From the NCBI RefSeq assembly GCF_000685155.1, contig NZ_JMIY01000004.1, positions 64,492 to 128,491 of the forward strand: a stretch of 64,000 nt of DNA, read 5' to 3'. The position numbers and the translations under genes are program-made. A model generated the notes under the pieces. The model did not search any database and was not told the origin of the DNA. It was given only the letters and a program-made list of their open reading frames with translations. The DNA is from Candidatus Methanoperedens nitratireducens (GTDB lineage Archaea; Halobacteriota; Methanosarcinia; Methanosarcinales; Methanoperedenaceae). The first letter of the stretch is position 1; every line of letters begins with the position of its first letter. Shown piece after piece: positions 1 to 64,000 of this stretch.

Positions 1-42
1 AAATTCACCCCCGAGCAGGTTAAGGAAGCCCACAAGAAATAA
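1..42 (+). CDS. C-terminal end of an unidentified protein (partial)
   Basis: The first 42 bases read as 13 open codons (KFTPEQVKEAHKK) ending in TAA, and a hairpin follows at once. This fits the tail of a gene that starts before the window. The peptide is too short to assign a family. The alternative is chance, since 13 open codons is not unusual. Confidence 0.4.
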   Translation, partial: KFTPEQVKEAHKK

Positions 43-59
43 CCTGCTACGAAAGCAGG
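43..59 (+). terminator. Hairpin after the partial gene
   Basis: CCTGCT at 43-48 pairs with AGCAGG at 54-59 around a 5-base loop, directly after the TAA of the partial reading frame. It is a small stable hairpin and there is no clear T-run after it, so a role in termination or 3'-end formation is only inferred. Confidence 0.35.
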
Positions 60-111
60 CAAACTTCAGGAGTATTCGCATCGATCCAGCCAGACCACTG
101 CCTGCGCCGAA

Positions 112-195
112 CCTGGTGTCACCTGGGGTGAGTTAGATCGCAAGAAACAGGCTTTTGGCCTCGCGTTACCAGGCGGCATGGTGTCTACGACAGGC
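112..195 (+). pseudogene. Fragment of a FAD-linked (berberine/GlcD-type) oxidase gene
   Basis: In the frame starting at 112 the DNA reads PGVTWGELDRKKQAFGLALP and then GGMVSTTG. This matches the conserved flavin-binding stretch of FAD_binding_4 oxidases, in which a W-x-D/E-LDRETQAFGLA segment is followed by GG-x-VS-x-TG. Family members are over 400 residues, but here similarity stops after about 28 codons and a TAA follows at 250. It is therefore a decayed remnant. No start codon or flanking part of the gene is visible. Confidence 0.65.
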
Positions 196-267
196 TATAA
201 GCAAATCTATATCAGAGTCCTTTCTGTAATCCCCCGCACCACAGAGCCGTAATACTCAAGAACGTGT

Positions 268-1149
268 TTATCCCATCAATCTAAGGAATATCTCCTCAAG
301 AGAGGGCTCAGCGGTTTTTACCCCGATTATCCTTCCGTTGTGCCCTGCTACCCAGCCCATGATCCTGTTAAGCTCCTCGATGTCATTTGTGCGTGCTGTG
401 AAATTCCCGTTGTTCTCAGTGGCATCAAAATCAAATGCTTCACTGGCGCTGAACTCGATTATATACTCGATAGCGCCGCACATTCTCTTGATCTCAGCTA
501 CAGTGCCGCATGCGATCTCTTTTCCCCTGTTCATTATCAATACCCGATCACACAGGCTTTCGACCTGGTACAGGTTATGCGCGCTGAACACGATTGTTTT
601 CCCTTTATTTTTAAGGTCGGCCACAAAGCCTGCCAGGTATTTTGAGGTTGTTGGGTCAAGGCCTGAGGTCATCTCATCCAGTACCAGGTATTCAGGATCA
701 TTTATCAGCGCCCTTGCGATCGCAACCTTGCGCTGCATTCCCTTGGACATCTCCCCTATCTTTTTATCAGGCGCATCAAGCCCAAGCTCATTAAGGATAT
801 GTTTTATCCTGTCTGATGCAGCGGCCTTCTCAACCCCGTAGATCTGCGCGAAAAACATCAGGTAATCATCTGCAGTCATTCCCTCATACAGGGGACTGTC
901 CTCTGGCAAAAAACCAAGCCTTTGCTTGATCCATTGTACATCCTTTTTTATATCCATTCCCTGTACTGTTATATTCCCCCGTGTCGGGGTTATAAGCCCG
1001 CTTAACATTTTAAGGGTGGTTGTCTTACCTGCGCCGTTTGGTCCCACGATACCGAAGATCTCCCCTTTTTTAATCTCAAAATTAAGAGAATCAACTGCTG
1101 TGAAATCATCATATTCTTTACCCAGGTCGCTGACAATTATCTCATTCAT
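268..1149 (-). CDS. ABC transporter ATP-binding protein (NatA/CcmA-like)
   Basis: A cytoplasmic ATPase of 293 residues that would power ABC-2 type permeases. It has a Walker A (GPNGAGKTT, about residue 36), a degenerate signature (EMSKGMQRK), a Walker B (YLVLDEMTSGLDP) and the switch His in SAHN. The C-terminal 70 residues match the accessory tail of NatA/CcmA-type exporters. It is transcribed away from the two permease genes that start at 1187 and 2937, only 37 bases apart from the first. They probably form one transporter, because no other ATPase adjoins those permeases. The substrate is unknown. Confidence 0.85.
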   Translation of the reverse strand: MNEIIVSDLGKEYDDFTAVDSLNFEIKKGEIFGIVGPNGAGKTTTLKMLSGLITPTRGNITVQGMDIKKDVQWIKQRLGFLPEDSPLYEGMTADDYLMFFAQIYGVEKAAASDRIKHILNELGLDAPDKKIGEMSKGMQRKVAIARALINDPEYLVLDEMTSGLDPTTSKYLAGFVADLKNKGKTIVFSAHNLYQVESLCDRVLIMNRGKEIACGTVAEIKRMCGAIEYIIEFSASEAFDFDATENNGNFTARTNDIEELNRIMGWVAGHNGRIIGVKTAEPSLEEIFLRLMG

Positions 1150-1186
1150 GCAAACTATTATTTAATCCTGAAGTAATATAAATGCG

Positions 1187-2944
1187 ATGGGTCTATTAAC
1201 GATCTCAAAATTGGAACTGAGAAGAACAAGGTTGAGCTTCGGTCAGAGGATCCCTGTTTTTTCAATCCTGCTTATAATCCTGATAGGACTGGTCTCTTTC
1301 TTTGTATCCCAGTATGGTTTCCATATAAATGATAATATCTACAGGGTGGCTGTCACAGACCCCGGTCTGGCAGCAGTCCTTAATACGGATGATAAATTCC
1401 AGGTCTATATCGCAAACGAACAGGAAGCAAAAGAACTGTTCGAATACGGGGGGTTTGATATTCTGATAACTGGTAATAATGTCCGCTATCACATCTCTGA
1501 GAAATCGATATCAGCCCTCGATGCCCTGGACAGGGCCGTCCAGAGATACGATGAAGCCAGGCTGTTAGCTTATAATGACCTGAATAATACCTTTCCTGTA
1601 TGGATAACTGTGAAACATATTGCAAGGGAACAGACATTCCAGGCTCCATCCATCCAGAGGCTGCCTGATCTTGAAGCTGCACAGCAGACAGCCGCATCTA
1701 CTGCAGAAAAGCCCGTGGAAACAACCAGAGAAACACATACAAAAGGAGAAGTACCGTCTCCCTCCATCCTTGAGGTTACAAAGACAGATAGAGGTCTGCC
1801 GATAAGAGATAAAGCTCTTGCAACTCCCTCACACCTCAATCCTTCTCTTCCATTCGGATCTGTGGTAATGAGTTTTTTATTTATATTCCCTATATATTTT
1901 ATAGCACAGTTTTATTCAGCAAGTATTATGGAAGAGAGAGTAAGGAGAAGGGGTGAACTTCTACTTGTATCGCCTGTAAAATCCTATGAGATCGTACTTG
2001 GCAAGCTCATTCCATATCTCCTGATCACACTTGTACTGATGGGCGGTATAACCATCTACATAGGAGGGAATATACTGGTGCCGGCTATTCTGTTACCTGT
2101 TGCCCTTATGTTCCTCTCAACCGCTTTTCTCGGTGCGGTTATATCCAGGAGCTTCAAGGAACTTACGTTCATCCTTGTCTTCCTGTCGGTTATTCTCTCA
2201 GGCTATATTTTCCTTCCTGCTATGTTCGCCAATATCCATGCTATCAGCGTCATCTCCCCGATATCTCTTGTGGTAAAGCTTCTTGAAGGCGAATCTATCT
2301 CTATAACCGAATATGTATTCTCGACTACACCCTTCTACCTGGTATCTTTTCTGATCCTGATGTTCGGTATTTTCATCTATAGAGAAGAGGATCTATTTAC
2401 CCAAAAATCTATTAAAAATAAACTGCTGGACTCAATACAGGTATTTATCGAGCGCATCCCGGCTCCGTTTTTCTTCTTGAGTATTGTACTGCTCCCGATC
2501 GCATATTCATTCCAGCTTATTCTGATTGTACTGATGTTCAATCTTCCCATACGCTATGGGATCGTGATCTTCATATTCATGGCTGCATTCATCGAAGAAG
2601 TGATCAAATCAGCCGGGATATATACTGTTTTCTCAAGAAAAATATCCAGCATTACTACAGGCAACGCTTTAAGATTCGGGATCTATGCAGGAACTGGTTT
2701 TTTTATAGGTGAGAAGCTTCTATTACTGGTTGTTATAACCAGCATAGCAGGTTCTGTCTTCGGTTCTGCAATGGGTATCGGTCTTCTTATATTCCCGTTC
2801 GTCTTGCATATAACAGGTGCGATCATCTCCTCGCTGGGTATGAGGTATCTTGGAGTCGGGAATTACCCGGCTTCTGTGATACTGGCATCCATTGTCCATT
2901 CAGCATACAATCTCTATATTGTCAGGGGGGTGCTGTTTGGGTAG
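1187..2944 (+). CDS. ABC-2 permease fused to a PrsW-like intramembrane protease domain
   Basis: 585 residues. Residues 1-400 are an ABC-2 exporter permease: one TM near 25-45, a long outside loop to about 225, then TMs around the typical cytoplasmic turn MEERVRRRGELLLVSP. Residues about 415-585 form a second multi-TM block with the residue pattern of PrsW/CPBP-type membrane metalloproteases: FIEEVIK, GFFIGEK, FVLHITG and IVHSAYNL, supplying the expected Glu-Glu, Glu, His and His/Asn. Permease/CPBP fusions are known in bacteria, and the PrsW-like version here is read from the motif spacing. The ATG at 1187 lies 37 bp from the divergent ATPase start. The next permease overlaps its end. Confidence 0.8.
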   Translation: MGLLTISKLELRRTRLSFGQRIPVFSILLIILIGLVSFFVSQYGFHINDNIYRVAVTDPGLAAVLNTDDKFQVYIANEQEAKELFEYGGFDILITGNNVRYHISEKSISALDALDRAVQRYDEARLLAYNDLNNTFPVWITVKHIAREQTFQAPSIQRLPDLEAAQQTAASTAEKPVETTRETHTKGEVPSPSILEVTKTDRGLPIRDKALATPSHLNPSLPFGSVVMSFLFIFPIYFIAQFYSASIMEERVRRRGELLLVSPVKSYEIVLGKLIPYLLITLVLMGGITIYIGGNILVPAILLPVALMFLSTAFLGAVISRSFKELTFILVFLSVILSGYIFLPAMFANIHAISVISPISLVVKLLEGESISITEYVFSTTPFYLVSFLILMFGIFIYREEDLFTQKSIKNKLLDSIQVFIERIPAPFFFLSIVLLPIAYSFQLILIVLMFNLPIRYGIVIFIFMAAFIEEVIKSAGIYTVFSRKISSITTGNALRFGIYAGTGFFIGEKLLLLVVITSIAGSVFGSAMGIGLLIFPFVLHITGAIISSLGMRYLGVGNYPASVILASIVHSAYNLYIVRGVLFG

Positions 2945-3992
2945 TTCTGGTAATACCCTGGTTATAACTAAAAAGGAGATGCGCTCATTGCTCAATGAGA
3001 AGACCCTTATCCTTGCTGTTATCATCCAGTTGATGATTGCATCTTTTTCATCCCTGCTTGTGATCGGCCTTTCCTCTTTCTTTGACCCTTCAGCCCTGGA
3101 TCGGTACGATATAGACAGGGTAAAAGTTGGAATTATTGGGGAAGGAGAATTAAAACGGTTCATCGAAAAAAGCAAGGTAAAGCCGTACTATTATGAAGAC
3201 CTTGATTCTGCACTCCTGGATTTTAACAATAACAGGATAGATGCGGTTCTTGTGTTCCCGACTTCAGAATCCAGCAGTAATGAGATCATCCAGATCCTGC
3301 TTTATCTGCCAAAATCAGATATAAAGGGCACTTTTGTCACCCTGCAACTGAAAAAACCCCTTGAGGAGTTTGAAGCCTTTGTCAGGGATGTAAGAGGCCC
3401 GAGGATCGGCTTTGAGCCAGTAAGGTTATATGTTGATGAGGCTCCCAAAAAAACCTCAACATACTTTGAGTTCATTTACGGGATACTTATTCCCCTTCTC
3501 GTCCTCACACCGGTTTTTATCTCCGGCAGCATGGTTATAGATATGCTCACAGAGGAATATGAGCGCAGGACGATGGAACTCTTGCTTGTCTCCCCACTGT
3601 CTTTTTCAGAGATATTGAACGGCAAGATGCTCGCAGCCGTGCTCCTTGTCCCTGCGCAGGTGTTTTTATGGCTTGTACTTGTAAGCCTGAGCGGTATTGA
3701 GGTGAATAATATAGGGATCATATTATTATTAACAACCGCAGTCTCTGTTATTATTATCCTTATCGGTGCCGTTATCGCTGTTAGATATAAGGAGAGGGTG
3801 ATCTCTCAGTACCTGTATTCCCTTATCCTTATACTGCTGTTCATGGCAGGGTACCTTTTTGCTGACTCCCCTTTTAATCTGATAACCAGGCTGTCATCAG
3901 GTGCTGCAGGCGCAGAAGCGCTTATTTACTGCGGGGTATATGCTGCTGTGGCAGTTCCGCTGTATGCTCACGTGACATCCTCCCTACCCTGA
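2937..3992 (+). CDS. ABC-2 permease with its 3' end replaced by a TnpB element
   Basis: A second ABC-2 permease, 351 residues as it stands. It has an N-terminal TM, an outside loop, and a TM bundle beginning near IPLLVLTPVFISG with the cytoplasmic turn EEYERRTMELLLVSP. The best start is TTG 2937, overlapping the upstream stop by eight bases and preceded by AGGGGGG; the longer ATG start at 2892 would lie inside the neighbour. After codon 345 (His, 3969-3971) the frame enters the right end of an inserted element and reads VTSSLP then stop. Joining 3971 to 5430 restores a natural basic tail (VKLWQESLMARKAL then TAG at 5472-5474). Loss of this cytoplasmic tail may or may not abolish function. Confidence 0.8.
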   Translation: MGSSGNTLVITKKEMRSLLNEKTLILAVIIQLMIASFSSLLVIGLSSFFDPSALDRYDIDRVKVGIIGEGELKRFIEKSKVKPYYYEDLDSALLDFNNNRIDAVLVFPTSESSSNEIIQILLYLPKSDIKGTFVTLQLKKPLEEFEAFVRDVRGPRIGFEPVRLYVDEAPKKTSTYFEFIYGILIPLLVLTPVFISGSMVIDMLTEEYERRTMELLLVSPLSFSEILNGKMLAAVLLVPAQVFLWLVLVSLSGIEVNNIGIILLLTTAVSVIIILIGAVIAVRYKERVISQYLYSLILILLFMAGYLFADSPFNLITRLSSGAAGAEALIYCGVYAAVAVPLYAHVTSSLP

Positions 3993-4060
3993 AGGGTTAG
4001 GGCTTCCTGCTTCATCGAGTGTCCATTGGCTGCTCTCCACAGGCGTTAATCAACTGTCAC
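3972..4060 (-). ncRNA. Predicted omega (re)RNA covering the right end of the TnpB element
   Basis: In TnpB systems the guide RNA scaffold comes from the 3' part of tnpB and the right end, and the guide is the flanking DNA just outside. Here the right end contains the stem at 3982-4002. The bases outside on the element's strand, starting GTGAGCATAC, would be the guide. This guide exactly matches the rebuilt empty site next to TTTAC. The 5' limit of the RNA cannot be read from sequence. Confidence 0.45.
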
Positions 4061-5249
4061 GCCAGTTGATTGCGTATCCACGTATTGCTTCGCAATACGT
4101 GTCTGCGTTCTCAAGGGGCGCAACCCTTGATTCCCCACAGTCCGTAGGTACTGTATCTATTTTTGATTTGTTTCCTATTAGTATTGCAGAAACGTGATCC
4201 CTTCCAATCACAAGACCACAGTTCGGACATGAATGTATCCGTACACAGAGGTCTTTAGGCACCTGGTATCCGCATATGCAAACTTGTGATGTGTTTTTAG
4301 GATTAACCAGTTCAACTATCTTCCCAGCGTGCTCTGCTTTGGATTTTGTCAAGCTGATCAATTGATACCATCCAGCATCTGAGATTGACTTTGCAAGATG
4401 ATGGTTCGCAAGCATGTTCTGGATCTGCAAGTCCTCAAACACTATATGGTCGTATGTATTGACAAGCCATCTGCCTGTCTTATGAGCAAAATCTTTCCTC
4501 TGGTTCCTGATCTTCCTGTGTACCTTAGCTACTTTGATCCTCTGCTTGTTCCTGTTCTTTGAACCCAATTTCTTTGTGCTCAGTTGTACTTGTTCCCAGG
4601 CAAGCTTTATTTCTGATTTTCGGAAGTATTTTGGGGGCTCTATCTGCTTTCCATTGCTTAACGTGAGCAGTGATCTCAGACCAACGTCAATACCTATCTT
4701 TGTTTCCACAGGCACTTTTTCTATCTTCTTTTCGATTTCTACTGTAAATACAGCATACCACTGATCTACGTCTTTCTTGATAGTGCAGGTCTTGATCTTG
4801 CCTTCCATCTCCCTGTGCTGGAATATTCGTACAGTCCCTATTTTAGATAGCTTAAGATCGTTGTCTTTAAGCTCAAAACCTGATTGAGGATACGTGAACG
4901 TGTTATACCTGTTCCTTCCTTTGAACCTTGGATACCCAAAGCCATTATAGAAATTCTTAAAACTTCGATCAAGTCTCTTCAACGTGTTCTGAAGTACCTG
5001 TGAGTGTACTTCTTTCTGGAAATCAGTTTTTGATGATGCTAATTCGTTAGCCTGGTATTCGTATGAAATCCATTCAGGTTTGCCCCAGGGAAATACCTCT
5101 AACTCCCGTTTTAACCTGTTAAGCTCTGCCTGTTTCCTTCTTTCTGCAAGGGCATCGTTATAGAGATGCCTACAGGTGTTAAGCGTTCTGTTTAGCTTGA
5201 CCTCCTGATTCTTGTTTGGATAGATACGGAAACTATAGGCTTTTTTCAT
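4050..5249 (-). CDS. tnpB: TnpB RNA-guided nuclease of the IS605 family
   Basis: 399 residues, the usual TnpB length. The N-terminal helix-turn-helix segment begins MKKAYSFRIYPNKNQE. RuvC motif I is KIGIDVGLRS (Asp near 195), motif II is HIVFEDLQIQNM (Glu) and motif III is GRDHVSAILIG (Asp). The zinc-ribbon reads VCICG and then SCPNCG, so the first knuckle is C-x-C rather than the usual C-x2-C, a possible weakening. TnpB proteins use an RNA made from the element's right end to cut DNA next to the TAM, which favours retention of the element. Activity here is inferred. Confidence 0.92.
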   Translation of the reverse strand: MKKAYSFRIYPNKNQEVKLNRTLNTCRHLYNDALAERRKQAELNRLKRELEVFPWGKPEWISYEYQANELASSKTDFQKEVHSQVLQNTLKRLDRSFKNFYNGFGYPRFKGRNRYNTFTYPQSGFELKDNDLKLSKIGTVRIFQHREMEGKIKTCTIKKDVDQWYAVFTVEIEKKIEKVPVETKIGIDVGLRSLLTLSNGKQIEPPKYFRKSEIKLAWEQVQLSTKKLGSKNRNKQRIKVAKVHRKIRNQRKDFAHKTGRWLVNTYDHIVFEDLQIQNMLANHHLAKSISDAGWYQLISLTKSKAEHAGKIVELVNPKNTSQVCICGYQVPKDLCVRIHSCPNCGLVIGRDHVSAILIGNKSKIDTVPTDCGESRVAPLENADTYCEAIRGYAINWRDS

Positions 5250-5250
5250 A

Positions 5251-5429
5251 CAGCATCAACAACCTATATATTATCTTAATAATATATATTATTTGCCTAT
5301 CCCTTAAATGCAACATCAACAACTGTTTTTAGGGATAGGTATTATGATCGCAAGGGGTACGATTCATCTCACACCTTTTGGGTTTGAGTTTTCTCTACCC
5401 CTTGACCCCAACGCTATAAGGAGAAAAAG
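5251..5429 (-). repeat. Left end of the TnpB element with inverted repeats
   Basis: Upstream of tnpB there are two perfect 9-bp inverted repeats: CCTATCCCT at 5296-5304 with AGGGATAGG at 5331-5339, and CAAGGGGTA at 5351-5359 with TACCCCTTG at 5396-5404. The direct repeat CATCAACAAC occurs at 5254 and 5313. Such hairpins are what the IS605 transposase recognises at a left end. The AT-rich stretch at 5265-5292 may carry the tnpB promoter. Confidence 0.6.
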
Positions 5430-5474
5430 GTAAAGCTATGGCAGGAGAGTTTGATGGCCAGAAAAGCTTTATAG
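5430..5474 (+). pseudogene. Displaced 3' end of the interrupted ABC permease gene
   Basis: Fifteen codons including the stop (GTA AAG at 5430 to TAG at 5472-5474). They continue the permease frame of 2937-3971 exactly when the TnpB element is removed. The encoded VKLWQESLMARKAL is a basic, amphipathic cytoplasmic tail of the kind that ends ABC-2 permeases. In the present arrangement it has no start and is not translated as part of the permease. Confidence 0.75.
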
Positions 5475-5506
5475 AATAAGCGTATGATAATGGTAATAGT
5501 GATTAT

Positions 5507-5995
5507 GTGAAAAGCGACAGTGCACAGATAACTATAGATTACGTTACAGGGATGGGCATATTTCTTCTCTCTGTTGCCTTTGTATTCCAGTTCATGTATA
5601 GTCTCTTCATTCCATTTCAATCGAGTTCGGATGAGGTCACACTTGCTGCTGACAGGGCAAGCACAGTACTGGTCGAGCGCCTGCTCGCTGCTGATAGATC
5701 CGGTGCGGTGAACGTAATAGACCGGGAGAAGCTGTACTACTTCAATAACACAAAACTAAACCATTCTAACGAGATTGGCTATAAAAATGCGCTTCGTGAG
5801 CTTGGATTATTCAGCAATGAGATCATCTTTGATATGAATATGTCAGTCGCATATCTTAATGGCACTATAATGAACCAGAGCGGCCCTGAACTCCCTGAGA
5901 ATACTGATATAGGCAAGACCAGACGCCTTGTATTGATTGTAAATTCCTCTACAGGCTATAATGAGACGGCTGTCATCTCAGTGAGGGTATGGTAA
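5507..5995 (+). CDS. Pilin-like membrane-anchored protein (DUF7287-like)
   Basis: 162 residues starting at GTG 5507. The N-terminus (KSDSAQITIDYVTGMGIFLL then a TM to residue 32) has the short polar leader followed by a hydrophobic helix seen in class III-signal (archaellin/pilin) proteins, with the rest outside. It resembles haloarchaeal DUF7287 proteins, whose helix begins with a TTIDY-like motif; this is recalled, not searched. It is first of six similar genes joined by overlaps such as TAATG, implying one operon. Function is unknown; a surface filament or envelope complex is a reasonable guess. Confidence 0.75.
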   Translation: MKSDSAQITIDYVTGMGIFLLSVAFVFQFMYSLFIPFQSSSDEVTLAADRASTVLVERLLAADRSGAVNVIDREKLYYFNNTKLNHSNEIGYKNALRELGLFSNEIIFDMNMSVAYLNGTIMNQSGPELPENTDIGKTRRLVLIVNSSTGYNETAVISVRVW

Positions 5996-6600
5996 TGTTC
6001 GATGAAAAAGCCCAGTTGCATACGCTTGAAGGTGTGGCGGCAGCGGTAATCATACTTCTTGTAATAATATATGCCATCGATGCAACCTCGATGACGCCTC
6101 TTACCGCTTCAACCGCAAGTGTGCATGTAGAGACTGAGCTTCGTGCACTGGGACAGGATATTTTAAATACCCTGGATTATGCAGAGCCAGGACACACCTC
6201 AAAACTAAAGAATGATATATTAGCATGGAATGGCAGTGTATATACCTGGAGCGGCTCTAATTACACAGTCAGGATTGGTACCGATAATCTCAACAACAAC
6301 CTGACAGAAATCTTCAGGGATACGCTGGTCGAACAGGGCATTGCCCACAGTGTGGAGCTGACTTTTATTGATAACAGTACGCTCATACCTTATACAGTGA
6401 ATATGATATACAACGGTGACCCCTCAAACAACGCTGTGGTGGTCTCCAGAAAATTCATATTACAAAACATCGGTCCCATAGATGGAGAAGATAGACCTGA
6501 AGGAGATAGCATAGATACACACAATCCTATAAAGGACATTGATCCTTCAACCAACCTGTATAATATAGTTGATATCAGGCTTATTCTGTGGAGGATGTGA
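5995..6600 (+). CDS. Pilin-like membrane-anchored protein (DUF7288-like)
   Basis: 201 residues from ATG 5995. That start sits 7 bases after GAGGG and overlaps the upstream stop as TAATG, so it is preferred to ATG 5989, which is only one base from the SD. The N-terminus DEKAQLHTLEGVAAAVIILL is very like haloarchaeal DUF7288 proteins (leader ending AHTLEG, then TM, then an outside segment with PLTAST). The remainder is extracytoplasmic with several N-x-S/T sites. Second gene of the pilin-like operon, coupled to the next gene by a TGATG overlap. Confidence 0.75.
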   Translation: MFDEKAQLHTLEGVAAAVIILLVIIYAIDATSMTPLTASTASVHVETELRALGQDILNTLDYAEPGHTSKLKNDILAWNGSVYTWSGSNYTVRIGTDNLNNNLTEIFRDTLVEQGIAHSVELTFIDNSTLIPYTVNMIYNGDPSNNAVVVSRKFILQNIGPIDGEDRPEGDSIDTHNPIKDIDPSTNLYNIVDIRLILWRM

Positions 6601-7433
6601 TGGGGATAATAGAGAACCGGGACGCTCAGTTCATGCTGCTGGCAGGCTTTATTATCGCTATTGGCCTGGTGATAACCACGGTGCTGCTTAACAGCGTGAT
6701 ATTCGAGGGCAATATGGCAATCGGGGCAGGAACAGAGCCTTCAAAAATCGGGATAATCAACCTTATGGAGATTACCAGGGACGAGACCAGGAGCGCATAC
6801 AGGAACGCAACTGCGCCCGGGACTGATTATACACTCAGGTTTACCAATTTCAGCAATCAAATGCAGAACTTCAGTACGAACCTGTCCAAGATCTATGCGC
6901 TGCATGGAGAGGGGATTAACGTGAGCTGGGATGTGAGCAACTGGGAGAACAGTCTTTTCGCTAATTTCACCGAGAATGGAACTGCAAGCGGCGCGGTTGA
7001 TTGGACAGTGGTGGAAGGCGTACGAAATACTACAGCTTTTGAGCTTAGAAGAATCAATGTAAGTGCGGGAGGGTATTTTATTATCAACGTAACCAACAGT
7101 TCAGCAAGCGTGTGGTCTATGAATTTTACAGGAGGTAACCAGATAAATGTCACCAATAAAACTGGTGGAATCTCTAATTACACTGACGATTATAACTACA
7201 TAAACATTTTAGATTCAACATACGAATTCAATAGTAGCACCCTCAATGAAATATATAATATAAATTTCGTTAGAGGTAATGAGGCATGGGGACAATTCAC
7301 CATTAAAGGGAACCATACAATATACAATAAGAAATTCATCCGCTCAAGAGATTATATCCTTAATGCAACAGCAGTGCTTTATACCAGCAGGATGCGAGCC
7401 AATATAACGATCCCTGTTTCTGTGCCGTGGTGA
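6600..7433 (+). CDS. Pilin-like membrane-anchored protein (DUF7261-like)
   Basis: 277 residues from ATG 6600, six bases after GGAGG and overlapping the previous stop (TGATG). A short leader (MGIIENRDAQFMLLAG) precedes one TM at about residues 13-35. The outside domain is rich in N-x-S/T (for example NCT-free stretches with NFS, NLS, NVS, NVT), fitting an N-glycosylated surface protein. The DAQF-L-A leader resembles haloarchaeal DUF7261 proteins. Third gene of the operon. Confidence 0.7.
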   Translation: MGIIENRDAQFMLLAGFIIAIGLVITTVLLNSVIFEGNMAIGAGTEPSKIGIINLMEITRDETRSAYRNATAPGTDYTLRFTNFSNQMQNFSTNLSKIYALHGEGINVSWDVSNWENSLFANFTENGTASGAVDWTVVEGVRNTTAFELRRINVSAGGYFIINVTNSSASVWSMNFTGGNQINVTNKTGGISNYTDDYNYINILDSTYEFNSSTLNEIYNINFVRGNEAWGQFTIKGNHTIYNKKFIRSRDYILNATAVLYTSRMRANITIPVSVPW

Positions 7434-7437
7434 TGTT

Positions 7438-7914
7438 ATGAATTCTAAAGACCTGTTTAAAAATAATGATGCAGTATCCATCTCAGTAGGCTTTATACTG
7501 ATGTTTGCAGTTACTGTGCTTATATTCTCTGCTACTATTCTCTCTTTTTATACACTCTCACAGCAGTCTGAAAAAGCAGCCATGAGGGAAAGTTTTAGAA
7601 CCATGGGGAGCGGGCTTGCCGTAAAAATAACCATGGTCGATACACTGGCCAGCGTAATCAATTCCTACGGAGGTACGGTGAATACCCTGGAATATGAGTT
7701 CTCAGCTCCTGCTTCCGTAGCAGATAAGAGCTATACCGTGAATATCACCGGCCCAACCCAGGAGATTATTATGGAATCGGATAATGGCGTCAGAATAGTA
7801 GCTCCCTTCAATACCTCCACCAGTTTTACCGGGATAAAAATATACAGCGGAGCTGTGGATTATGTACTTAAATACGATAGATCCAGCAATAGCCTTAACA
7901 TAGAAGAACAATGA
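7438..7914 (+). CDS. Pilin-like protein (DUF7266/7289-like)
   Basis: 158 residues. The leader MNSKDLFKNNDAVSISVGFI ends in a conserved-looking DAVS-x-x-VG before a TM helix, as in archaeal type IV pilin N-terminal domains. The rest is a predicted beta-rich extracellular domain. The ATG at 7438 follows the previous stop by four bases with GGTGATG just upstream. Fourth gene of the cluster and the last before an internal promoter. Confidence 0.7.
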   Translation: MNSKDLFKNNDAVSISVGFILMFAVTVLIFSATILSFYTLSQQSEKAAMRESFRTMGSGLAVKITMVDTLASVINSYGGTVNTLEYEFSAPASVADKSYTVNITGPTQEIIMESDNGVRIVAPFNTSTSFTGIKIYSGAVDYVLKYDRSSNSLNIEEQ

Positions 7915-7944
7915 GCTTGATCCATCATGATAATAATGACAGGC

Positions 7945-7952
7945 TTTAAATA
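7945..7952 (+). promoter_or_regulatory. Archaeal TATA box giving a probable leaderless transcript
   Basis: TTTAAATA lies 26-33 bases before GTG 7978. Archaeal transcription starts about 25 bases downstream of such a box, so the message would begin at or just before that GTG. This supports the GTG as a leaderless start and marks a second transcript inside the pilin-like cluster. Confidence 0.6.
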
Positions 7953-7977
7953 CTATGCAATACAATGTATTTTATAG

Positions 7978-8790
7978 GTGATTCCCATAAAAAACTTCTT
8001 TAATATGAAGCGGTTCCTGGAATCCGGGGAGGCAGTGACAGAAGTAATGGACTTCATTACAATCGTTGGAATCCTCATTCTTTCTTTCAGTCTTATAGGA
8101 CTCGCAGGATATCCTATACTGGAGAGTGCCCAGAAGACAAGGTACACAGAGAATACAAGGCAGAGCTTTGTTGTGCTTGCTGATAATATCAATAAGGTAG
8201 CGCTCGGACAGGCGCCTTCCCAGAGTGCAGAGCTCAAGATGTACGGAGGGACGCTTGGGGTTGTAAGGGTTAGCACGATCCAGATCAATGGGACTGTATT
8301 CAATGAGACCAGCTATAGCAATGAGAGTCTAACAGTTGACCTGCCGATGTACAGCATTGAAAACTCCATAGGAGATAATGTAGTTGCATACGAGGGTACA
8401 GGAGTATGGGTAAAATATCCGACAGGTACCGTATTGAATGCTTACAAGCCGCTTATTACCAATATGAGCGATGTGCTGATCATACCTGTCGTATATATAA
8501 CCGGGAAATCAGCAATATCCGGCAGCGGTATGAGCAGGGTGACTGTATGCCAGCAGGAGCTTCCAACAGAAGAGGGCGGATGCGGGATGCCAAGTGTTAC
8601 CATCTTTAGAAATGTGAGCAATATCACTGTAACGATCACTGGAGATTACTCAGAGGGATGGCGGGATTATTTCATAAACACAATGAAGTGGAGCTACGAC
8701 CCCGGCGAGACATATACTGCAAAATTAAATACCGCTAAAAATCTGGATCTTTATATAGTGCAATCAAGGATTTACACGGTGATAACATGA
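7978..8790 (+). CDS. Pilin-like membrane-anchored protein (DUF7289-like)
   Basis: 270 residues. The N-terminus has GEAVTEVMDFITIVGILILS, a polar leader followed by a TM helix, resembling DUF7289/archaellin-like proteins. A motif GG-x-LGVVRVS and a beta-rich outside domain follow. GTG 7978 is chosen because of the TATA box at the right distance; the internal ATG at 8005 has no RBS and would still keep the leader. The next gene, which overlaps by ATGA, is a longer paralogue sharing the pattern VAYEGxGVW-KYP. Confidence 0.72.
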   Translation: MIPIKNFFNMKRFLESGEAVTEVMDFITIVGILILSFSLIGLAGYPILESAQKTRYTENTRQSFVVLADNINKVALGQAPSQSAELKMYGGTLGVVRVSTIQINGTVFNETSYSNESLTVDLPMYSIENSIGDNVVAYEGTGVWVKYPTGTVLNAYKPLITNMSDVLIIPVVYITGKSAISGSGMSRVTVCQQELPTEEGGCGMPSVTIFRNVSNITVTITGDYSEGWRDYFINTMKWSYDPGETYTAKLNTAKNLDLYIVQSRIYTVIT

Positions 8791-10223
8791 AATTCCTGAG
8801 ATCAGAAAAAGCAGCCTCAGAGGTTATAGGCCATGTTATCATATTAGGCCTGACTATTACAGGAGTAGCCCTGATAGCGCTGATCGGCGTACCTTCAATT
8901 TTCAGCCTGCAGGATATGGCAAATATCAGGAATGCGGAGCAAGCCTTCACGGTGCTGGATTCCCGCGCAAGCATCGCGTTGCTCGGTGAGTCTCCGATGC
9001 AGGTTGTGGATATAAACCTTGGTGGAGGCACTCTGGCAGTTAAACCTAACGGAACAGGCAGGGAGAGCTATATGATAATAGGACGTGAGAACGAAGGTGA
9101 TACTATTATAATACCTATGGGGAAGATGGAATACCGCCTCGGGGACAGGATAGTGGCATACGAGGGAGGAGGGGTCTGGTCAAAATATCCCTCAGGCGGC
9201 TCGGTCATGCTCTCACCTCCGGAATTTCACTATAACGGCAGGACGCTGACACTCCCAGCAATCAATATAGCCGGGGATGCCGCTATCGGAGGAAAAGGAG
9301 CGGCAGCAGTTTACTTAAAGAAAAACGGAACTAAGGTAATATTCCCTGATCCTTACCAGGGCACAAACAGGACAAACCCGATAAATTCCAGCATAAGTGG
9401 AACGATCTATGTGAATGTTACAAGCGACTTCTACGATGCATGGGCTGATTATGCCAGAAGTCTATTATATACCAAGGTCAGAACTGATGAAAATAACCGT
9501 ACAGCCAGCATAGAACTTACGGTTGTTCCTTCAGGTTTTGGAGCAAGCACAGATATAACCTATCCGGTCAGTTTCAGGGGGCTTCCGGATACTGGCGCGC
9601 CGCTGGATAACTTCAGTTTCAGGATTTATAATAATAATAATTTTAATAATTTTAACTGGGACATCCGTGCAAAAACCGGGAATAGGATATTAATATTCTA
9701 TATAAAAAAGAACCCACCAAATCGCGTAGAACTCATGGTTGGTTACCAAGATAATGATAATATTATTAATCCTAGTGATGGTGAGACATGGGGAGGGGCT
9801 AATTTTTATATACAAACTGATGCGAAGGGAAGTTATATTGATGTGGATTTACTGGACATAAGTAGGAACCTTACCTATCAAAATGAAAATGTCGGATCTA
9901 CTAATGCCAATTTATGCCAGCAGCCTGTTAGTGGGACAGTTAGAGGTATTCGCACTACGGCTGATTCTTGGAGCAATATTTACATAAACACTAGTAATGC
10001 AAATAAGACACAGTCTATCTATAATGTAACCCAGCACTACATCAGGAAAATGGCGGAAGGCGGGGATATATTCTTTTTTAAGTGTGCGCCTGCTGTCAAT
10101 AACGAGCAGAACCAGAATAATGAACCTGCGGATGACTCCAGCGTGCTCGTGGACTACAACCCCGTAGGTGCCATCACTTTCCTTTATATCTCAGATAATA
10201 AGGCAGATGTGACTGCCGGTTGA
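8787..10223 (+). CDS. Large pilin-like surface protein (DUF7289-like)
   Basis: 478 residues. A short leader (MKFLRSEKAASEVIGHVIIL) and one TM are followed by an outside region paralogous to the preceding gene: both have LGGGTLAV/YGGTLGVV, VAYEGGGVWSKYP and a DFYDAWADY/DYSEGWRDY block. The C-terminal 200 residues are Asn-rich and unique to this protein. It is likely the tip or major structural member of whatever the cluster makes. Start ATG 8787 overlaps the previous stop by four bases. Confidence 0.72.
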   Translation: MKFLRSEKAASEVIGHVIILGLTITGVALIALIGVPSIFSLQDMANIRNAEQAFTVLDSRASIALLGESPMQVVDINLGGGTLAVKPNGTGRESYMIIGRENEGDTIIIPMGKMEYRLGDRIVAYEGGGVWSKYPSGGSVMLSPPEFHYNGRTLTLPAINIAGDAAIGGKGAAAVYLKKNGTKVIFPDPYQGTNRTNPINSSISGTIYVNVTSDFYDAWADYARSLLYTKVRTDENNRTASIELTVVPSGFGASTDITYPVSFRGLPDTGAPLDNFSFRIYNNNNFNNFNWDIRAKTGNRILIFYIKKNPPNRVELMVGYQDNDNIINPSDGETWGGANFYIQTDAKGSYIDVDLLDISRNLTYQNENVGSTNANLCQQPVSGTVRGIRTTADSWSNIYINTSNANKTQSIYNVTQHYIRKMAEGGDIFFFKCAPAVNNEQNQNNEPADDSSVLVDYNPVGAITFLYISDNKADVTAG

Positions 10224-10343
10224 ATAATAATTTTTATTATGTTAATGTATTTAATCACATAGCTTTGTTTATAAACTCAGTATAGAGCACTATTTTATTA
10301 TCTAACCCGACGATAAATAGAAAAAGTTTAAGTATAAATACAG

Positions 10344-10355
10344 TATATTTAAAGC
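10344..10355 (+). promoter_or_regulatory. Probable promoter for the gene at 10414
   Basis: TATATTTAAAGC is a good archaeal TATA/BRE-like sequence about 60-70 bases before ATG 10414. Transcription would start near 10375-10380, leaving a short leader with the Shine-Dalgarno AGGAGGT at 10402-10408. A second TA-rich candidate, GTATAAATAC, lies just upstream at 10332. Confidence 0.5.
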
Positions 10356-10413
10356 TTGAGGTCAGTCTATCCAGTAGACGATCTTGACGGAAAAGAGAAT
10401 CAGGAGGTAAATT

Positions 10414-11679
10414 ATGAATAGATATGCAGGTATCGTAACTGCAATAATCGTCATGGGCATGTTTGTCTTCGCCGGGATAAGCAGCACATCTGGCCAGGTT
10501 ATAGAAGCGCCAGAGAAGATAATCAGCGTCCCTCCCATGCCTGCGGGAGATATGCAGGCAGGCAATTTCACAAAGCTTGAGATATCACCCCGCTACGGCA
10601 ATTTCAGGCTGCAGCCGGGGGAAAGCAAGGAAATGACGATCACCATCAGGAACAGGGAGAAAAAAACGGTAAGTATTAAACCCGATGTCGTTATACAGCC
10701 TTATGGCGAGTATATGATCGAGAAAGAGTGGATAACAGTAACGCCGGACAGCGCTGATATAGGGGCGGAAGACAGCCAGAAGTTCACGGTAAAAGCATCG
10801 ATCCCGAAGGATGCATCCATAGGATACTACAGCGCCCAGATCGCTTTTACAGATGAGGTAATACCTGTGCCCTATCCGCAGCCATTTCCCAGTTATGTCC
10901 ATTCATTCGGCCTTTCAATCGATGTCTGGGCTCCACCTAAAATCCAGATAATGTCACCTTATATAAATGACCAGCTTGAGGCCGGGAAGGAATCTGATTA
11001 CGAGATAAAACTAAAGAACACAGGGGATAAGGATATAGGCATAAGCCCCAGGATAGGGAGCGATATGGGCTATATGGGACCATACGGTAGAGTAAGCACT
11101 CTAACTGATGATGCCATAACTATAACTGCGCCAAAGAATGTTCCGGCCGGTGCGGTCGAGGTAGTAAAGATACACGTTAAAGTGCCTGCAGATGTTAAAG
11201 GCTATTATAACGGCTATATTGATCTTGGTATAGACGATCCCTCGGTTAGAGAATGGGAAGGAAGGGTACAGCTCAGCTTCAATATATGGAAGCAGCCAGT
11301 CGATCCTTTTGTAAAGAGCTTCAACCTGAAAGAAGCTGCACCCACAACCATAGAGATCAGCTCAAACTTCTTCGGGATGTACCCATGGGGTCCATGGAAT
11401 CAGGGGACAAAAACCGCAAAAGAACCATCTTTTGAAACCTCACTTGAGGGCGCGGATGGTAAAGCCGAGCTAAAAGTCGTAAAGACCGTGATAAAAGGCA
11501 GTGTGAGCATGGGGAGCGAGATTCCTCCATGGGAAATTGAGAGCACGGGTATATACCAGGAGATGGGAACACAGTATATAGAGACATACTCTGCTGATAT
11601 TCCTGCAGGTGAATGGAAACTGAAGGTGCTGCCCAGGAACACGGACCGGTTTGAGTACACTATAACGATAGGAGGGTGA
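10414..11679 (+). CDS. Exported protein with repeated Ig-like (NEW3/COG1470-type) domains
   Basis: 421 residues with a signal peptide (TM about residues 5-25, small residues then GQVIE). Two beta-sandwich blocks follow with the pattern seen in NEW3/COG1470 proteins: LQPGESKEMTITIRN near residue 68 and KESDYEIKLKNTGDKDIG near 190. There is no C-terminal anchor. The start follows AGGAGGT. It follows the pilin-like cluster but has its own promoter, so a role at the cell surface is likely while the partner is unknown. Confidence 0.7.
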   Translation: MNRYAGIVTAIIVMGMFVFAGISSTSGQVIEAPEKIISVPPMPAGDMQAGNFTKLEISPRYGNFRLQPGESKEMTITIRNREKKTVSIKPDVVIQPYGEYMIEKEWITVTPDSADIGAEDSQKFTVKASIPKDASIGYYSAQIAFTDEVIPVPYPQPFPSYVHSFGLSIDVWAPPKIQIMSPYINDQLEAGKESDYEIKLKNTGDKDIGISPRIGSDMGYMGPYGRVSTLTDDAITITAPKNVPAGAVEVVKIHVKVPADVKGYYNGYIDLGIDDPSVREWEGRVQLSFNIWKQPVDPFVKSFNLKEAAPTTIEISSNFFGMYPWGPWNQGTKTAKEPSFETSLEGADGKAELKVVKTVIKGSVSMGSEIPPWEIESTGIYQEMGTQYIETYSADIPAGEWKLKVLPRNTDRFEYTITIGG

Positions 11680-11722
11680 TCCCTCTTTTTTATTTTTTAT
11701 AAAAGATAAAGGTCGCTGGATC

Positions 11723-12298
11723 ATGGATACAAAGATAAAACTCGTAACCGGATCTATTGTTCTGATATTAATCCTCAGTATCGGGCTCAGCTTAAACCAG
11801 GGGCAGCCTGATGTAAGGCCTTCATGGGTGCACCAGGTAGAGTGGTCAGATAAGCCAGATGATGCCGCAAAGATAGAGGAACTGCTGTGGGCAGAAATAA
11901 TCCCTTATAGAACGGAATATGAGATTGTAAATATAAGCGCAAAAAGAGAGAAAGAGGATATGCGCCTGAGGATAATAGCCCGTACAAAAGACTCGGATAG
12001 CCCTGATATCTACGATTTTGTGTATGATGAGAAAAGACTGCTGCTGACAGGCTATCTCCTTGAAGCAGTATCGCCAGTTTACAGGAACGAGGCAATCGGC
12101 ATTGCGCTCGGGAACCAGGAAGTAGCAGCCTCAGTTGCGAACGCTGGCGCTCCGACTGTAAGACGCATCCTGCCGGGGACATCTGAGAAATTCTATGCGC
12201 CAAAAATGCTGTTGAGCGTGACATGGAGAGGGACTTCTGCATTGATCGATCCGGATGAGAGAAAAGTGGTGGACGTCTGGAAAGAGAGCGTAAATTGA
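11723..12298 (+). CDS. Membrane-anchored protein of unknown function
   Basis: 191 residues: one N-terminal TM (residues 6-24) and a mixed alpha/beta domain outside. I do not recognise the family. Its stop codon TGA (12296-12298) falls inside the first bases of a sequence block that is repeated at 17304, so insertion of that block may have set the present C-terminus. It follows the 10414 gene by 43 bases and may share its transcript. Confidence 0.6.
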   Translation: MDTKIKLVTGSIVLILILSIGLSLNQGQPDVRPSWVHQVEWSDKPDDAAKIEELLWAEIIPYRTEYEIVNISAKREKEDMRLRIIARTKDSDSPDIYDFVYDEKRLLLTGYLLEAVSPVYRNEAIGIALGNQEVAASVANAGAPTVRRILPGTSEKFYAPKMLLSVTWRGTSALIDPDERKVVDVWKESVN

Positions 12299-12438
12299 GC
12301 TATTATACTAAATATGCCTCTCTATAAAAAGGGAAAACTGTTGAGCAAGCTTAGGTATAGCTTTATGGTTCATAATTTTTGGAGAGGGAATCATTAAATG
12401 GTTTAGAATATTAATAGGTGTACCGATTCCTGATTAGA
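12294..12438 (+). pseudogene. Internally deleted copy of the membrane-protein gene at 17324
   Basis: These 145 bases match 17304-17840 from end to end except for a few substitutions and one 392-base deletion. The length difference is exactly 392, so no other indel exists. The deletion joins two TTA triplets (17361-17363 and 17753-17755 in the intact copy). Because 392 is not divisible by three the remaining frame shifts and stops early. Both copies begin with ATTGAGCTATTATA and end with CCGATTCCTGATTAGA, then the flanks diverge abruptly. Confidence 0.85.
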
Positions 12439-12452
12439 CGAGAGGATTGAAG

Positions 12453-13358
12453 ATGGCGGTTGAGATCTCACATATATCAAAATCATTTAACGGGCAATCT
12501 GTAGTTAAGGACATATCTTTTGATATTGCACCGGGCGAGGTGTTCGGCCTGATAGGGCCGAATGGAGCAGGGAAAACCAGTATAATACGCATGCTGCTTG
12601 ATATAATAAGACCTGATTCAGGCAGGATCAGAATCCTGGATGGCTCACCTGAGGGAATAAAGGACAGGATAGGCTATCTTCCTGAGGAGAGGGGGCTGTA
12701 TCGAAGGCTGACAGTTATGGATACTCTCATGTATCTTGGCGCATTGAAGAACAGACAGAACAGAGAGAGCAGAGAGAGAACACTTGAACTTCTTGAGAAG
12801 ATGGATATGCTCTTGCATAAGGATAAGAGGATCTCTGAGCTTAGCAAGGGCATGCAGCAGAAAATCCAGCTCATTGCCGCGATAGGCCACAACCCTGAAC
12901 TCATAATCCTTGATGAGCCTTTCTCAGGCCTTGACCCTTTAAACATGAAACTTGTAAAAGACCTGATACTTGAACTTGGCAGAGAGGGAAAAACCATACT
13001 GATCAGTACGCATATGATGGACCAGGTTGAGCGAATGTGCGACAGGATATTCATGATAAACAGGGGAAGCGGGGTCTTATACGGCAGCGTTGGAGAGATA
13101 AAATCCAGGTACGGGAAAAACACCATTTTCCTCGAGTTCGAAGGGGAGCTCAAGAACATAAAAGGTGTTAAAAAAATCAATCACTCAGGCAAGTATGCAG
13201 AATTGGTTCTTGACGCAGGCGCAGATGCCCAGGATGTGTTAAAGAACATAGTGAGCGAGGTGAGGGTAAGCAGATTCGAGCTTTCTGCGCCTTCCCTGAA
13301 TGAGATATTCATAGAGGTGGTGGAACATGATAAAGTGGATCACAATAGCAAAACATGA
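12453..13358 (+). CDS. ABC transporter ATP-binding protein (NatA-like)
   Basis: 301 residues from ATG 12453, seven bases after GAGG; the upstream TTG at 12447 is less well placed. Walker A is GPNGAGKTS (near residue 38), the signature is LSKGMQQK, Walker B is LIILDEPFSGLDP and the switch His is in STHMMDQ. The C-terminal accessory tail fits sodium- or drug-export type NatA proteins. Its stop lies 32 bases inside the next gene, a permease, so they form one two-gene exporter. Substrate unknown. Confidence 0.88.
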   Translation: MAVEISHISKSFNGQSVVKDISFDIAPGEVFGLIGPNGAGKTSIIRMLLDIIRPDSGRIRILDGSPEGIKDRIGYLPEERGLYRRLTVMDTLMYLGALKNRQNRESRERTLELLEKMDMLLHKDKRISELSKGMQQKIQLIAAIGHNPELIILDEPFSGLDPLNMKLVKDLILELGREGKTILISTHMMDQVERMCDRIFMINRGSGVLYGSVGEIKSRYGKNTIFLEFEGELKNIKGVKKINHSGKYAELVLDAGADAQDVLKNIVSEVRVSRFELSAPSLNEIFIEVVEHDKVDHNSKT

Positions 13359-14511
13359 ATACGTATACAATATACGCAGGAAAGAATTTCTCTTTGTAAC
13401 TTTTGGGCTGCCGTTATTTATTCTGGCGATCATGGGACTGCCAGTGCTTTTAGCGGGCAGCAGCGCAAGCCCTGAAGAATACATGATAGGCTATGTGGAT
13501 AGAACAGATCTGTTTGATTCTGTGAATTTCATTAAATACACGGATGAAGGACTTGCAAAAAAAGACCTGCTGGACGGCAGGATTACCCACTTCTTTGTCA
13601 TACCGGCGGATTACACTGTGACCGGGAAGATTGATATCTTTTCGGCAAAAAAGGGATTTCTGGGATCAATGGCAGTTGAGAGTCAGATAAAAGGCTTCCT
13701 GCTGGATAATCTGCTGAAAACTGAGACAAAAGAGATAGTGGAAAGGGCAAAGAATCCGATTAACAGCGAATATTTCACGCTCAATGATAGGGGAGAGAGC
13801 ACTGATGCAGGGTTATCCGCATTCCTGATCTCTATAGCATTCGCAGTTTTTTTCATGCTCTCCATCTTCTCCTCATCGAATTTTCTCCTGCAGGGCGTTG
13901 TAGAAGAAAAAGAGAGCAGGGTTATGGAGATCCTGCTGTCATCGATCTCGTATCGGGATCTGCTCATAGGCAAGATATTTGGACTTGGAGCAGTCGGCCT
14001 GACCCAGATACTTATATGGTTTATTATAGGAATGGTGCTGATGTCCTCAAATCCGATATCTCTTGCATCTCTGCTTGGCAGGGTACATATCTCTATCCCG
14101 CTGTTGATGTTTGCTATCGGCTATTTTATACTGGGATACCTCGTCTTTGCAAGCATAATGGCAGGCATCGGGGCAGTTGCAACGACTTCAAGAGAAGGAC
14201 AGCAGATAGCAGGGATATTTTCGATAACAGGTGCTATACCATTAATAATCTCTCAATTCATTATCGCAAATCCCAATGCAGTTCTCGCAAAAGCGCTCAG
14301 TTTCTTTCCACTGACCTCTCCAATTACAATTGTAATGAGACTATCCCTGGCACAGGTGCAGTTCTATGAGATTATTATCAGCACTCTGGTATTGATGGCT
14401 TCGATTCTTATTATAATAGAGTTGTCTGTCAGGATATTCAGGGCGAGCCTTTTGATGTACGGGAAAAAACCAGCTATCAAAGAGGTGGTGAAATATTTGC
14501 ATGAGGGGTAA
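13327..14511 (+). CDS. ABC-2 type permease (NatB-like)
   Basis: 394 residues. One TM near residues 18-38, a large outside loop of about 130 residues, then five or more TMs starting near ISIAFAVFFMLSIFS, with the family turn VEEKESRVMEILLSS. The start ATG 13327 overlaps the ATPase gene and follows GAGGTGG, indicating translational coupling. Together the two proteins would make a homodimeric or heterodimeric ABC exporter in the membrane. Confidence 0.85.
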   Translation: MIKWITIAKHEYVYNIRRKEFLFVTFGLPLFILAIMGLPVLLAGSSASPEEYMIGYVDRTDLFDSVNFIKYTDEGLAKKDLLDGRITHFFVIPADYTVTGKIDIFSAKKGFLGSMAVESQIKGFLLDNLLKTETKEIVERAKNPINSEYFTLNDRGESTDAGLSAFLISIAFAVFFMLSIFSSSNFLLQGVVEEKESRVMEILLSSISYRDLLIGKIFGLGAVGLTQILIWFIIGMVLMSSNPISLASLLGRVHISIPLLMFAIGYFILGYLVFASIMAGIGAVATTSREGQQIAGIFSITGAIPLIISQFIIANPNAVLAKALSFFPLTSPITIVMRLSLAQVQFYEIIISTLVLMASILIIIELSVRIFRASLLMYGKKPAIKEVVKYLHEG

Positions 14512-14684
14512 TGCTTACAGATACGACCTGAAGTAAAGCTCTATATTCTTTTTCTATTGATTCAGTAAGAACCATTACGGCATCTCTTATTATCCCACGA
14601 TAGCTTTATTAATAATCTTTGTAAATTATATGTTATGGCAACTATCATTATGCTCATAAAGGCTTATAAAGGAAGTGGATCTTA

Positions 14685-15470
14685 ATGAAATCAAGAGGGT
14701 TATTAAGTGTCCTTACATTTTCAGAAAAACGTGAAAATCTTCTCTTTTTGTTACTTAATGAACCAAAGACCATAGCTGAGATAAAAGGCTATCTCAATGT
14801 CTCTACTCCGGAGATTTTTCCCCGTATAAAGGAGATGGAAACTAAGAATTTAATTTATAAAGAAAATAAATACTATGCTCTAACTCCGATTGGAAAAGTT
14901 GTGGCTAAATTTTTTCAGCCATTAGTCAATACCTTGCATGTAATAGAAGAGAATGAAGAATTCTGGAAAGAGCATAACATCGAAGCCATTCCACAATGTT
15001 TTTTAGAAAGAATTGATGAGTTAGGGAATTGCAGGTTTATTGAAAATAGATTGGAAGAGATGTATGAACCGCATACAGAATTTTTTGAGAATATCTCAAA
15101 ATCGGAGCTGGTAATGGGGGTTGCCCCGGTATTTAATCCCGCTTATCCAGCGTTCTTTTTACAGTTAGCACTACACAAAGTTCATGTATCCCTGATCTTA
15201 ACCAAAAATGTCTTTGAGAAGGTTAAGAATGAATATCGGGATGATCTTCAAAGATTTCTGGAATGCAATAATACAAGCCTGTACGTCTTAGATGACATTA
15301 GTTTAGCTTTTGTGGTAACCGATATTTTTCTTTCACTGTCTCTATTTTATAAGAATGGCATTTTTGATGCCCAAAGAGATCTAATAAGTTTTGATGAATC
15401 CGCTTTAAAATGGGGAGAAGAACTTTTCAATTACTATAAAGAACATTCCAAAGAAATAAAGAGTTTGTAA
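14685..15470 (+). CDS. FilR1-like winged-helix transcriptional regulator
   Basis: 261 residues. Residues 1-85 form a winged helix (AEIKGYLNVSTPEIFPRIKEM), and residues 110-255 match the FilR1/DUF1724 middle domain common in Methanosarcinales regulators (ELVMGVAPVFNPAYPAFFL and a C-terminal FDAQRDLISFD). Such proteins bind DNA in response to small ligands, mostly unknown. Its 3' end overlaps the convergent UbiA gene by 44 bases. The nearby palindromes at 16337 and 16375 are candidate sites, but this link is only by proximity. Confidence 0.82.
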   Translation: MKSRGLLSVLTFSEKRENLLFLLLNEPKTIAEIKGYLNVSTPEIFPRIKEMETKNLIYKENKYYALTPIGKVVAKFFQPLVNTLHVIEENEEFWKEHNIEAIPQCFLERIDELGNCRFIENRLEEMYEPHTEFFENISKSELVMGVAPVFNPAYPAFFLQLALHKVHVSLILTKNVFEKVKNEYRDDLQRFLECNNTSLYVLDDISLAFVVTDIFLSLSLFYKNGIFDAQRDLISFDESALKWGEELFNYYKEHSKEIKSL

Positions 15471-16146
15471 ATGCCCGCAGGCTAATTTCCATGGTAGATT
15501 CACCATCAACCAGGAACTCCCGTATAAGTTTTCTAGTCCTTGATTCGGCTTCAGTAGCTGCGGAGTAACAAGTAATGCAGATTATCCCTGCGAAGAGACT
15601 ATATAGCAATATTATTGGCTCAAACGCTATGATTCCCATAATAATCGCTAAGAGCATACCTATATGTGTCAGTATATGCAGGATCAAAAGAAAAGCTATG
15701 GTCTTTTTTTCACCTAACTGTACAGGTAAAGTTCTAATACCAGCCAGTGAATCACCCTTAACATCTTTAAAATCATATATCACCGAATTTATGAAAACCT
15801 TACTGCTGAAAAAAGAAAAAACAAAAATTAGCGGAACTATATTATCGGCTGATTTTCCGGCAATCCCTGTGATGAAAGTCCCCCATGTAAAGGCGACAAC
15901 GAGATTCTTGATTCCAATGCCGCTTTTAAGCTTCAAATTGAGTCTACCGATTTTTATGCCTTTGCTATATAAATAACCAATTATAAGCGGTAGAAAAGGC
16001 AGAGTATATAACCCCTCATTGAATAAAATTAAGGCTCCAGCGCTAAAGGCTGAGATGGACACAAGAAATGCGATATCCTTTCTTGAGCCTGTTAATTCAC
16101 TTCTGTTGACTGTATCCTCTTTGCATTCAAGTGTTCTGTCCAGGGT

Positions 16147-16160
16147 GTATATTGTATATC
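16147..16160. repeat. Tandem 7-bp duplication inside the UbiA gene
   Basis: GTATATT (16147-16153) is followed directly by GTATATC (16154-16160). One copy removed restores the prenyltransferase frame across its first aspartate motif, so this looks like the mutation that broke the gene. Confidence 0.75.
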
Positions 16161-16336
16161 ACAAGACCTCCAGCTATATAAGTTAGAAAGCTGGCTTCTG
16201 ATCCAAGGAAAAGGGAGGCTATGAAGAGCCTGAATGCTCCAGAAACCGCCACCAGTGTTGAAGCATTTAGAAGATGGACTGTTGCACTAAAGCCCACACC
16301 CAATATATTTATGTATTCTCTTATATTAGTAAAGTC

Positions 16337-16350
16337 GTATAAGATTATAC
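16337..16350. promoter_or_regulatory. Palindrome 1, possible operator
   Basis: GTATAAGATTATAC is an inverted repeat with an almost perfect match to a second copy at 16375. It overlaps the first codons of the longest UbiA reading frame, suggesting that gene really starts further downstream or that the site has a dual role. Confidence 0.5.
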
Positions 16351-16374
16351 GATTCAACTAATGTTATAGGATTG

Positions 16375-16388
16375 GTATAATATTATAC
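16375..16388. promoter_or_regulatory. Palindrome 2, possible operator
   Basis: GTATAATATTATAC is a perfect 14-bp palindrome differing at one position from palindrome 1, with centres 38 bp apart. It lies immediately before the TATA box of the secreted-protein gene at 16503, a typical position for an archaeal repressor or activator site. Confidence 0.5.
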
Positions 16389-16395
16389 AAAATTA

Positions 16396-16405
16396 CTTAT
16401 ATATA
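16396..16405 (+). promoter_or_regulatory. TATA box for the secreted-protein/membrane-protein pair
   Basis: CTTATATATA about 100 bases before ATG 16503. Transcription would start near 16425, leaving a leader of roughly 75 bases that ends with the Shine-Dalgarno GGAAGG at 16491-16496. Confidence 0.5.
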
Positions 16406-16502
16406 TTTTGGTCTCATACACAAGAGTGGCTTGTAATAGCGATGGGGAAAAACGCAGAGAACCACTGCGTTATAAAGCCTGAAATTGAAGGAAGGAAATA
16501 AC

Positions 16503-17321
16503 ATGAAGAGGATTAAAGCAATAAGTATACTGTTGATAGCATTGGTACTTATTGGAGTAACAATAGTATCGACAGTAAGTGCACAGAATAAAGAAAAAAC
16601 AATATCAAGTAAAATCATAGATAAAGTAGTTACTACAGAGAAACAGACTAGAGATGATTTGGAAAAAGATAATAAGGAGCATATTGATTTTCTTAAAAAG
16701 AATTTAGGACCAGAGACTGCAAAGAAGATAGCAGATAGATATTTCACTGATCGAGTTGAGGAGTTGAAAAAATTACCAAAAGAAGTTAAAATACAATTGA
16801 TTGAATTGGGAAATAATTCTCCTCAACTTTGGCCTTATACTAGCGAAACAAATGGAAGTTTCATAAAGCAAGATCCAATAAATCTGATATTTTACAGGAC
16901 TGGTAGTGCATGGGATGTACAATATGATATGCAAAATTGGCTTACTAATGAATGGGAAGGAGCATCAGGTTGGACACAGTACACATATATTGGCACTACA
17001 AATAATGGTTTAAATTGGAGACGGGATGATTATCAACTCCAAAATGGATCCTATTGGGGAACGAGATACCATATAAGGATATTTGACGGTGGAGTTGATC
17101 CAGACTGGGCAAATGAGTGGAGTGATGCTAATGTGCATAAAGAGCATTGGGATTGGTCAAAATTGACTCATGTAGTTGATAGTTTCGAGCAAGCTGAGAG
17201 TTTTGTGAGAAATGATTTCCAAGGAAAAGGATTTGTAGGATCTATATGGTATGCAAATCTTAACAATCAAGATATAGGTGATAATGATGGTCAGGCTACG
17301 GTGATTGAGCTATTATATTAA
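16503..17321 (+). CDS. Secreted protein of unknown function
   Basis: 272 residues from ATG 16503, seven bases after GGAAGG; an upstream TTG at 16485 would extend the signal peptide for no reason. The signal peptide is MKRIKAISILLIALVLIGVT to VSA-Q. A charged helical segment (residues 28-95) leads to a compact Trp- and Tyr-rich domain with RYHIRIFDGG, NVHKEHWDW and VVDSFEQAESF, a pattern recalling LssY-C-like uncharacterised domains; this is a weak match. The TAA is three bases before the next gene, whose 5' repeat unit includes the last codons here. The region is AT-rich compared with its surroundings. Confidence 0.65.
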   Translation: MKRIKAISILLIALVLIGVTIVSTVSAQNKEKTISSKIIDKVVTTEKQTRDDLEKDNKEHIDFLKKNLGPETAKKIADRYFTDRVEELKKLPKEVKIQLIELGNNSPQLWPYTSETNGSFIKQDPINLIFYRTGSAWDVQYDMQNWLTNEWEGASGWTQYTYIGTTNNGLNWRRDDYQLQNGSYWGTRYHIRIFDGGVDPDWANEWSDANVHKEHWDWSKLTHVVDSFEQAESFVRNDFQGKGFVGSIWYANLNNQDIGDNDGQATVIELLY

Positions 17322-17323
17322 AT

Positions 17324-17839
17324 ATGCCTCTATATAAAAAGGGAAAGCTGTTGAGCAAGCTTAATAAGCCCCCACTTCTCCTATTTTTTGGTATATCGTT
17401 TTTTTATATGTTTCCAAGGATAGTTACATCAATCGCTGATGCCATGCACTTCGAACTTCCTGTACGGTTAACTCTCATTATACTCTTTCCAATCATGGCC
17501 TTTTTTACACCAGCTATAGCTATAATATATGGTAAACATGTTAAAAATATAAAACTAGCGTTTGCATCTTGTTTTTTTCCGGTTGTGATTTGGGAATTTG
17601 TTTATTCAATCGTTATCGGAATTATTCTATATATATCATCGTTGGAAATTATTAGAATATTAATATTATCATTTAGTTTAGGCTTGATTGGAGCAAGTAG
17701 AGGATTCGCTAAAGAAAGAGCAGAATATAAAGTAAAGTATGGTTTAATGGCATTAGGCATAGCTTTATGGTTTATAATTTTTGGAGAGGGGATTATTAGA
17801 TGGTTTAGAATATTAATGGGTATACCGATTCCTGATTAG
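17324..17839 (+). CDS. Small polytopic membrane protein of unknown function
   Basis: 171 residues with about four or five TM helices, a basic N-terminus (MPLYKKGKLLSKLNK) and a polar stretch near residue 130 (GFAKERAEYKVKYG). I do not recognise the family. It follows the secreted-protein gene by two bases, so the two are co-transcribed. A copy with an internal deletion lies at 12294-12438. The pairing of an exported protein with a small membrane protein could fit an effector and its immunity or processing partner, but nothing in the sequence proves that. Confidence 0.6.
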   Translation: MPLYKKGKLLSKLNKPPLLLFFGISFFYMFPRIVTSIADAMHFELPVRLTLIILFPIMAFFTPAIAIIYGKHVKNIKLAFASCFFPVVIWEFVYSIVIGIILYISSLEIIRILILSFSLGLIGASRGFAKERAEYKVKYGLMALGIALWFIIFGEGIIRWFRILMGIPIPD

Positions 17840-17880
17840 AGTATAAAAAACACATAGATAAATTTTATCCCCACATAGTT

Positions 17881-17889
17881 TTATATAAA
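17881..17889 (+). promoter_or_regulatory. Probable promoter for the Yip1-LolD-MacB operon
   Basis: TTATATAAA lies 32-40 bases before ATG 17921, the expected distance for a transcript with a very short leader. It is the only good TATA box before this four-gene block. Confidence 0.5.
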
Positions 17890-17920
17890 TCCAATCGAAA
17901 GATAATCTGGAGATCATGCA

Positions 17921-18574
17921 ATGAGCTTCATCGAAAAAATAACCGCAGCAATAAAAAACCCGAAAAACGCCATGAAAAACATATCAGATCAGCCCATGAT
18001 CGAGGAGGCTGTGATGATCGTGGGGATATATGCGGTTCTGGGCGCATTAGCAGCGTACGTACAGGCCAGCAAAATAATCTTCGTCTTCGAAGGTTTTGAG
18101 AACATGCCACCTTCGATACAGTCGATAACAATGGTACTCCAGGTTGTGGGCGCGCTGGTAGGTCCTTTCCTTACGTGGTCAATCGGCACTGGAATAATCC
18201 ATCTGATCTCAATGGCTTTAGGCGGAGAAGGTAAGTTCTATCCACAGATGATGACTGCTGTTGGCTACAGCTTTATTCCCATGCTTTTTGGCAGTATTAT
18301 CAGCCTTGCACTGCTTCTTTTGATGGAACCAATGACAATAACCATATCAGCAACAAATCAAGCGGCAGCAGAAGAATTTTACAAGAATCCATACATATTT
18401 GCCTCAAGCGTGATCGGGGCGGTCATGCTGATCTGGACATCGATAATCCTCTTCTTCGGTGTGCAGAGCGCACAGAGGCTCACGCCTGCTAAATCGGCAA
18501 TAGTAGCAGGAATTCCTCTGGTGATTGGCGTTATATCCCTGGTATGGAGCATCTGGAACCTGGGAATCCTATGA
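17921..18574 (+). CDS. Yip1-family membrane protein
   Basis: 217 residues with five TM helices and an N-terminal amphipathic segment (FIEKITAAIKNPKNAMKNIS) typical of the archaeal/bacterial Yip1 (DUF1282) family. The family is of unclear function; members often sit beside ABC transporters. The next gene starts within its stop (ATGA at 18571), so it is translated together with the LolD-MacB system and may assist it. Confidence 0.75.
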   Translation: MSFIEKITAAIKNPKNAMKNISDQPMIEEAVMIVGIYAVLGALAAYVQASKIIFVFEGFENMPPSIQSITMVLQVVGALVGPFLTWSIGTGIIHLISMALGGEGKFYPQMMTAVGYSFIPMLFGSIISLALLLLMEPMTITISATNQAAAEEFYKNPYIFASSVIGAVMLIWTSIILFFGVQSAQRLTPAKSAIVAGIPLVIGVISLVWSIWNLGIL

Positions 18575-19245
18575 GAACTGTATTAAGTATAGAGGATGTA
18601 TCCAAGTCATATACGCTTGGTAAGCTTGAAGTGCCTGTACTGCACGATATCAACCTCGCGGTCAGCGAGGGTGAGTTCGCAGCAATAATGGGGCCCTCAG
18701 GCAGCGGGAAGAGCACGCTGATGAACCTGATCGGCTGCCTTGATCGGCCAACAACAGGGAAAATAATCATTGGTGATCGGGATACTTCAATTCTTTCTGA
18801 TATGGAACTTGCCCTGATCAGGGGAAAGAAAATCGGTTTTATTTTCCAGACCTTCAACCTGGTATCACGCCTGAGCGCGCTTAAAAATGTTGAACTGCCC
18901 ATGGTCTATCAGGATATCCCGAAGGGACAAAGAATCAGGAGGGCTAAAATCCTGCTTGAAATGCTCGGTCTCGGGGATAGAACAGATCACAAACCTGCTG
19001 AGCTCTCAGGCGGGCAGAGGCAGAGGGTGGCGATTGCACGGGCGCTTGCCAATGAGCCCGAGATACTGCTTGCAGATGAGCCGACAGGGAACCTTGATTC
19101 AAAGACAGGGAAGGAGATCATGCAAATATTCAGCAAATTACATAACGATGGAAGAACGATTCTCATGGTTACACACGATAATGGACTGGCGCAGAACTGT
19201 GATAGGATTATAAGGCTAAAGGACGGAAGGATTGAAGATGATTAA
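18571..19245 (+). CDS. LolD/MacB-type ABC transporter ATP-binding protein
   Basis: 224 residues from ATG 18571 (ATGA overlap); an in-frame ATG at 18544 lies inside the Yip1 gene and adds nothing conserved. Walker A GPSGSGKST, Q-loop FQTFNL, signature LSGGQRQRVAIARAL, Walker B ILLADEPTGNLD and switch VTHD are all canonical. This type powers MacB/LolCDE-like permeases, which work by mechanotransmission on periplasmic substrates, or outside substrates in archaea. Its permease is two genes downstream. Confidence 0.92.
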   Translation: MRTVLSIEDVSKSYTLGKLEVPVLHDINLAVSEGEFAAIMGPSGSGKSTLMNLIGCLDRPTTGKIIIGDRDTSILSDMELALIRGKKIGFIFQTFNLVSRLSALKNVELPMVYQDIPKGQRIRRAKILLEMLGLGDRTDHKPAELSGGQRQRVAIARALANEPEILLADEPTGNLDSKTGKEIMQIFSKLHNDGRTILMVTHDNGLAQNCDRIIRLKDGRIEDD

Positions 19246-20458
19246 GCTATCAAACATATGGAGAATCCTGCCTGTACTCTTCATAATATTTTCTTTTGCA
19301 GGCGCCTCGGAAGCTGCGGTTATAGAGAACTCATTAAAGATCAGCCTTATAAAATACGATCCCTATCCTGTTAATCCTGATTCGGATTTCAGTATATGGG
19401 TTTCAGTTAAAAATGTAGGGGACAATGATGTAAGCGCAGCATCGGTCGAGTTCGTACCTAAATATCCTTTCACAGTAAAAGCCGGTGAGAACGCCGTAAA
19501 ATACCCCGGAACTATAAGGAAAAGTGATGAACTGGTGCTCAGGTATAACCTTCATGCTGATAAGAACGCCTTCGTGGGTACAAATACCATTGAGGTGGGT
19601 TACAGGATCGACGGTGTTTTCACAAAAAGGGAATTTGATATCGAGGTGGGAAATGATGTCGTGGATGCAAGAGGTACGGTCAGGCTTGAGAAATACACGA
19701 TCTATCCAGAGACCCTTATGCCGGGTGATACGGCCACAGTGGCGCTAACCATCAAAAACAGCGCCTCACAGTATACGATCAAACTGGACGGCAGGGATTA
19801 CAGCATGAACGCACAGATACAGTCGGCAGAACTCATCGGGAATGAGGTCATAGATGTGATAAGTGAACCATACTACAATATGGGTATCGTGGGGCCCGGA
19901 GACTCTGTTGAGCTTTTGTATTCGGTCAAAGTTAAAGAGAATACGCCTGACGGTATATATTTCCTTGATTTTAATCTTAAGGGAAGCGCAAGGCTCTACA
20001 GCCTGAACCTGAAGATACCGGTAAGGGTGGACTCCTCCTCTATTAAGACCTCACTCTCCGAGACCCCGAAGCTAAACCAGGACAAGATCATACTCAATGT
20101 GGCGAACAACAGGCCGAACGCCATCCAGGCTGCAACTGTTCTTCCCGCGGGCAATGCAACATTCGAGCCTGCCGAGTATTTCATAGGCACGATGGACCCG
20201 GATGAACTTTTCACGGTTAAATTCGATCTGAATGTAAACAATCCGCAGGAGGATATAAATTTCAGGATCAGATTCAAGAACGGAAACAACTGGCATGAAA
20301 TTGAGGCATTGACCGTTATGCTTGATGGCCCAGAGGACACGAAGACCCTGAGCGCAGACACATCATCCATCCTGCCGGTAATTGCTATTTTTGCAGTACT
20401 TATTGTTATTTCCGTATTCTTTGTGCTTATGAGACGAAGGAGAGCGAAATCAGAATGA
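19238..20458 (+). CDS. COG1361/CARDB-type surface protein in a MacB operon
   Basis: 406 residues from ATG 19238, eight bases after GGAAGG and overlapping the upstream stop. It has a signal peptide (ILPVLFIIFSFAGASEA), three repeated beta-sandwich blocks (for example SDFSIWVSVKNVGDNDVSAA near residue 45), and a C-terminal TM plus basic tail (VFFVLMRRRRAKSE). Such COG1361 proteins are often encoded between the ATPase and the FtsX-like permease in archaea. It may present or receive the substrate outside the membrane. Confidence 0.8.
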   Translation: MIKLSNIWRILPVLFIIFSFAGASEAAVIENSLKISLIKYDPYPVNPDSDFSIWVSVKNVGDNDVSAASVEFVPKYPFTVKAGENAVKYPGTIRKSDELVLRYNLHADKNAFVGTNTIEVGYRIDGVFTKREFDIEVGNDVVDARGTVRLEKYTIYPETLMPGDTATVALTIKNSASQYTIKLDGRDYSMNAQIQSAELIGNEVIDVISEPYYNMGIVGPGDSVELLYSVKVKENTPDGIYFLDFNLKGSARLYSLNLKIPVRVDSSSIKTSLSETPKLNQDKIILNVANNRPNAIQAATVLPAGNATFEPAEYFIGTMDPDELFTVKFDLNVNNPQEDINFRIRFKNGNNWHEIEALTVMLDGPEDTKTLSADTSSILPVIAIFAVLIVISVFFVLMRRRRAKSE

Positions 20459-21666
20459 AGCTGATTGATGCCTTCGAGCAGGTCTCACTCAGCTTCAGCA
20501 GCAACAAGTTCAAGACCCTGATGTCAAGCCTTGGCATAATAATAGGTGTTATTGCCATAGTGGTCATGCTCTCGGTAGGGGAGGGGCTTCAGGAGGGTGT
20601 GGGCAGGGCATTTGTAGGCCTCAACCTGGACGTGATCACCATATACCCTGGCGGCTCCAGTTTTGAGGGTGGGAAGTTCGTTTACCAGAAGCCTGCTGAG
20701 TTTGATGACAAGGATGTCCATGCACTTGAGAACACTGTCGGCGTTAAAATCGTATCGCCAAGGGTGAGCAGCGGTATGTCAGTAAATCTCAGAGGTGAGG
20801 AGCGCTCGGTGTCGGTAATAGCAGTTATGCCTGCAAAAGAGCCTGAGCTATCGGATTCAATAGATAAAGGACGCTTTCTAATGGAATCTGACAGGAGCGC
20901 CATAGTCATAGGCAGCGATATAGCAAATAAGATGTTTAAAATGCCCCTGAATCCAGGCATGCGGATGAGCATTAAGAATAAAAATAATGACTTAAGCAGG
21001 GAGTTTACGATCGTGGGCATACTTAAAGAGAAAGAGCAGACATCAGCCTTCGGTGGCAATTCGAACATGGAGATTTTTACCACGCACCAGGCATTAAAAG
21101 ACCTGCTTGATGTAAAAAATTATTCATACTCCTATATACTCGTTACTGTAGAGGACCAGAGCCAGATAGAAAATACTGCGAAGAGGCTTGAAGATCCTCT
21201 GAGGAGGCTGCATAAGGATGAGGCATTCACTATTTTTATGATGAAGTCGATCCTTGAGCAGATAGGTCAGTTGTTGACCATGATTAAATTCGCACTTGGT
21301 GGCATTGGTGCAATATCCCTGGCTGTGGGAGGCATTGGCATAGTTAATGTGATGATGCTCACGGTGACTGAACGGATAAAGGAAATAGGGGTGATGAAGG
21401 CAGTGGGCGCAACCCGGGAGAATATCCAGATGGTCTTCATGCTCGAATCAGGACTTCTCGGACTGGTAAGCGGCCTGATAGGAATAACCATGGGCGCGGT
21501 AATCTCGATACTCATATCAACACTGGGTGCATTCCCGATAGCAGTTACATGGACCTCGCTTGTAATTGGATTGCTCTTCGGTGTAATTACGACAACTATA
21601 GCCGGTGTCTATCCTGCAAGTAAGGCAGCAAGGCTTGACCCTGTGGAGGCGCTTCGGGCTGAGTGA
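20455..21666 (+). CDS. MacB-like FtsX-type ABC permease
   Basis: 403 residues. One TM near residues 20-42, a MacB_PCD-like outside domain (residues 45-270), and three C-terminal TMs in an FtsX domain containing MLTVTERIKEIGVMKAVGAT, the coupling-helix motif of this family. It ends with the usual YPASKAARLDPVEALRAE. Start ATG overlaps the stop of the CARDB gene by four bases. Substrates of archaeal MacB-like systems are largely unknown; lipoprotein or peptide handling is likely. Confidence 0.9.
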   Translation: MKLIDAFEQVSLSFSSNKFKTLMSSLGIIIGVIAIVVMLSVGEGLQEGVGRAFVGLNLDVITIYPGGSSFEGGKFVYQKPAEFDDKDVHALENTVGVKIVSPRVSSGMSVNLRGEERSVSVIAVMPAKEPELSDSIDKGRFLMESDRSAIVIGSDIANKMFKMPLNPGMRMSIKNKNNDLSREFTIVGILKEKEQTSAFGGNSNMEIFTTHQALKDLLDVKNYSYSYILVTVEDQSQIENTAKRLEDPLRRLHKDEAFTIFMMKSILEQIGQLLTMIKFALGGIGAISLAVGGIGIVNVMMLTVTERIKEIGVMKAVGATRENIQMVFMLESGLLGLVSGLIGITMGAVISILISTLGAFPIAVTWTSLVIGLLFGVITTTIAGVYPASKAARLDPVEALRAE

Positions 21667-21677
21667 GGGGGCTTTTT

Positions 21678-22493
21678 TTATTTAAAAGGACAGGAATCCA
21701 TCAGTTTATCAAGATCTATGCATAGTTCATTGGTTCCTTTATCTGCAATACTGATGAGTTCGTCTGTAGAAGGTATCTGGTTCTTAAAATTAAATGGTTT
21801 GTATGGCTCTATATTTACAGATAGAAAATAATCATTAAATTTAGTCCCGTCTCCTACTAACCTGTTTGAGAACTCTACCCAGACTGATGGTACACCATAC
21901 GTGTGTGAAGTAATTATACCATGCAAAGAACTTGAAACTGTCCTTTTACAGCTATAGACACTATCTATAACTTGTTCTATCGGGTCGAGCAGATTAATTA
22001 TCAAAGCATCACCGGTATCTATTTCATTTTTAACTCTATTGTAATCAACGTAGTGTGGGATTATTCCCAGATCGTATTGTTTTTTTGTTTTAGGTGTATA
22101 TAATCTTGGCAGCAGTAATGCCGGATCACCGTAAACCTCAGGGCATTCATAACCTGACTCTAATAGCCTCTTTCTTGTTAGAGGACCCCTTACAGCAAAT
22201 ATTTTTTTGGGTTTTTTGATTTTCTCATATCTATAAAGTATTCCTGCACCCCATATAATCGCGTTTTTGTTCGCAGCGCCAATAACACTTCCAGTAACAA
22301 TATAATATTCTTTAGAGCAATGTTTGCTGCACAATACAGGTTTTTTATGACTTATTTTTTCTACCAGGTATGGAGAGAGTGCATCTCCAAAATTCCTGTT
22401 TCTCTCTCCTGACCACCAGTATGCTCTTATAATGTCAGCTTCCTTTTTTTTCCTGAGATCAGATTTTTTAATAGATGCAGTTAGTCTTGACAT
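21678..22493 (-). CDS. Polysaccharide pyruvyl transferase family protein
   Basis: 271 residues. The N-terminus reads AYWWSGERNRNFGDALSPYL, the usual opening of the PS_pyruv_trans family, and later segments KKIFAVRGPLTRKRL, YGDPALLLP and SSLHGIITSHTYGVPSVWVE match its conserved core. The family adds ketal-linked pyruvate to sugars of surface polymers. The gene is convergent with the MacB operon and is preceded by a possible 44-codon membrane ORF. Base composition is AT-richer than neighbours, fitting a mobile surface-sugar gene. Confidence 0.85.
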   Translation of the reverse strand: MSRLTASIKKSDLRKKKEADIIRAYWWSGERNRNFGDALSPYLVEKISHKKPVLCSKHCSKEYYIVTGSVIGAANKNAIIWGAGILYRYEKIKKPKKIFAVRGPLTRKRLLESGYECPEVYGDPALLLPRLYTPKTKKQYDLGIIPHYVDYNRVKNEIDTGDALIINLLDPIEQVIDSVYSCKRTVSSSLHGIITSHTYGVPSVWVEFSNRLVGDGTKFNDYFLSVNIEPYKPFNFKNQIPSTDELISIADKGTNELCIDLDKLMDSCPFK

Positions 22494-22504
22494 GTCTTTT
22501 TATC

Positions 22505-22639
22505 TCAGGTTTCAGGACAGATACTTAACTGTGACGTATTACCCAACAACTTTTCAAGAGAATCCATATTATTATCTATTTTGTTTCGATTAGCAAAAAA
22601 ACCTACTGTCTGAATAAAGATTATAACCAATCCGACCAA
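22505..22639 (-). CDS. Possible 44-residue single-TM protein
   Basis: Frame on the minus strand from TTG 22639, preceded six bases away by GAGGG, to TGA 22505-22507. It encodes MVGLVIIFIQTVGFFANRNK plus a polar tail, that is one TM helix then a charged segment. It ends 11 bases before the pyruvyl transferase start and could be translated with it. No family is recognised. It could also be the 3' remnant of a longer membrane protein gene. Confidence 0.35.
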   Translation of the reverse strand: MVGLVIIFIQTVGFFANRNKIDNNMDSLEKLLGNTSQLSICPET

Positions 22640-22650
22640 TTCAATCCCTC

Positions 22651-23178
22651 ATGAAGCAGAAACCCACAGTAGACCTCGAAAAAGATATAAAACCCCACTC
22701 AAATGTCTGGAAATTCGGCGACGATATTGATACCGATGCCATAACACCTGGCAAGTACCTCACGATAAACAAACCTGATGAGCTGGCCAGACATGCCTTT
22801 GAAGGCGTGCGTCCAGAATTCGCAGGCGGTGTTAAAGAGGGAGATATCATTGTAGCAGGTTTTAATTTCGGATGCGGCTCCTCAAGAGAACATGCGCCTC
22901 TTGCCCTCAAGGGAGCAGAGGTAAGATGCATCATTGCAAAGTCGTTTGCACGCATCTTCTTCAGGAATGCTATAAATATCGGCCTTCCACTGCTGGAATG
23001 CCCTGATACCGATAAGATCGAAGAGGGAGATCATATAGAGGTTGATTTTGAATCCGGGATTATTACCAATAGCTCAAAGAACCAGACATATCAGGCGACG
23101 CCACTGCCTGATTTTGTTCGTGGCATAGTTGATGCCGGCGGCCTTATAGGTTTTGCCAGAAGAATAGTAGAGGAGTGA
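22651..23178 (+). CDS. 3-isopropylmalate dehydratase / homoaconitase small subunit
   Basis: 175 residues, the normal size. Conserved pieces are FGDDIDTDAITPGKYL, the GCGSSREHAP loop (near residue 72) and IIAKSFARIFFRNAINIGLP. The small (swivel) subunit pairs with an Fe-S large subunit to isomerise isopropylmalate (leucine synthesis) or homocitrate-series acids (coenzyme B synthesis in methanogens). The substrate-choosing loop after GKYL reads TINKPD, which does not let me decide between LeuD and HacB. The large subunit gene is not in this window. Confidence 0.88.
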   Translation: MKQKPTVDLEKDIKPHSNVWKFGDDIDTDAITPGKYLTINKPDELARHAFEGVRPEFAGGVKEGDIIVAGFNFGCGSSREHAPLALKGAEVRCIIAKSFARIFFRNAINIGLPLLECPDTDKIEEGDHIEVDFESGIITNSSKNQTYQATPLPDFVRGIVDAGGLIGFARRIVEE

Positions 23179-23183
23179 TAAAA

Positions 23184-24374
23184 ATGGTCGTGGAATTAAA
23201 AGATGGAGTATACTGGGTCGGATGCGTTGACTGGAATATCAAGCATTTTCACGGGCATGAATTATCAACACACAGGGGCACAACGTATAATGCTTATCTG
23301 ATAATCGATGAAAAAATAGCTCTCGTTGATACAGTCTGGGGCCCGTTTTCACATAAGCTGATAGAAAACATTGAAGAGATAATCGATATCAGAAAAATAG
23401 ATTATGTAATAGCAAACCACGGTGAAACTGACCATTCGGGAGGACTTCCTGAATTGATGAAGTTAATCCCGGATGCTACGGTCGTGGTCTCAGAGAGGGG
23501 AAAGGAAAGTATCTTCAAACATTATCATTCTAACTGGGATTTCAAGGTTGTAAATACAGGTGATGCAATCAGCCTGGGTGAAAATAAGCTTGTTTTTGTT
23601 AAAGCTCAGATGCTCCACTGGCCTGACAGCATGTTCACATATCTTACAGGTAAAAATATCCTGTTATCAAACGATGCCTTTGGCCAGCATTATGCCTCAT
23701 CGGGACGGTTCAATGACGAGGTCGATGATACAGAGGTCTATCAGGAGGCCATAAAATACTATGCGAATATCCTGACCCCTTTTAGCGATCTTGTCATCAA
23801 GAAAATAGATGAGCTAAAGAGCCTGAATCTCCCTGTGGATATAATCGCACCAAGCCACGGGATCATCTGGAGGAAAGACCCGATGCAGATCGTGGAGAAG
23901 TACTATGAATGGGCATCCGGGAAAAATGACGATTCTGTTGTTATAATATATGACACTATGTGGAATGGCACTGAGGAAATGGCATTGGCGATCGCAAAGG
24001 GGATTGAGAAGGAAGGTTTGAGATTCAAGATGTTCCATATGGGCGTATGCGACCGCAACGATGTGATCACAGAGGTTCTCAGGGCCAGAGGGATACTTAT
24101 CGGTTCGCCAACAATGAATAATGGTCTCCTGCCCAGTATAAAACCCATACTCGAGGATCTGAAAGGATTGAAATTCAAGAACAAATCTGGTGCAGCCTTT
24201 GGGTCATACGGCTGGAGCGGGGAGAACGTGAAACTTATCGAAGAAAACCTTGGAAAAGCAAGGATAAAAGTCCTGCAGGAAGGTATCAAATTCAAGTGGC
24301 AGCCTACAAAAGAAGAATTAGAGAAGTGTGTTGAGTTCGGAAGGAACTTTGCGAAAGGCCTGATGAGCGGTTAG
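23184..24374 (+). CDS. fprA: F420H2 oxidase / A-type flavoprotein (FprA)
   Basis: 396 residues from ATG 23184, nine bases after GAGG; the GTG at 23175 is too close to it. The N-terminal metallo-beta-lactamase domain has the di-iron motif HGETDHSGG (near residue 80), further His/Asp ligands in LLSNDAFGQH and PSHGIIW, and the C-terminal flavodoxin domain begins VVIIYDTMWNGTEEMA. FprA of methanogens reduces oxygen to water with F420H2, protecting anaerobes. It stands alone, downstream of the dehydratase subunit gene by an overlap of stop and RBS. Confidence 0.92.
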   Translation: MVVELKDGVYWVGCVDWNIKHFHGHELSTHRGTTYNAYLIIDEKIALVDTVWGPFSHKLIENIEEIIDIRKIDYVIANHGETDHSGGLPELMKLIPDATVVVSERGKESIFKHYHSNWDFKVVNTGDAISLGENKLVFVKAQMLHWPDSMFTYLTGKNILLSNDAFGQHYASSGRFNDEVDDTEVYQEAIKYYANILTPFSDLVIKKIDELKSLNLPVDIIAPSHGIIWRKDPMQIVEKYYEWASGKNDDSVVIIYDTMWNGTEEMALAIAKGIEKEGLRFKMFHMGVCDRNDVITEVLRARGILIGSPTMNNGLLPSIKPILEDLKGLKFKNKSGAAFGSYGWSGENVKLIEENLGKARIKVLQEGIKFKWQPTKEELEKCVEFGRNFAKGLMSG

Positions 24375-24391
24375 AGAGACCAAAGAGACCA

Positions 24392-24913
24392 ATGAGATAT
24401 CCAGGTGGCACACCCACACAGCCAGAGATCATCGCTGTAGCTCTATCAAAGCTCAATCTTACACCTGATGATGTATTTCTGGATATCGGTTGCGGGAGCG
24501 GCTCAGTATCTATAAGCGCTGCGCGGCTGGTAAAGCACGTGTACGCCATTGATAGCAGGGATGAGGCTGTTCGTGCTACAATCGATAATATAAAAGAGTG
24601 CGGCATAACCAACATCAACGTGATAAAGGGTGAGGCAGCAGAGCTGCTTGATGATATGGATGCTGACTGCGCATTCGTGGGGGGAAGTAAGAATATAGAG
24701 CAGATCCTTGATGTAGTGATGAGAAAAGTTCCCAGGTTCGCGGTCAGTGCAGTGAGGCTTGAGACAGCAGCACTGGTGCTTGAGATAACTAAAAGAAATG
24801 ACAGGTTCAAGGAATTATTACAGATACAGATATCAAGAGGGAATGCGCTTGCAGGAGGTACTATGCTAAAACCTGAAAATGCAGTGTTCCTGATCGTGGG
24901 TGGCTCATGTTAA
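24392..24913 (+). CDS. cbiT: Cobalt-precorrin-6B C15-methyltransferase (decarboxylating)
   Basis: 173 residues. It opens with the CbiT signature RYPGGTPTQPEIIAVALSKL and has the SAM-binding motif LDIGCGSGSVSISAA. CbiT methylates C15 and removes the acetate carboxyl in the anaerobic corrin pathway. First gene of a five-gene tightly overlapping operon; the next start lies inside its stop. The gene begins 17 bases after fprA. Confidence 0.92.
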   Translation: MRYPGGTPTQPEIIAVALSKLNLTPDDVFLDIGCGSGSVSISAARLVKHVYAIDSRDEAVRATIDNIKECGITNINVIKGEAAELLDDMDADCAFVGGSKNIEQILDVVMRKVPRFAVSAVRLETAALVLEITKRNDRFKELLQIQISRGNALAGGTMLKPENAVFLIVGGSC

Positions 24914-26238
24914 TCGGAGTAGGTCTTGGGCCAGGCAGTCCTGATCTCCTGACGCTGGGAGCAATAAAAGCCCTTAAGAACAGCAGGAAGGTGTTCGTTC
25001 CAGGAAAAATGGCTGCCCGGCTTGTCGCACCCTATGCCAGTGCCGAGATCCTTGATTTTCCTATGATCCATGACAGGGAAGAACTCTTAAAGCTCTGGGA
25101 GAAAAACGCAGGGATAGTGGCAGATGAGGCAAGGATGGGTGTGGTCTCTTTTGCTGTGATCGGCGACCCAAACTTTTTCTCGACGTTTTCCCATCTTAGA
25201 AAGACTATTCACGAAAAATACCCTGATATCGAGATTACAACGATTCCAGGGGTGAGCTCAATAACCGCCCAGGCAGCCAGAACGAATACAGGCATTGAAG
25301 GCTCATTCATCGTAAGCGACGGCTCGCCTGTCAGGACAAAAATAATCCTGAAGACAAAACACCCTGAAAAAACAAAAGAGGAATTAATAAAAGAGGGCTT
25401 TGATGAGTTTATTTATGCAGAGCGGCTGTTCATGGAAAACGAGAAGGTAACGCACGAGATCCCGCAGGATGGAGATTATTTCAGCATCCTGGTCGCAACG
25501 AGAGACAGGAGAAAGAGAGGCAAAGAAGCCAGAAAGGTTGTGTATTTTGTGGGGGCAGGTCCGGGTAATCCTAAATACATCACAGTAAGGGGGCGCGAAC
25601 TCCTTGAATCAGCCGATCTTGTAATGTACACAGGTTCGCTTGTGAACCCTGAGGTTCTGAATTATGCGCAGGGCGATAGGATCGACAGTCATGGTATGAA
25701 ACTTGAGGATATTGTGGATGCTCTTGCAAAGAACGCAGAAGAAGGGAAGACGGTTATCAGGCTGCACAGCGGTGACCCCTCACTGTACGGGGCGATCATA
25801 GAGCAGATCGACGGCCTGAAAAAACGCGGGATAGATATAGAGATCATACCTGGTGTGACATCGCTTTTTGCCGCAGCAGCCGCGCTTAAAGCGCAATTAA
25901 CATTAAACGGGATAACAGAGACCCTGATAATCACACGGCCTGCCGGTGTGACGCTTGAGAAGGATTCGCTGCGTGAGCTCTCACGCCATAATGCCACCAT
26001 GGCCATATACCTTGGTACCCATAAGATAAGGGAGATCACGGATCAGGTGACATATCCAGAGGATACGCCTGCTGCTGTGGTGTACCATGCATCATGGGAT
26101 GATGAGAAGATGATCCTTGGCACGGTTGGCGATATTGCCGATAAGGTCGAAGCTCTGGGGATTGATAGATCGGCAATGATTATAATAGGGAATGTGCTCT
26201 CGCCTGAGAACTACAGGAGGTCGCACCTGTATGGATGA
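24907..26238 (+). CDS. cbiL-cbiF: Fused cobalt-precorrin C20- and C11-methyltransferases
   Basis: 443 residues comprising two class III (tetrapyrrole) methyltransferases. Residues 1-205 look like CbiL: GVGLGPGSPDLLTLGA at the start and TTIPGVSSITAQAA. Residues 210-443 look like CbiF: VYFVGAGPGNPKYITVRGRE, MYTGSLVNPEVL, RLHSGDPSLYGAI and IIPGVTSLFAAAAAL. Each half keeps the two glycine-rich SAM sites, so both should be active. Usually these are separate proteins; the steps they catalyse (C20 first, C11 later, with CbiH and CbiG between) are not consecutive. No stop or frameshift occurs at the junction. Confidence 0.88.
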   Translation: MLIGVGLGPGSPDLLTLGAIKALKNSRKVFVPGKMAARLVAPYASAEILDFPMIHDREELLKLWEKNAGIVADEARMGVVSFAVIGDPNFFSTFSHLRKTIHEKYPDIEITTIPGVSSITAQAARTNTGIEGSFIVSDGSPVRTKIILKTKHPEKTKEELIKEGFDEFIYAERLFMENEKVTHEIPQDGDYFSILVATRDRRKRGKEARKVVYFVGAGPGNPKYITVRGRELLESADLVMYTGSLVNPEVLNYAQGDRIDSHGMKLEDIVDALAKNAEEGKTVIRLHSGDPSLYGAIIEQIDGLKKRGIDIEIIPGVTSLFAAAAALKAQLTLNGITETLIITRPAGVTLEKDSLRELSRHNATMAIYLGTHKIREITDQVTYPEDTPAAVVYHASWDDEKMILGTVGDIADKVEALGIDRSAMIIIGNVLSPENYRRSHLYG

Positions 26239-27100
26239 TGAACTGGCTATCATCACTTTTCAGCGTAACCTTGGCGTTGCAAGAAGGATACAGGAGTTCA
26301 TGGGAGGTGATATTCTGATATACTCAAACGACGCATTCAAGCAGGCGCTTAAGTATAACTCAATAATAGCCATAATGGCAGCAGGAATAGCGGTAAGGAA
26401 TATAGCTCCTCTCATACGTGGTAAATGGGAGGACCCTGCAGTTGTTGTGGTGGATTCGGGATCGAATTTCGCTGTGCCCATACTGGGCGGGCACCACGGG
26501 GGGAATGATCTGGCAAAAAAGCTATCATGCCTGGGGATAATCCCTGTGATAACGACTGCTACTGAGGCAGCCGGAGTGGAATCGGTTGAGGGTATTGCAA
26601 AAGAGCTTGGCTGCAGGATAGTGAACAGGGACTCCACAAGAGAGGTGAATACGGCACTGCTGCATAAGGATGTTGAATCCCTGTATATAAAAGGTCCAAA
26701 GATCGTGCTTGTTGATGATGATGTCGCTGTTCTTAAAAGATACGGGCTTGTCGTCGGGATTGGTGCTAACCGCGGTGTCAGCAAAGATGAGGTAATTGAG
26801 GCTGTAAGGAGCGGATTGGCTGAGATTAATGCAAGCATGGATGATGTGAGATGCTTTGCATCCGCAGCCATTAAAGAGAATGAGCAGGGTATTATCGATG
26901 CAGCAGCAGTATCTGGTAAGGAACTCAGGTTTGTCTCACATGAGCTCATCAACTCGATCAGGGCACCAACGCTCTCAAAGGCAAAATCCCTGGGGTTGAA
27001 CGGGGTATGTGAACCTGCCGCGCTTGCAGTATCTGAAGAAAAAAAACTGCTGCTTAAAAAGAGGAAATACGGAAATGTCACAATCGCGCTTGCAAGGTAA
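26231..27100 (+). CDS. cbiG: Cobalt-precorrin-5A hydrolase
   Basis: 289 residues from ATG 26231, seven bases after AGGAGGT and overlapping the previous stop. CbiG motifs include IAIMAAGIAVRNIAPLI near residue 55, the GGHHGGNDLAKKL block and the C-terminal GIGANRGVSKDEV. CbiG opens the delta-lactone ring and releases the C20 unit as acetaldehyde in the anaerobic pathway, acting on the CbiF product. Position between the methyltransferase genes fits. Confidence 0.92.
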   Translation: MDDELAIITFQRNLGVARRIQEFMGGDILIYSNDAFKQALKYNSIIAIMAAGIAVRNIAPLIRGKWEDPAVVVVDSGSNFAVPILGGHHGGNDLAKKLSCLGIIPVITTATEAAGVESVEGIAKELGCRIVNRDSTREVNTALLHKDVESLYIKGPKIVLVDDDVAVLKRYGLVVGIGANRGVSKDEVIEAVRSGLAEINASMDDVRCFASAAIKENEQGIIDAAAVSGKELRFVSHELINSIRAPTLSKAKSLGLNGVCEPAALAVSEEKKLLLKKRKYGNVTIALAR

Positions 27101-27842
27101 ACTGTACATCGTCGGCATAGGGCCGGGTTCGATCGAGCATCTTACAAAAAAGGCTAAAGATGCGCTGCTTGAATCTGAATATGTTATAGGTAATGGCACG
27201 TATCTTGACCAGATCGCCGATGTAATTAAAAATGCGAAGATCATAAGAAGCGGGATGGGAGGAGAGGTTGAGCGAGCCAGGAGGGCGGTTTTTCTCTCAA
27301 GGGACCATGTTGTCTCAATAATAAGCGGGGGAGATGCAAATGTGTACGGGATGGCAGGTATCGTGTTTGAGGTGGCAGAGAAGGAGAGCGATATAGAGAT
27401 CGAGGTGATCCCGGGCGTGACCGCGCTGAGCGCTGCTGCTTCGCTTCTGGGTGCGCCTGTAGTGTCCGATTTTGCAGCAGTAAGCCTGAGCGATCTTCTC
27501 ACGCCGATAGATTTGATCGAGCGCAGGCTTAAGAGCGCGGCTCAGGCTGATTTTGTGATTGCTATTTATAACCCGAAGAGCAAAAGCCGCAGGCAGAATT
27601 TCGGATGGGCGATAGAGATCATACGAGAGTACAGGAGCGAGGACACACCGGCTGGAATCGTGAAAAACGCAACACGGGAGGGTGAGACTGTTATTGCCAC
27701 GACCATCGGGAAAATCATGGAGTACAACGATGTGGTTGATATGAGCACGATAGTGCTTATCGGGAACAGCGAATCAAGGCTGTGGGATAGCAGGAACAGG
27801 ATAATAACGCCAAGAGGATACCAGAGGAAATATGAATACTGA
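27075..27842 (+). CDS. cbiH: Precorrin-3B / cobalt-factor III C17-methyltransferase
   Basis: 255 residues from ATG 27075, inside the end of cbiG and after GAGGAAATACGG; a longer frame from 27009 has no conserved extension. It begins KLYIVGIGPGSIEHLTKKA and carries SGGDANVYGMAG, VIPGVTALSAAASLLGAP and FVIAIYNPKSKSR, all CbiH/CobJ features. It drives ring contraction and C17 methylation. Overlaps cbiC by 11 bases. Confidence 0.92.
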   Translation: MSQSRLQGKLYIVGIGPGSIEHLTKKAKDALLESEYVIGNGTYLDQIADVIKNAKIIRSGMGGEVERARRAVFLSRDHVVSIISGGDANVYGMAGIVFEVAEKESDIEIEVIPGVTALSAAASLLGAPVVSDFAAVSLSDLLTPIDLIERRLKSAAQADFVIAIYNPKSKSRRQNFGWAIEIIREYRSEDTPAGIVKNATREGETVIATTIGKIMEYNDVVDMSTIVLIGNSESRLWDSRNRIITPRGYQRKYEY

Positions 27843-28434
27843 TCTTGGTGCACACACCAGGGAAGCGCAGGAGATAAGTAAAAAAAGCAGGATGATAGTG
27901 CGCAGTATCGTAGGGGGCGACACACCAGAGGACAGGATAAGGCAGAGATGCGTTATAGCTACAGGTGACCCCGCGTTTGCTGATCTTATGAGGTTCAGCA
28001 ATAACCCGATAGAAGCAGGAATAAAGGCAATCAGGGAAGGTGTAACAATATTCACTGATATTAAAATGGCGCAGGTAGGTATAACAAAGCGCGGGCACAA
28101 CTGTAGAGTGAGGTGCGTGCTTGATTCTGGAGATGAAATAGCCCGGAGAACAGGCATGACCAGGACATCAGCAGGGTTCATGGCCCTGGAGCATGAGCTT
28201 GATGGAGCCATAATCGTAATCGGGAACGCACCTTCTGCAGCGATGACGGTATGCGGGATGATCGAGCAAGGGCTAAGACCCGCGCTGCTTGTAGCCACAC
28301 CTGTCGGGTTCGTGAATGCTGCCGAGTCCAAGGAGCGTGTGAGGGGACTTGATGTGCCATCCATCACCTGCATCGGGACAAGGGGGGGAACGCCTGTGGC
28401 CGTGGCCGTGGTGAATGAGCTTGTGGAGTTTTGA
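27832..28434 (+). CDS. cbiC: Precorrin-8X / cobalt-precorrin-8 methylmutase
   Basis: 200 residues. CbiC features are EISKKSRMIVRS, RQRCVIATGDPAFADLMRF and the catalytic His region TKRGHNCRVRC, ending with CIGTRGGTPVAVAVVNELVE. It moves the C11 methyl to C12 to give cobyrinate. Last gene of the operon. cbiA, cbiD, cbiE, cbiJ and the chelatase are not here and must lie elsewhere. It converges on the hydrogenase operon with 13 bases between them. Confidence 0.93.
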   Translation: MNTDLGAHTREAQEISKKSRMIVRSIVGGDTPEDRIRQRCVIATGDPAFADLMRFSNNPIEAGIKAIREGVTIFTDIKMAQVGITKRGHNCRVRCVLDSGDEIARRTGMTRTSAGFMALEHELDGAIIVIGNAPSAAMTVCGMIEQGLRPALLVATPVGFVNAAESKERVRGLDVPSITCIGTRGGTPVAVAVVNELVEF

Positions 28435-28447
28435 TTTTTTATGGATA

Positions 28448-29806
28448 TTAAGCGTTAACAAATTTTACATCTAAAACATGGGTAGCGCATGAAATGCAGG
28501 GGTCATATGCGCGCGCAAGCATCTCTAAATCCAGCGTAATTTGCTCCTGCGTATGCGTGCCCAATAATTCCGGCACAATTTTACGCATGTCCTCTTCTAA
28601 ATTGCCTATATTTTGATTTGTGGGAATAACGCAGTCTGCCGCAGTTATATGAGCGGTATCATCTATTGAATATTGATGGAATAAAGAGCCCCGTGGAGCC
28701 TCAACACAGCCTGTCCCTGTATCAGGCATGAACTTAAGCGTGTTGATCTGGCTCCTCTTCGGCCAGGATGCAACCACTATCTTTTCTTCCTTCAGGCCGT
28801 TTTTCAAAATCTTCTCCATCATTTTAATTGATTCCTCCAGACAATGTACCCATTCCACAAGCTGTATGGCAGTGTTTAAATAAGGATTATGGCATGGTGG
28901 TTTTAAGCCCAGTTCTTTTGCAACTTCTTTTGCTTTTTTGTTCAGTTTATCATAATTATTATTAAATCTGGAGATCGCACCGACCGTATAAGGTTTATTA
29001 TCAATGGTAGATATTTTTGCTGTCGAATAATCAAGCACTTTTTCTGTGAGAAGTTTTTTGTAATCCCTTATCTTTGTGCGGCGTCCACCGTTGATAATCA
29101 AATCTCCATCATAAAAAGCATATTCCTCTTCGCTGGTAAGCGACATATATTGCGTAGGCCGGTTAAATTCAGGAAATTTTAATGCCTTGATTATCTTCAC
29201 CGTTTCATCACCATCACGCCTCGCCTCAAGCATCAACTTATATAATTTTTCCAGGCCTTTCTTTGAAGGCATCTGGGTCAGGCCCCCTATGACATAACTT
29301 ATCGGATGGATATGCCTGCCTGCCAGAACCTCTCCTGCATAATCGCTCATCCTTTTCATCCTGAGAGCCATCTCAACCAGAGGTTTGTGCGTCTTAATGA
29401 GCTGCATAACACTTTTTACTCCTAAAAGATCAGGTACTACCAGAAAATAAACATGAAGGATATGGCTATCCATCATTTCAGTATGTAAAAGCAGCTTTCT
29501 CAAACTGATGACCTCCTCAGAAGGCTTTATTCCCAGAGCGTCCTCTGCTGCCTTGATACTGGCTAAACTGTGGGCGCAGGCGCAGATTCCGCAGATACGA
29601 CTGGTCAGATGCTGTGCCTCCCAGATACAGCGGTCAACGAGCATAGATTCAAAAAAACGCGGCGATTCTATAACCTGGAATTCGCATCTGGTAAGTTTTC
29701 CCTCTTTAACATCAACAACAATATTGCCATGCCCTTCCACGCGGGTTAAATAATGGATATCAACTTTTATATCTCTGGAGTCTGTATTATTTGAATTCCC
29801 GGTCAT
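28448..29806 (-). CDS. hydA: Group 3b [NiFe] hydrogenase large (alpha) subunit
   Basis: 452 residues. Both nickel-binding motifs are complete: RICGICACAH (near residue 70) and DPCISCATH near the C-terminus. After the second motif the protein continues with VLDVKFVNA, as in the mature or processed forms of this class. With the delta, gamma and beta subunits upstream it forms a soluble NAD(P)H-linked hydrogenase of the Pyrococcus sulfhydrogenase type. Order on the minus strand is hydB-hydG-hydD-hydA with overlapping ends. Maturation genes (hypA-F) are not in this window. Confidence 0.92.
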   Translation of the reverse strand: MTGNSNNTDSRDIKVDIHYLTRVEGHGNIVVDVKEGKLTRCEFQVIESPRFFESMLVDRCIWEAQHLTSRICGICACAHSLASIKAAEDALGIKPSEEVISLRKLLLHTEMMDSHILHVYFLVVPDLLGVKSVMQLIKTHKPLVEMALRMKRMSDYAGEVLAGRHIHPISYVIGGLTQMPSKKGLEKLYKLMLEARRDGDETVKIIKALKFPEFNRPTQYMSLTSEEEYAFYDGDLIINGGRRTKIRDYKKLLTEKVLDYSTAKISTIDNKPYTVGAISRFNNNYDKLNKKAKEVAKELGLKPPCHNPYLNTAIQLVEWVHCLEESIKMMEKILKNGLKEEKIVVASWPKRSQINTLKFMPDTGTGCVEAPRGSLFHQYSIDDTAHITAADCVIPTNQNIGNLEEDMRKIVPELLGTHTQEQITLDLEMLARAYDPCISCATHVLDVKFVNA

Positions 29807-30554
29807 ATTTCTTCTCCCCCTGCGGATCGTTATATAAAGTGAAGTGCTTTAATATATCCTCTGCTTTAAACCCATATTTTAAAAATATATCTTTTGCGCC
29901 GTCTGCTGCAGGATTCTCTACAAGACCGCGGCATGCATAACACCTGTTGCCGTTATTAATGCACCATGAATTGCAGCCGGCCCTTGTTACAGGCCCCATG
30001 CATTCCTCGTCCTTCTCGTAGCGGCAGACATTTTCATTCATTTTGCACTCCACACAAACTGCATAATTGGGAAGCGGATACGGCTTGCCTATGAGTATGC
30101 TTTTAAAAACAGCTATTATTTCCGGAACATATGGAGGACAATTTAAAATATAATAATCAACTTTCACCACCTCATCCAGAGGCATTGCTTTAATTGTGTT
30201 TACAGTATCAGCCTTATCACCATAGACTCTTTGCCTGGCAAGTTCAAGAGGAGCGCGGTTTTTTATACCGTTGACACCTGCAATAGTAGCGCAAGAACCA
30301 AAAGCAACCAGAATTTTTGCTCTTTCTCTGATACCTTTTATGCGCTTGATATCATTGTCGGTGGAGATACTGCCTTCTACTACAGCTATATCATAATCAT
30401 CGGATTTCTCAGACATTATTTCCCTGAAATTCACTATATCAAAAAGTTCCGTTAATTCAAGAAGAGTATCCCCCATATTTGTAATCTGAAGCTGGCAGCC
30501 CTCGCAATCAGTAAAATCAAAAAAAGCCACTTTTGGCTTAGATCTTTTTTTCAT
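29787..30554 (-). CDS. hydD: Group 3b [NiFe] hydrogenase small (delta) subunit
   Basis: 255 residues from the ATG at 30554, seven bases after AGGAG; an in-frame ATG at 30578 is less well placed. FDFTDCEGCQLQI is the proximal Fe-S Cys motif, followed by VAFGSCATIAGV and NCPPYVPEII, and later CVECK, CRYEKDEEC and AGCNSWC for further clusters. It relays electrons between the nickel site in HydA and the Fe-S/flavin subunits. Its stop lies 20 bases inside the hydA start region, indicating coupling. Confidence 0.92.
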   Translation of the reverse strand: MKKRSKPKVAFFDFTDCEGCQLQITNMGDTLLELTELFDIVNFREIMSEKSDDYDIAVVEGSISTDNDIKRIKGIRERAKILVAFGSCATIAGVNGIKNRAPLELARQRVYGDKADTVNTIKAMPLDEVVKVDYYILNCPPYVPEIIAVFKSILIGKPYPLPNYAVCVECKMNENVCRYEKDEECMGPVTRAGCNSWCINNGNRCYACRGLVENPAADGAKDIFLKYGFKAEDILKHFTLYNDPQGEKKYDREFK

Positions 30555-31419
30555 AACACTCTCCTTCATGACATTCACCTCTAAAATCCTTCAATTGAGC
30601 GTAATTAAAAACCGGCCCGCTCTGGCAGACATAAATCCCCTCAATCTGACAATGACCACACTTGCCAAGACCGCAGCGCATCCTTCTCTCAAGAGAAACG
30701 ATAATCTGATGATCAGGGATTGCCTTTTCAAGGAGTTTTAAAATAACGAATTTATACATTACTGGCGGCCCGACCACAACCGCATATGTCTTAACTGGAT
30801 TAATATCCACACCCGGGATTAAAGAAGTAACAAGACCGACATTACCTTTCCAGTCTGGATCTGCCCTGTCAACTGTACACTTAAATTTTATCTCTGTGCG
30901 CCTCATCCATTCTTTTGTTTCTTCTTTGAATAAAAATTCTCTGGGAGTCCTGCAGCCAAGGAGTATCTGTACATCTCCAAAATCATTCCTGTTATGCATA
31001 ATGTACCTTATCAAAGACCGCAGCGGCACGATACCAAGGCCGCCAGCAACGATGACAATATCATAACCGAACATATTATCAACTGGAAAACCTCTGCCAA
31101 ACGGTCCGCGTATGCCGACTATGTCGCCCTCGTTTAATTTATGCAATGCGTTCGTCAACATCCCCACATTCCTGACAGTCAGATCAAAAAAACCTTTATC
31201 TGTGGGAGAGGAACAGACCGATATAGGCGCTTCCCCGAAGCCGAAAATAGAAACCATAACGAATTGTCCCGGCTCATGGGAGAGGTTAATTTTACCTTCA
31301 AGCTCGATCTTGAAGAATTTTTCGTTCTCCGTTACCATCTTTGCCTCAATAATTCTGGCCTTCATCGGCTTATACGGAGAAGTCTTCATCTTTTCCAGAA
31401 GTATCGCCTTATCTATCAT
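30538..31419 (-). CDS. hydG: Group 3b hydrogenase gamma subunit (FAD/NAD(P)-binding)
   Basis: 293 residues with a ferredoxin-reductase fold: FAD contact GQFVMVSIFGFGEAPISVCS, pyridine-nucleotide loop IVIVAGGLGIVPLRS, and a C-terminal 2Fe-2S site (RRMRCGLGKCGHC then YVCQSGPVF). It passes electrons between NAD(P)H and the Fe-S chain. It has a Cys-rich tail (GECHEGECYEKK) not usual at the very end of this family. Overlaps hydB by 11 bases and hydD by 17. Confidence 0.92.
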   Translation of the reverse strand: MIDKAILLEKMKTSPYKPMKARIIEAKMVTENEKFFKIELEGKINLSHEPGQFVMVSIFGFGEAPISVCSSPTDKGFFDLTVRNVGMLTNALHKLNEGDIVGIRGPFGRGFPVDNMFGYDIVIVAGGLGIVPLRSLIRYIMHNRNDFGDVQILLGCRTPREFLFKEETKEWMRRTEIKFKCTVDRADPDWKGNVGLVTSLIPGVDINPVKTYAVVVGPPVMYKFVILKLLEKAIPDHQIIVSLERRMRCGLGKCGHCQIEGIYVCQSGPVFNYAQLKDFRGECHEGECYEKKI

Positions 31420-32533
31420 CGCAAGCTCCTGTGTCCTGTGTTATCTGACAAACTTCTGGCATATTTTTGATCAAACCTTTATAATTCTGGGCATTTGCCG
31501 GATCAACGATGGAATCCACTGTTTCAATAAGGATAATATCAGCCATACACGTCCTTGAGCACCTGCCGCATCCTATACAAAAATACCTGTTATATTTATC
31601 CACTGGATATTTGAACTTCCTGTAATACCTGTGCCTCTGCCTTGAATTCCTGCCCTTGCGAAAGTCTTCACCTGTAGCCACCTTAGCAAAATCATCCATC
31701 TGGCAGTAATTCCAGATGCGATACCTCAGTCCATCATTTAGTGTCAACTCCAGCTCATCTACAATATCAAAACAATAACACGTCGGGCATACCGCAGTGC
31801 AATTCCCGCAGGCAACGCACCTTCTTCCCACATCGTTCCAGACCTCAGAATGGAAGGATTCATATTCAGAAAAAGCCTTATAAACTTCAGGCAGCGGCGC
31901 ATTTAACTCTTCCCTGAACATCTTTTTCTTCTCATTTCTGAAGTTCTCAAGTTTAGCCAGATCCTGCGGTTTTGCTTCTTTTATATAGTCCAATTCCACA
32001 ACTAACCTTTCGCCTTTTTCAGAATTAATGTGAATTATAAAATTCTGGCCTAAATCTACCATCATTAAATCATAACCGCCCCTGGGCACATTATTACCCA
32101 TTGAAGTGCAATTTGCATATTTATCGCAATATTTAAAGCACTCTATGCCTATTATCGTCATTTTTTCTTTTCGGTTTAAGTAATTTGGGTCCTCTGGATA
32201 TTCTCTGAATACTACATCCAAACATTGAATACCGGCTATATCACAGGTATGCACGCCAAAAAGAATGTATTCCTCAAATTCCTTAATTGCCTTTTCTGAC
32301 TTGAAAGGTTTGATACTGAATTCAAGCAGCTTTTCCTTCTGGGGAAAATAATATTTTTTGGGAGGAAGTATCGTGGGTATATAATCAAGACAAATTTCAT
32401 CCGCGTTTTTAACCGGACCGAATACGAAAAGATTTTCTTTCTTTTTAGGCGCATAAAGTCTTGCCTTTATCTTCAAATACTCAACCCATCTGTATAAATC
32501 CTGCTTTTCCAAAATGGCATATTTCACTTTCAT
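31409..32533 (-). CDS. hydB: Group 3b hydrogenase beta subunit (4Fe-4S)
   Basis: 374 residues. Two ferredoxin-type clusters are seen: CVACGNCTAVCPTCYCFD (near residue 242) and CIGCGRCSRTCMADI (near 325), plus an N-terminal region with HTCDIAGIQCLD and CFKYCDKYANC. This matches the Fer4_22-type beta subunit of soluble sulfhydrogenases. First gene of the operon; its ATG follows AGGGGG. The operon is visibly AT-richer than the neighbouring cobalamin genes. Confidence 0.9.
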   Translation of the reverse strand: MKVKYAILEKQDLYRWVEYLKIKARLYAPKKKENLFVFGPVKNADEICLDYIPTILPPKKYYFPQKEKLLEFSIKPFKSEKAIKEFEEYILFGVHTCDIAGIQCLDVVFREYPEDPNYLNRKEKMTIIGIECFKYCDKYANCTSMGNNVPRGGYDLMMVDLGQNFIIHINSEKGERLVVELDYIKEAKPQDLAKLENFRNEKKKMFREELNAPLPEVYKAFSEYESFHSEVWNDVGRRCVACGNCTAVCPTCYCFDIVDELELTLNDGLRYRIWNYCQMDDFAKVATGEDFRKGRNSRQRHRYYRKFKYPVDKYNRYFCIGCGRCSRTCMADIILIETVDSIVDPANAQNYKGLIKNMPEVCQITQDTGACDDR

Positions 32534-32578
32534 TCCCCCTGAAGTGAACCCCGGTGTACAGTTAGTTAAGAAACGCTA

Positions 32579-32588
32579 CTATTTAAGA
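32579..32588 (-). promoter_or_regulatory. Promoter of the hydrogenase operon
   Basis: On the minus strand GTCTTAAATA is a good TATA box 46-55 bases upstream of the hydB ATG at 32533. Transcription would start around 32555, leaving a short leader with AGGGGG. Confidence 0.5.
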
Positions 32589-32670
32589 CTTTGTTTTCTT
32601 TTCACGGGAGACCATCCGCTAATCTGGCAGGATAACAGGAGAACGTGGATTGCCGGTATCCGCGTTTGAA

Positions 32671-33810
32671 TCACAATAATCCTATATTCGTCTTCCTTAC
32701 GACCTCATCGTAATTCTTGTATCCGAGCACCTTCTCGATCATATCTGAGTGTTTCCCTTTGATCTTATTCAACTCGGATGAGGTATAATCCGTGATTCCT
32801 TTTGCAAAAACCCCATCTTCGCTCTCGATCTCTATGATATCCCCCCTGTCAAAACTCCCTGTGACTTCTATAATCCCTGAGGGCAAAAGCCCCATGCTCC
32901 TCTTTATGGCCTCTTCTGCTCCTCTATCTACCATGAGCTTTCCTGATGCTTTTGACAGGATTATCCAGCGAATCCTGTTCCTGTACTTTCCATTCCGGGC
33001 AAGGAAGAGCGTCCCTATGTCCTCGCCATACATGATCCTGATAACCGCATCACTAACAGCGCTGTTGGCAATCACCATATGGCATCCTGATATTGATGTT
33101 ATCTTGGCAGCCTCTATCTTTGTCCTCATCCCGCCAACGCCTTTCATACTTGTGGGATTTCCGCCGTAGCTCTCTATTTCAGGCGTGATCTTTTCTATGG
33201 TGCTTATAAGCCTTGCATCTTCATTTTTCTTGGGATTTTTATCGTACAGCCCATCGATATCGGATAAGAGGATCAGAAGCTCAGCCTCGACCTTGCTTGC
33301 CACCATTGCAGAGAGTTTATCATTATCCCCGAACGTCGCCTCTATCTCGTGCACGCAGATCGGATCGTTCTCGTTGACCACAGGAACCACCCCTGCCTCC
33401 AGAAGCGCAGAGATGCTGTTGCGAAGATTAAGATACGTCATCCTGTTTGAGAAGGCCTCGTAGGTAAGCAGTATCTGGGCGACCTTCAGGTCATGTTTTT
33501 TGAATGCCGCCATCCATTCCTGCATCAGGATATTCTGACCGACAGCAGCAGCGGCCTGGCGAAGCGGGATCTCACGCGGACGTGAGGCCATTTTTAGCTC
33601 CTCGCATCCTATTCCGATAGCGCCTGAGCTTATGATGATCACCGTCTTTCCAAGTTCCCTGAGTTTTGCTACCTGGTTTGCTATGTCCTCTGTTAACCCC
33701 CGGTTAAAACTGCCATCTTCTCTTGTCAGGGATGAGGTCCCTATCTTCAGTACGATCCTTTCTATATCCCTGAGGAGCTCTTTCCTGTCAATAGTCTGGA
33801 TGGAATCCAT
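32671..33810 (-). CDS. proB: Glutamate 5-kinase
   Basis: 379 residues. The kinase domain has IVLKIGTSSLT, IIISSGAIGIGCEEL, PVVNENDPI and LLSDIDGLYDKNP. A C-terminal PUA domain (residues 285-370) is present, as in full-length bacterial ProB. It phosphorylates glutamate for proline synthesis; the product goes to ProA, encoded directly upstream on the same strand with stop and start adjacent. Feedback control by proline is known for this family. proC is not in the window. Confidence 0.94.
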   Translation of the reverse strand: MDSIQTIDRKELLRDIERIVLKIGTSSLTREDGSFNRGLTEDIANQVAKLRELGKTVIIISSGAIGIGCEELKMASRPREIPLRQAAAAVGQNILMQEWMAAFKKHDLKVAQILLTYEAFSNRMTYLNLRNSISALLEAGVVPVVNENDPICVHEIEATFGDNDKLSAMVASKVEAELLILLSDIDGLYDKNPKKNEDARLISTIEKITPEIESYGGNPTSMKGVGGMRTKIEAAKITSISGCHMVIANSAVSDAVIRIMYGEDIGTLFLARNGKYRNRIRWIILSKASGKLMVDRGAEEAIKRSMGLLPSGIIEVTGSFDRGDIIEIESEDGVFAKGITDYTSSELNKIKGKHSDMIEKVLGYKNYDEVVRKTNIGLL

Positions 33811-35166
33811 TCAATCCCTGGCCATTTTATCAGCAAGGTTTACATTCAGTTTTCTGTGTGTGAATTTTCTTGCGTTTGCTCCTGCATAGTCAGCAACTCT
33901 GTTCCCGCCCCCTAAAAGCACATACTTGTATATCAGAAGTCCTTCCATCCCCACAGGGCCGCGGGCATGGATCTTGTTTGTACTGATGCCAACCTCAGCA
34001 CCCTTTCCATACCTGTAACCATCCGAGAACCGGGTGGATGCGTTCCACATCACGCTGGATGAGTCCACAAGATCAATGAATCTTGAGGCATTACTCTTAT
34101 CCTCTGTCACAATGGCATCCGTGTGATGGGAACCGTATCTATTGATATGGTCTATACCCTCATCCAGTGAATCCACAACCCTGATGGAGAGGATCAGATC
34201 GTTATACTCAGTCCTCCAGTCCTCCTCAGTGGCATGAAGTACAGCTTTCAGGAATCCCATTTCTTTCAAAATAGAGAATGAGCGGTTATCGCATCGAAGT
34301 TCTACTCCAGCCTCATTGTACTTTTTACCGACATCGGGCAGGAATTTTTCTGCGATATCCTTATGCACAAGTAATGTCTCCATGGCATTGCATACAGCAG
34401 GATACTGTACTTTGGCATCATAGCATACATCGATCGCCCTGTTCATATCGGCCTCACTGTCGACATACACATGGCATATCCCATCAGAGTGGCCAAGCAC
34501 AGGTATCCGCGTATTATCCTGGATATATTTTACGAACTCATTTGAACCCCTGGGAATGATGAGGTTTATGTACTCATCGAGCTTCAGCATCTCGTTGACC
34601 TCTTCCCTTGTCTCCATGAGCGCAAATGCGCCGTGAGGCATACCCTCTGTGCTCTCAATTGCATTCACCAGTATATCGAAAATAGTCCTGTTGGAATAGG
34701 CTGCCTCGCTTCCGCCTTTGAAGATGGTGGCATTGCCGCTCTTAAGGCACAGCGCCATTATCTGTGGAACGACATCAGGGCGGGATTCGAAGATCACGCC
34801 TATCAATCCGATAGGACAGCTTACCTGGTACAGTTCAAGCCCGGTATCGAGTTCAAGGGCAGAAAGTGTCTTCCCAACAGGGTCTTCGAACTTAATGACA
34901 TCGTTGATTCCTGCTATCATCTCATCGATCTTGGAATCGTCCACCTTCAGCCTTTTAACAAGCGCTTTTGAGAGTCTGCCGGTTTCAACAAGTCTCTGTG
35001 CTGCTACAAGGTCTCTTTTATTTGCAAAGATAATTCCTTCCCTGTTTGAATCTAAAGCAGATGCCATTGCTGTGAGGGCTCTGTTCTTAACATGACCTGG
35101 CACACTGGCAAGAGGGATGGAGGCTGATTTTGCAGTTTTTACTTTGGTTATGATATCTTGGGGCAT
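33811..35166 (-). CDS. proA: Gamma-glutamyl phosphate reductase
   Basis: 451 residues. It has the aldehyde-dehydrogenase fold with conserved QVSCPIGLIGVIFESRPDV, the catalytic-Cys segment YPAVCNAMETLLVH (near residue 265) and WNASTRFSDGYRYGKGAEVG. It reduces glutamyl phosphate to the semialdehyde for proline. First gene of a proA-proB operon on the minus strand. Confidence 0.94.
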   Translation of the reverse strand: MPQDIITKVKTAKSASIPLASVPGHVKNRALTAMASALDSNREGIIFANKRDLVAAQRLVETGRLSKALVKRLKVDDSKIDEMIAGINDVIKFEDPVGKTLSALELDTGLELYQVSCPIGLIGVIFESRPDVVPQIMALCLKSGNATIFKGGSEAAYSNRTIFDILVNAIESTEGMPHGAFALMETREEVNEMLKLDEYINLIIPRGSNEFVKYIQDNTRIPVLGHSDGICHVYVDSEADMNRAIDVCYDAKVQYPAVCNAMETLLVHKDIAEKFLPDVGKKYNEAGVELRCDNRSFSILKEMGFLKAVLHATEEDWRTEYNDLILSIRVVDSLDEGIDHINRYGSHHTDAIVTEDKSNASRFIDLVDSSSVMWNASTRFSDGYRYGKGAEVGISTNKIHARGPVGMEGLLIYKYVLLGGGNRVADYAGANARKFTHRKLNVNLADKMARD

Positions 35167-35278
35167 GATTGATAACCACCTGATATGTAATATGGAGTTA
35201 TATCATTTTATTTCTTATAGATATGGGTTTTGATTATAGTGATCGCTGGAAAAGTTCCACGGATGATGAATTCGAAGG

Positions 35279-35287
35279 CTTTAAATA
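35279..35287 (+). promoter_or_regulatory. Possible TATA box in the 35.2-35.4 kb spacer
   Basis: CTTTAAATA on the plus strand, in the 274-base spacer between proA and the small gene at 35441. Transcription would begin near 35310. The rest of the spacer holds no recognisable feature apart from a GAGGAGGG sequence at 35384-35391. Confidence 0.4.
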
Positions 35288-35440
35288 GATTCGTAGCTAT
35301 ACAACTTTTGTTCACGTTGTGGGCTTAAAGAAGTGGGAATTACGTTGTGTCTGACTCTTGCATAAACTAGATAAAAAGACTGTGAGGAGGGCACAATTTC
35401 TATATTTGATATCTCAGGTCAGATACAGGAGGCAAAGAAT

Positions 35441-35662
35441 ATGGGAGAAAAGATTGAAGATAAAATCAGATCATTACTGAACGATATAGACAAAGAATTT
35501 CAGAGGCTTACTCCACATGTTGGGGCAAAGTTTGCAATAGAGCAGATAAGCATGTGGCAGCAGAAGTTCAACGAGGCAAAGAGCAAAATTCTTAAAGAAA
35601 ATGTTGTGGATGCCACATCTGAGCGCAAGGTAATCGGTCAGGATGCTGAAATAGATTCGTGA
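35441..35662 (+). CDS. Small helical protein of unknown function
   Basis: 73 residues from ATG 35441 with AGGAGGC at 35428-35434. It is highly charged and helical (EDKIRSLLNDIDKEFQRL), with no Cys and no TM. The open frame continues upstream without ATG, GTG or TTG to a second strong SD, GAGGAGGG at 35384-35391, and the extra codons (ISIFDISGQIQEAKN) look protein-like. The real start could therefore be a non-standard ATT at 35396 or ATA at 35402. Family unknown. Confidence 0.55.
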   Translation: MGEKIEDKIRSLLNDIDKEFQRLTPHVGAKFAIEQISMWQQKFNEAKSKILKENVVDATSERKVIGQDAEIDS

Positions 35663-35672
35663 TATCCTTACC

Positions 35673-35972
35673 CTAATACGGCCGCCTCATCTGTTCTCCG
35701 CAAACCAGGCATGTCGTAGTTATGTGGGTGTCCTGAAGCCTTGTGCGTGCAGTTACACCCTGGACTAGATATGCATGGCAGTGTTTGCAGACTTTTTGTT
35801 TTAACTCCTGCGGGATTCTGACACGGTATCTCATGGCAATACGCCTTGCCAGTTGTACATAACGGTTGCTGCGTTCAGGGTGGGCTTTGAACTCATGATC
35901 TGCAAGCTCAAAAAGCCGGATTATACGCTGCTGTGCCATGTCCTTTGCCCATCCTTTCTGTTTCTTGCGCAT
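35673..35972 (-). CDS. rnp4: RNase P protein component 4 (Rpp21-like)
   Basis: 99 residues from the ATG at 35972 (MRKKQKGWAKDMAQQRI); longer upstream codons are not conserved. N-terminal helices carry IRLFELADHEF and SNRYVQLARRIAMRYRVRIP; the zinc ribbon is CKHCHAYL and CLVCGEQ. Archaeal Rnp4 binds the RNase P RNA and, with Rnp1, sharpens tRNA 5' processing. The gene is convergent with the small gene at 35441, 10 bases apart. Confidence 0.92.
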   Translation of the reverse strand: MRKKQKGWAKDMAQQRIIRLFELADHEFKAHPERSNRYVQLARRIAMRYRVRIPQELKQKVCKHCHAYLVQGVTARTRLQDTHITTTCLVCGEQMRRPY

Positions 35973-36058
35973 GGGGGTTAATGGGCGGTGAATTACAAAT
36001 AGGTGTGGGAAGTGAGAGGGCTTTAATATAATCAACATAACTGAAAAAAGCAAAACAA

Positions 36059-36066
36059 TTTAAAAG
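36059..36066 (+). promoter_or_regulatory. Promoter for the patatin-like gene
   Basis: ATTTAAAA about 40-47 bases before ATG 36106, in range for a short-leader transcript; the SD is AAGGGGG at 36089-36095. Confidence 0.45.
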
Positions 36067-36105
36067 CAGAAGTAGCATATATTAAGGTAAGGGGGTAAAT
36101 AAATT

Positions 36106-37071
36106 ATGGGAGAAAATGATAATAGAAGCATTGCTATAGCGTGCCAGGGTGGTGGGAGTCATACAGCCTTCACTGCAGGAGTACTGAAAAGAATCCTGAA
36201 AGAAAATAAAAAACAGTATGAGATCACATCTCTAAGTGGCACATCCGGTGGTGCTATCTGCGCTATGCTGGCCTGGTATGGCCTGTTAACTAATGATAAG
36301 GATAAATCAATCAGGCTTCTTGATTCTTTCTGGACAGATCTTTCGGCGAATTCATTTCAGGATATGCTTTTGAACTGGTGGGTTGTCTGGACATCCCGGA
36401 TGAATGGTGTTGTTCCCACGCTTGAAATCAGTCCGTATTATTATCCTCCCTGGGCACAGGAATATATGAAGGGTGTGCTGGAGAAGCATGTTGAATTTAA
36501 CAAAATAAAGATGCTCGTGGATTCAAATCCTTCATGTCCTGACCTGTTTGTTGGGGCTGTTGATGTTCTTTCTGGTAAATTCAAGGTTTTCCAGAACGCT
36601 GAGATCGGTGCTGATGCGATTCTTGCTTCAGCCGCAATACCGACTTTTTTAAGGGCAGTGAACATCGACAGTAAAGTGTACTGGGATGGCCTGTTTTCAC
36701 AGAATCCTCCTGTACGGGATTTTATAGGAGATGAGATCCACACAAAACCTGATGAAATATGGGTAATACAAATAAATCCGCAAAATCGACTCTATGAGCC
36801 AAAATCAGTTGAAGAGATAGTTGATAGGCGCAATGAGCTTGCCGGCAATCTCTCGCTATATCAGGAGATAGATTTTATAGAAGCGGTCAATAAGTGGGTA
36901 GAAGCCGGATACCTTCCAGATAACAAATATAAGCATATTGATGTGAGATGGATCGGGACGCCTGATGGGAATCTGGATATAGCATCAAAGCTGGATCGCA
37001 GTCCGCAGTTCATACGTTATATGATGGCTTACGGTGAAAAGCAGGCTGAGGACTTTTTGGCACATTACTGA
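36106..37071 (+). CDS. Patatin-like phospholipase / acyl hydrolase
   Basis: 321 residues. The oxyanion loop is CQGGGSHTAFTAGVL, the nucleophile elbow SLSGTSGGAIC (GxSxG, Ser near 47), and the catalytic Asp is in YWDGLFSQNPP. Patatin-type enzymes hydrolyse acyl lipids; the role in an ether-lipid archaeon is unclear, and scavenging of bacterial lipid or a signalling role is possible. No signal peptide, so cytoplasmic. It stands alone. Confidence 0.88.
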   Translation: MGENDNRSIAIACQGGGSHTAFTAGVLKRILKENKKQYEITSLSGTSGGAICAMLAWYGLLTNDKDKSIRLLDSFWTDLSANSFQDMLLNWWVVWTSRMNGVVPTLEISPYYYPPWAQEYMKGVLEKHVEFNKIKMLVDSNPSCPDLFVGAVDVLSGKFKVFQNAEIGADAILASAAIPTFLRAVNIDSKVYWDGLFSQNPPVRDFIGDEIHTKPDEIWVIQINPQNRLYEPKSVEEIVDRRNELAGNLSLYQEIDFIEAVNKWVEAGYLPDNKYKHIDVRWIGTPDGNLDIASKLDRSPQFIRYMMAYGEKQAEDFLAHY

Positions 37072-37097
37072 GCTTGATTGTCAATTATTGTACATTC

Positions 37098-37190
37098 GCC
37101 AGAGGTGCAGGACAAGCCCGCATCCCCCTGATGGGGACGGCGCGCCCCGAAGCATGTGGAGATCGGGCGACCCTGTGAACTCACCTCTGA
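37098..37190. ncRNA. Candidate structured RNA (nested stems)
   Basis: A GC-rich block in a gene gap. CAGAGGTG (37100-37107) pairs perfectly with CACCTCTG (37182-37189). Inside, CAGG (37108-37111) pairs with CCTG (37172-37175), CCCG (37117-37120) with CGGG (37164-37167), and CCCC (37124-37127) with GGGG (37133-37136). Nested pairing of this extent in about 90 bases is suggestive of a stable RNA or a strong terminator between convergent genes. I do not recognise the family. The stop codon of the minus-strand gene at 37181 lies inside the outer stem. Confidence 0.4.
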
Positions 37191-37564
37191 GGAGACGATG
37201 GTATGACGCTAGTCAGTGTTTTCAGATATTTTCCCTTTTTAAATAAACCTGGATATGTTTTGATCAGAATAGAGCCGATACCAAGGCCAAGTAAGAAAAA
37301 GGTCAGGCTTAGAACTGGTTGACCTGCTGCAAGGCTTAGCCCTGAAGCGACAGGACCCAATACAAGAAGAAGCAAATAGCCTATAACAGTGCGTATGTTA
37401 AGAGTTGCTTCAAAGACCTGGATTTCAATGGGTATATCGCGGGTTTTTGGAGTGATTGGCACGCTTGGCGAGAAGTACTTAATAAGGAAAGCTCTTCTGC
37501 CCGTTTCCGGGTCGCGAGCAAATTTATATTCAAGCACAGAGAAAGCATAAGGTTCCATTATCAT
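37181..37564 (-). CDS. Two-TM membrane protein of unknown function
   Basis: 127 residues. An N-terminal soluble part of about 50 residues (ALEYKFARDPETGRR-like) is followed by two TM helices separated by a very short turn (VIGYLLLLVLGPVASG and VLSLTFFLLGLGIGSIL) and a basic tail. Family not recognised. It is 10 bases downstream of another membrane protein gene on the same strand and probably co-transcribed with it. Confidence 0.55.
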   Translation of the reverse strand: MIMEPYAFSVLEYKFARDPETGRRAFLIKYFSPSVPITPKTRDIPIEIQVFEATLNIRTVIGYLLLLVLGPVASGLSLAAGQPVLSLTFFLLGLGIGSILIKTYPGLFKKGKYLKTLTSVIPSSPQR

Positions 37565-37574
37565 TCACCTCTTC

Positions 37575-38162
37575 TTATTCGCACGGATGCCATGGCCTCA
37601 AGATTTGTTCTTCATCATTTATATGCCGCCAATCATCAATAGGAGAATCTTGACGGTAAACAGTACCTTTTGGCTCACCACGTTCATAATCATCTGGAAT
37701 ACCTACCACTATGCTCACACCTGCTCCTATAGCCGCGCTACCGATAGTGGCTATAATCCCGGCAGCCAATGCACCAAGCTTTATTATTACTCCTCCCGCC
37801 CCGAAAGTAGCTACAGTCAGAACTACTGCTCCTACTACTACTAGCCCCCAGCCTATGTAAAACCAGGCTGAGTGTTTTTTTACAGCTTTGTATGCCCTAA
37901 TGCAATAATGGCCCCACGTTTGTTCATAATTTTTAAATGTTTGGACATCCTGGCACTCGTATACATATTCTCCTCCAGTAGCAGGCCGTCTGTTTGTTCT
38001 GATACTATCCGGTCTTTTATCTTGATTAGTGAATGTACACTGAATATACCAGTCCTGAATCTCATGCGGTTCATTATCTTTTTTTATGGTATATTCAGTC
38101 TTACGATTTTCTTCAAATATACACTCATGATTTCCATGACATGACATCTGTACCACATCCAA
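37575..38162 (-). CDS. Membrane protein with a glycine-rich hydrophobic hairpin
   Basis: 195 residues (or 190 from a Met at 38147). The N-terminal 95 residues are soluble with several Cys (SCHGNHECIF, VYECQD, WGHYC). Then come two closely spaced, glycine- and alanine-rich hydrophobic helices (residues 100-155, with GLVVVGAVVLTVATFGAGG) and a polar C-terminus. Glycine-rich hairpins like this occur in pore-forming or phage-like membrane proteins, but I cannot assign one. No signal peptide. Confidence 0.55.
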   Translation of the reverse strand: MDVVQMSCHGNHECIFEENRKTEYTIKKDNEPHEIQDWYIQCTFTNQDKRPDSIRTNRRPATGGEYVYECQDVQTFKNYEQTWGHYCIRAYKAVKKHSAWFYIGWGLVVVGAVVLTVATFGAGGVIIKLGALAAGIIATIGSAAIGAGVSIVVGIPDDYERGEPKGTVYRQDSPIDDWRHINDEEQILRPWHPCE

Positions 38163-38491
38163 AATATTTGAGTTTACTTAATATATCTGTCTCGTTTTTT
38201 AAAATCCAACCAGATGGATAGTTCCACATAAGATTTATTAATAGTATATATATTTTTCAGTATTGAGTCGTGTATGTAGAGTCGTGTAAAGTCTGAGATT
38301 GATTAATGGTCGCGACGGTAGCCGTAATTTCGAGCATATTTGTAAGCGATAGAACCCCCTCATGCACCCGCGCAGGGATGTCCGTTTTTCAAAACAAGGT
38401 ATGTGACTGCAACGATAGGGGTTGTGTGTATCCTTTAGAATATCTGAAATTAAAAAGTTGGATTGCTATGAACAACTATAAAAAGTATATA
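38163..38491. other. Gene-poor spacer of 329 bases
   Basis: The left half is AT-rich with a TATA-like AGTATATATATTTTT near 38243 and the octamer GTCGTGTA twice (38268 and 38281). The right half (38305-38425) is GC-richer and holds an open frame, 38306-38506, of 66 codons with clustered Cys (VCDCNDRGCVYP). I see no Shine-Dalgarno or known family for it. It could be a small gene or a relic. Confidence 0.3.
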
Positions 38492-38854
38492 TTATTTATC
38501 AATTAGATTCTCTTTAATTAACCTGATTATACCAATCGCATTATCATTCAATTTATAGAATTTATTTTTAGAACGGTTGTAGGAATCTATCACCTTATAT
38601 TTTTTTAATATACCCAGATTATATGAAATCAGATTTTGTCTCTCTTTTAATATGTTAACTAATTCACAGACACAATGATCTCTGTTTAAAAGTAACATTA
38701 CTATTTGTAACCTCGAAGGATGGCTCAAAACTCTTAATATAGTACTTGCTTCGCGAAATTTAGCAGTTTTTAAAAAATCCGTTTCTGTTTTAAGCTCTTC
38801 TTCCCAGTCACTTTTTACTGCACAATCAGCAGGGCAACACCGAACCTGTCGCAT
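38492..38854 (-). CDS. ArsR-family transcriptional regulator
   Basis: 120 residues. The winged helix covers residues 30-110 with FREASTILRVLSHPSRLQIVM and DHCVCELVNILKERQNLISY, giving the Cys-x-Cys of alpha-3 seen in metal-binding ArsR members. The N-terminus has another Cys cluster (VRCCPADC), as in CadC-type sensors of soft metals or arsenite. Such proteins repress until metal binds. It is divergent from a Cys-rich DGC protein gene at 39034, its likely target. Confidence 0.85.
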   Translation of the reverse strand: MRQVRCCPADCAVKSDWEEELKTETDFLKTAKFREASTILRVLSHPSRLQIVMLLLNRDHCVCELVNILKERQNLISYNLGILKKYKVIDSYNRSKNKFYKLNDNAIGIIRLIKENLIDK

Positions 38855-39033
38855 GGTAAAGCAGAGTGTCCTCGTATAATAAATATTTTTGTAATAACCT
38901 CCTGGATTGCCAGTAGTTTCTGTATAATTTACTTAAAAGGTTATCGTTTAATTTCAGTTTTTTTTGATATGCAGTTCTATGGTTAATATAACTTAAAATC
39001 ATGATACAAATTATCCTATCAGGGAGGTAAAAT

Positions 39034-39585
39034 ATGAACCATGAAACAATCAAAATCGAAAAGGAAGAGAAATCCTGCCCGGCATGCGAAAAATATGCAG
39101 AAAAGCACTCTATAAATCCACCCAAGATTGCAGTTATGGCATGTGAGGGAGCATGCGCTAAAGGTGAAGTTGCAAGAATAGCAGCAAATCTCGTGGCACA
39201 TCAACTCGCACGAGAAAATACTGTTCGTATCTGTCTGGGCAGCGCCTTTACAAAAGATACCGGACAAAGAAATCTTGTCAGGAGAGCAAACAAGACTATT
39301 GCTATAGAGGGATGCTTTATATCCTGTTCCTCAAGGATGATGAAGGGCGTATTGCCCAGCCTTCAACCTGAAATAATCCAGGCTGATACTTTATACGAAT
39401 CTTCTCTTCCTTTTGGGATAGATGAAGTATCAGAGGAAGAACTCAGAGAATGTGCTAATATAGTAGCCGAGACCGTAGCCAGGGAGCATATCAAAAACTC
39501 AGCACTGGTAGGAGAGAAGGTATCAAAGAAAGAATCGACATGCATACCAGACAAAAGAATAAAATCTAGCTGCTGTGGAAATTAA
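39034..39585 (+). CDS. Cys-rich putative zinc-binding (DGC domain) protein
   Basis: 183 residues starting after GGGAGGT. SCPACEKY near residue 14, then VMACEGACAKGEVARIAANL, typical of the DGC family of putative metal-binding proteins, then GCFISCSSRMMKG and a C-terminal CCGN. Cytoplasmic. The divergent ArsR gene with Cys sites suggests metal or metalloid control. The biochemical role of the family is not settled. Confidence 0.8.
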   Translation: MNHETIKIEKEEKSCPACEKYAEKHSINPPKIAVMACEGACAKGEVARIAANLVAHQLARENTVRICLGSAFTKDTGQRNLVRRANKTIAIEGCFISCSSRMMKGVLPSLQPEIIQADTLYESSLPFGIDEVSEEELRECANIVAETVAREHIKNSALVGEKVSKKESTCIPDKRIKSSCCGN

Positions 39586-39679
39586 TTTATGTAGCTCAAG
39601 CAACTATTTAAACCAAAAAAAGAGAAATAAGAAGCAGAGTATACATAATTAATTAAAATTGGAAATGTGATAAATCAAT

Positions 39680-39751
39680 ATGAGACGGGAATTCACTGCA
39701 GTCATAGAGCAGGATGAAGACGGCATATATGTAGCTTCTGTGCAAGAATAA
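39680..39751 (+). pseudogene. Truncated HicB-like antitoxin gene
   Basis: The 23 codons MRREFTAVIEQDEDGIYVAS then VQE and TAA match the start of HicB antitoxins (a beta strand, then ED-GxYVA-xVPELPG). The usual 60-90 residue protein is cut just where PELPGC should follow, and no HicA toxin is nearby. The TAA overlaps the Shine-Dalgarno of the next gene, so it now acts at most as a leader ORF. Confidence 0.6.
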
Positions 39752-39764
39752 AGGAGGGATCAAT

Positions 39765-40472
39765 ATAGTAGAGGTCTCGATTATCTTACCTGCATACAAT
39801 GAAGCCGCAAGGATAGAGAGTACAGTTGAGCGAACAGCAGCAGCGCTTCGTGAGACCACTCCCTCCTTTGAGATCATAATCGCAGAAGATGGAAGTACAG
39901 ACGGAACAGACAGGGTCTGCCAGGCTCTTACAAAAAAATATGATTACGTGATGCATCTGCACTCCCAGGAAAGGCAGGGGAGGGGACGGGCTCTTGACCG
40001 TGCCTTCAGGGCATCGAAGGGAGAGATCCTCGGGTATATCGATGTTGACCTTGCAACAGATATGAAGCACCTGAAGGAGTTGATCCAGTCGATTCGTGAT
40101 GGTTATGATGTTGCCACAGGCTCAAGAATGCTTCCGCAAAGCAATGTAGAGAGGCCTTTTAATAGAGGGTTTGCAAGCAGGGGTTTTAATTTCCTGACCA
40201 GGCTGATGCTGGGCTCAAGGCTATATGACCACCAGTGCGGTTTCAAATCATTTAAGCGGGATTCTCTTCTTGGGCTTCTGGATAAGGTTAAGGATACCCA
40301 CTGGTTCTGGGATACGGAATTACTTGTCAGGGCACAGCGCGCAGGTTTTTCAGTAAGAGAATTCCCTGTAGAGTGGAGGCACGGAGGCACCACAAAGGTT
40401 GACCTGAAAAGGGATGTAATTGGAATGGGTTCACAGATATTCAGGCTATGGTATGAATTCCTATGGGATTAG
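39765..40472 (+). CDS. Family 2 (DPM1-like) glycosyltransferase
   Basis: 235 residues if started at ATA 39765. The N-terminus is the conserved GT2 opening VEVSIILPAYNEAARIESTV; then IIIAEDGSTDGT (DxD-like donor site), GEILGYIDVDLATD and FRASKG. No ATG, GTG or TTG occurs in frame before 39948, which would remove the donor-binding half. AAGGAGGG at 39751-39758 sits six bases before an ATA, so the start is probably AUA or a miscalled ATG. It probably makes dolichyl-phosphate sugars for the membrane protein encoded next. Confidence 0.85.
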   Translation: MVEVSIILPAYNEAARIESTVERTAAALRETTPSFEIIIAEDGSTDGTDRVCQALTKKYDYVMHLHSQERQGRGRALDRAFRASKGEILGYIDVDLATDMKHLKELIQSIRDGYDVATGSRMLPQSNVERPFNRGFASRGFNFLTRLMLGSRLYDHQCGFKSFKRDSLLGLLDKVKDTHWFWDTELLVRAQRAGFSVREFPVEWRHGGTTKVDLKRDVIGMGSQIFRLWYEFLWD

Positions 40473-42640
40473 CTCTGCTTGATATCGCTGTATGGTGGCT
40501 GGCATTAGGATTAATCGGCTTTATCACCCTTCCTATCACGTCATATATCTGCCGCAACCTGAGGGATCATGGATACTCCATCTCCAGGCCCCTGGGATTA
40601 TTGCTCCTCACATATATAAGCTGGATCATCTCTATCTTTGCAGGTTATTCGTACCTCTCAATCATATTCTCTATGGGGATCATAGCAGCATGCTCGCTTA
40701 TCATCTACTTAAGAGAGGGCCTCACTCTTGACAGGAATTACGTACTTAAATTTGAGGCACTATTTCTCTTCGCGTTTGTGATCTTTGCGGTTATCCGTGC
40801 ATACAGCCCTGATATTTACTGGACAGGAGGTGAGAAGCTCATGGATATGACATTCATAAACAGCCTTCTCAGGACAACTGAATTCCCGCCCTATGATCCA
40901 TGGATGTCAGGAATAGCCATGTACTACTACTATTTCGGATATCTGATAGTGGCCAATCTGATAAAAATAACAGGTATCCTGCCCTCAATAGCATTTAACC
41001 TTGCAACTGCCTCATTCTTTGCTCTCTCTTTAACCTCTGCATTCGGTATCGGGTATAACCTTACTGAGAAAATGAGATACGGAGTCATTACAGCTTTTTT
41101 TGTAGCAGTAGCAGGAAATCTTGCGGGTTTCTTTCAACTGATGGATATCCTGTTCATACAAAGAGGCGGCATAAACAGCATTCTATCATTCAATTACTGG
41201 ACCGGCTCGCGTGTGATACCATATACTATCAATGAGTTCCCTTTCTTCAGCTTTCTTCACGGCGATGTCCATGCCCACATGATCTCAATTACTTTCCAGC
41301 TTCTTATTATAGTCCTTCTATTGAATGTAATGAGATCCGGGATGCAGGGCAGGCAGTATATACCCTCAATACTTATACTGGGGTTGTCCATCGGTTTCCT
41401 GTATCCTCTGAATACATGGGATTATCCCGTATATCTATTTCTTGCTGTCTCTGTCATGGTCACTCATTTTTTCATATCAAGAGGACAATCGCTTTTTTCA
41501 GCATCAGGAAGAGATCTTGCAACACTGGCCTTTGCAGCAGGCACAACAGCGGCACTTAGCTATCTGTTGTATCTCCCGTATCATGCCTCGTACAAGGTTG
41601 ATAAGGCAATCTCTATTGTTCCTTCGGGAAGAACATCGCTGATATTTTATCTTGCTATCTATGGGTTGTTCCTGTACCTGCTATACAGCTTTGTTATCCT
41701 GAGATCCAGGAAACACAACCTGAGACCGGGGTATTTCGTGATCTCTCTTATTCTGCTTTCAGCAGTTGTAGTGATATCTATCATAGAGTTTAAATTATTT
41801 GTTCTGGATAAAGATGTGAACCCGGGTATCTTTGAGTTTGAATTACTGATCCTGCTCATACCGCTGCTTATTCTGTCAGTGATCTCGATGATTAAAGAAA
41901 AGGACAGGAGCCACATTTTTATTCTTATACTGATAGCAACAGGTGTTCTTATATCTTTATTCTGTGAGTTTTTTTATATCAGGGATGCCATGAGCGGAAA
42001 TCCTGCTTATGTCCGTTTAAATACTGTATTTAAACTCTACCTTCAGAACTGGGTCCTATGGGGGGTTGCAGCAGGAGCTATATTATCCAGGTTTGAGAAT
42101 TATTTTACTCAAAAGAGGGCATGGGGTATTGCTGCTGCAGTCCTGATAGTAATGGTGTCTATATATCCTGTTTTTGCAACGATAGGAAAATCAGGTGCCT
42201 TCGGGGGTGAACCCACGCTTGACGGCGAAGCATATGTAAAAAGACAGCACCCCCAGGATTACGCTGCTATACTGTGGTTCAGGAATATAACCGGGCAGCC
42301 AGTGGTTCTACAGGCGCGTGCAGATTTATATACGTGGAATACCTCTGTAACTGCATTTACCGGCCTTCCTACAGTGATTGGATGGGCGGGGCATGAACTT
42401 AACTGGAGATTCCCATACAGAAAAGATATAGATGAGCGCTGGTTTGATGCGAATAAGATGTACACATCTTCTAATTTAGAAGAGGTTGATGCGCTTTTAA
42501 AGAAATACAATGTGTCATATATCTATTTTGGAGAGGTTGAAGCAAAGATATACAGCCCGCAGTTGTTTGATTCCCATCCTGAACGCTTTGAGAGGGTGTT
42601 CGAGTACGGGGATGTTGTTGTTTACAAGGTAATAAGTTAA
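40463..42640 (+). CDS. DUF2298 (YYY-type) polytopic membrane glycosyltransferase-like protein
   Basis: 725 residues with about 14-16 TM helices. Diagnostic pieces are MAMYYYYFGYLIVANL (near residue 152), SFLHGDVHAHMISITFQLL and the C-terminal WNTSVTAFTGLPTVIGWAGHE. Members (Chlor_Arch_YYY) resemble GT-C glycosyltransferases using lipid-linked sugars. Its start ATG lies inside the end of the GT2 gene, so both are translated together, and a shared surface-glycosylation role is likely. Confidence 0.88.
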   Translation: MGLALLDIAVWWLALGLIGFITLPITSYICRNLRDHGYSISRPLGLLLLTYISWIISIFAGYSYLSIIFSMGIIAACSLIIYLREGLTLDRNYVLKFEALFLFAFVIFAVIRAYSPDIYWTGGEKLMDMTFINSLLRTTEFPPYDPWMSGIAMYYYYFGYLIVANLIKITGILPSIAFNLATASFFALSLTSAFGIGYNLTEKMRYGVITAFFVAVAGNLAGFFQLMDILFIQRGGINSILSFNYWTGSRVIPYTINEFPFFSFLHGDVHAHMISITFQLLIIVLLLNVMRSGMQGRQYIPSILILGLSIGFLYPLNTWDYPVYLFLAVSVMVTHFFISRGQSLFSASGRDLATLAFAAGTTAALSYLLYLPYHASYKVDKAISIVPSGRTSLIFYLAIYGLFLYLLYSFVILRSRKHNLRPGYFVISLILLSAVVVISIIEFKLFVLDKDVNPGIFEFELLILLIPLLILSVISMIKEKDRSHIFILILIATGVLISLFCEFFYIRDAMSGNPAYVRLNTVFKLYLQNWVLWGVAAGAILSRFENYFTQKRAWGIAAAVLIVMVSIYPVFATIGKSGAFGGEPTLDGEAYVKRQHPQDYAAILWFRNITGQPVVLQARADLYTWNTSVTAFTGLPTVIGWAGHELNWRFPYRKDIDERWFDANKMYTSSNLEEVDALLKKYNVSYIYFGEVEAKIYSPQLFDSHPERFERVFEYGDVVVYKVIS

Positions 42641-42651
42641 ATTAAACCAAA

Positions 42652-42662
42652 AGATATATAAA
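42652..42662 (+). promoter_or_regulatory. Promoter for the surface protein at 42753
   Basis: GATATATAAAT is a good TATA box. Transcription near 42685 would leave a leader of about 70 bases, although the inverted repeat at 42672 suggests the true start may be slightly earlier. Confidence 0.45.
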
Positions 42663-42671
42663 TATGTAAGG

Positions 42672-42739
42672 CTCTGTACATCAATAGTTTGTACACAAAC
42701 AAAAGATTAAGTATTGAATCAGCATTACTGTGTACAGAG
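42672..42739 (+). promoter_or_regulatory. Leader inverted repeat before the surface protein gene
   Basis: CTCTGTACA (42672-42680) pairs perfectly with TGTACAGAG (42731-42739), with a further GTACAC/GTGTAC match inside. The right arm ends just before AGGAGG at 42741-42746. It could be a protein-binding site pair or an RNA stem that controls translation. Confidence 0.4.
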
Positions 42740-42752
42740 TAGGAGGAAAATA

Positions 42753-43490
42753 ATGGAACAGTCGATTAAAAGAGCATTACTGATGCTCTGTATATTAAGC
42801 ATCTTTATTGTAGCTATACCGATTGCTGTAGCCGAGGGGAATCAAACAAATGCTACAGGGACGCCTACAGCAAATGCAACATCAACCCCAAATGTGACCA
42901 CACCAACGGCTTCGCCAACGGCTTTGCCCACAGATGTTAAAGAGGCAAAATTCAGAGTAGGGCCAACGGTTAAGTTAAGACCGGTGAACGATGTGATAAA
43001 CAAAACCTCAGATGGGCTAATTGAGCTATACATGGATAATCCCTCTTTGAACGATGTTGTGTTAAACGTGGATGCACGCATCAGTGTTCCTGCAGGGATA
43101 CATGTCTATGGTCAGGGTTTCGGGGAAGCGGGAGCAGCGGGAACTGTGTATGGAACGTTCGATGTCCCGCCAGGCAAGGCGCGCACTATTTATATAACCA
43201 TTAAAGCCGAGAAAACGGGTGATTTCTCTGCGCATTTCAGTGGGTTATACTGGCCTGGAGATAACAAAGATGCATACAACCCGATATCGCTCACACATCC
43301 CTTCAAGGTCTATGAGCCATCCTCAAATCCAAACGATCCGGTACCGAGCAATCCACAGCAGTTTTCGGTTACTGGACAGGAGATACCCTATACCTGGATC
43401 ATCCTGGCAGCAGTAATACTGGGCGGGATTGGTCTGATCTTCGCACTCGGGAGAAGGCCGCCAAAAACCGAGGTAAATATAGAGCAGTAA
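42753..43490 (+). CDS. Exported CARDB-like protein with C-terminal anchor
   Basis: 245 residues from ATG 42753, six bases after AGGAGG. It has a signal peptide (LLMLCILSIFIVAIPIAVAEG), a Thr/Pro/Ala-rich linker (residues 25-60), one beta-sandwich domain with VPPGKARTIYITIKAEK, a second linker, and a C-terminal TM with basic tail (IILAAVILGGIGLIFALGRR). A cell-surface protein; partner unknown. The low-complexity linker with N-x-T sites suggests heavy glycosylation, fitting the glycosyltransferases upstream. Confidence 0.75.
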   Translation: MEQSIKRALLMLCILSIFIVAIPIAVAEGNQTNATGTPTANATSTPNVTTPTASPTALPTDVKEAKFRVGPTVKLRPVNDVINKTSDGLIELYMDNPSLNDVVLNVDARISVPAGIHVYGQGFGEAGAAGTVYGTFDVPPGKARTIYITIKAEKTGDFSAHFSGLYWPGDNKDAYNPISLTHPFKVYEPSSNPNDPVPSNPQQFSVTGQEIPYTWIILAAVILGGIGLIFALGRRPPKTEVNIEQ

Positions 43491-43513
43491 AAAGTAAAAA
43501 CAAGTGTAATAAA

Positions 43514-44137
43514 ATGAAAAAAATCAAAGTAAGTATTGGAGGAAACGGCAAGGTCACAATAAAGTTAAAAAAAGAAAGACCTAAAGAAGAGATAAAAAAG
43601 GAGTTCGCTGCCTCGACCGGGGGTGTCCTCCTTTCATCCTCCATGATAAATCAGATGGAGATCAGAGTGGAGTCTGTGTTCAGACCCGGTCAATCCGATG
43701 TTGAAATAGTATATGCACTGACAGGTTCAAAAGCAAATCTCCCGGATATGCTTCACAAATTCTCATCAAGCGAAGTTGTGGCGCATGCTGCACCCGACAG
43801 GATATCCACAGCAGCGGAGAAAATGGCTGAGCATATAATTAAAGAAAGACCTGATGCACCAGAGATAATCGTGGCTGTGCATACCCACCCAGATGCTGCA
43901 GCCGAATTATCAGAGCAGGATAAAAAAAGCATGATCCATATTGCAGGAAAGCTCAGGGAACTCATCCCTGCTGCAGATGTAATTTTTGCTGTTCATGCTG
44001 TCAGCAATGAATCGCCAGGACCAAGAACCCAACCTGTGAAAATCGCAGGCAACAGGATAAAATGGAGCAGCATCACCAGAACACATGAGGTTGCATTTTT
44101 CGATGAAAATTCCAAGCCATTTGAGGTATCGATATGA
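43514..44137 (+). CDS. JAMM/MPN+ metalloprotease-like protein
   Basis: 207 residues. The zinc motif is HTHPDAAAELSEQD (residues 121-134), that is H-x-H-P-x6-S-x2-D with the exact spacing of active JAMM deubiquitinases such as archaeal AfJAMM/HvJAMM1; the expected upstream Glu may lie in the QMEIRVESVF region. The first 30 residues are a basic leader (KVSIGGNGKVTIKLKKERPK). Archaeal JAMMs remove small modifier proteins (SAMPs), and an E1-like enzyme lies at 51252. Its stop overlaps the next start (ATGA). Confidence 0.78.
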   Translation: MKKIKVSIGGNGKVTIKLKKERPKEEIKKEFAASTGGVLLSSSMINQMEIRVESVFRPGQSDVEIVYALTGSKANLPDMLHKFSSSEVVAHAAPDRISTAAEKMAEHIIKERPDAPEIIVAVHTHPDAAAELSEQDKKSMIHIAGKLRELIPAADVIFAVHAVSNESPGPRTQPVKIAGNRIKWSSITRTHEVAFFDENSKPFEVSI

Positions 44138-44637
44138 GCAGTATTGAAAAACTAACAGCACTGCTTGAGCTGGATGAACAGGGTGAAGAAATAGCAGAGA
44201 TCATTGCAGGTATGCTTGTGGACGATAGAAAAAGGAATATCTTTGTGACAAGGCTTGCTGAGATAAGAAATCAATTACTTGCGATTGATGTTAAAGTTGA
44301 ATTGACAGACGCTGAGGATGCTGTCAGACGATTCGTGGTTGAGGCTAAAAGACCTGTTACAACCCAGGAAGTAGCAAAGAAAATCGGGCATGAGTTCCCA
44401 AGCCTGAAGTACAGGACACATGCATCGGCAGCTTTAAACTCTTTAGTGAGTAAAGGGGTTCTAGGAAAATTTAAGGTTGGTTACAGCTACTACTTCACAA
44501 CGCCAAGAGAGGCCGTGATGGAGCGGCTTAAAAAAAGAGAGGAGGAACCTGTAAGATGCTCGCCGGCAGAGATAGCAAAGGAAACAGGGATGCCGCTGAA
44601 TACAGTGTTAAATATGCTAGAGGAGCTAATATTATGA
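44134..44637 (+). CDS. Protein with winged-helix segments, partner of the JAMM gene
   Basis: 167 residues. Residues 1-55 are helical; residues 60-130 look like a winged helix (VTTQEVAKKIGHEFPSLKYR then a wing with GYSYYF), and the C-terminus begins a second helix-turn-helix (SPAEIAKETGMPLNTVLNML). It could bind DNA or RNA or serve as an adaptor. Translationally coupled to the JAMM gene by ATGA. No family name is recognised. Confidence 0.6.
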   Translation: MSSIEKLTALLELDEQGEEIAEIIAGMLVDDRKRNIFVTRLAEIRNQLLAIDVKVELTDAEDAVRRFVVEAKRPVTTQEVAKKIGHEFPSLKYRTHASAALNSLVSKGVLGKFKVGYSYYFTTPREAVMERLKKREEEPVRCSPAEIAKETGMPLNTVLNMLEELIL

Positions 44638-44663
44638 GTCCAGGATAAATTAGTGGTGTATAT

Positions 44664-45071
44664 ATGGAATTGAATGAAGATAGGAAAAGTCGATACCATT
44701 CCAAGATTGGATATATTCTTGAGAAGATGTATTCACTTCCTGATAATACTGCTGTGCTGGATGAGCTTGAGATAGATGGAGTGCTGTACAGAGTGCAGAC
44801 CAGCATTGAAGCTGCAATGGATCTGGCTGCTATGCTGGTGAGAGATATTGGAATCGAGGTGGGTGACGATTATGATAATATCGAAACTCTTAAAGAAAAA
44901 AAGGTAATCGGTGCAGAGCTTGCAGAAGAACTTAAAAGACTGAATGGTATGAGAAATGCCATTGTACATAAATACGGGGGTGTTAATACTGAACTGATAT
45001 TACAGAATCTTGAAATAATTAAAGAAACTCTCCAAATTTTTGTTGAGATAATTGAGGGTGAATTAATATGA
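44664..45071 (+). CDS. hepT: HepT-like toxin
   Basis: 135 residues, all helical. It contains the HepT signature R-x4-H-x-Y (RNAIVHKY, near residue 102) typical of HEPN RNases. The stop overlaps the start of a MntA-like nucleotidyltransferase (ATGA at 45068). In this TA type, MntA blocks HepT by adding AMP groups to the Tyr of the motif. The pair lies between the JAMM gene and a surface-protein gene. Confidence 0.85.
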   Translation: MELNEDRKSRYHSKIGYILEKMYSLPDNTAVLDELEIDGVLYRVQTSIEAAMDLAAMLVRDIGIEVGDDYDNIETLKEKKVIGAELAEELKRLNGMRNAIVHKYGGVNTELILQNLEIIKETLQIFVEIIEGELI

Positions 45072-45490
45072 AAAATCTCCAGGATATCAGAACCGACCTG
45101 TCTTTTATGAAGGACCACGAGGTAGTTGTTTTTGGCTCGTATGCAAGCAAGAGAGCAGATAAACGCTCAGATATCGATATTGCAGTGATAACAAGAGAGA
45201 AAGACAGGAACAGATGCATGGAGATCTGGAAGGAAATTTTGGGGAAGGCGCCAGCTACCTATGATATAAAAATATTCGAGCTTCTTCCTCTACATATAAA
45301 AGCCTCTCTCATTCAGAACTATGAAGTAGTTTTTGGGAATAGGCTCGATATCTCTGAATATTTTTATAATTTTAGAAAACTCTGGAATGATATGAAATAC
45401 AGATTTAAAGAGAATCAATTTCAGAGCACAAAAGAAAAAATCATGGCACTTGAGAGATACAGACGTTCACCAAGGAGATATCGGGTTTAA
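45068..45490 (+). CDS. mntA: MntA-like nucleotidyltransferase antitoxin
   Basis: 140 residues. The minimal nucleotidyltransferase motif is complete: GSYASKRADKRSDIDI, with GS and DxD at the usual ten-residue spacing (residues 24-38). A C-terminal extension of about 50 basic residues (ERYRRSPRRYRV) is longer than in many homologues. Partner of the HepT gene just upstream. Confidence 0.85.
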   Translation: MKNLQDIRTDLSFMKDHEVVVFGSYASKRADKRSDIDIAVITREKDRNRCMEIWKEILGKAPATYDIKIFELLPLHIKASLIQNYEVVFGNRLDISEYFYNFRKLWNDMKYRFKENQFQSTKEKIMALERYRRSPRRYRV

Positions 45491-45515
45491 AATAAAAGGG
45501 AGGAGAGCCAAAACG

Positions 45516-46802
45516 ATAAAAAAATTTAATATATTTCTACTGCTGGCCGCATTCTTTCTCATTATGCCTGCCTCAGCAGACGATGGAGCACTGGACACAT
45601 TCAGCGTTCCTGCATTCGGGCCCAGGGATACAGGCTCCTCTGTGAACTCATCCTTGGTTCTTGAGAAGGGTTCAGAGTACAGGATCGTTGTCTCTGGTGT
45701 ATATCAATTTAAAGTAGGCACTGACTGGGGTTATGCTGATGCGCAGTACCGCATGGGCGCAGGTCGAAAATATAATCAGCCGTTTAATTCCATTGAATTT
45801 GATGGGGAGCGGCTTAACGCTGATATCAGTGACGTCAACAACCATACATACACATTCTACTTGACTGGCAGTGGCAAAAAGATCAGGTTCAGTATATACG
45901 ATAGCTATACCACAGGCGAAAGAGGAGAGTACGATAACAATGCAGGTTATTTAAAAGTAGAAATATACAGGCTGGATACAATATCCCTGACAAAATCCCT
46001 TTCTCCCCGGTCTATAGAACTGGGACAGGCCGCAACTGTAACCATAACATTAAAGAATACAGGAACTGCTGAACTCAAAAATATCACGGTATCAGATCCC
46101 ATTCCAGCCGGTTTTACTCTGGTAAGCGGTAAACCTGATAAAAACTACGATGTACTGAAACCAAAAGACACAAGGAGCTTTCAGTATATTATACAGCCCC
46201 CTGAGACCGGTACTTTCAATCTTGAGCCGGCAGAAGTTTCGTATTATAATAGGGATGGATATCCCCATATCAGCAAATCCAATAACTCCGCAGTTATCGT
46301 TGTACCATCAGACAAACCCGTGTTCACACAGATCTCTAACGCAAGCGTGCAGTTACACGGTGAGAAAACAGATGTTGTGCTCGGAGAGGATGTGTTGCTC
46401 AAGCTTTCGGCTGTTAACCTGATTACAAAGCCCATTATGCATGTTCAGGTCATCATTCTCCCACCTTCAGGAATGAGCGTTACCTCATCAGAGTTCGTCC
46501 AGTCAGGCTCAGGCCAGTTCACGACCACGTATGAGATCCCGCCCGGCAAAGGAAGGAACATCGAGGTCAGGATAAGATCAAATCAGGTCGGCGAGTTCGA
46601 GGTGCTGGGAAGAATCGTGTACTACTTTGATGGGGATAGTGAGCACTCCGAGGATTATACGCTCAGGCTTCCTATCAATGTAAGGGCAAATGCAGAGCAG
46701 CCAGCGCCCACAGACACGACATACAGGAACTGGATACCTGGCTTTGAAGCACTGCTTGCGGTCATAGGATTACTGGTGCTATATATAATCAAAAAATGGT
46801 AA
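45516..46802 (+). CDS. CARDB/DUF11-type surface protein with C-terminal TM
   Basis: About 428 residues if started at ATA 45516. The signal peptide IKKFNIFLLLAAFFLIMPAS begins exactly there and AGGGAGGAG at 45497-45505 lies 10 bases before; no ATG, GTG or TTG is in that place. A TTG at 45450 would add 22 odd residues and overlap mntA. The mature protein has a beta-rich domain (YRIVVSGVYQFKVG), two CARDB/DUF11 units (SIELGQAATVTITLKNTGTA; ISNASVQLHGEKTDVVLGED) and a TM tail (FEALLAVIGLLVLYIIKKW). Confidence 0.78.
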   Translation: MKKFNIFLLLAAFFLIMPASADDGALDTFSVPAFGPRDTGSSVNSSLVLEKGSEYRIVVSGVYQFKVGTDWGYADAQYRMGAGRKYNQPFNSIEFDGERLNADISDVNNHTYTFYLTGSGKKIRFSIYDSYTTGERGEYDNNAGYLKVEIYRLDTISLTKSLSPRSIELGQAATVTITLKNTGTAELKNITVSDPIPAGFTLVSGKPDKNYDVLKPKDTRSFQYIIQPPETGTFNLEPAEVSYYNRDGYPHISKSNNSAVIVVPSDKPVFTQISNASVQLHGEKTDVVLGEDVLLKLSAVNLITKPIMHVQVIILPPSGMSVTSSEFVQSGSGQFTTTYEIPPGKGRNIEVRIRSNQVGEFEVLGRIVYYFDGDSEHSEDYTLRLPINVRANAEQPAPTDTTYRNWIPGFEALLAVIGLLVLYIIKKW

Positions 46803-46812
46803 TGCATTGATT

Positions 46813-48786
46813 TTATTTGCGTCTGCGCAGTGCCAGGTATTTGATGGCAAGCAATCCAGTTATGGCTAATACGACCCCAAAGCCAGGCTGTGCTGGTTGG
46901 TTCTGGGGTGAGTCTGGTTGATAATCCACCGGCTGATAATCCTCCTGAGCAGGGGCTCCTGCTGGCCTTGAGTTTCCTGAGAATGGTATTCCTGATGGTG
47001 CTTTTGCTGCTGTTGCTGCTGCTGTTACTGATACATATTTAGGCGCATTTGGAGCTCCACTGACTTCCCCGGCCTTTGTATCTGCGGATGTTGATGCGGT
47101 ACTGACATTGTTCACAGGCACCTCCACGAAAAGCGATGTATATGGTGTTACGAACTTGAATTTCAGGGAGATATCGGTAACCGCTGATACCAGTGCCTCT
47201 GTCTCACCTTCCACATCCATCCTGTCCATCAGCTTTCTGATAGTAGTGTATGCCCAGAGCCTGGGAATAAAGTCGTTCTCTGGTTTTGAGACCGCGTTAA
47301 ACGAATTCCTAAAATTGCGGCTTCCTGTACGTGTGGTTGCTGTAATATTTGAGGTTATCATGGTTGTACCCGGGCTGTATTTTCCCAGTACAATGGCATC
47401 TGAGCCAGCAAACAGATTGTTCTGGCCTGTGTTTACGATATCCGAGACAGCATTATAGGTGAACTTCATATCCGTGATCAGTGGGGTAGATATGGTATTG
47501 TAGAACCCGCTTATCTCCTCCTCGACTTTCCCTTCAAGATAAAACCGCTGTGCTTTGCCATAATTCTCCAGGCTCAGCGCCTTGAGGAAATCATAGTTGC
47601 CCTCATTTTCAATACCGAAGGCAATGGTGAATATTGATACCTCTGCCCTGTTGGCATCTCTTATGTTCTTTCGGATCACATAGGGAGAGGTAATTCCATC
47701 GGTAGGTTCCCCATCGGTGAGAAACACGATTATAAGAACCCGCTCACTCTCATCTGCGAACATGCCCAGCGCATCCAGCAGGGCCTGATTGATGTTCGTA
47801 CCACCTCTGGCATCCAGGTTATTTATAAAGTTTGCCGCATCTGCTTTATTCTTTGTATTTGCCTCCATGAGCGTGCTCGAATACGCCCGTGTTGATGAGT
47901 CAAAGAATATCACATTGAAATAATCATCGGGTGGAAGATCGGAAATAATGCTGGTGAATACCCTCTTCACCTGTGCTATCTTGTCGCCACCCATTGAGCC
48001 TGATTTATCGATCACAAAAACAATGTCCTTGCTCATGGCCGTGGTACCAAGATCAGCCTCTGATGGAGAGAATACGTGCATCAGGTAGCCCTGACCTTCC
48101 GTACTGTAGAAGAGCATATCGCCGTTCAGAGGTGGATTATTGGTAGTGTATACAATAGTAAGGTCCTTATCTGGGAGTGCATCAGCGCTGTATGTTACCT
48201 GACCTCTGGTGGTTGAGAGGTATTTCACATTTGCTCCTGTAAAACCCGGGGTCTCAAGAGTAGTGATCTCATTAATGGATATAATGCTCAGGTTCACGGA
48301 GAGGTCGCTCACGCTGTGAGCCTGGTCTGTATTGCGCAGGAACAGCACATACTCGTACTCACCCAGAGTCTTTTTCACTGCCTGCTCGTATCTTAAGCGA
48401 ACAATGATGCTCTGGCCTGGTGCAAAGTTCAGTGAATAGGAGAACAGGTTTTTCTTTTTAGTTTCAAGAAGCCCGGCTGATCTGCCTTTTGAGGCTGCCT
48501 CCTCAAATCTCTCCTCTGCCTCTTTCTTTGGAAGCACATCTGCCCTGTATTCCTTGCCATCAATGATAAGAGAGAAACCTGATATAAAAGCCTCATCTGG
48601 AATCAAGAACCTAAACTCATCCTCAAAAGCGGTATCAAGCTGATTGCTCAGTTTTTCTTCCACAGTAGTAATAGCATAGCCGTTGTTCACATCAGCATTA
48701 ATATGTAAATAATCCACAACAGGCTGTGCTGCTGCTCCCTGGCTAAATGCCAGTAAAACAAGACAGATAATGATTGCTCTTTGCAT
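46813..48786 (-). CDS. VIT and VWA domain surface protein with PGF-CTERM
   Basis: 657 residues. Signal peptide (AIIICLVLLAFSQGAAA), VIT domain (residues 25-150, with EFRFLIPDEAFISGFSL), then a VWA domain with intact MIDAS (DIVFVIDKSGSMGGDK near residue 255, DARGGTNI). It ends in a Pro/Gln linker and QPGFGVVLAITGLLAIKYLA plus RRRK, the PGF-CTERM signal processed by an archaeosortase. Domain order matches inter-alpha-trypsin-inhibitor heavy-chain-like proteins. It probably binds a partner at the surface through a metal ion. Confidence 0.9.
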   Translation of the reverse strand: MQRAIIICLVLLAFSQGAAAQPVVDYLHINADVNNGYAITTVEEKLSNQLDTAFEDEFRFLIPDEAFISGFSLIIDGKEYRADVLPKKEAEERFEEAASKGRSAGLLETKKKNLFSYSLNFAPGQSIIVRLRYEQAVKKTLGEYEYVLFLRNTDQAHSVSDLSVNLSIISINEITTLETPGFTGANVKYLSTTRGQVTYSADALPDKDLTIVYTTNNPPLNGDMLFYSTEGQGYLMHVFSPSEADLGTTAMSKDIVFVIDKSGSMGGDKIAQVKRVFTSIISDLPPDDYFNVIFFDSSTRAYSSTLMEANTKNKADAANFINNLDARGGTNINQALLDALGMFADESERVLIIVFLTDGEPTDGITSPYVIRKNIRDANRAEVSIFTIAFGIENEGNYDFLKALSLENYGKAQRFYLEGKVEEEISGFYNTISTPLITDMKFTYNAVSDIVNTGQNNLFAGSDAIVLGKYSPGTTMITSNITATTRTGSRNFRNSFNAVSKPENDFIPRLWAYTTIRKLMDRMDVEGETEALVSAVTDISLKFKFVTPYTSLFVEVPVNNVSTASTSADTKAGEVSGAPNAPKYVSVTAAATAAKAPSGIPFSGNSRPAGAPAQEDYQPVDYQPDSPQNQPAQPGFGVVLAITGLLAIKYLALRRRK

Positions 48787-48897
48787 TTATATACACCATG
48801 ATTACATACCCGTTATTTAATTTTTATAAAGAAAGATTTAAACGTTAATTAATCTTGTGGTCGAAATAATAGATTGTTTGGGTTGTGAAATAATTGC

Positions 48898-50058
48898 TCA
48901 GTCATACATAATAGTCCCCCCGGAAAGCCTGACTACCTGCCATCCCTCAGTCAGCCTCCTGTGCTCCTCTGTATATAAGGATAGTACAGCTCCCCAGCCA
49001 TTATCCCGGCTAACAGAAAATCTTAACCCGGGGCCGTCATACTCTGAATACACCCATATATCTACCGTCTGACTTCCTTTGATATCCCCGTAATGTGTTG
49101 AATCACTCGTGCTGATTGTGAATCCATTCATGAATTTCTCAGTGGCCTCCTGGGTTTTCTCTGGTATTCCATGCGTCTGTCTCATATTTATCCCGATCAC
49201 TCCCGATCCACTTATCTCAAGGGCTTTTCCATAATCAGTATCTATTATTGCAGTAGTTGCATTGCCTGTAATTGCGGGTTTTTCAAACATCTCCAGTACC
49301 TCTCCATTCTCATCTAGCAAAACAGGAACATAAAGTATGGTTTTTTCATTACCAGCCTCTATGTGAACTGATTCAGATGTGCTTGCATAATGTGCAATGC
49401 TTACTAATATTATTGAGGGATAGAACAGCACGAGAACTGTCAGAGCTACCCCTGTGTTCCTGGCGATCTTTAAAAACCTGGGTATCTCCCTTCTGGTATA
49501 TGCGGTTCCCTGGGCAAAATACATTCCTGTGGCTATCGAGGCTCCTGCGATCCCTATTGCAAGTAAGAAGAAAAAAAGAGCTATAAAAGGTATAAGTAAA
49601 CTGCCTCTCATCCCGCTGTTATTAAGAAGATATATTATGTTTTCACCAAGAACATACATCCCGTAGCCCATCGCGCCGCCAGAAGCACCGGATACTGATA
49701 GGGTAACCATGTTTTTGATTCTGGGTAGACCAAAGATAAGACCTGCAATGGCAACAATGACCGGATAGGACACCACTGAATCAAGATAAAATGATGCCAC
49801 AATGCCACAAAAAGGCCCTGCAATAACGCCCATTTTAGCTAACCTTGATGAACTCCTCTGCCCGCCAAAGACGTATCCAACATAGGCACCATAGATCACA
49901 AAAACCAATATCAGACCAGGGATGATACCAGCACTTAAACCAAATATTAGCAATATCAGCATCAGCAGACCGATGCCCATAAATAACCCCAATGCACCGT
50001 GTATTCCATAGCTTAACATGCTCCTCAGATCAATTCTACTGCTCTGCGTATTTACCAC
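48898..50058 (-). CDS. Polytopic membrane protein with outside C-terminal domain
   Basis: 386 residues from GTG 50058. Six or seven TM helices, rich in Gly and Ile, fill residues 15-230 (LGLFMGIGLLMLILLIFG; GGQRSSSRLAKMG loop), then an outside beta-rich domain (residues 240-386) with LRFSVSRDNGWGAVLS. No family is recognised. It is the last gene of a minus-strand run, though 53 bases separate it from the DsrH-like gene. Confidence 0.55.
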   Translation of the reverse strand: MVNTQSSRIDLRSMLSYGIHGALGLFMGIGLLMLILLIFGLSAGIIPGLILVFVIYGAYVGYVFGGQRSSSRLAKMGVIAGPFCGIVASFYLDSVVSYPVIVAIAGLIFGLPRIKNMVTLSVSGASGGAMGYGMYVLGENIIYLLNNSGMRGSLLIPFIALFFFLLAIGIAGASIATGMYFAQGTAYTRREIPRFLKIARNTGVALTVLVLFYPSIILVSIAHYASTSESVHIEAGNEKTILYVPVLLDENGEVLEMFEKPAITGNATTAIIDTDYGKALEISGSGVIGINMRQTHGIPEKTQEATEKFMNGFTISTSDSTHYGDIKGSQTVDIWVYSEYDGPGLRFSVSRDNGWGAVLSLYTEEHRRLTEGWQVVRLSGGTIMYD

Positions 50059-50111
50059 CTTACCGTTTGTATCCTATACTTAACCTGCTGGTGGTCTTGA
50101 TAAAAAACACT

Positions 50112-50357
50112 TTACCACGATATGATTTTATCATACTCAAACAGCATCTCTACTATCCTGTCATACCCGATAAGTTCATGTCCGGTAACTCCCCTTGCCT
50201 CTGCATCACCAGCGCAGGCATAAACCCCCGCTCCAGGAGCCGCGTACACTGCATCGTGCAATAGAAGTATCGATACTTCATGCTCTTTGCTCTGGGCTTT
50301 TGCGATCTCTATCGGGGTTATATCGTCTGGATTCCTGATAATATGCAGTATCTTCAT
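50112..50357 (-). CDS. DsrH/TusB-like sulfur-relay protein
   Basis: 81 residues from the ATG at 50357, preceded by GGAG; an extended start at 50372 overlaps the neighbour. It has the DsrE-fold opening KILHIIRNPDDITPIEIAKA and VSILLLHDAVYAAPG. In Tus/Dsr complexes the three related subunits stack as a heterohexamer and pass persulfide sulfur. It lies last in the E1-TusA-DsrE-DsrF-DsrH block. Confidence 0.7.
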   Translation of the reverse strand: MKILHIIRNPDDITPIEIAKAQSKEHEVSILLLHDAVYAAPGAGVYACAGDAEARGVTGHELIGYDRIVEMLFEYDKIISW

Positions 50358-50368
50358 AGTAGCTCCAA

Positions 50369-50713
50369 TCAAAATGGTATCACAATATCTGAATCTGTTA
50401 TTGTTCTCACGATCTCTTCACGCTCTGCCACCTTTATATTTGTAACAAGATTCTTTATTCCTCTTTTTTCCATGGATGGTTTGTCTGCCATAAGAGTGCA
50501 TTTCAGCAATGAGAGCGCCTCAAATTCCTTATTTAGCGGCTGTAAATTAATCAACTCAGGCCTGGCAGGGGTTGCGGTATGGACGCCATCATCTATAAAA
50601 ATAACAGTAACTTTATCCTCCCTCAGCGTGAGCCCCACACTCATCCTCAGCGCTTCGGCATTTTTCCTTGTATTTAACGGAAGGTGTCTTACGATCACAG
50701 TAATTTTTTTCAT
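50369..50713 (-). CDS. DsrF/TusC-like sulfur-relay protein
   Basis: 114 residues. DsrE-like fold: KKITVIVRHLPLNTRKNAEAL at the start, then VTVIFIDDGVHTATPARPE and a C-terminal SDIVIPF. One Cys is present (LLKCTLM) in the position where DsrE/F members often carry a persulfide-bearing or structural Cys. Between DsrE-like and DsrH-like genes on the same strand with spacings of a few bases. Confidence 0.7.
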   Translation of the reverse strand: MKKITVIVRHLPLNTRKNAEALRMSVGLTLREDKVTVIFIDDGVHTATPARPELINLQPLNKEFEALSLLKCTLMADKPSMEKRGIKNLVTNIKVAEREEIVRTITDSDIVIPF

Positions 50714-50716
50714 GAT

Positions 50717-51019
50717 CTACCCGAAAGATATGAACCTGTCAACCTCGTTTACTATACATGCATTGTCGTACTGGCTTCCGAACAGTATGCCCTCGGTCTT
50801 ACTGATGTTGCGCTGGGTGGCATTAAGCGCACAGAGGGTAATGTTAACGCCCCTATCCACCAGTTCTGAGAACTCTTTCTTATGAATGTTATATACGCCG
50901 TCATACATCAGGAAAATGGAGACTTCATGTCCCTTATCCCGCGCAGCCCTGCTTATGGCAATGACTGTACCGGTATTCTCATTCTCAGGGCCTGTTGTCA
51001 GCAGTATTCCAAGCTTCAT
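50717..51019 (-). CDS. DsrE/TusD-like sulfur-relay protein
   Basis: 100 residues. It begins KLGILLTTGPENENTGTVIA and continues VSIFLMYDGVYNIHKKEFSE and VNITLCALNATQRN, fitting the DsrE/TusD fold with a central Cys (residue about 66) where sulfur is carried. It follows the TusA-like gene by three bases. Together the three DsrE-type proteins likely form one complex receiving sulfur from TusA. Confidence 0.75.
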   Translation of the reverse strand: MKLGILLTTGPENENTGTVIAISRAARDKGHEVSIFLMYDGVYNIHKKEFSELVDRGVNITLCALNATQRNISKTEGILFGSQYDNACIVNEVDRFISFG

Positions 51020-51022
51020 GAT

Positions 51023-51247
51023 TTATGCCTTAAGTATCTTTACCTTCCACAGGTGATCGCCGTTCTGTTCTATTTCCAGTATCTTATGCCCCTCATTCTT
51101 CAGGCTGCGCGGTACGTTATCCACGGCGGGTGCATGGTCAAGTATTACATTCAGTTCTTCTCCGCTCTCAAGTTCTTCAAGCTTGAGCTTGGTCTTTACA
51201 AAGGTGTATGGGCACACCTCGCCTCTCAAATCCAGTTCAACTATCAT
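51023..51247 (-). CDS. tusA: TusA-family sulfur carrier
   Basis: 74 residues from the ATG at 51247; a longer frame overlaps the E1 gene. LDLRGEVCPYTFVKTKLKLE carries the TusA motif CPx with its sulfur-bearing Cys near residue 12. TusA moves persulfide sulfur from cysteine desulfurases to tRNA thiolation or other acceptors. Genes for an E1-like enzyme and three DsrE-type proteins flank it. A second tusA-like gene lies at 62109. Confidence 0.88.
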   Translation of the reverse strand: MIVELDLRGEVCPYTFVKTKLKLEELESGEELNVILDHAPAVDNVPRSLKNEGHKILEIEQNGDHLWKVKILKA

Positions 51248-51251
51248 TTTT

Positions 51252-52061
51252 TCACCATATCCTGCATGACTCCCCGTATATCTCTTCCTGTATCGAGGTG
51301 ATCTTTGGTTCGGTGCCGCATACAGGGCAGTTCTTATTCCACCGGATCTTAATCTCATCAAAAACCATGTTTAGGGCATCATAGTATATAAGCCGTCCGA
51401 CCAGCAGCTCCCCGATCCCGAGCAGGTATTTCACAACCTCTGTTGCCTGGATAACCCCTATTATGCCTGGAAGTACGCCAAGTACCCCTGCCTCCTGGCA
51501 GCTTGGTACCATTCCAGGCGGTGGCGCATGTTCAAATATGCATCTGTAGCACGGTCCTTTGTGCGGTATTATCGTGGTTACCTGCCCTTCGAACCGATAT
51601 ATGCTGCCGTGGGATAGAGGCGTGTCTGTGAGCACACATGCATCGTTCACAAGGTATCGTGTTGCAAAGTTATCAGAGCCATCTACCACTATATCGTATT
51701 CCTTGAAAATATCAACCACGTTGTTGGCATTCAGTCTTTCGACGTATGTTCTTACTTCGATATCAGGATTGAGATTATTAATAAATTGTCTTGCAGATTC
51801 GACCTTGTGTATTCCTACGTTTCCCCCGTGTATGATCTGCCTCTGAAGATTGCTCAGATCAACAGTATCGTCATCGATAATCCCGAGTGTTCCCACTCCC
51901 GCAGCAGCGAGGTACTCTATTATGGGTGCGCCAAGTCCTCCTGCACCTATGCATAACACTCTTGAGGATAGAAGTTTTTTCTGGCCCTTTCCGCCTACTT
52001 CGGGCAGGATGATATGACGTGAATATCTCTTTATCTGTTCTTCACTGAATCCGCCTAACAT
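51252..52061 (-). CDS. E1-like adenylyltransferase (ThiF/MoeB/HesA/UbaA family)
   Basis: 269 residues. ATP loop VLCIGAGGLGAPIIEYLA (residue 35 on), DDTVDLSNLQRQIIHG, catalytic Cys loop PSCQEAGVLGVLPG, and a zinc site formed by CYRC and CPVC. Such enzymes activate the C-terminus of ubiquitin-like or sulfur-carrier proteins (ThiS, MoaD, SAMP). The neighbours suggest sulfur transfer; a link with the JAMM protease at 43514 is possible but distant. Confidence 0.92.
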   Translation of the reverse strand: MLGGFSEEQIKRYSRHIILPEVGGKGQKKLLSSRVLCIGAGGLGAPIIEYLAAAGVGTLGIIDDDTVDLSNLQRQIIHGGNVGIHKVESARQFINNLNPDIEVRTYVERLNANNVVDIFKEYDIVVDGSDNFATRYLVNDACVLTDTPLSHGSIYRFEGQVTTIIPHKGPCYRCIFEHAPPPGMVPSCQEAGVLGVLPGIIGVIQATEVVKYLLGIGELLVGRLIYYDALNMVFDEIKIRWNKNCPVCGTEPKITSIQEEIYGESCRIW

Positions 52062-52141
52062 TTCATCACCATATTATTACTGCTAGTATTATTTATAGCC
52101 CTAAAGTATTACTACCATAAATAATTTGTGCTCATTGTTTA

Positions 52142-53263
52142 TTATACCTGGAAAGGAACTGGCGTTATACTGAGCAGTCCCAGGGCAAAGGTAATGATCC
52201 CTAAAGCCATCCTTCCCCTGTCAAGCGGGTCTTCGTCATTAAGAGGCCTGGGATGGCCGGATGCAGCAAACAATGAGAGTATGAGTCCCCAGAATATCCA
52301 TATAGAGCCGTTTATGTTCAGGATAAAGATCATGTAGGCTCCAAGGGAGAGCAGTACAAACGGCAGAGCCAGTGATACATAGGATGACCTGTTACCCACC
52401 ATCGCACGAAGAACATGCCCCCCATCCAGTTGTCCTGCAGGGATGAGGTTTAGCGCTGTCACAAGCATCCCTACCCACCCGGCAAATGCAATAGGATGTA
52501 TTGCCGATGTTTCGGCGACCGGGATAATGCGTGTTATAAACTCAAACAGGGGTGGAAGGCCAAGATATATCTGAAAACCATCTGAGGTTTGAGTAATAGG
52601 AGGTTGAAGAAGACCAATAATGGTAACAATAACTGATACAAAAAGGCCGATCAGGGGACCTGATACACCCACATCAAAGAGGGCTTTGCGATCGGGTATC
52701 GGCCCATGGTGCCTGATTACAGCCCCCATTGTCCCGATCAGGCTCGGAAAGGGGATAAAATAGGGTAGTGATGTACGCATACCATGCTTTTTTGCGACTA
52801 TGTAATGTCCTGCCTCATGAGATCCCAGTACAGCCATGATCGCGATAGTGAAAGGAATGCCTCTTAGAGCATCATATGGGTTACTTCTCAGATCGGCACC
52901 GAACAGGAGTGAGCCCATCACCATTGTAGTGATAAAAGTAGCAATGGCCAGCACTACATTTATCCATCGCCGCTCTGCCGGGAGCTTGAGGGGAGAGGCT
53001 ATCAGTATATGCCCCTCGGGCTCATATTTAATAGCAAACTGATATCCTTTCTCGGCAAAGGCAGTCCATAATTTTTGGTAGGCTCTGCTAACTTCTATTG
53101 AGCCAGATATATCTTCTATAGCGCTAATATTTTCTTTCGGGGTTCCATAGAAATATATACTGCTGCCCTGCTGCTGTATCCCATAAACAGAAAAATACGG
53201 GCTGATTTTTTCAACAAGTTCCTGGATCACTGGATCCAAATCCTTACGTGAGAGATTATGCAT
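52142..53263 (-). CDS. Site-2 protease (M50) family membrane metalloprotease
   Basis: 373 residues. The zinc motif HEAGHYIVAKKHG sits near residue 148 and the third ligand motif is QLDGGHVLRAMVG near residue 298. About seven TM helices. The N-terminal 95 residues form a soluble domain (EISPYFSVYG..., GSIYFYGTP). Members cut membrane-bound regulators in the bilayer. Its N-terminal soluble domain is unlike PDZ units and may sense a ligand. Stands alone on the minus strand. Confidence 0.9.
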   Translation of the reverse strand: MHNLSRKDLDPVIQELVEKISPYFSVYGIQQQGSSIYFYGTPKENISAIEDISGSIEVSRAYQKLWTAFAEKGYQFAIKYEPEGHILIASPLKLPAERRWINVVLAIATFITTMVMGSLLFGADLRSNPYDALRGIPFTIAIMAVLGSHEAGHYIVAKKHGMRTSLPYFIPFPSLIGTMGAVIRHHGPIPDRKALFDVGVSGPLIGLFVSVIVTIIGLLQPPITQTSDGFQIYLGLPPLFEFITRIIPVAETSAIHPIAFAGWVGMLVTALNLIPAGQLDGGHVLRAMVGNRSSYVSLALPFVLLSLGAYMIFILNINGSIWIFWGLILSLFAASGHPRPLNDEDPLDRGRMALGIITFALGLLSITPVPFQV

Positions 53264-53339
53264 TTTGCATTAATATTCTATTTTCCGACTAATGAATGTA
53301 ACCCTGAATTTAAAACATAAAACCGGATTCTAAATCTTC

Positions 53340-53990
53340 TCATCTGGGTTTTCGTGCCCTGTACAGGGAAAGCGTACCGAATACTGTCATGTATCTTTCT
53401 GTCTCCTCAACCTGATCAAAACCAGCGTTATGTAACATCTCAGGCAGCAGACCTTTTATATTATCCAGAGTCTCCTCAAACTGCCTGATGATCAGAGATA
53501 TCAGGTACATAAGGATATTATGCGGCTTCCCAAAGTCGGCGGCATGCAGCTCTCCACCTGGCTGAAGTACTCGAAAGACCTCTCTAAATGTACTGATCTT
53601 ATCCTCATGGGTCAGATGATGAAAAACAAGGCTTGAAACAACACAGTCAAAGGAGTTATCAGGATATGGCAGTTCAATGGCGTTTGCATGATCCAGGGCA
53701 ATATCCACACCTGCCTTCCTGATCTTCGACCTTGCTACCTCCAGGATATCTGGATCAATATCAAGCCCGATCACTTCAGCTTCAGGGTGAGCCTTCTTGA
53801 TGAGGATAGTGAGTGTGGCAGTACCGCAGCCGAGATCAAGCACCCGGTAGCCTTTATTGATCCTCATCTGCTCAACCAGGCGGCGCTTGAAGGTAGACTC
53901 GCACATGATCAGCTGCATTACAAGATCATACAGTGGGGTCAACCATTCATAGCTGAGGGCAGGGATGTATTTATCGCGATTCCTGTCCAT
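53340..53990 (-). CDS. Class I SAM-dependent methyltransferase
   Basis: 216 residues. Motif I VLDLGCGTATLTIL (near residue 46), motif II GLDIDPDIL, motif III LPYPDNSFDCVVSSLVFHHL and a reading FRVLQPGGELHAADFG. Similar to the UbiE/COQ5-like small-molecule methyltransferases, though the acceptor cannot be predicted. It follows an antitoxin-like remnant on the same strand. Confidence 0.9.
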   Translation of the reverse strand: MDRNRDKYIPALSYEWLTPLYDLVMQLIMCESTFKRRLVEQMRINKGYRVLDLGCGTATLTILIKKAHPEAEVIGLDIDPDILEVARSKIRKAGVDIALDHANAIELPYPDNSFDCVVSSLVFHHLTHEDKISTFREVFRVLQPGGELHAADFGKPHNILMYLISLIIRQFEETLDNIKGLLPEMLHNAGFDQVEETERYMTVFGTLSLYRARKPR

Positions 53991-54024
53991 TGTTAAGAGA
54001 TGTCCTGCAAGAACAATAGATACA

Positions 54025-54162
54025 TTACCTCCACTCCAATGCTTTATGTTGAAGTTCTACTGAGGTATATTTCTTTTTCAATTCTGATAAACCGCCTTCC
54101 CAATCAAATCTAAATTTCTTTTTTGCTCTTATACTGTATTCTCCATAATTATCCAGATACAT
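54025..54162 (-). CDS. Small antitoxin-like protein, toxin partner lost
   Basis: 45 residues from the ATG at 54162. The C-terminus KKFRFDWEGGLSELKKKYTS and VELQHKALEWR is the pattern I recall from short DUF2281/VapB-like antitoxins encoded before PIN toxins. Overlapping the end is a second frame that opens MYLLFLQDIS then stops, which looks like the first codons of a VapC (MYLLDTN...) whose body has been deleted. The antitoxin frame is complete and preceded by GGATAA. Confidence 0.55.
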   Translation of the reverse strand: MYLDNYGEYSIRAKKKFRFDWEGGLSELKKKYTSVELQHKALEWR

Positions 54163-54266
54163 CTTGTTATCCTGAATTATTTCAGTTATTAATTATTAAA
54201 TAATCTTATATTATATAAAATTATCTTCCTCGCCGCCTTCAGCAGTAGCGGCATTTCAGTCATAGT

Positions 54267-54346
54267 ACACGGATAACACGGATCAGACGGATTTTCACGG
54301 ATACTGTTAATCCGTGTCGATCCGTGTCATCCGTGCAATCCGTGTT
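54267..54346. repeat. Palindromic array of CCGTG/CACGG words
   Basis: The left half carries CACGGATAACACGGATCAGA, and the right half the mirror words ATCCGTGTCGATCCGTGTCA and ATCCGTGCAATCCGTG. Together they can form a long imperfect cruciform or RNA stem. Such intergenic repeats are scattered in many archaeal and bacterial genomes. This spacer (53991-54416) otherwise holds only the antitoxin-like gene. Confidence 0.6.
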
Positions 54347-54416
54347 CTATCACATTTATCCTACCAGGCATGTATGGATTCTTATGCTGTCTAATTGCTT
54401 ATGTAAAAGACTATAA

Positions 54417-56408
54417 TTATATTGCCAGTCCAAGCCTCTTACGCGTCTCCTTTATGTTCTCAAGCAGTAACTGTGCTGCTCTTTCGGGATCAATTTCCAC
54501 TATGAACTTCCCGCCGAAGAGCTCTTCTGTTTTTTGGGTAAGCAGAGCTGTCACAGCAGGGCTCCCTATCACTGGCGGCGTTACCCCCAGGTGGACCGTG
54601 ACGCCCAGGGCAACAGCACCGGTTCCTATCGCTGCTGCCTTTTCCGTTACCCACTCTGCTGCCGAGGCTGCGATCGGCAGGTCCTTTACATGAACGCCCA
54701 GTTTTTCTGCAAGGGCAAAGACAAGAATTACCACTCTTGAATTATCCACGCAGCTCCCAAAGTGCCATACTGGCGGCAGTGGTTCTCCAAGCCCTGCTGT
54801 CTCTCCAAGTGCCTGCAGCACGCCCTTTATCCTGTTGCCAGCGTATCTCTCAGAAGCCTGGGGGGTCAGAAGCCCGGCTCTTGCACATGCCTGGGCAGCA
54901 CATCCTATCGCTATTATGAGTACATTCTGCTTCATGAGCTCTTTAGCTATAGTTACATGACTTGCGTCTGCTGTGACCTTTGGGCTCGTGCATCCAGCCA
55001 GCAAGACAGCCCCGTAGATATCTCCAGAGGCTATGTTGTCGATCAATGGTTTTAGGGGATCATCAGGATTTATCTTTGAAAGTACACCCAGGCAGGTTTC
55101 TACAGAGAATCCTGCAATGATGTCTTTTGGCTCACCTTCAGGAAGGAAGATATTCTTTCCTCTTTTTGGGAAGTTATTTATAGCTATGTCCAGTATTCTC
55201 CGGGCCACCTCATCTGCGTGCTCCTCTTCAAAGGGAATGTGTTCAGCACTGGTAAGCCTTGACTCCTTCATGGTTGTGATAACCTTTGTGTGGAAGGTTT
55301 TGGCGACATTCTCTATATTCGGGTAAATGCACTGGATATCTACAACAAATGCTTCAACCAGTCCTGTTGCAATTACAAGTTCCTGCTGGAGATTGCTGCC
55401 AGCCAGAGGAATGCCACGTCTCATCAGTACTTCGTTCCCGGTACAGCAGCAGCCCACGATATTTATCCCCTCTGCCCCAAGGGCACGGGCTCTGCTCAGG
55501 AGTCCTTCATCCTCTGATAATTCAACGATCTTTTCAGAGAGCAGTGGAACGTGGCCATGTACAACCACATTCACTTTATTTCTATCAAGCACACCGAATC
55601 CTATCTTCGAGCTTACAGGTTTTGGTACGCCAAACAGCACATCCTGAAATTCAGAGCTTATTATAAGGGATGCGATATCAGCCACTCCAAGTCTGGCTGC
55701 ATGCAGTACAAGCGATACAGGATCAGCCATCATGCCCATGGAGGTCTCATGCCCCTCATCTAAAAGCTCTTTTCCAACAGATCCAGGGATTGCTCCAAGA
55801 TCATGAAGGGTTTTACCCACACTTGCCGGGCAGTATGATGTCGCAAATCTCATGGAATCCTCATCGCTTAAGATATCCAGAAGAGCAAGAGAAGCAGCCT
55901 GGATTGCCGTATCCTCAATTCCCTGCGCCGTATCAAGTTTCAGTTTTGCGGCTATAGATTTTAATTTCTCAGGCTCCTTTATCAGATAGGGTGTCTTATT
56001 CTGTGCTGTCTTAAGAAGTGCCAGAGCAGCATGTCGTGCATGGGAGGCATGGGATGCAGTGCCTCTCCCTACCATCATGAGCAGGTTTCTTGCTACAATA
56101 GTATCCCCACTGGCACCGCATGTTCCTTTATCCAATTGCGGAGCAGACGACCTGTACACCATGGGAAGATCCTCATGCCATATCCTGCAGGGACCCATTG
56201 CGCACTGCCTGCAGCAGATACCCATCGACCCGAAATAACACCTTGATTTTTCAATTCCTATAAAGGATTCGTCGTATTTTGCCTGCCTGTTAAAAACCGT
56301 ATCTATACCCAGGCTCTGTGCATGTTCTATCATCTCTTCGGTCGCATCATCAAATGCTCTCTTTGTACTTCTGAGTTCTTTTTCATTCGATAGCGTTTTA
56401 ATAGCCAT
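54417..56408 (-). CDS. cooS: Anaerobic Ni-CO dehydrogenase catalytic subunit
   Basis: 663 residues, the usual CooS length. The N-terminal cluster region is CYFGSMGICCRQCAMGPCRI (near residue 57-76). C-cluster ligands are in VVHGHVPLLSEK, NIVGCCCTGNEVLMRRG, LAGCTSPK, AIGCAAQACARAGLL and HFGSCVDNSRV. It oxidises CO to CO2, passing electrons to a ferredoxin-like partner. No cooF, cooC or acetyl-CoA synthase gene adjoins it, so this is a stand-alone monofunctional CODH. The ATG follows GAGGATG. Confidence 0.95.
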   Translation of the reverse strand: MAIKTLSNEKELRSTKRAFDDATEEMIEHAQSLGIDTVFNRQAKYDESFIGIEKSRCYFGSMGICCRQCAMGPCRIWHEDLPMVYRSSAPQLDKGTCGASGDTIVARNLLMMVGRGTASHASHARHAALALLKTAQNKTPYLIKEPEKLKSIAAKLKLDTAQGIEDTAIQAASLALLDILSDEDSMRFATSYCPASVGKTLHDLGAIPGSVGKELLDEGHETSMGMMADPVSLVLHAARLGVADIASLIISSEFQDVLFGVPKPVSSKIGFGVLDRNKVNVVVHGHVPLLSEKIVELSEDEGLLSRARALGAEGINIVGCCCTGNEVLMRRGIPLAGSNLQQELVIATGLVEAFVVDIQCIYPNIENVAKTFHTKVITTMKESRLTSAEHIPFEEEHADEVARRILDIAINNFPKRGKNIFLPEGEPKDIIAGFSVETCLGVLSKINPDDPLKPLIDNIASGDIYGAVLLAGCTSPKVTADASHVTIAKELMKQNVLIIAIGCAAQACARAGLLTPQASERYAGNRIKGVLQALGETAGLGEPLPPVWHFGSCVDNSRVVILVFALAEKLGVHVKDLPIAASAAEWVTEKAAAIGTGAVALGVTVHLGVTPPVIGSPAVTALLTQKTEELFGGKFIVEIDPERAAQLLLENIKETRKRLGLAI

Positions 56409-56454
56409 TTTACATCCTCTTAAAAATAAGTTTATAAAAATAAAAAAAGCCAGG

Positions 56455-57084
56455 TTATTTCTGGCTCACTTTCGCATACTGTGCTGGTATATGAAGGACA
56501 TGGCACTTATAGCAGCTCTCTATACCGATCCCCTGCCGGATCTCTCCAGCTTCAGTCAGATCTCCATTTGTGATATTTGCCTCCATATCGCTTATCATCG
56601 CCTGGATATCCCCGCTTACGTAGTACCTGCGCTCAGATGAGTGGCATGAACTGCATGAGTCTCTCATATTGTTGAACATTGTCTTGAACAGACCAAGACT
56701 TTGAGCTGCACCTGCCTGATTGCCCTGCTTGATGTTCACTCCAATGCCATCAAAGCCTGCCGCCATGTACTTCATCTTTGCTTCAGCCCAGGGCAGTGGT
56801 CCTTCCGGGGTGTTTATCATAACGCTATTGAAATCCTTCCAGATATAGCGGTTCCAGACAGCCGGCGTATTATCTTTGTGACATTTAGAGCAGGTCTCAC
56901 CAACCTCTCCTATTGCCGCGAACACTGCAGGGATCTTACCGGGATCGGATTTAGCTTCTTCAAGCGCAGTCCCCAGATCCTGAACTGCTTTTGTAATGAA
57001 GAACCAGGAATCAGTTAATCTCATCATTCCAGATCCCTGCGGGTGATATGAAAGAAAAAGGAGAAGGGATGCCCTGATTTTAAT
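56455..57084 (-). CDS. Three-haem c-type cytochrome (start uncertain)
   Basis: CxxCH occurs three times: CSKCH, CSSCH and CYKCH, over about 190 residues, with helical packing like cytochrome c-prime/class II proteins. The first standard ATG (57027) gives MMRLTDSWFF, with no signal peptide, although c-type haem is attached outside. The open frame runs back to ATT 57084 and reads (M)KIRASLLLFLSYHPQGSG, a short signal-like segment, but no ATG, GTG or TTG exists there. The true start is probably ATT or has been miscalled. Three haems and small size suggest an electron carrier. Confidence 0.8.
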   Translation of the reverse strand: MKIRASLLLFLSYHPQGSGMMRLTDSWFFITKAVQDLGTALEEAKSDPGKIPAVFAAIGEVGETCSKCHKDNTPAVWNRYIWKDFNSVMINTPEGPLPWAEAKMKYMAAGFDGIGVNIKQGNQAGAAQSLGLFKTMFNNMRDSCSSCHSSERRYYVSGDIQAMISDMEANITNGDLTEAGEIRQGIGIESCYKCHVLHIPAQYAKVSQK

Positions 57085-57094
57085 CCCTTAATGC

Positions 57095-58204
57095 CTATTT
57101 CCTCTTGAAGTACAGCACAGCGGCAATAGCGAGCAAAGCAATAATCACACCAATTACAATTGCAGGGTTGATCTTTGCTTTTACAGGCAGTTCTCCGCTA
57201 GACCTTAGAGGATCAGTATCTTCTGAAGTAGTTTCAGGCTGGGTTACTCCCGGCTCTCTTACCATGCCTTCTGATCTGCTTACTTTTAATCCGCTTATTG
57301 TAAAGGGTGAGAAAGCATACGTCTTTGCCTCATAATATGTGTATGATTCGTCTTTTGTTATCTCATTGGTCTCAAGCCTATCCCATTTACTGCCGTCCCA
57401 TCTGTACATACTCACACTGCTGCTCTCAAGACCTTCGGATGTAATCCAGGAGTTCTCCACTCTGAACCTGATCAGAGCTTCCTTAACCTTATCTGTACCT
57501 GCCCAGATGTTTAGATTCTTGTACACTGTTCCATCAGGAGGCATTATCACAAGTTTTGATTGATCTTTTAGTAGTTCCACACGTATGGCTACGTCGCTTT
57601 CATTCTCTTTACCTGTAGCAAGTATTTCGTATACACCGAGTTCAGGCACATTACTGAAATTATAAGGTACATTCGTATCTGCTATTAGTGTCCCGTAGAT
57701 TGTCAGATGCTTGAGGACGTTATCAGAGGGCTCTCCTGTGCTACCGCCAGTACCATTACTGCTACCACTTCCGCCAGCACTACTGCCACTTCCACCAGAA
57801 TCACCACCGTCTGGTTCTGCTGGTGTTGGCACACCTACAAAGGTGAGGTCCACTCTCTCTGTTACTCCAGCTCCTGGCAATTGTGCCGTCTGCTGTGCAG
57901 CTACTCCATTAACATAGAAGGTCACTGTAGAGCCAATCTCATTATAGTAGCCTCTTATCCAGAGTTTTGTTGCCCCCGGGTTATCACCATAAAAGCTTGA
58001 TTCCGTCGTTGTTATCGAACCTCGCTCCTCTTCCCCTATCCTGGCAATTATGGTGGTTCCGGCAGTCGCAGGCTCTTCATTCACAGTTATGTTTCCGTAA
58101 TAGCTCGGTGGAGGGTTTAGAGCTAATCGTGCATCCTGTGCTGAAGATATTCCTGGGATTAATAGAATAGTAAAAATCAGTACTGCAATCATTATTTTGT
58201 TCAT
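57095..58204 (-). CDS. PGF-pre-PGF domain surface protein
   Basis: 369 residues from the ATG at 58204, with GGGAG five bases before. Signal peptide (IMIAVLIFTILLIPGISSA), an N-terminal beta domain (residues 25-125), a Gly/Ser-rich linker (residues 130-165), then the PGF-pre-PGF domain with VYKNLNIWAGTDK, VSMYRWDGSKWDRLE and TYAFSPFTISG. A C-terminal TM (IGVIIALLAIAAVLYFKRK) anchors it. The upstream and downstream neighbours are CxxCH proteins, so the trio may act together outside the cell. Confidence 0.85.
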   Translation of the reverse strand: MNKIMIAVLIFTILLIPGISSAQDARLALNPPPSYYGNITVNEEPATAGTTIIARIGEEERGSITTTESSFYGDNPGATKLWIRGYYNEIGSTVTFYVNGVAAQQTAQLPGAGVTERVDLTFVGVPTPAEPDGGDSGGSGSSAGGSGSSNGTGGSTGEPSDNVLKHLTIYGTLIADTNVPYNFSNVPELGVYEILATGKENESDVAIRVELLKDQSKLVIMPPDGTVYKNLNIWAGTDKVKEALIRFRVENSWITSEGLESSSVSMYRWDGSKWDRLETNEITKDESYTYYEAKTYAFSPFTISGLKVSRSEGMVREPGVTQPETTSEDTDPLRSSGELPVKAKINPAIVIGVIIALLAIAAVLYFKRK

Positions 58205-58247
58205 GGTAACTCCCAAAAATTATAGAAAAGGGATAATCCCTTTTCTT

Positions 58248-59633
58248 TTACCACTGTCTTCCTGACCACGGCACATTATTCTTATCTGTAATCGGTATGC
58301 TCTTGATAAACAGCCAGTATCCTCTTCCCTGCATTAAGCTTGTAGAATCTGTTAAATCTCTGCCAGCCACGTATGTAATTGGAACTGAGTTATTATCATA
58401 GGATACCAGGCTTGTATACAGCCACAGTGTAGGATCTGCACCAAACTTTAGATCCATTAAGAGTTCGCTTACATTCATGCTAATTGGATCATCTCTGCTG
58501 GCACTTATTCCGATCAAGTTCCAGCCTTCGTAGAGATCCCTGCTCGGCGGCACTGTGGTAATATTCGTGCTTGCGATAAATCCGAGACTCTGGTTATCGG
58601 CTGTGACATTGACCCAATACCCGTACAGGGGCATCAGTTCAGTTGGTGTTGAGAAGAGTTTTGTCGCCGGATCATACCCAACAACTCCATTGTGCTCCAC
58701 AAGCTGCAATACCTGATCAACTTCGCCTGTATCAGCAAAGTTAGGTATGGATATTAAATTCCAGCCCTTGCTCAGGTTAAATACCCTGTCTGCGAACACA
58801 ACCGTTGTGCTGCCACTTATATCTTCATCTGTTGCTGTAACTGTTACGTACTGAGCGACATCTGAGTTAATTTCTATAGAGGCCATCCCATCTGTAAAGT
58901 CCGCTGTCTGCGGATAAGTTACTGCATCTGTGTTGTTTGCAGTAATTGTTATGTTAGCTGTCCTGTTATAATCTGTCTCCAATTCACTATCACTAAGAAC
59001 TCTTATATTTATGTTTATGGGCATTCCCTTAAGCTCTGTTGTTGTATCGGGTATAAGCTCAAAGGACATTACTGGAGTAGGTGTTGGCGTCTCCACCGGT
59101 GTCTCCACTGGTGTCTCTACTGGCGTCTCCACTGGCGTCTCCACTGGCGTTTCTACTGGTGTCTCTACTGGCGTCTCTACTGGTGTCTCCACCGGTGTCT
59201 CCACTGGCGTCTCCACTGGTGTCTCTACTGGTGTCTCTACTGGCGTCTCTACTGGTGTCTCTACTGGCGTCTCTACTGGTGTCTCTACTGGCGTTTCAGT
59301 AACCGGGAAATCACTTTCATTCCCAGGGAAGGTAAGACCACGGATCTCATCGATGTTACTAAATGTGTCGCCATCCGAATCCCTCTCCTCTATATTTATC
59401 AGTGCCTGAGTTGCATTGTTTCGATCAAACGCAGGATCGTTTCTTAGATCTGTACCGTATGAATTCAGATACGGAATAACATTATGACAGGTATTACATG
59501 AATCAATCCTTGTTCCTGCAACACCATAATGTGTGACGAAGTCACCTCTAATATCGGTATTTGCTGAGGTCCCTATCACTGCCAGACCTACTATTGTTAA
59601 TAGCAATATAGCAGATATTATTCTTCTAACCAT
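58248..59633 (-). CDS. Surface mono-haem protein with a long VETP repeat
   Basis: 461 residues. Signal peptide ([17 protein letters not shown]), one CxxCH (DSCNTCH near residue 46), a Ca-binding loop [14 protein letters not shown], then 17 perfect PVET units (residues 112-180) as a stiff linker. A Big-type beta domain (residues 195-280) follows, and two similar modules each start GWNLI ([12 protein letters not shown] and [11 protein letters not shown]) and end near YGYWVNV/GRGYWLF. No C-terminal anchor is seen. Together with the neighbouring PGF-pre-PGF and three-haem genes it may form an extracellular electron-transfer or matrix assembly. Confidence 0.82.
59089..59292 (-). repeat. 17 tandem 12-bp repeats in the surface protein gene
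   Basis: On the plus strand the unit is GTCTCYACYGGY, repeated in register 17 times (five per 60 bases for three lines, plus two). Each encodes P-V-E-T. Third positions vary between copies, so the array is under protein-level selection and not a perfect recent expansion. Confidence 0.9.
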
Positions 59634-59860
59634 TTATTTTTACCCCCTTTATTTTAATTTTCGAGACCGTTACATTACGTGCTGGATGAGATCAAGAGCG
59701 ATTATTTTAGACAGGGGTAACATGATTGCTGCACCCTGAAAAGGTTATAACTCCTCTATATGTACCACCACGAGTTGAAACGTTCCCCACTTATCTGTTA
59801 TTATGTTTATGTCTCTGTCGTAATAAACCTTGCGATTGCCTGGAGCCCATGCAACCAAAT

Positions 59861-59870
59861 CTATTTAAGT
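59861..59870 (+). promoter_or_regulatory. Promoter of topA
   Basis: CTATTTAAGT is 37-46 bases before ATG 59907, with GAGGA at 59898-59902. The 59634-59860 spacer shows no other recognisable feature, apart from a T-rich run near 59634 that belongs to the upstream gene on the other strand. Confidence 0.5.
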
Positions 59871-59906
59871 ATGTTATAATCTAACCTAGGTAATTCTGAG
59901 GACACG

Positions 59907-61940
59907 ATGCATTTAATCATAACAGAAAAACATGATACTGCAAAAAGGATCGCGGCTATATTAGCTGAAAATAAGCCGAAAAAAGAGAGAATTAGCGGAG
60001 TTGATACGTATCAATTCGATGGTAGAACGGTTATTGGTCTTTCAGGGCATATAGTAGAAGTGGATTTTCCAAAGAACTATAATAACTGGCAGAAAACAGA
60101 TCTAAAAGACCTTATCTATGCAGATGTCCTGACAACGCCAACGCAGGCGAATATTGTTACTGCGCTTCGAAAACTCGGTAAAGAGGCAGAGCACCTTACC
60201 ATAGCCACGGACTACGACCGCGAAGGTGAGTTAATCGGCGTAGAAGCACTGGATATAGTAAAAAAAGTAAATCCTGGAGTCTCTGCTGACCGTGTGCATT
60301 ACAGCACAATAACACCTGCAGAGATAAAAAAAGCCTTTACAGATCCTACAAAGATTGATTTTAACCTTGCTGCTGCAGGTGAATCACGGCAGATTATTGA
60401 TCTCATATGGGGAGCAGTTCTCACCCGTTTTCTTTCTCTGAGTTCAGGGCGGCTTGGGGATAAGTTCCTGTCCGTGGGCAGGGTTCAATCACCTACCCTG
60501 ACTATAATAGTAAACCGGGAGAAAGAGAGGGATGTATTCGTACCTGTCCCGTACTGGGAACTCTTTGCAACATTAGTTAATGGCGGTGAATTCAGAGCCC
60601 AGCATATAAAAGGGCGGTTTCTGGATAAAGCCGAGGCTGAGCAGATAAAGGCAAAGCTCGGAGATACAGGGATAGTAAAAAGTATCACGCGTGGGAAAAG
60701 AAGTGAGAAACCGCCTGTACCTTTTAACACTACAGAGTTTCTCAGAGCAGCAAGCACAATCGGGATCTCGGCGGCAAATGCCATGCGGATAGCAGAGTAC
60801 CTGTATGTCAATGGGTATATCTCGTATCCACGTACAGATAACACCGTTTATCCATCAAGCCTTGATACTAAAGGCATTATAGCATCCTTTTTAAACACGG
60901 AGTTCAATGAATATGCCCGGAAGCTTCTCTCAGGAGAACTTGTACCTACAAGAGGTAAAAAGGAGACAACAGACCACCCCCCCATACATCCTGCAACACC
61001 GGTTAAAAGAAGTGAACTTAAGGATGATGAATGGAAGATATATGAACTGGTCGTTCGGCGCTTCTTTGCGACGTTTGCACAGGAGACGCTATGGGAGACC
61101 ATGGCTGTGACCGTGGATATCAGCGGTGAGGATTTCAGGGCGAACGGGGCGAGACTGATTGAGGCTGGCTGGAGGTGGTATTATTCATACAATGTGCCAG
61201 AAGACAGGATACTGCCTGTACTCAAAGAGGGGCAGTCCCTGAACGTGAAGGAGATAGATCTCGTCGGGAAAGAGACACAGCCGCCTTCAAGGTATGGTCA
61301 GGGCCAGCTCATAAAGATAATGGAGAAACATGGACTTGGTACAAAGTCCACACGCCATGAGATAATCTCCAAACTATACTCCAGGGCTTATGTGCACGGC
61401 AATCCCCTGCAGCCTACAAAGACCGCATATGCGGTGATAGAGGCGCTTGAGAAGTATGCAAACACTATCACAAAACCAGATATGACCGGTAAACTTGAGC
61501 AGGATATGGATGAGATATCAGAAGGCAGGATCACAGAGGATTATGTTATCAAAGAATCAAGGGATATGCTTGGTGGGGTATTCAAGGATTTATTTAAAAA
61601 TAAAGAACTCATAAGCGAGTCTCTCAGGAACGGCCTGTACGAAGATAGAATTGTAGGGACATGCCAGAAGTGCTCATCCGATCTGATTATACGGAAATCT
61701 AAAAAAGGCTCAAGATTCATCGGATGCTCTGCTTACCCGAATTGCAACTTTATCCTGCCCCTGCCAAGAAGCGGGCAGATAGTGGTTACGGATAAGCAGT
61801 GCAAAGACCATGGTCTTTACCTTATCAGGATACTGAACAAAGGAAAGCGGCCCTGGGATATCGGGTGTGCCCACTGCAATTTCAATGAATGGCAGAAGAA
61901 ACTTGGTGAGGAAAAGAAAGCAACGAAAGAGAAGAAGTGA
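59907..61940 (+). CDS. topA: DNA topoisomerase I (type IA)
   Basis: 677 residues. The Toprim metal site is IATDYDREGELIG (near residue 96), the active Tyr sits in YISYPRTDN (near residue 311), and the helical gate has GQGQLIKIMEKHGLGTKSTRHE. Two C-terminal zinc fingers: CQKCSSDLIIRKSKKG to CSAYPNC, and CKDHG to GCAHC. It relaxes negatively supercoiled DNA; there is no helicase domain, so it is not reverse gyrase, which fits a non-hyperthermophile. Confidence 0.95.
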   Translation: MHLIITEKHDTAKRIAAILAENKPKKERISGVDTYQFDGRTVIGLSGHIVEVDFPKNYNNWQKTDLKDLIYADVLTTPTQANIVTALRKLGKEAEHLTIATDYDREGELIGVEALDIVKKVNPGVSADRVHYSTITPAEIKKAFTDPTKIDFNLAAAGESRQIIDLIWGAVLTRFLSLSSGRLGDKFLSVGRVQSPTLTIIVNREKERDVFVPVPYWELFATLVNGGEFRAQHIKGRFLDKAEAEQIKAKLGDTGIVKSITRGKRSEKPPVPFNTTEFLRAASTIGISAANAMRIAEYLYVNGYISYPRTDNTVYPSSLDTKGIIASFLNTEFNEYARKLLSGELVPTRGKKETTDHPPIHPATPVKRSELKDDEWKIYELVVRRFFATFAQETLWETMAVTVDISGEDFRANGARLIEAGWRWYYSYNVPEDRILPVLKEGQSLNVKEIDLVGKETQPPSRYGQGQLIKIMEKHGLGTKSTRHEIISKLYSRAYVHGNPLQPTKTAYAVIEALEKYANTITKPDMTGKLEQDMDEISEGRITEDYVIKESRDMLGGVFKDLFKNKELISESLRNGLYEDRIVGTCQKCSSDLIIRKSKKGSRFIGCSAYPNCNFILPLPRSGQIVVTDKQCKDHGLYLIRILNKGKRPWDIGCAHCNFNEWQKKLGEEKKATKEKK

Positions 61941-62003
61941 GTAATAAATAGAACAGTTATAGTCATCCGCATAACTTCAGATAATCATTGGCAGGATTTT
62001 AAG

Positions 62004-62080
62004 CAACGAACTAATACTAACTGATACGAACTCCTGCAAAAGTTCGTTTTGAGTTCGTTCCAGTTCGTTGTTTTTAGTAT
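62004..62080. repeat. Palindromic repeat of GTTCGTT words after topA
   Basis: CAACGAAC at 62004-62011 mirrors GTTCGTTG at 62063-62070, and ACGAACT at 62026-62032 pairs with AGTTCGT at 62041-62047. AATACTAA on the left also mirrors TTAGTAT on the right. A long imperfect hairpin could end the convergent topA and tusA transcripts or be a dispersed intergenic repeat. Confidence 0.6.
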
Positions 62081-62108
62081 CATGCGTTTGGCGGATAACT
62101 ATAATACG

Positions 62109-62330
62109 CTATTTCCATCTTCTTACAATGATCCTGAAGAAATTCCCATCATCTTTGATACTGACCACTTCATGTTCGTGTATCTTGCTCCATTTGGGTA
62201 TCGTCTCTTTTGCAGTCAGATCATCCGAAATGACTTCAAGTTCTTCACCCGGTTTCATCTCTGATATCCTCCGCTTTGCATAGAACAGCGGTAACGGGCA
62301 TACCTTGCCCCTGACATCTAGTTTTTCCAT
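62109..62330 (-). CDS. TusA-family sulfur carrier (second copy)
   Basis: 73 residues. MEKLDVRGKVCPLPLFYAKR has the CPxP motif of the TusA family with its Cys near residue 11. Alone on the minus strand between topA and the oxidase gene. It is not adjacent to the Dsr-like block at 50.1-51.2 kb, which has its own TusA. Role is likely sulfur delivery to tRNA or cofactors. Confidence 0.88.
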   Translation of the reverse strand: MEKLDVRGKVCPLPLFYAKRRISEMKPGEELEVISDDLTAKETIPKWSKIHEHEVVSIKDDGNFFRIIVRRWK

Positions 62331-62412
62331 ATATCAGAGTTGGTTTTGATAATATTTTAATTTTGCCACAAAAAAGAGGAAGTAACCATAATGGTTACTT
62401 CCTGGGCTCATT

Positions 62413-64000
62413 CTACGCTCCAATTCTGTACGGGCGCATCATCTCATGATCTTCGTGCGACAGGATGTGGCAGTGCCAGACGTATCGTCCCGGCTTATCG
62501 AACCTGGCAATGATGCGTGTCACCTCGCCCGGGTACATGATAGCAGTGTCCTTTAAGCCAGCCTCGTATGCTTCCGGTGGCTTGGGCTTGCCCCTGAGCC
62601 GGATATTGGTGAGCTTGCCGCCCTGCGTTATCCCGATATGGCTGTTCGGGTTTTCCTTGGGTATGACATCGGCGCTGAATTTCTGCCGGTCGAGTATCTG
62701 GAAGTGCACCAGGTGCAGATGGATGGGATGGGCATCCACCGTGGCATTAAAGACTTCCCAGACCTCGGTAGCATTCAGCTCCGGGTCCTCGGTGATCGTG
62801 TCATCCCACAGCAGCGTTCCGTCTGGGTCGTTTGTGCCCGCAGGGGTTCCTATGAAGTTGCCGCCGATTGTGCCAAGCAGTGGCTGCAGCCTGCCGAAGT
62901 GATCCGTGGCCTCAAAGAGCATCAATTTTCTAACTGGCAATCCTGCCGGGCTGGGTACCGGAAGCGGACCGCTCAGGGGCCGCAGGTTGGTTGTCCGGGT
63001 CAGCGGTGCGATCGGTCCCGGGCCTGTTGCCACAGGGAGTACGTTGAAAGCCATGATGCGGCCGTCCAATCTCGGGTTGACGGTGGCGCCCTTAGGGAAC
63101 GGTACCCTGGCATTGTTGCGCATGATTATCCTAGTACTGGCGAATCTGGAGAAGTCAACCACCACGTCGTAGCGCTCGCCCGGCCCTATGGTGAGCTGGT
63201 TGACAGGCACAGGTGCGTTCAGCAGTCCGGTATCGTTGCCGATGACCAAGAACCCCGGGCCCGTGATCCACAGGTTGTAGAAGCGTGAATCTGAACCGTT
63301 GAGCATGCGGAGGCGGTACTGTCTTGGCTCCACACTCAGTACAGGCCAGGCCTTGCCGTTCACCAGGATTACCTGCCCGAAGAACTCTGGCTGTGCCGAG
63401 GGCTGCACGCCGGCCATGGCGGCATCAGGGTAGGCAAGTCGACCGTCAGGATAGAACATGCGATCCTGTATTACCATCTCGATCTCGTAGTCACCGCCGG
63501 GGATAGCTTCACTATTTATGAGCGCCAATTCGTTATCATCCCTGAGCAGGTAGAAGCCAGCCAGTCCGGCGTAAACGTTCTGGCGCGTGATCCCCAGGGC
63601 ATGGTCGTGGTACCAGAGCGTGGCTGCTTCCTGGCTGTTGTCGTATTCGTATGAATCTGTCACATAATGGTCGCCCGTCAATCCTGTCTGCGTGAACCAC
63701 TGCTCAGGCAGCCCGTCGTACTCAGGATCGCTGTGACCGCCATGCAGGTGTGCAACCGCCGGGATTCCATCCGCTGCAAATGTGCCCGGTACCTTACCAA
63801 ATGCCCAGTGAAGCGTCGTGTCCACCACATCTTTTCCCGGGTCTGCCCCCTGTTTTAGCAGGTAGTCAAAGCCAAGATTGTTGACCCACTGGACATTGAC
63901 AGGTGCTTCTGATTCCGCTATGAAAGTCGCGCCCGGGTAGGTAGCCTGGCCGCCGTCTACACTATAGCCCCATACCGGAGTATCAGGTAGGCCTGTTCCA
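62413..64000 (-). CDS. Multicopper oxidase (N-terminus beyond the window)
   Basis: At least 528 residues; the frame runs to base 63999 and the N-terminus is outside. The copper sites are complete: HLHGGH, LWYHDHALG, HPIHLHLVHFQI and HCHILSHEDHEMM (type 1/2/3). Domain order fits CotA/bilirubin oxidase-like three-domain laccases. The upstream piece (PVNVQWVNNL, GLPDTPVWGYS) confirms continuity. The gene is clearly GC-richer than its neighbours and looks laterally acquired. In an anaerobe it may use metals or oxygen at low level; exported or not cannot be decided without the N-terminus. Confidence 0.92.
   Translation of the reverse strand, partial: GTGLPDTPVWGYSVDGGQATYPGATFIAESEAPVNVQWVNNLGFDYLLKQGADPGKDVVDTTLHWAFGKVPGTFAADGIPAVAHLHGGHSDPEYDGLPEQWFTQTGLTGDHYVTDSYEYDNSQEAATLWYHDHALGITRQNVYAGLAGFYLLRDDNELALINSEAIPGGDYEIEMVIQDRMFYPDGRLAYPDAAMAGVQPSAQPEFFGQVILVNGKAWPVLSVEPRQYRLRMLNGSDSRFYNLWITGPGFLVIGNDTGLLNAPVPVNQLTIGPGERYDVVVDFSRFASTRIIMRNNARVPFPKGATVNPRLDGRIMAFNVLPVATGPGPIAPLTRTTNLRPLSGPLPVPSPAGLPVRKLMLFEATDHFGRLQPLLGTIGGNFIGTPAGTNDPDGTLLWDDTITEDPELNATEVWEVFNATVDAHPIHLHLVHFQILDRQKFSADVIPKENPNSHIGITQGGKLTNIRLRGKPKPPEAYEAGLKDTAIMYPGEVTRIIARFDKPGRYVWHCHILSHEDHEMMRPYRIGA

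Follow-up and report, generated by a model that had tools for sequence, protein, structure and literature searches.

The six genes at positions 5507 to 10223 of the window (the whole 64-kb stretch of Candidatus Methanoperedens DNA that was analysed) are best explained as a conserved set of pilin genes, a cassette, for a type IV pilus of the euryarchaeal clade 2 type, with the motor supplied in trans, most likely by a pair of genes elsewhere in the genome that encode a 990-aa PilB (PilB990) and a 657-aa TadC (TadC657). We give this reading a probability of about 0.7. It draws on the homology of the products and their class III leaders, on conserved gene order and purifying selection, on motor and peptidase genes found in the same genome, and on the co-occurrence of cassette and motor across genomes. 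The system type was already described by Makarova et al. in 2016 (PMC4858521), and the families are already in Pfam.

Six genes with pilin-like leaders

The first-pass annotation had reported a cluster of six genes, each product starting with a short leader and one hydrophobic helix. All six open reading frames were found where it had placed them, on one strand, and the features of the locus are as follows (a slash in a leader precedes position +1).

5468..5475, + strand: putative TATA-like box TTTATAGA, 32 nt 5' of gene 1, from sequence reading
5507..5995, + strand: gene 1, DUF7287 pilin-like, 162 aa, GTG start; PF23958 E=4.5e-33, full length; leader MKSDSA/QITID (Q at +1, D at +5)
5989..6600, + strand: gene 2, DUF7288 pilin-like, 203 aa; PF23959 E=5.3e-46; leader DEKA/QLHTLE
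6588..7433, + strand: gene 3, DUF7261-related pilin-like, 281 aa, GTG start; PF23922 E=0.002, under cut-off; 19 N-glycosylation sequons in the product
7438..7914, + strand: gene 4, DUF7266-related pilin-like, 158 aa; PF23928 E=1.2e-5, under cut-off; PilA-like leader DA/VSISVGFIL
7945..7952, + strand: putative TATA-like box TTTAAATA, 26 nt 5' of gene 5, from sequence reading
7978..8790, + strand: gene 5, DUF7289 pilin-like, 270 aa, GTG start, with an in-frame ATG at 8005 as alternative start; PF23960 E=2.2e-21
8787..10223, + strand: gene 6, long DUF7289 + DUF7308 pilin-like, 478 aa; PF23960 E=3.3e-23, PF23985 E=8.1e-13

A class III signal peptide, by the rule of PMC4371748, is a short leader with a small residue at -1 and a charged residue at -2, immediately followed by a single hydrophobic helix. 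All six products have one hydrophobic segment, which begins at residue 8-17, and the same one-segment N-terminal profile occurs in just 1 other among 63 non-overlapping window ORFs of at least 100 aa. Genes 2, 4, 5, and 6 pass a strict (FlaFind-like) pattern plus H-domain, as do 2 among the other 100 window ORFs of at least 100 aa, while gene 1 (S-A-Q-I) and gene 3 (D-A-Q-F) each miss the pattern by one residue.

Overlapping starts and stops had been described for five of the genes. Genes 1 and 2 do share 7 nt, genes 2 and 3 share 13 nt, and genes 5 and 6 share 4 nt, but junctions 3/4 and 4/5 are gaps of 4 and 63 nt. The larger gap holds the TATA-like box at 7945..7952, which may give genes 5-6 a promoter of their own and make them a second transcription unit. 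Sigma-70 promoter and terminator scans were set aside as inapplicable to archaeal promoters. Genes 1-4 are under purifying selection (dN/dS 0.08-0.27 between relatives).

Family identity and predicted structure

The first-pass annotation had likened the leaders to the haloarchaeal DUF7287/7288/7261/7266/7289 set and suggested a profile search. That search returned the families in order, with two under the cut-off when genes were searched singly: the curated Pfam cut-off was exceeded for DUF7287, DUF7288, and DUF7289 (+DUF7308) and missed for DUF7261 (18.8 vs 27 bits) and DUF7266 (25.5 vs 27.6 bits). Orthologue matches and hhalign bear out the likeness for the last two. DUF7261 is matched by 27/28 gene 3 orthologues, and gene 3 aligns over nearly its full length with the haloarchaeal set at the same position (hhalign E=2.3e-22), as gene 4 does with the haloarchaeal DUF7266 set (E=4.4e-21). 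Homology of gene 3 to DUF7261 and of gene 4 to DUF7266 is thus supported at the level of sequence profiles. An NCBIfam search of the cluster gave chance matches only, and a text search of papers for DUF7287 found no mention.

The AlphaFold model of gene 2 (pLDDT 87.7) has two helices (residues 6-34 and 37-63) and a small beta domain at the C terminus; that of gene 6 (pLDDT 85.8) has a 60-residue N-terminal helix followed by beta-rich domains. Both models combine a long N-terminal helix with a C-terminal beta-rich head, a layout expected of archaeal type IV pilins. Fold searches of the same two models against the PDB returned no significant solved structure.

Distribution and gene order

DUF7288 is present in 32/34 genomes of the family and in 262/394 sampled genomes of the phylum, motor-linked loci included. 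The order DUF7287-DUF7288-DUF7261-DUF7266-DUF7289-long DUF7289 is shared by Methanoperedens, Methanolobus, Methanococcoides, Methanohalophilus, and other lineages, at loci from which PilB and TadC are absent. It had been proposed that the arrangement is common to several archaeal lineages and that gene order in other Methanosarcinales should be checked; the order is indeed kept in Methanoperedens, Methanosarcinaceae, and other Halobacteriota.

In haloarchaeal-type families, PilB-TadC is directly followed by the first five members, DUF7287-DUF7288-DUF7261-DUF7266-DUF7289 (four loci serve as examples), and in Natrarchaeobius chitinivorans the first five genes likewise lie directly behind PilB-TadC. 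This linkage places the set in the known euryarchaeal type IV pilus family. G188 is the one non-haloarchaeal genome with a linked motor: a TadC/PilB pair and the complete six-gene cassette are convergent there. In some haloarchaea, the pilin set is present a second time, and no PilB/TadC adjoins that copy (two loci).

Several variants of the cassette were seen. Eleven loci have a five-gene version (DUF7287 of ~320 aa, DUF7288 of ~172, DUF7261 of ~152, an unassigned 147-aa gene, and DUF7289 of ~245), which frequently forms a tandem with the six-gene cassette. In family f38, the five-gene cassette contains a giant DUF7288 member of ~1,470-1,560 aa (three loci). Genes 3 and 4 are enlarged to ~500-600 aa at six loci, at one of which gene 4 (~600 aa) carries Big_7 Ig-like domains, and gene 3 reaches ~790 aa at three others; gene 3 orthologues elsewhere are about 550-790 aa.

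Assembly genes elsewhere in the genome

The first-pass annotation had noted that no ATPase, platform protein, or peptidase gene is present. This is correct locally, i.e., neither a PilB ATPase, a TadC platform, nor a peptidase is encoded near the cassette in the 64-kb window, but the same genome has a peptidase gene and three PilB/TadC pairs, all outside the cassette locus (C2 and C7 are contigs):

C2:~200,000-205,000: PilB of 990 aa and TadC of 657 aa; a MinD-type ATPase adjoins, with no pilins
C2:267-270.6 kb: PilB of 551 aa and TadC of 643 aa, with pilins of their own (DUF7289, DUF7266, and a DUF7288-type 639-aa protein)
C7:~612-616 kb: archaellum PilB/TadC pair

The prepilin peptidase search gave one match in the genome, at C2:517977. 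There are also four Pilin_N-type pilin genes, with stand-alone PilA-type pilins on C7, C8, and C9. Since motor and peptidase genes exist elsewhere in the genome, this is a cassette encoded apart from its motor and not one that lacks a motor.

Which motor serves the cassette

Among 108 good genomes of the order, we scored PilB990 orthologues at a threshold of E<1e-200 and the cassette by the presence of DUF7288. Both were present in 71 genomes, the cassette only in 2, the motor only in 4, and neither in 31 (Fisher p=2e-20, in a table compiled by hand from two outputs, with kinship ignored and related genomes non-independent). Dropping 25 genomes of two genera (g9 and g10, presumably Methanosarcina), both of which are without motor and cassette, gives p=1.4e-5. 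Of the four 'motor only' genomes, two are from f38, the family in which the giant-DUF7288 cassette was read. Within family f3, motor and cassette covary inside genera (6/1/2/8, p=0.015, kinship ignored). The cassette-linked PilB of G188 is 58% identical to PilB990 and is that genome's best PilB990 match.

A tree of 61 PilB ATPases places the linked haloarchaeal PilBs in their own long-branched clade (100/100), and the relation of this clade to PilB990 is weakly supported; the tree does not make the two sisters, so the pairing was probably not simply inherited. This is in line with the view, already published, that motor modules evolve independently of pilin sets (PMC4858521). In one genome (G210), the cassette is present but a PilB990 orthologue is not, so a different motor can serve it. 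Assembly in trans has a precedent in Haloferax PilB3-C3 (PMC4858521, PMC6491452), which, when supplied in trans, corrects the defective adhesion of a strain deleted for pilB1-C1 (PMC6491452). The likeliest motor for the cassette is the pilin-less PilB990/TadC657 pair on C2.

FlaD/E and other neighbouring genes

In 6/14 Methanosarcinaceae stretches, as in Methanococcoides alaskense and M. vulcani, the gene immediately 5' of the cassette encodes a FlaD/E-domain protein and has the same orientation, and neighbouring coordinates of FlaD/E-domain and cassette genes were found in further genomes. Eight loci are of this type. The product is 463-1056 aa long with a C-terminal Arch_fla_DE domain (PF04659); no Arch_fla_DE gene is beside the cassette in the window locus or in the Methanolobus loci. 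That M. burtonii has a displaced flaD copy was pointed out in 2007, outside the context of the cassette (PMC1914349). One tentative and rather doubtful reading is that the Methanosarcinales cassette pilus has an archaellum-like cytosolic collar, in which a displaced FlaD/E scaffold would dock to the PilB990-type motor and so couple the pilus to switch/positioning machinery; if so, it would be a possible pilus-archaellum intermediate.

Other neighbours vary. Four Methanoperedens cassettes adjoin a TPR-repeat protein gene (~743 aa) and then one for a KaiC/DUF7125-like protein. In the window, the cassette has an ABC exporter module on either side, at 268-3992 and 12447-14511, each made up of an ABC ATPase and ABC-2 permeases. 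We rejected the upstream ABC-2 genes as cassette parts, since they adjoin only ~1/3 of Methanoperedens cassettes, as well as the genes at 10414-14511, since the proteins at 10414 and 11723 are beside no other cassette. An intact-looking TnpB-type ORF (4050-5249, - strand), by its sequence a putative IS605-family accessory nuclease, separates gene 1 from the upstream ABC-2 permease gene.

Proposed mechanism and its meaning

Each of the six products would be a prepilin that is exported and then cut before its hydrophobic helix, probably by the peptidase encoded at C2:517977. The mature pilins are predicted to pack via this helix into a filament, with the motor supplied in trans, most likely by the PilB(990 aa)-TadC(657 aa) operon. 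The families are mostly single-copy, their order is fixed, and elsewhere big extra domains occur only in members 2, 3, and 4, which suggests minor or tip pilins: the cassette members may start and cap the fibre and bear an adhesive tip. The fibre shaft would then come from the stand-alone PilA-type pilins.

Methanoperedens oxidises methane with external electron acceptors or partners, and surface fibres matter to it for attachment. More generally, archaeal pilin sets and motors often lie in separate loci, and for most predicted pilins no partner is therefore known. The co-occurrence links a widespread orphan cassette to one motor family, and five or six DUF families would gain a function from the pairing. 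We regard as new the cassette-PilB990 pairing, the FlaD/E gene 5' of the cassette, and the giant forms that single cassette genes take in particular lineages. None of these was found in the literature searched; the pairing and the FlaD/E gene may be partly contained in the supplementary tables of the 2016 census.

Alternative explanations

The cassette might instead be assembled by the other complete type IV pilus system of this genome, that of the 551-aa PilB and 643-aa TadC, in place of its own pilins or in addition to them. The locus of that motor has related pilins of its own (DUF7289, DUF7266, and DUF7288-type), so its motor handles such families, and pilin sets can be common to several motors (PMC4858521, PMC6491452). 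However, having dedicated pilins already sets it apart from PilB990/TadC657, which has none adjoining, and it was for PilB990, the motor tested, that co-occurrence with the cassette was found. We consider this assignment unlikely. The first-pass annotation had raised a different idea, an undescribed envelope assembly, in which pilin-like proteins would be membrane anchors that never polymerise. The window has no motor gene, and the cassette stays intact without a linked motor in many lineages, as such a complex would allow. Against it stand the direct linkage of the cassette to PilB-TadC in haloarchaea and in G188, the prior description of such systems by Makarova et al. 2016 (PMC4858521), the assembly genes elsewhere in this genome, and the co-occurrence with PilB990; we find this idea very improbable.

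The product could also be a short pseudopilus (secretion-type or wall-spanning, possibly archaellum-associated) instead of a long extracellular pilus. Several distinct subunits and a cassette without a clear major pilin would fit this, as would the FlaD/E-domain gene directly 5' in several Methanosarcinaceae and the KaiC-like gene two genes away in four Methanoperedens loci. The genome has stand-alone PilA-type pilins, however, and the FlaD/E link is missing in the window and Methanolobus loci. To our knowledge, these cells have no outer membrane that would require a secretin, which counts further against a pseudopilus, and we judge it distinctly improbable.

Comparison with known systems

Makarova et al. 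2016 described euryarchaeal type IV pilus systems in which pilins and motors are encoded apart (PMC4858521). In that source, the PilB4 locus type of Haloferax volcanii (clade 2, Fig. 4B) likewise has several distinct class III pilins, and its set includes a duplicated signature pilin of variable length (arCOG02911, ~250-550 aa), whose counterpart here is probably the DUF7289 pair. We infer that arCOG02911 is DUF7289 and that the linked haloarchaeal ATPases are PilB4. The pilin order of the haloarchaeal loci is the same as in the cassette; the cassette locus differs from the PilB4 type in being without PilB/TadC and in that a second DUF7289 gene, the long one with DUF7308, continues the series in the same orientation.

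Two further Haloferax systems invite comparison. PilB3-PilC3 with PilA1-6 is likewise a pilin-less motor operon with pilins elsewhere (PMC4858521; PMC6491452), but PilA1-6 are stand-alone genes, whereas the pilins here form an ordered six-gene cassette. The PilB1-PilC1 operon (clade 4C) has clade 2 family pilins beside its motor, which PilB3-C3 can replace in trans (PMC6491452). Its ATPase is of crenarchaeal type and its motor is linked, whereas the cassette described here is split from its motor.
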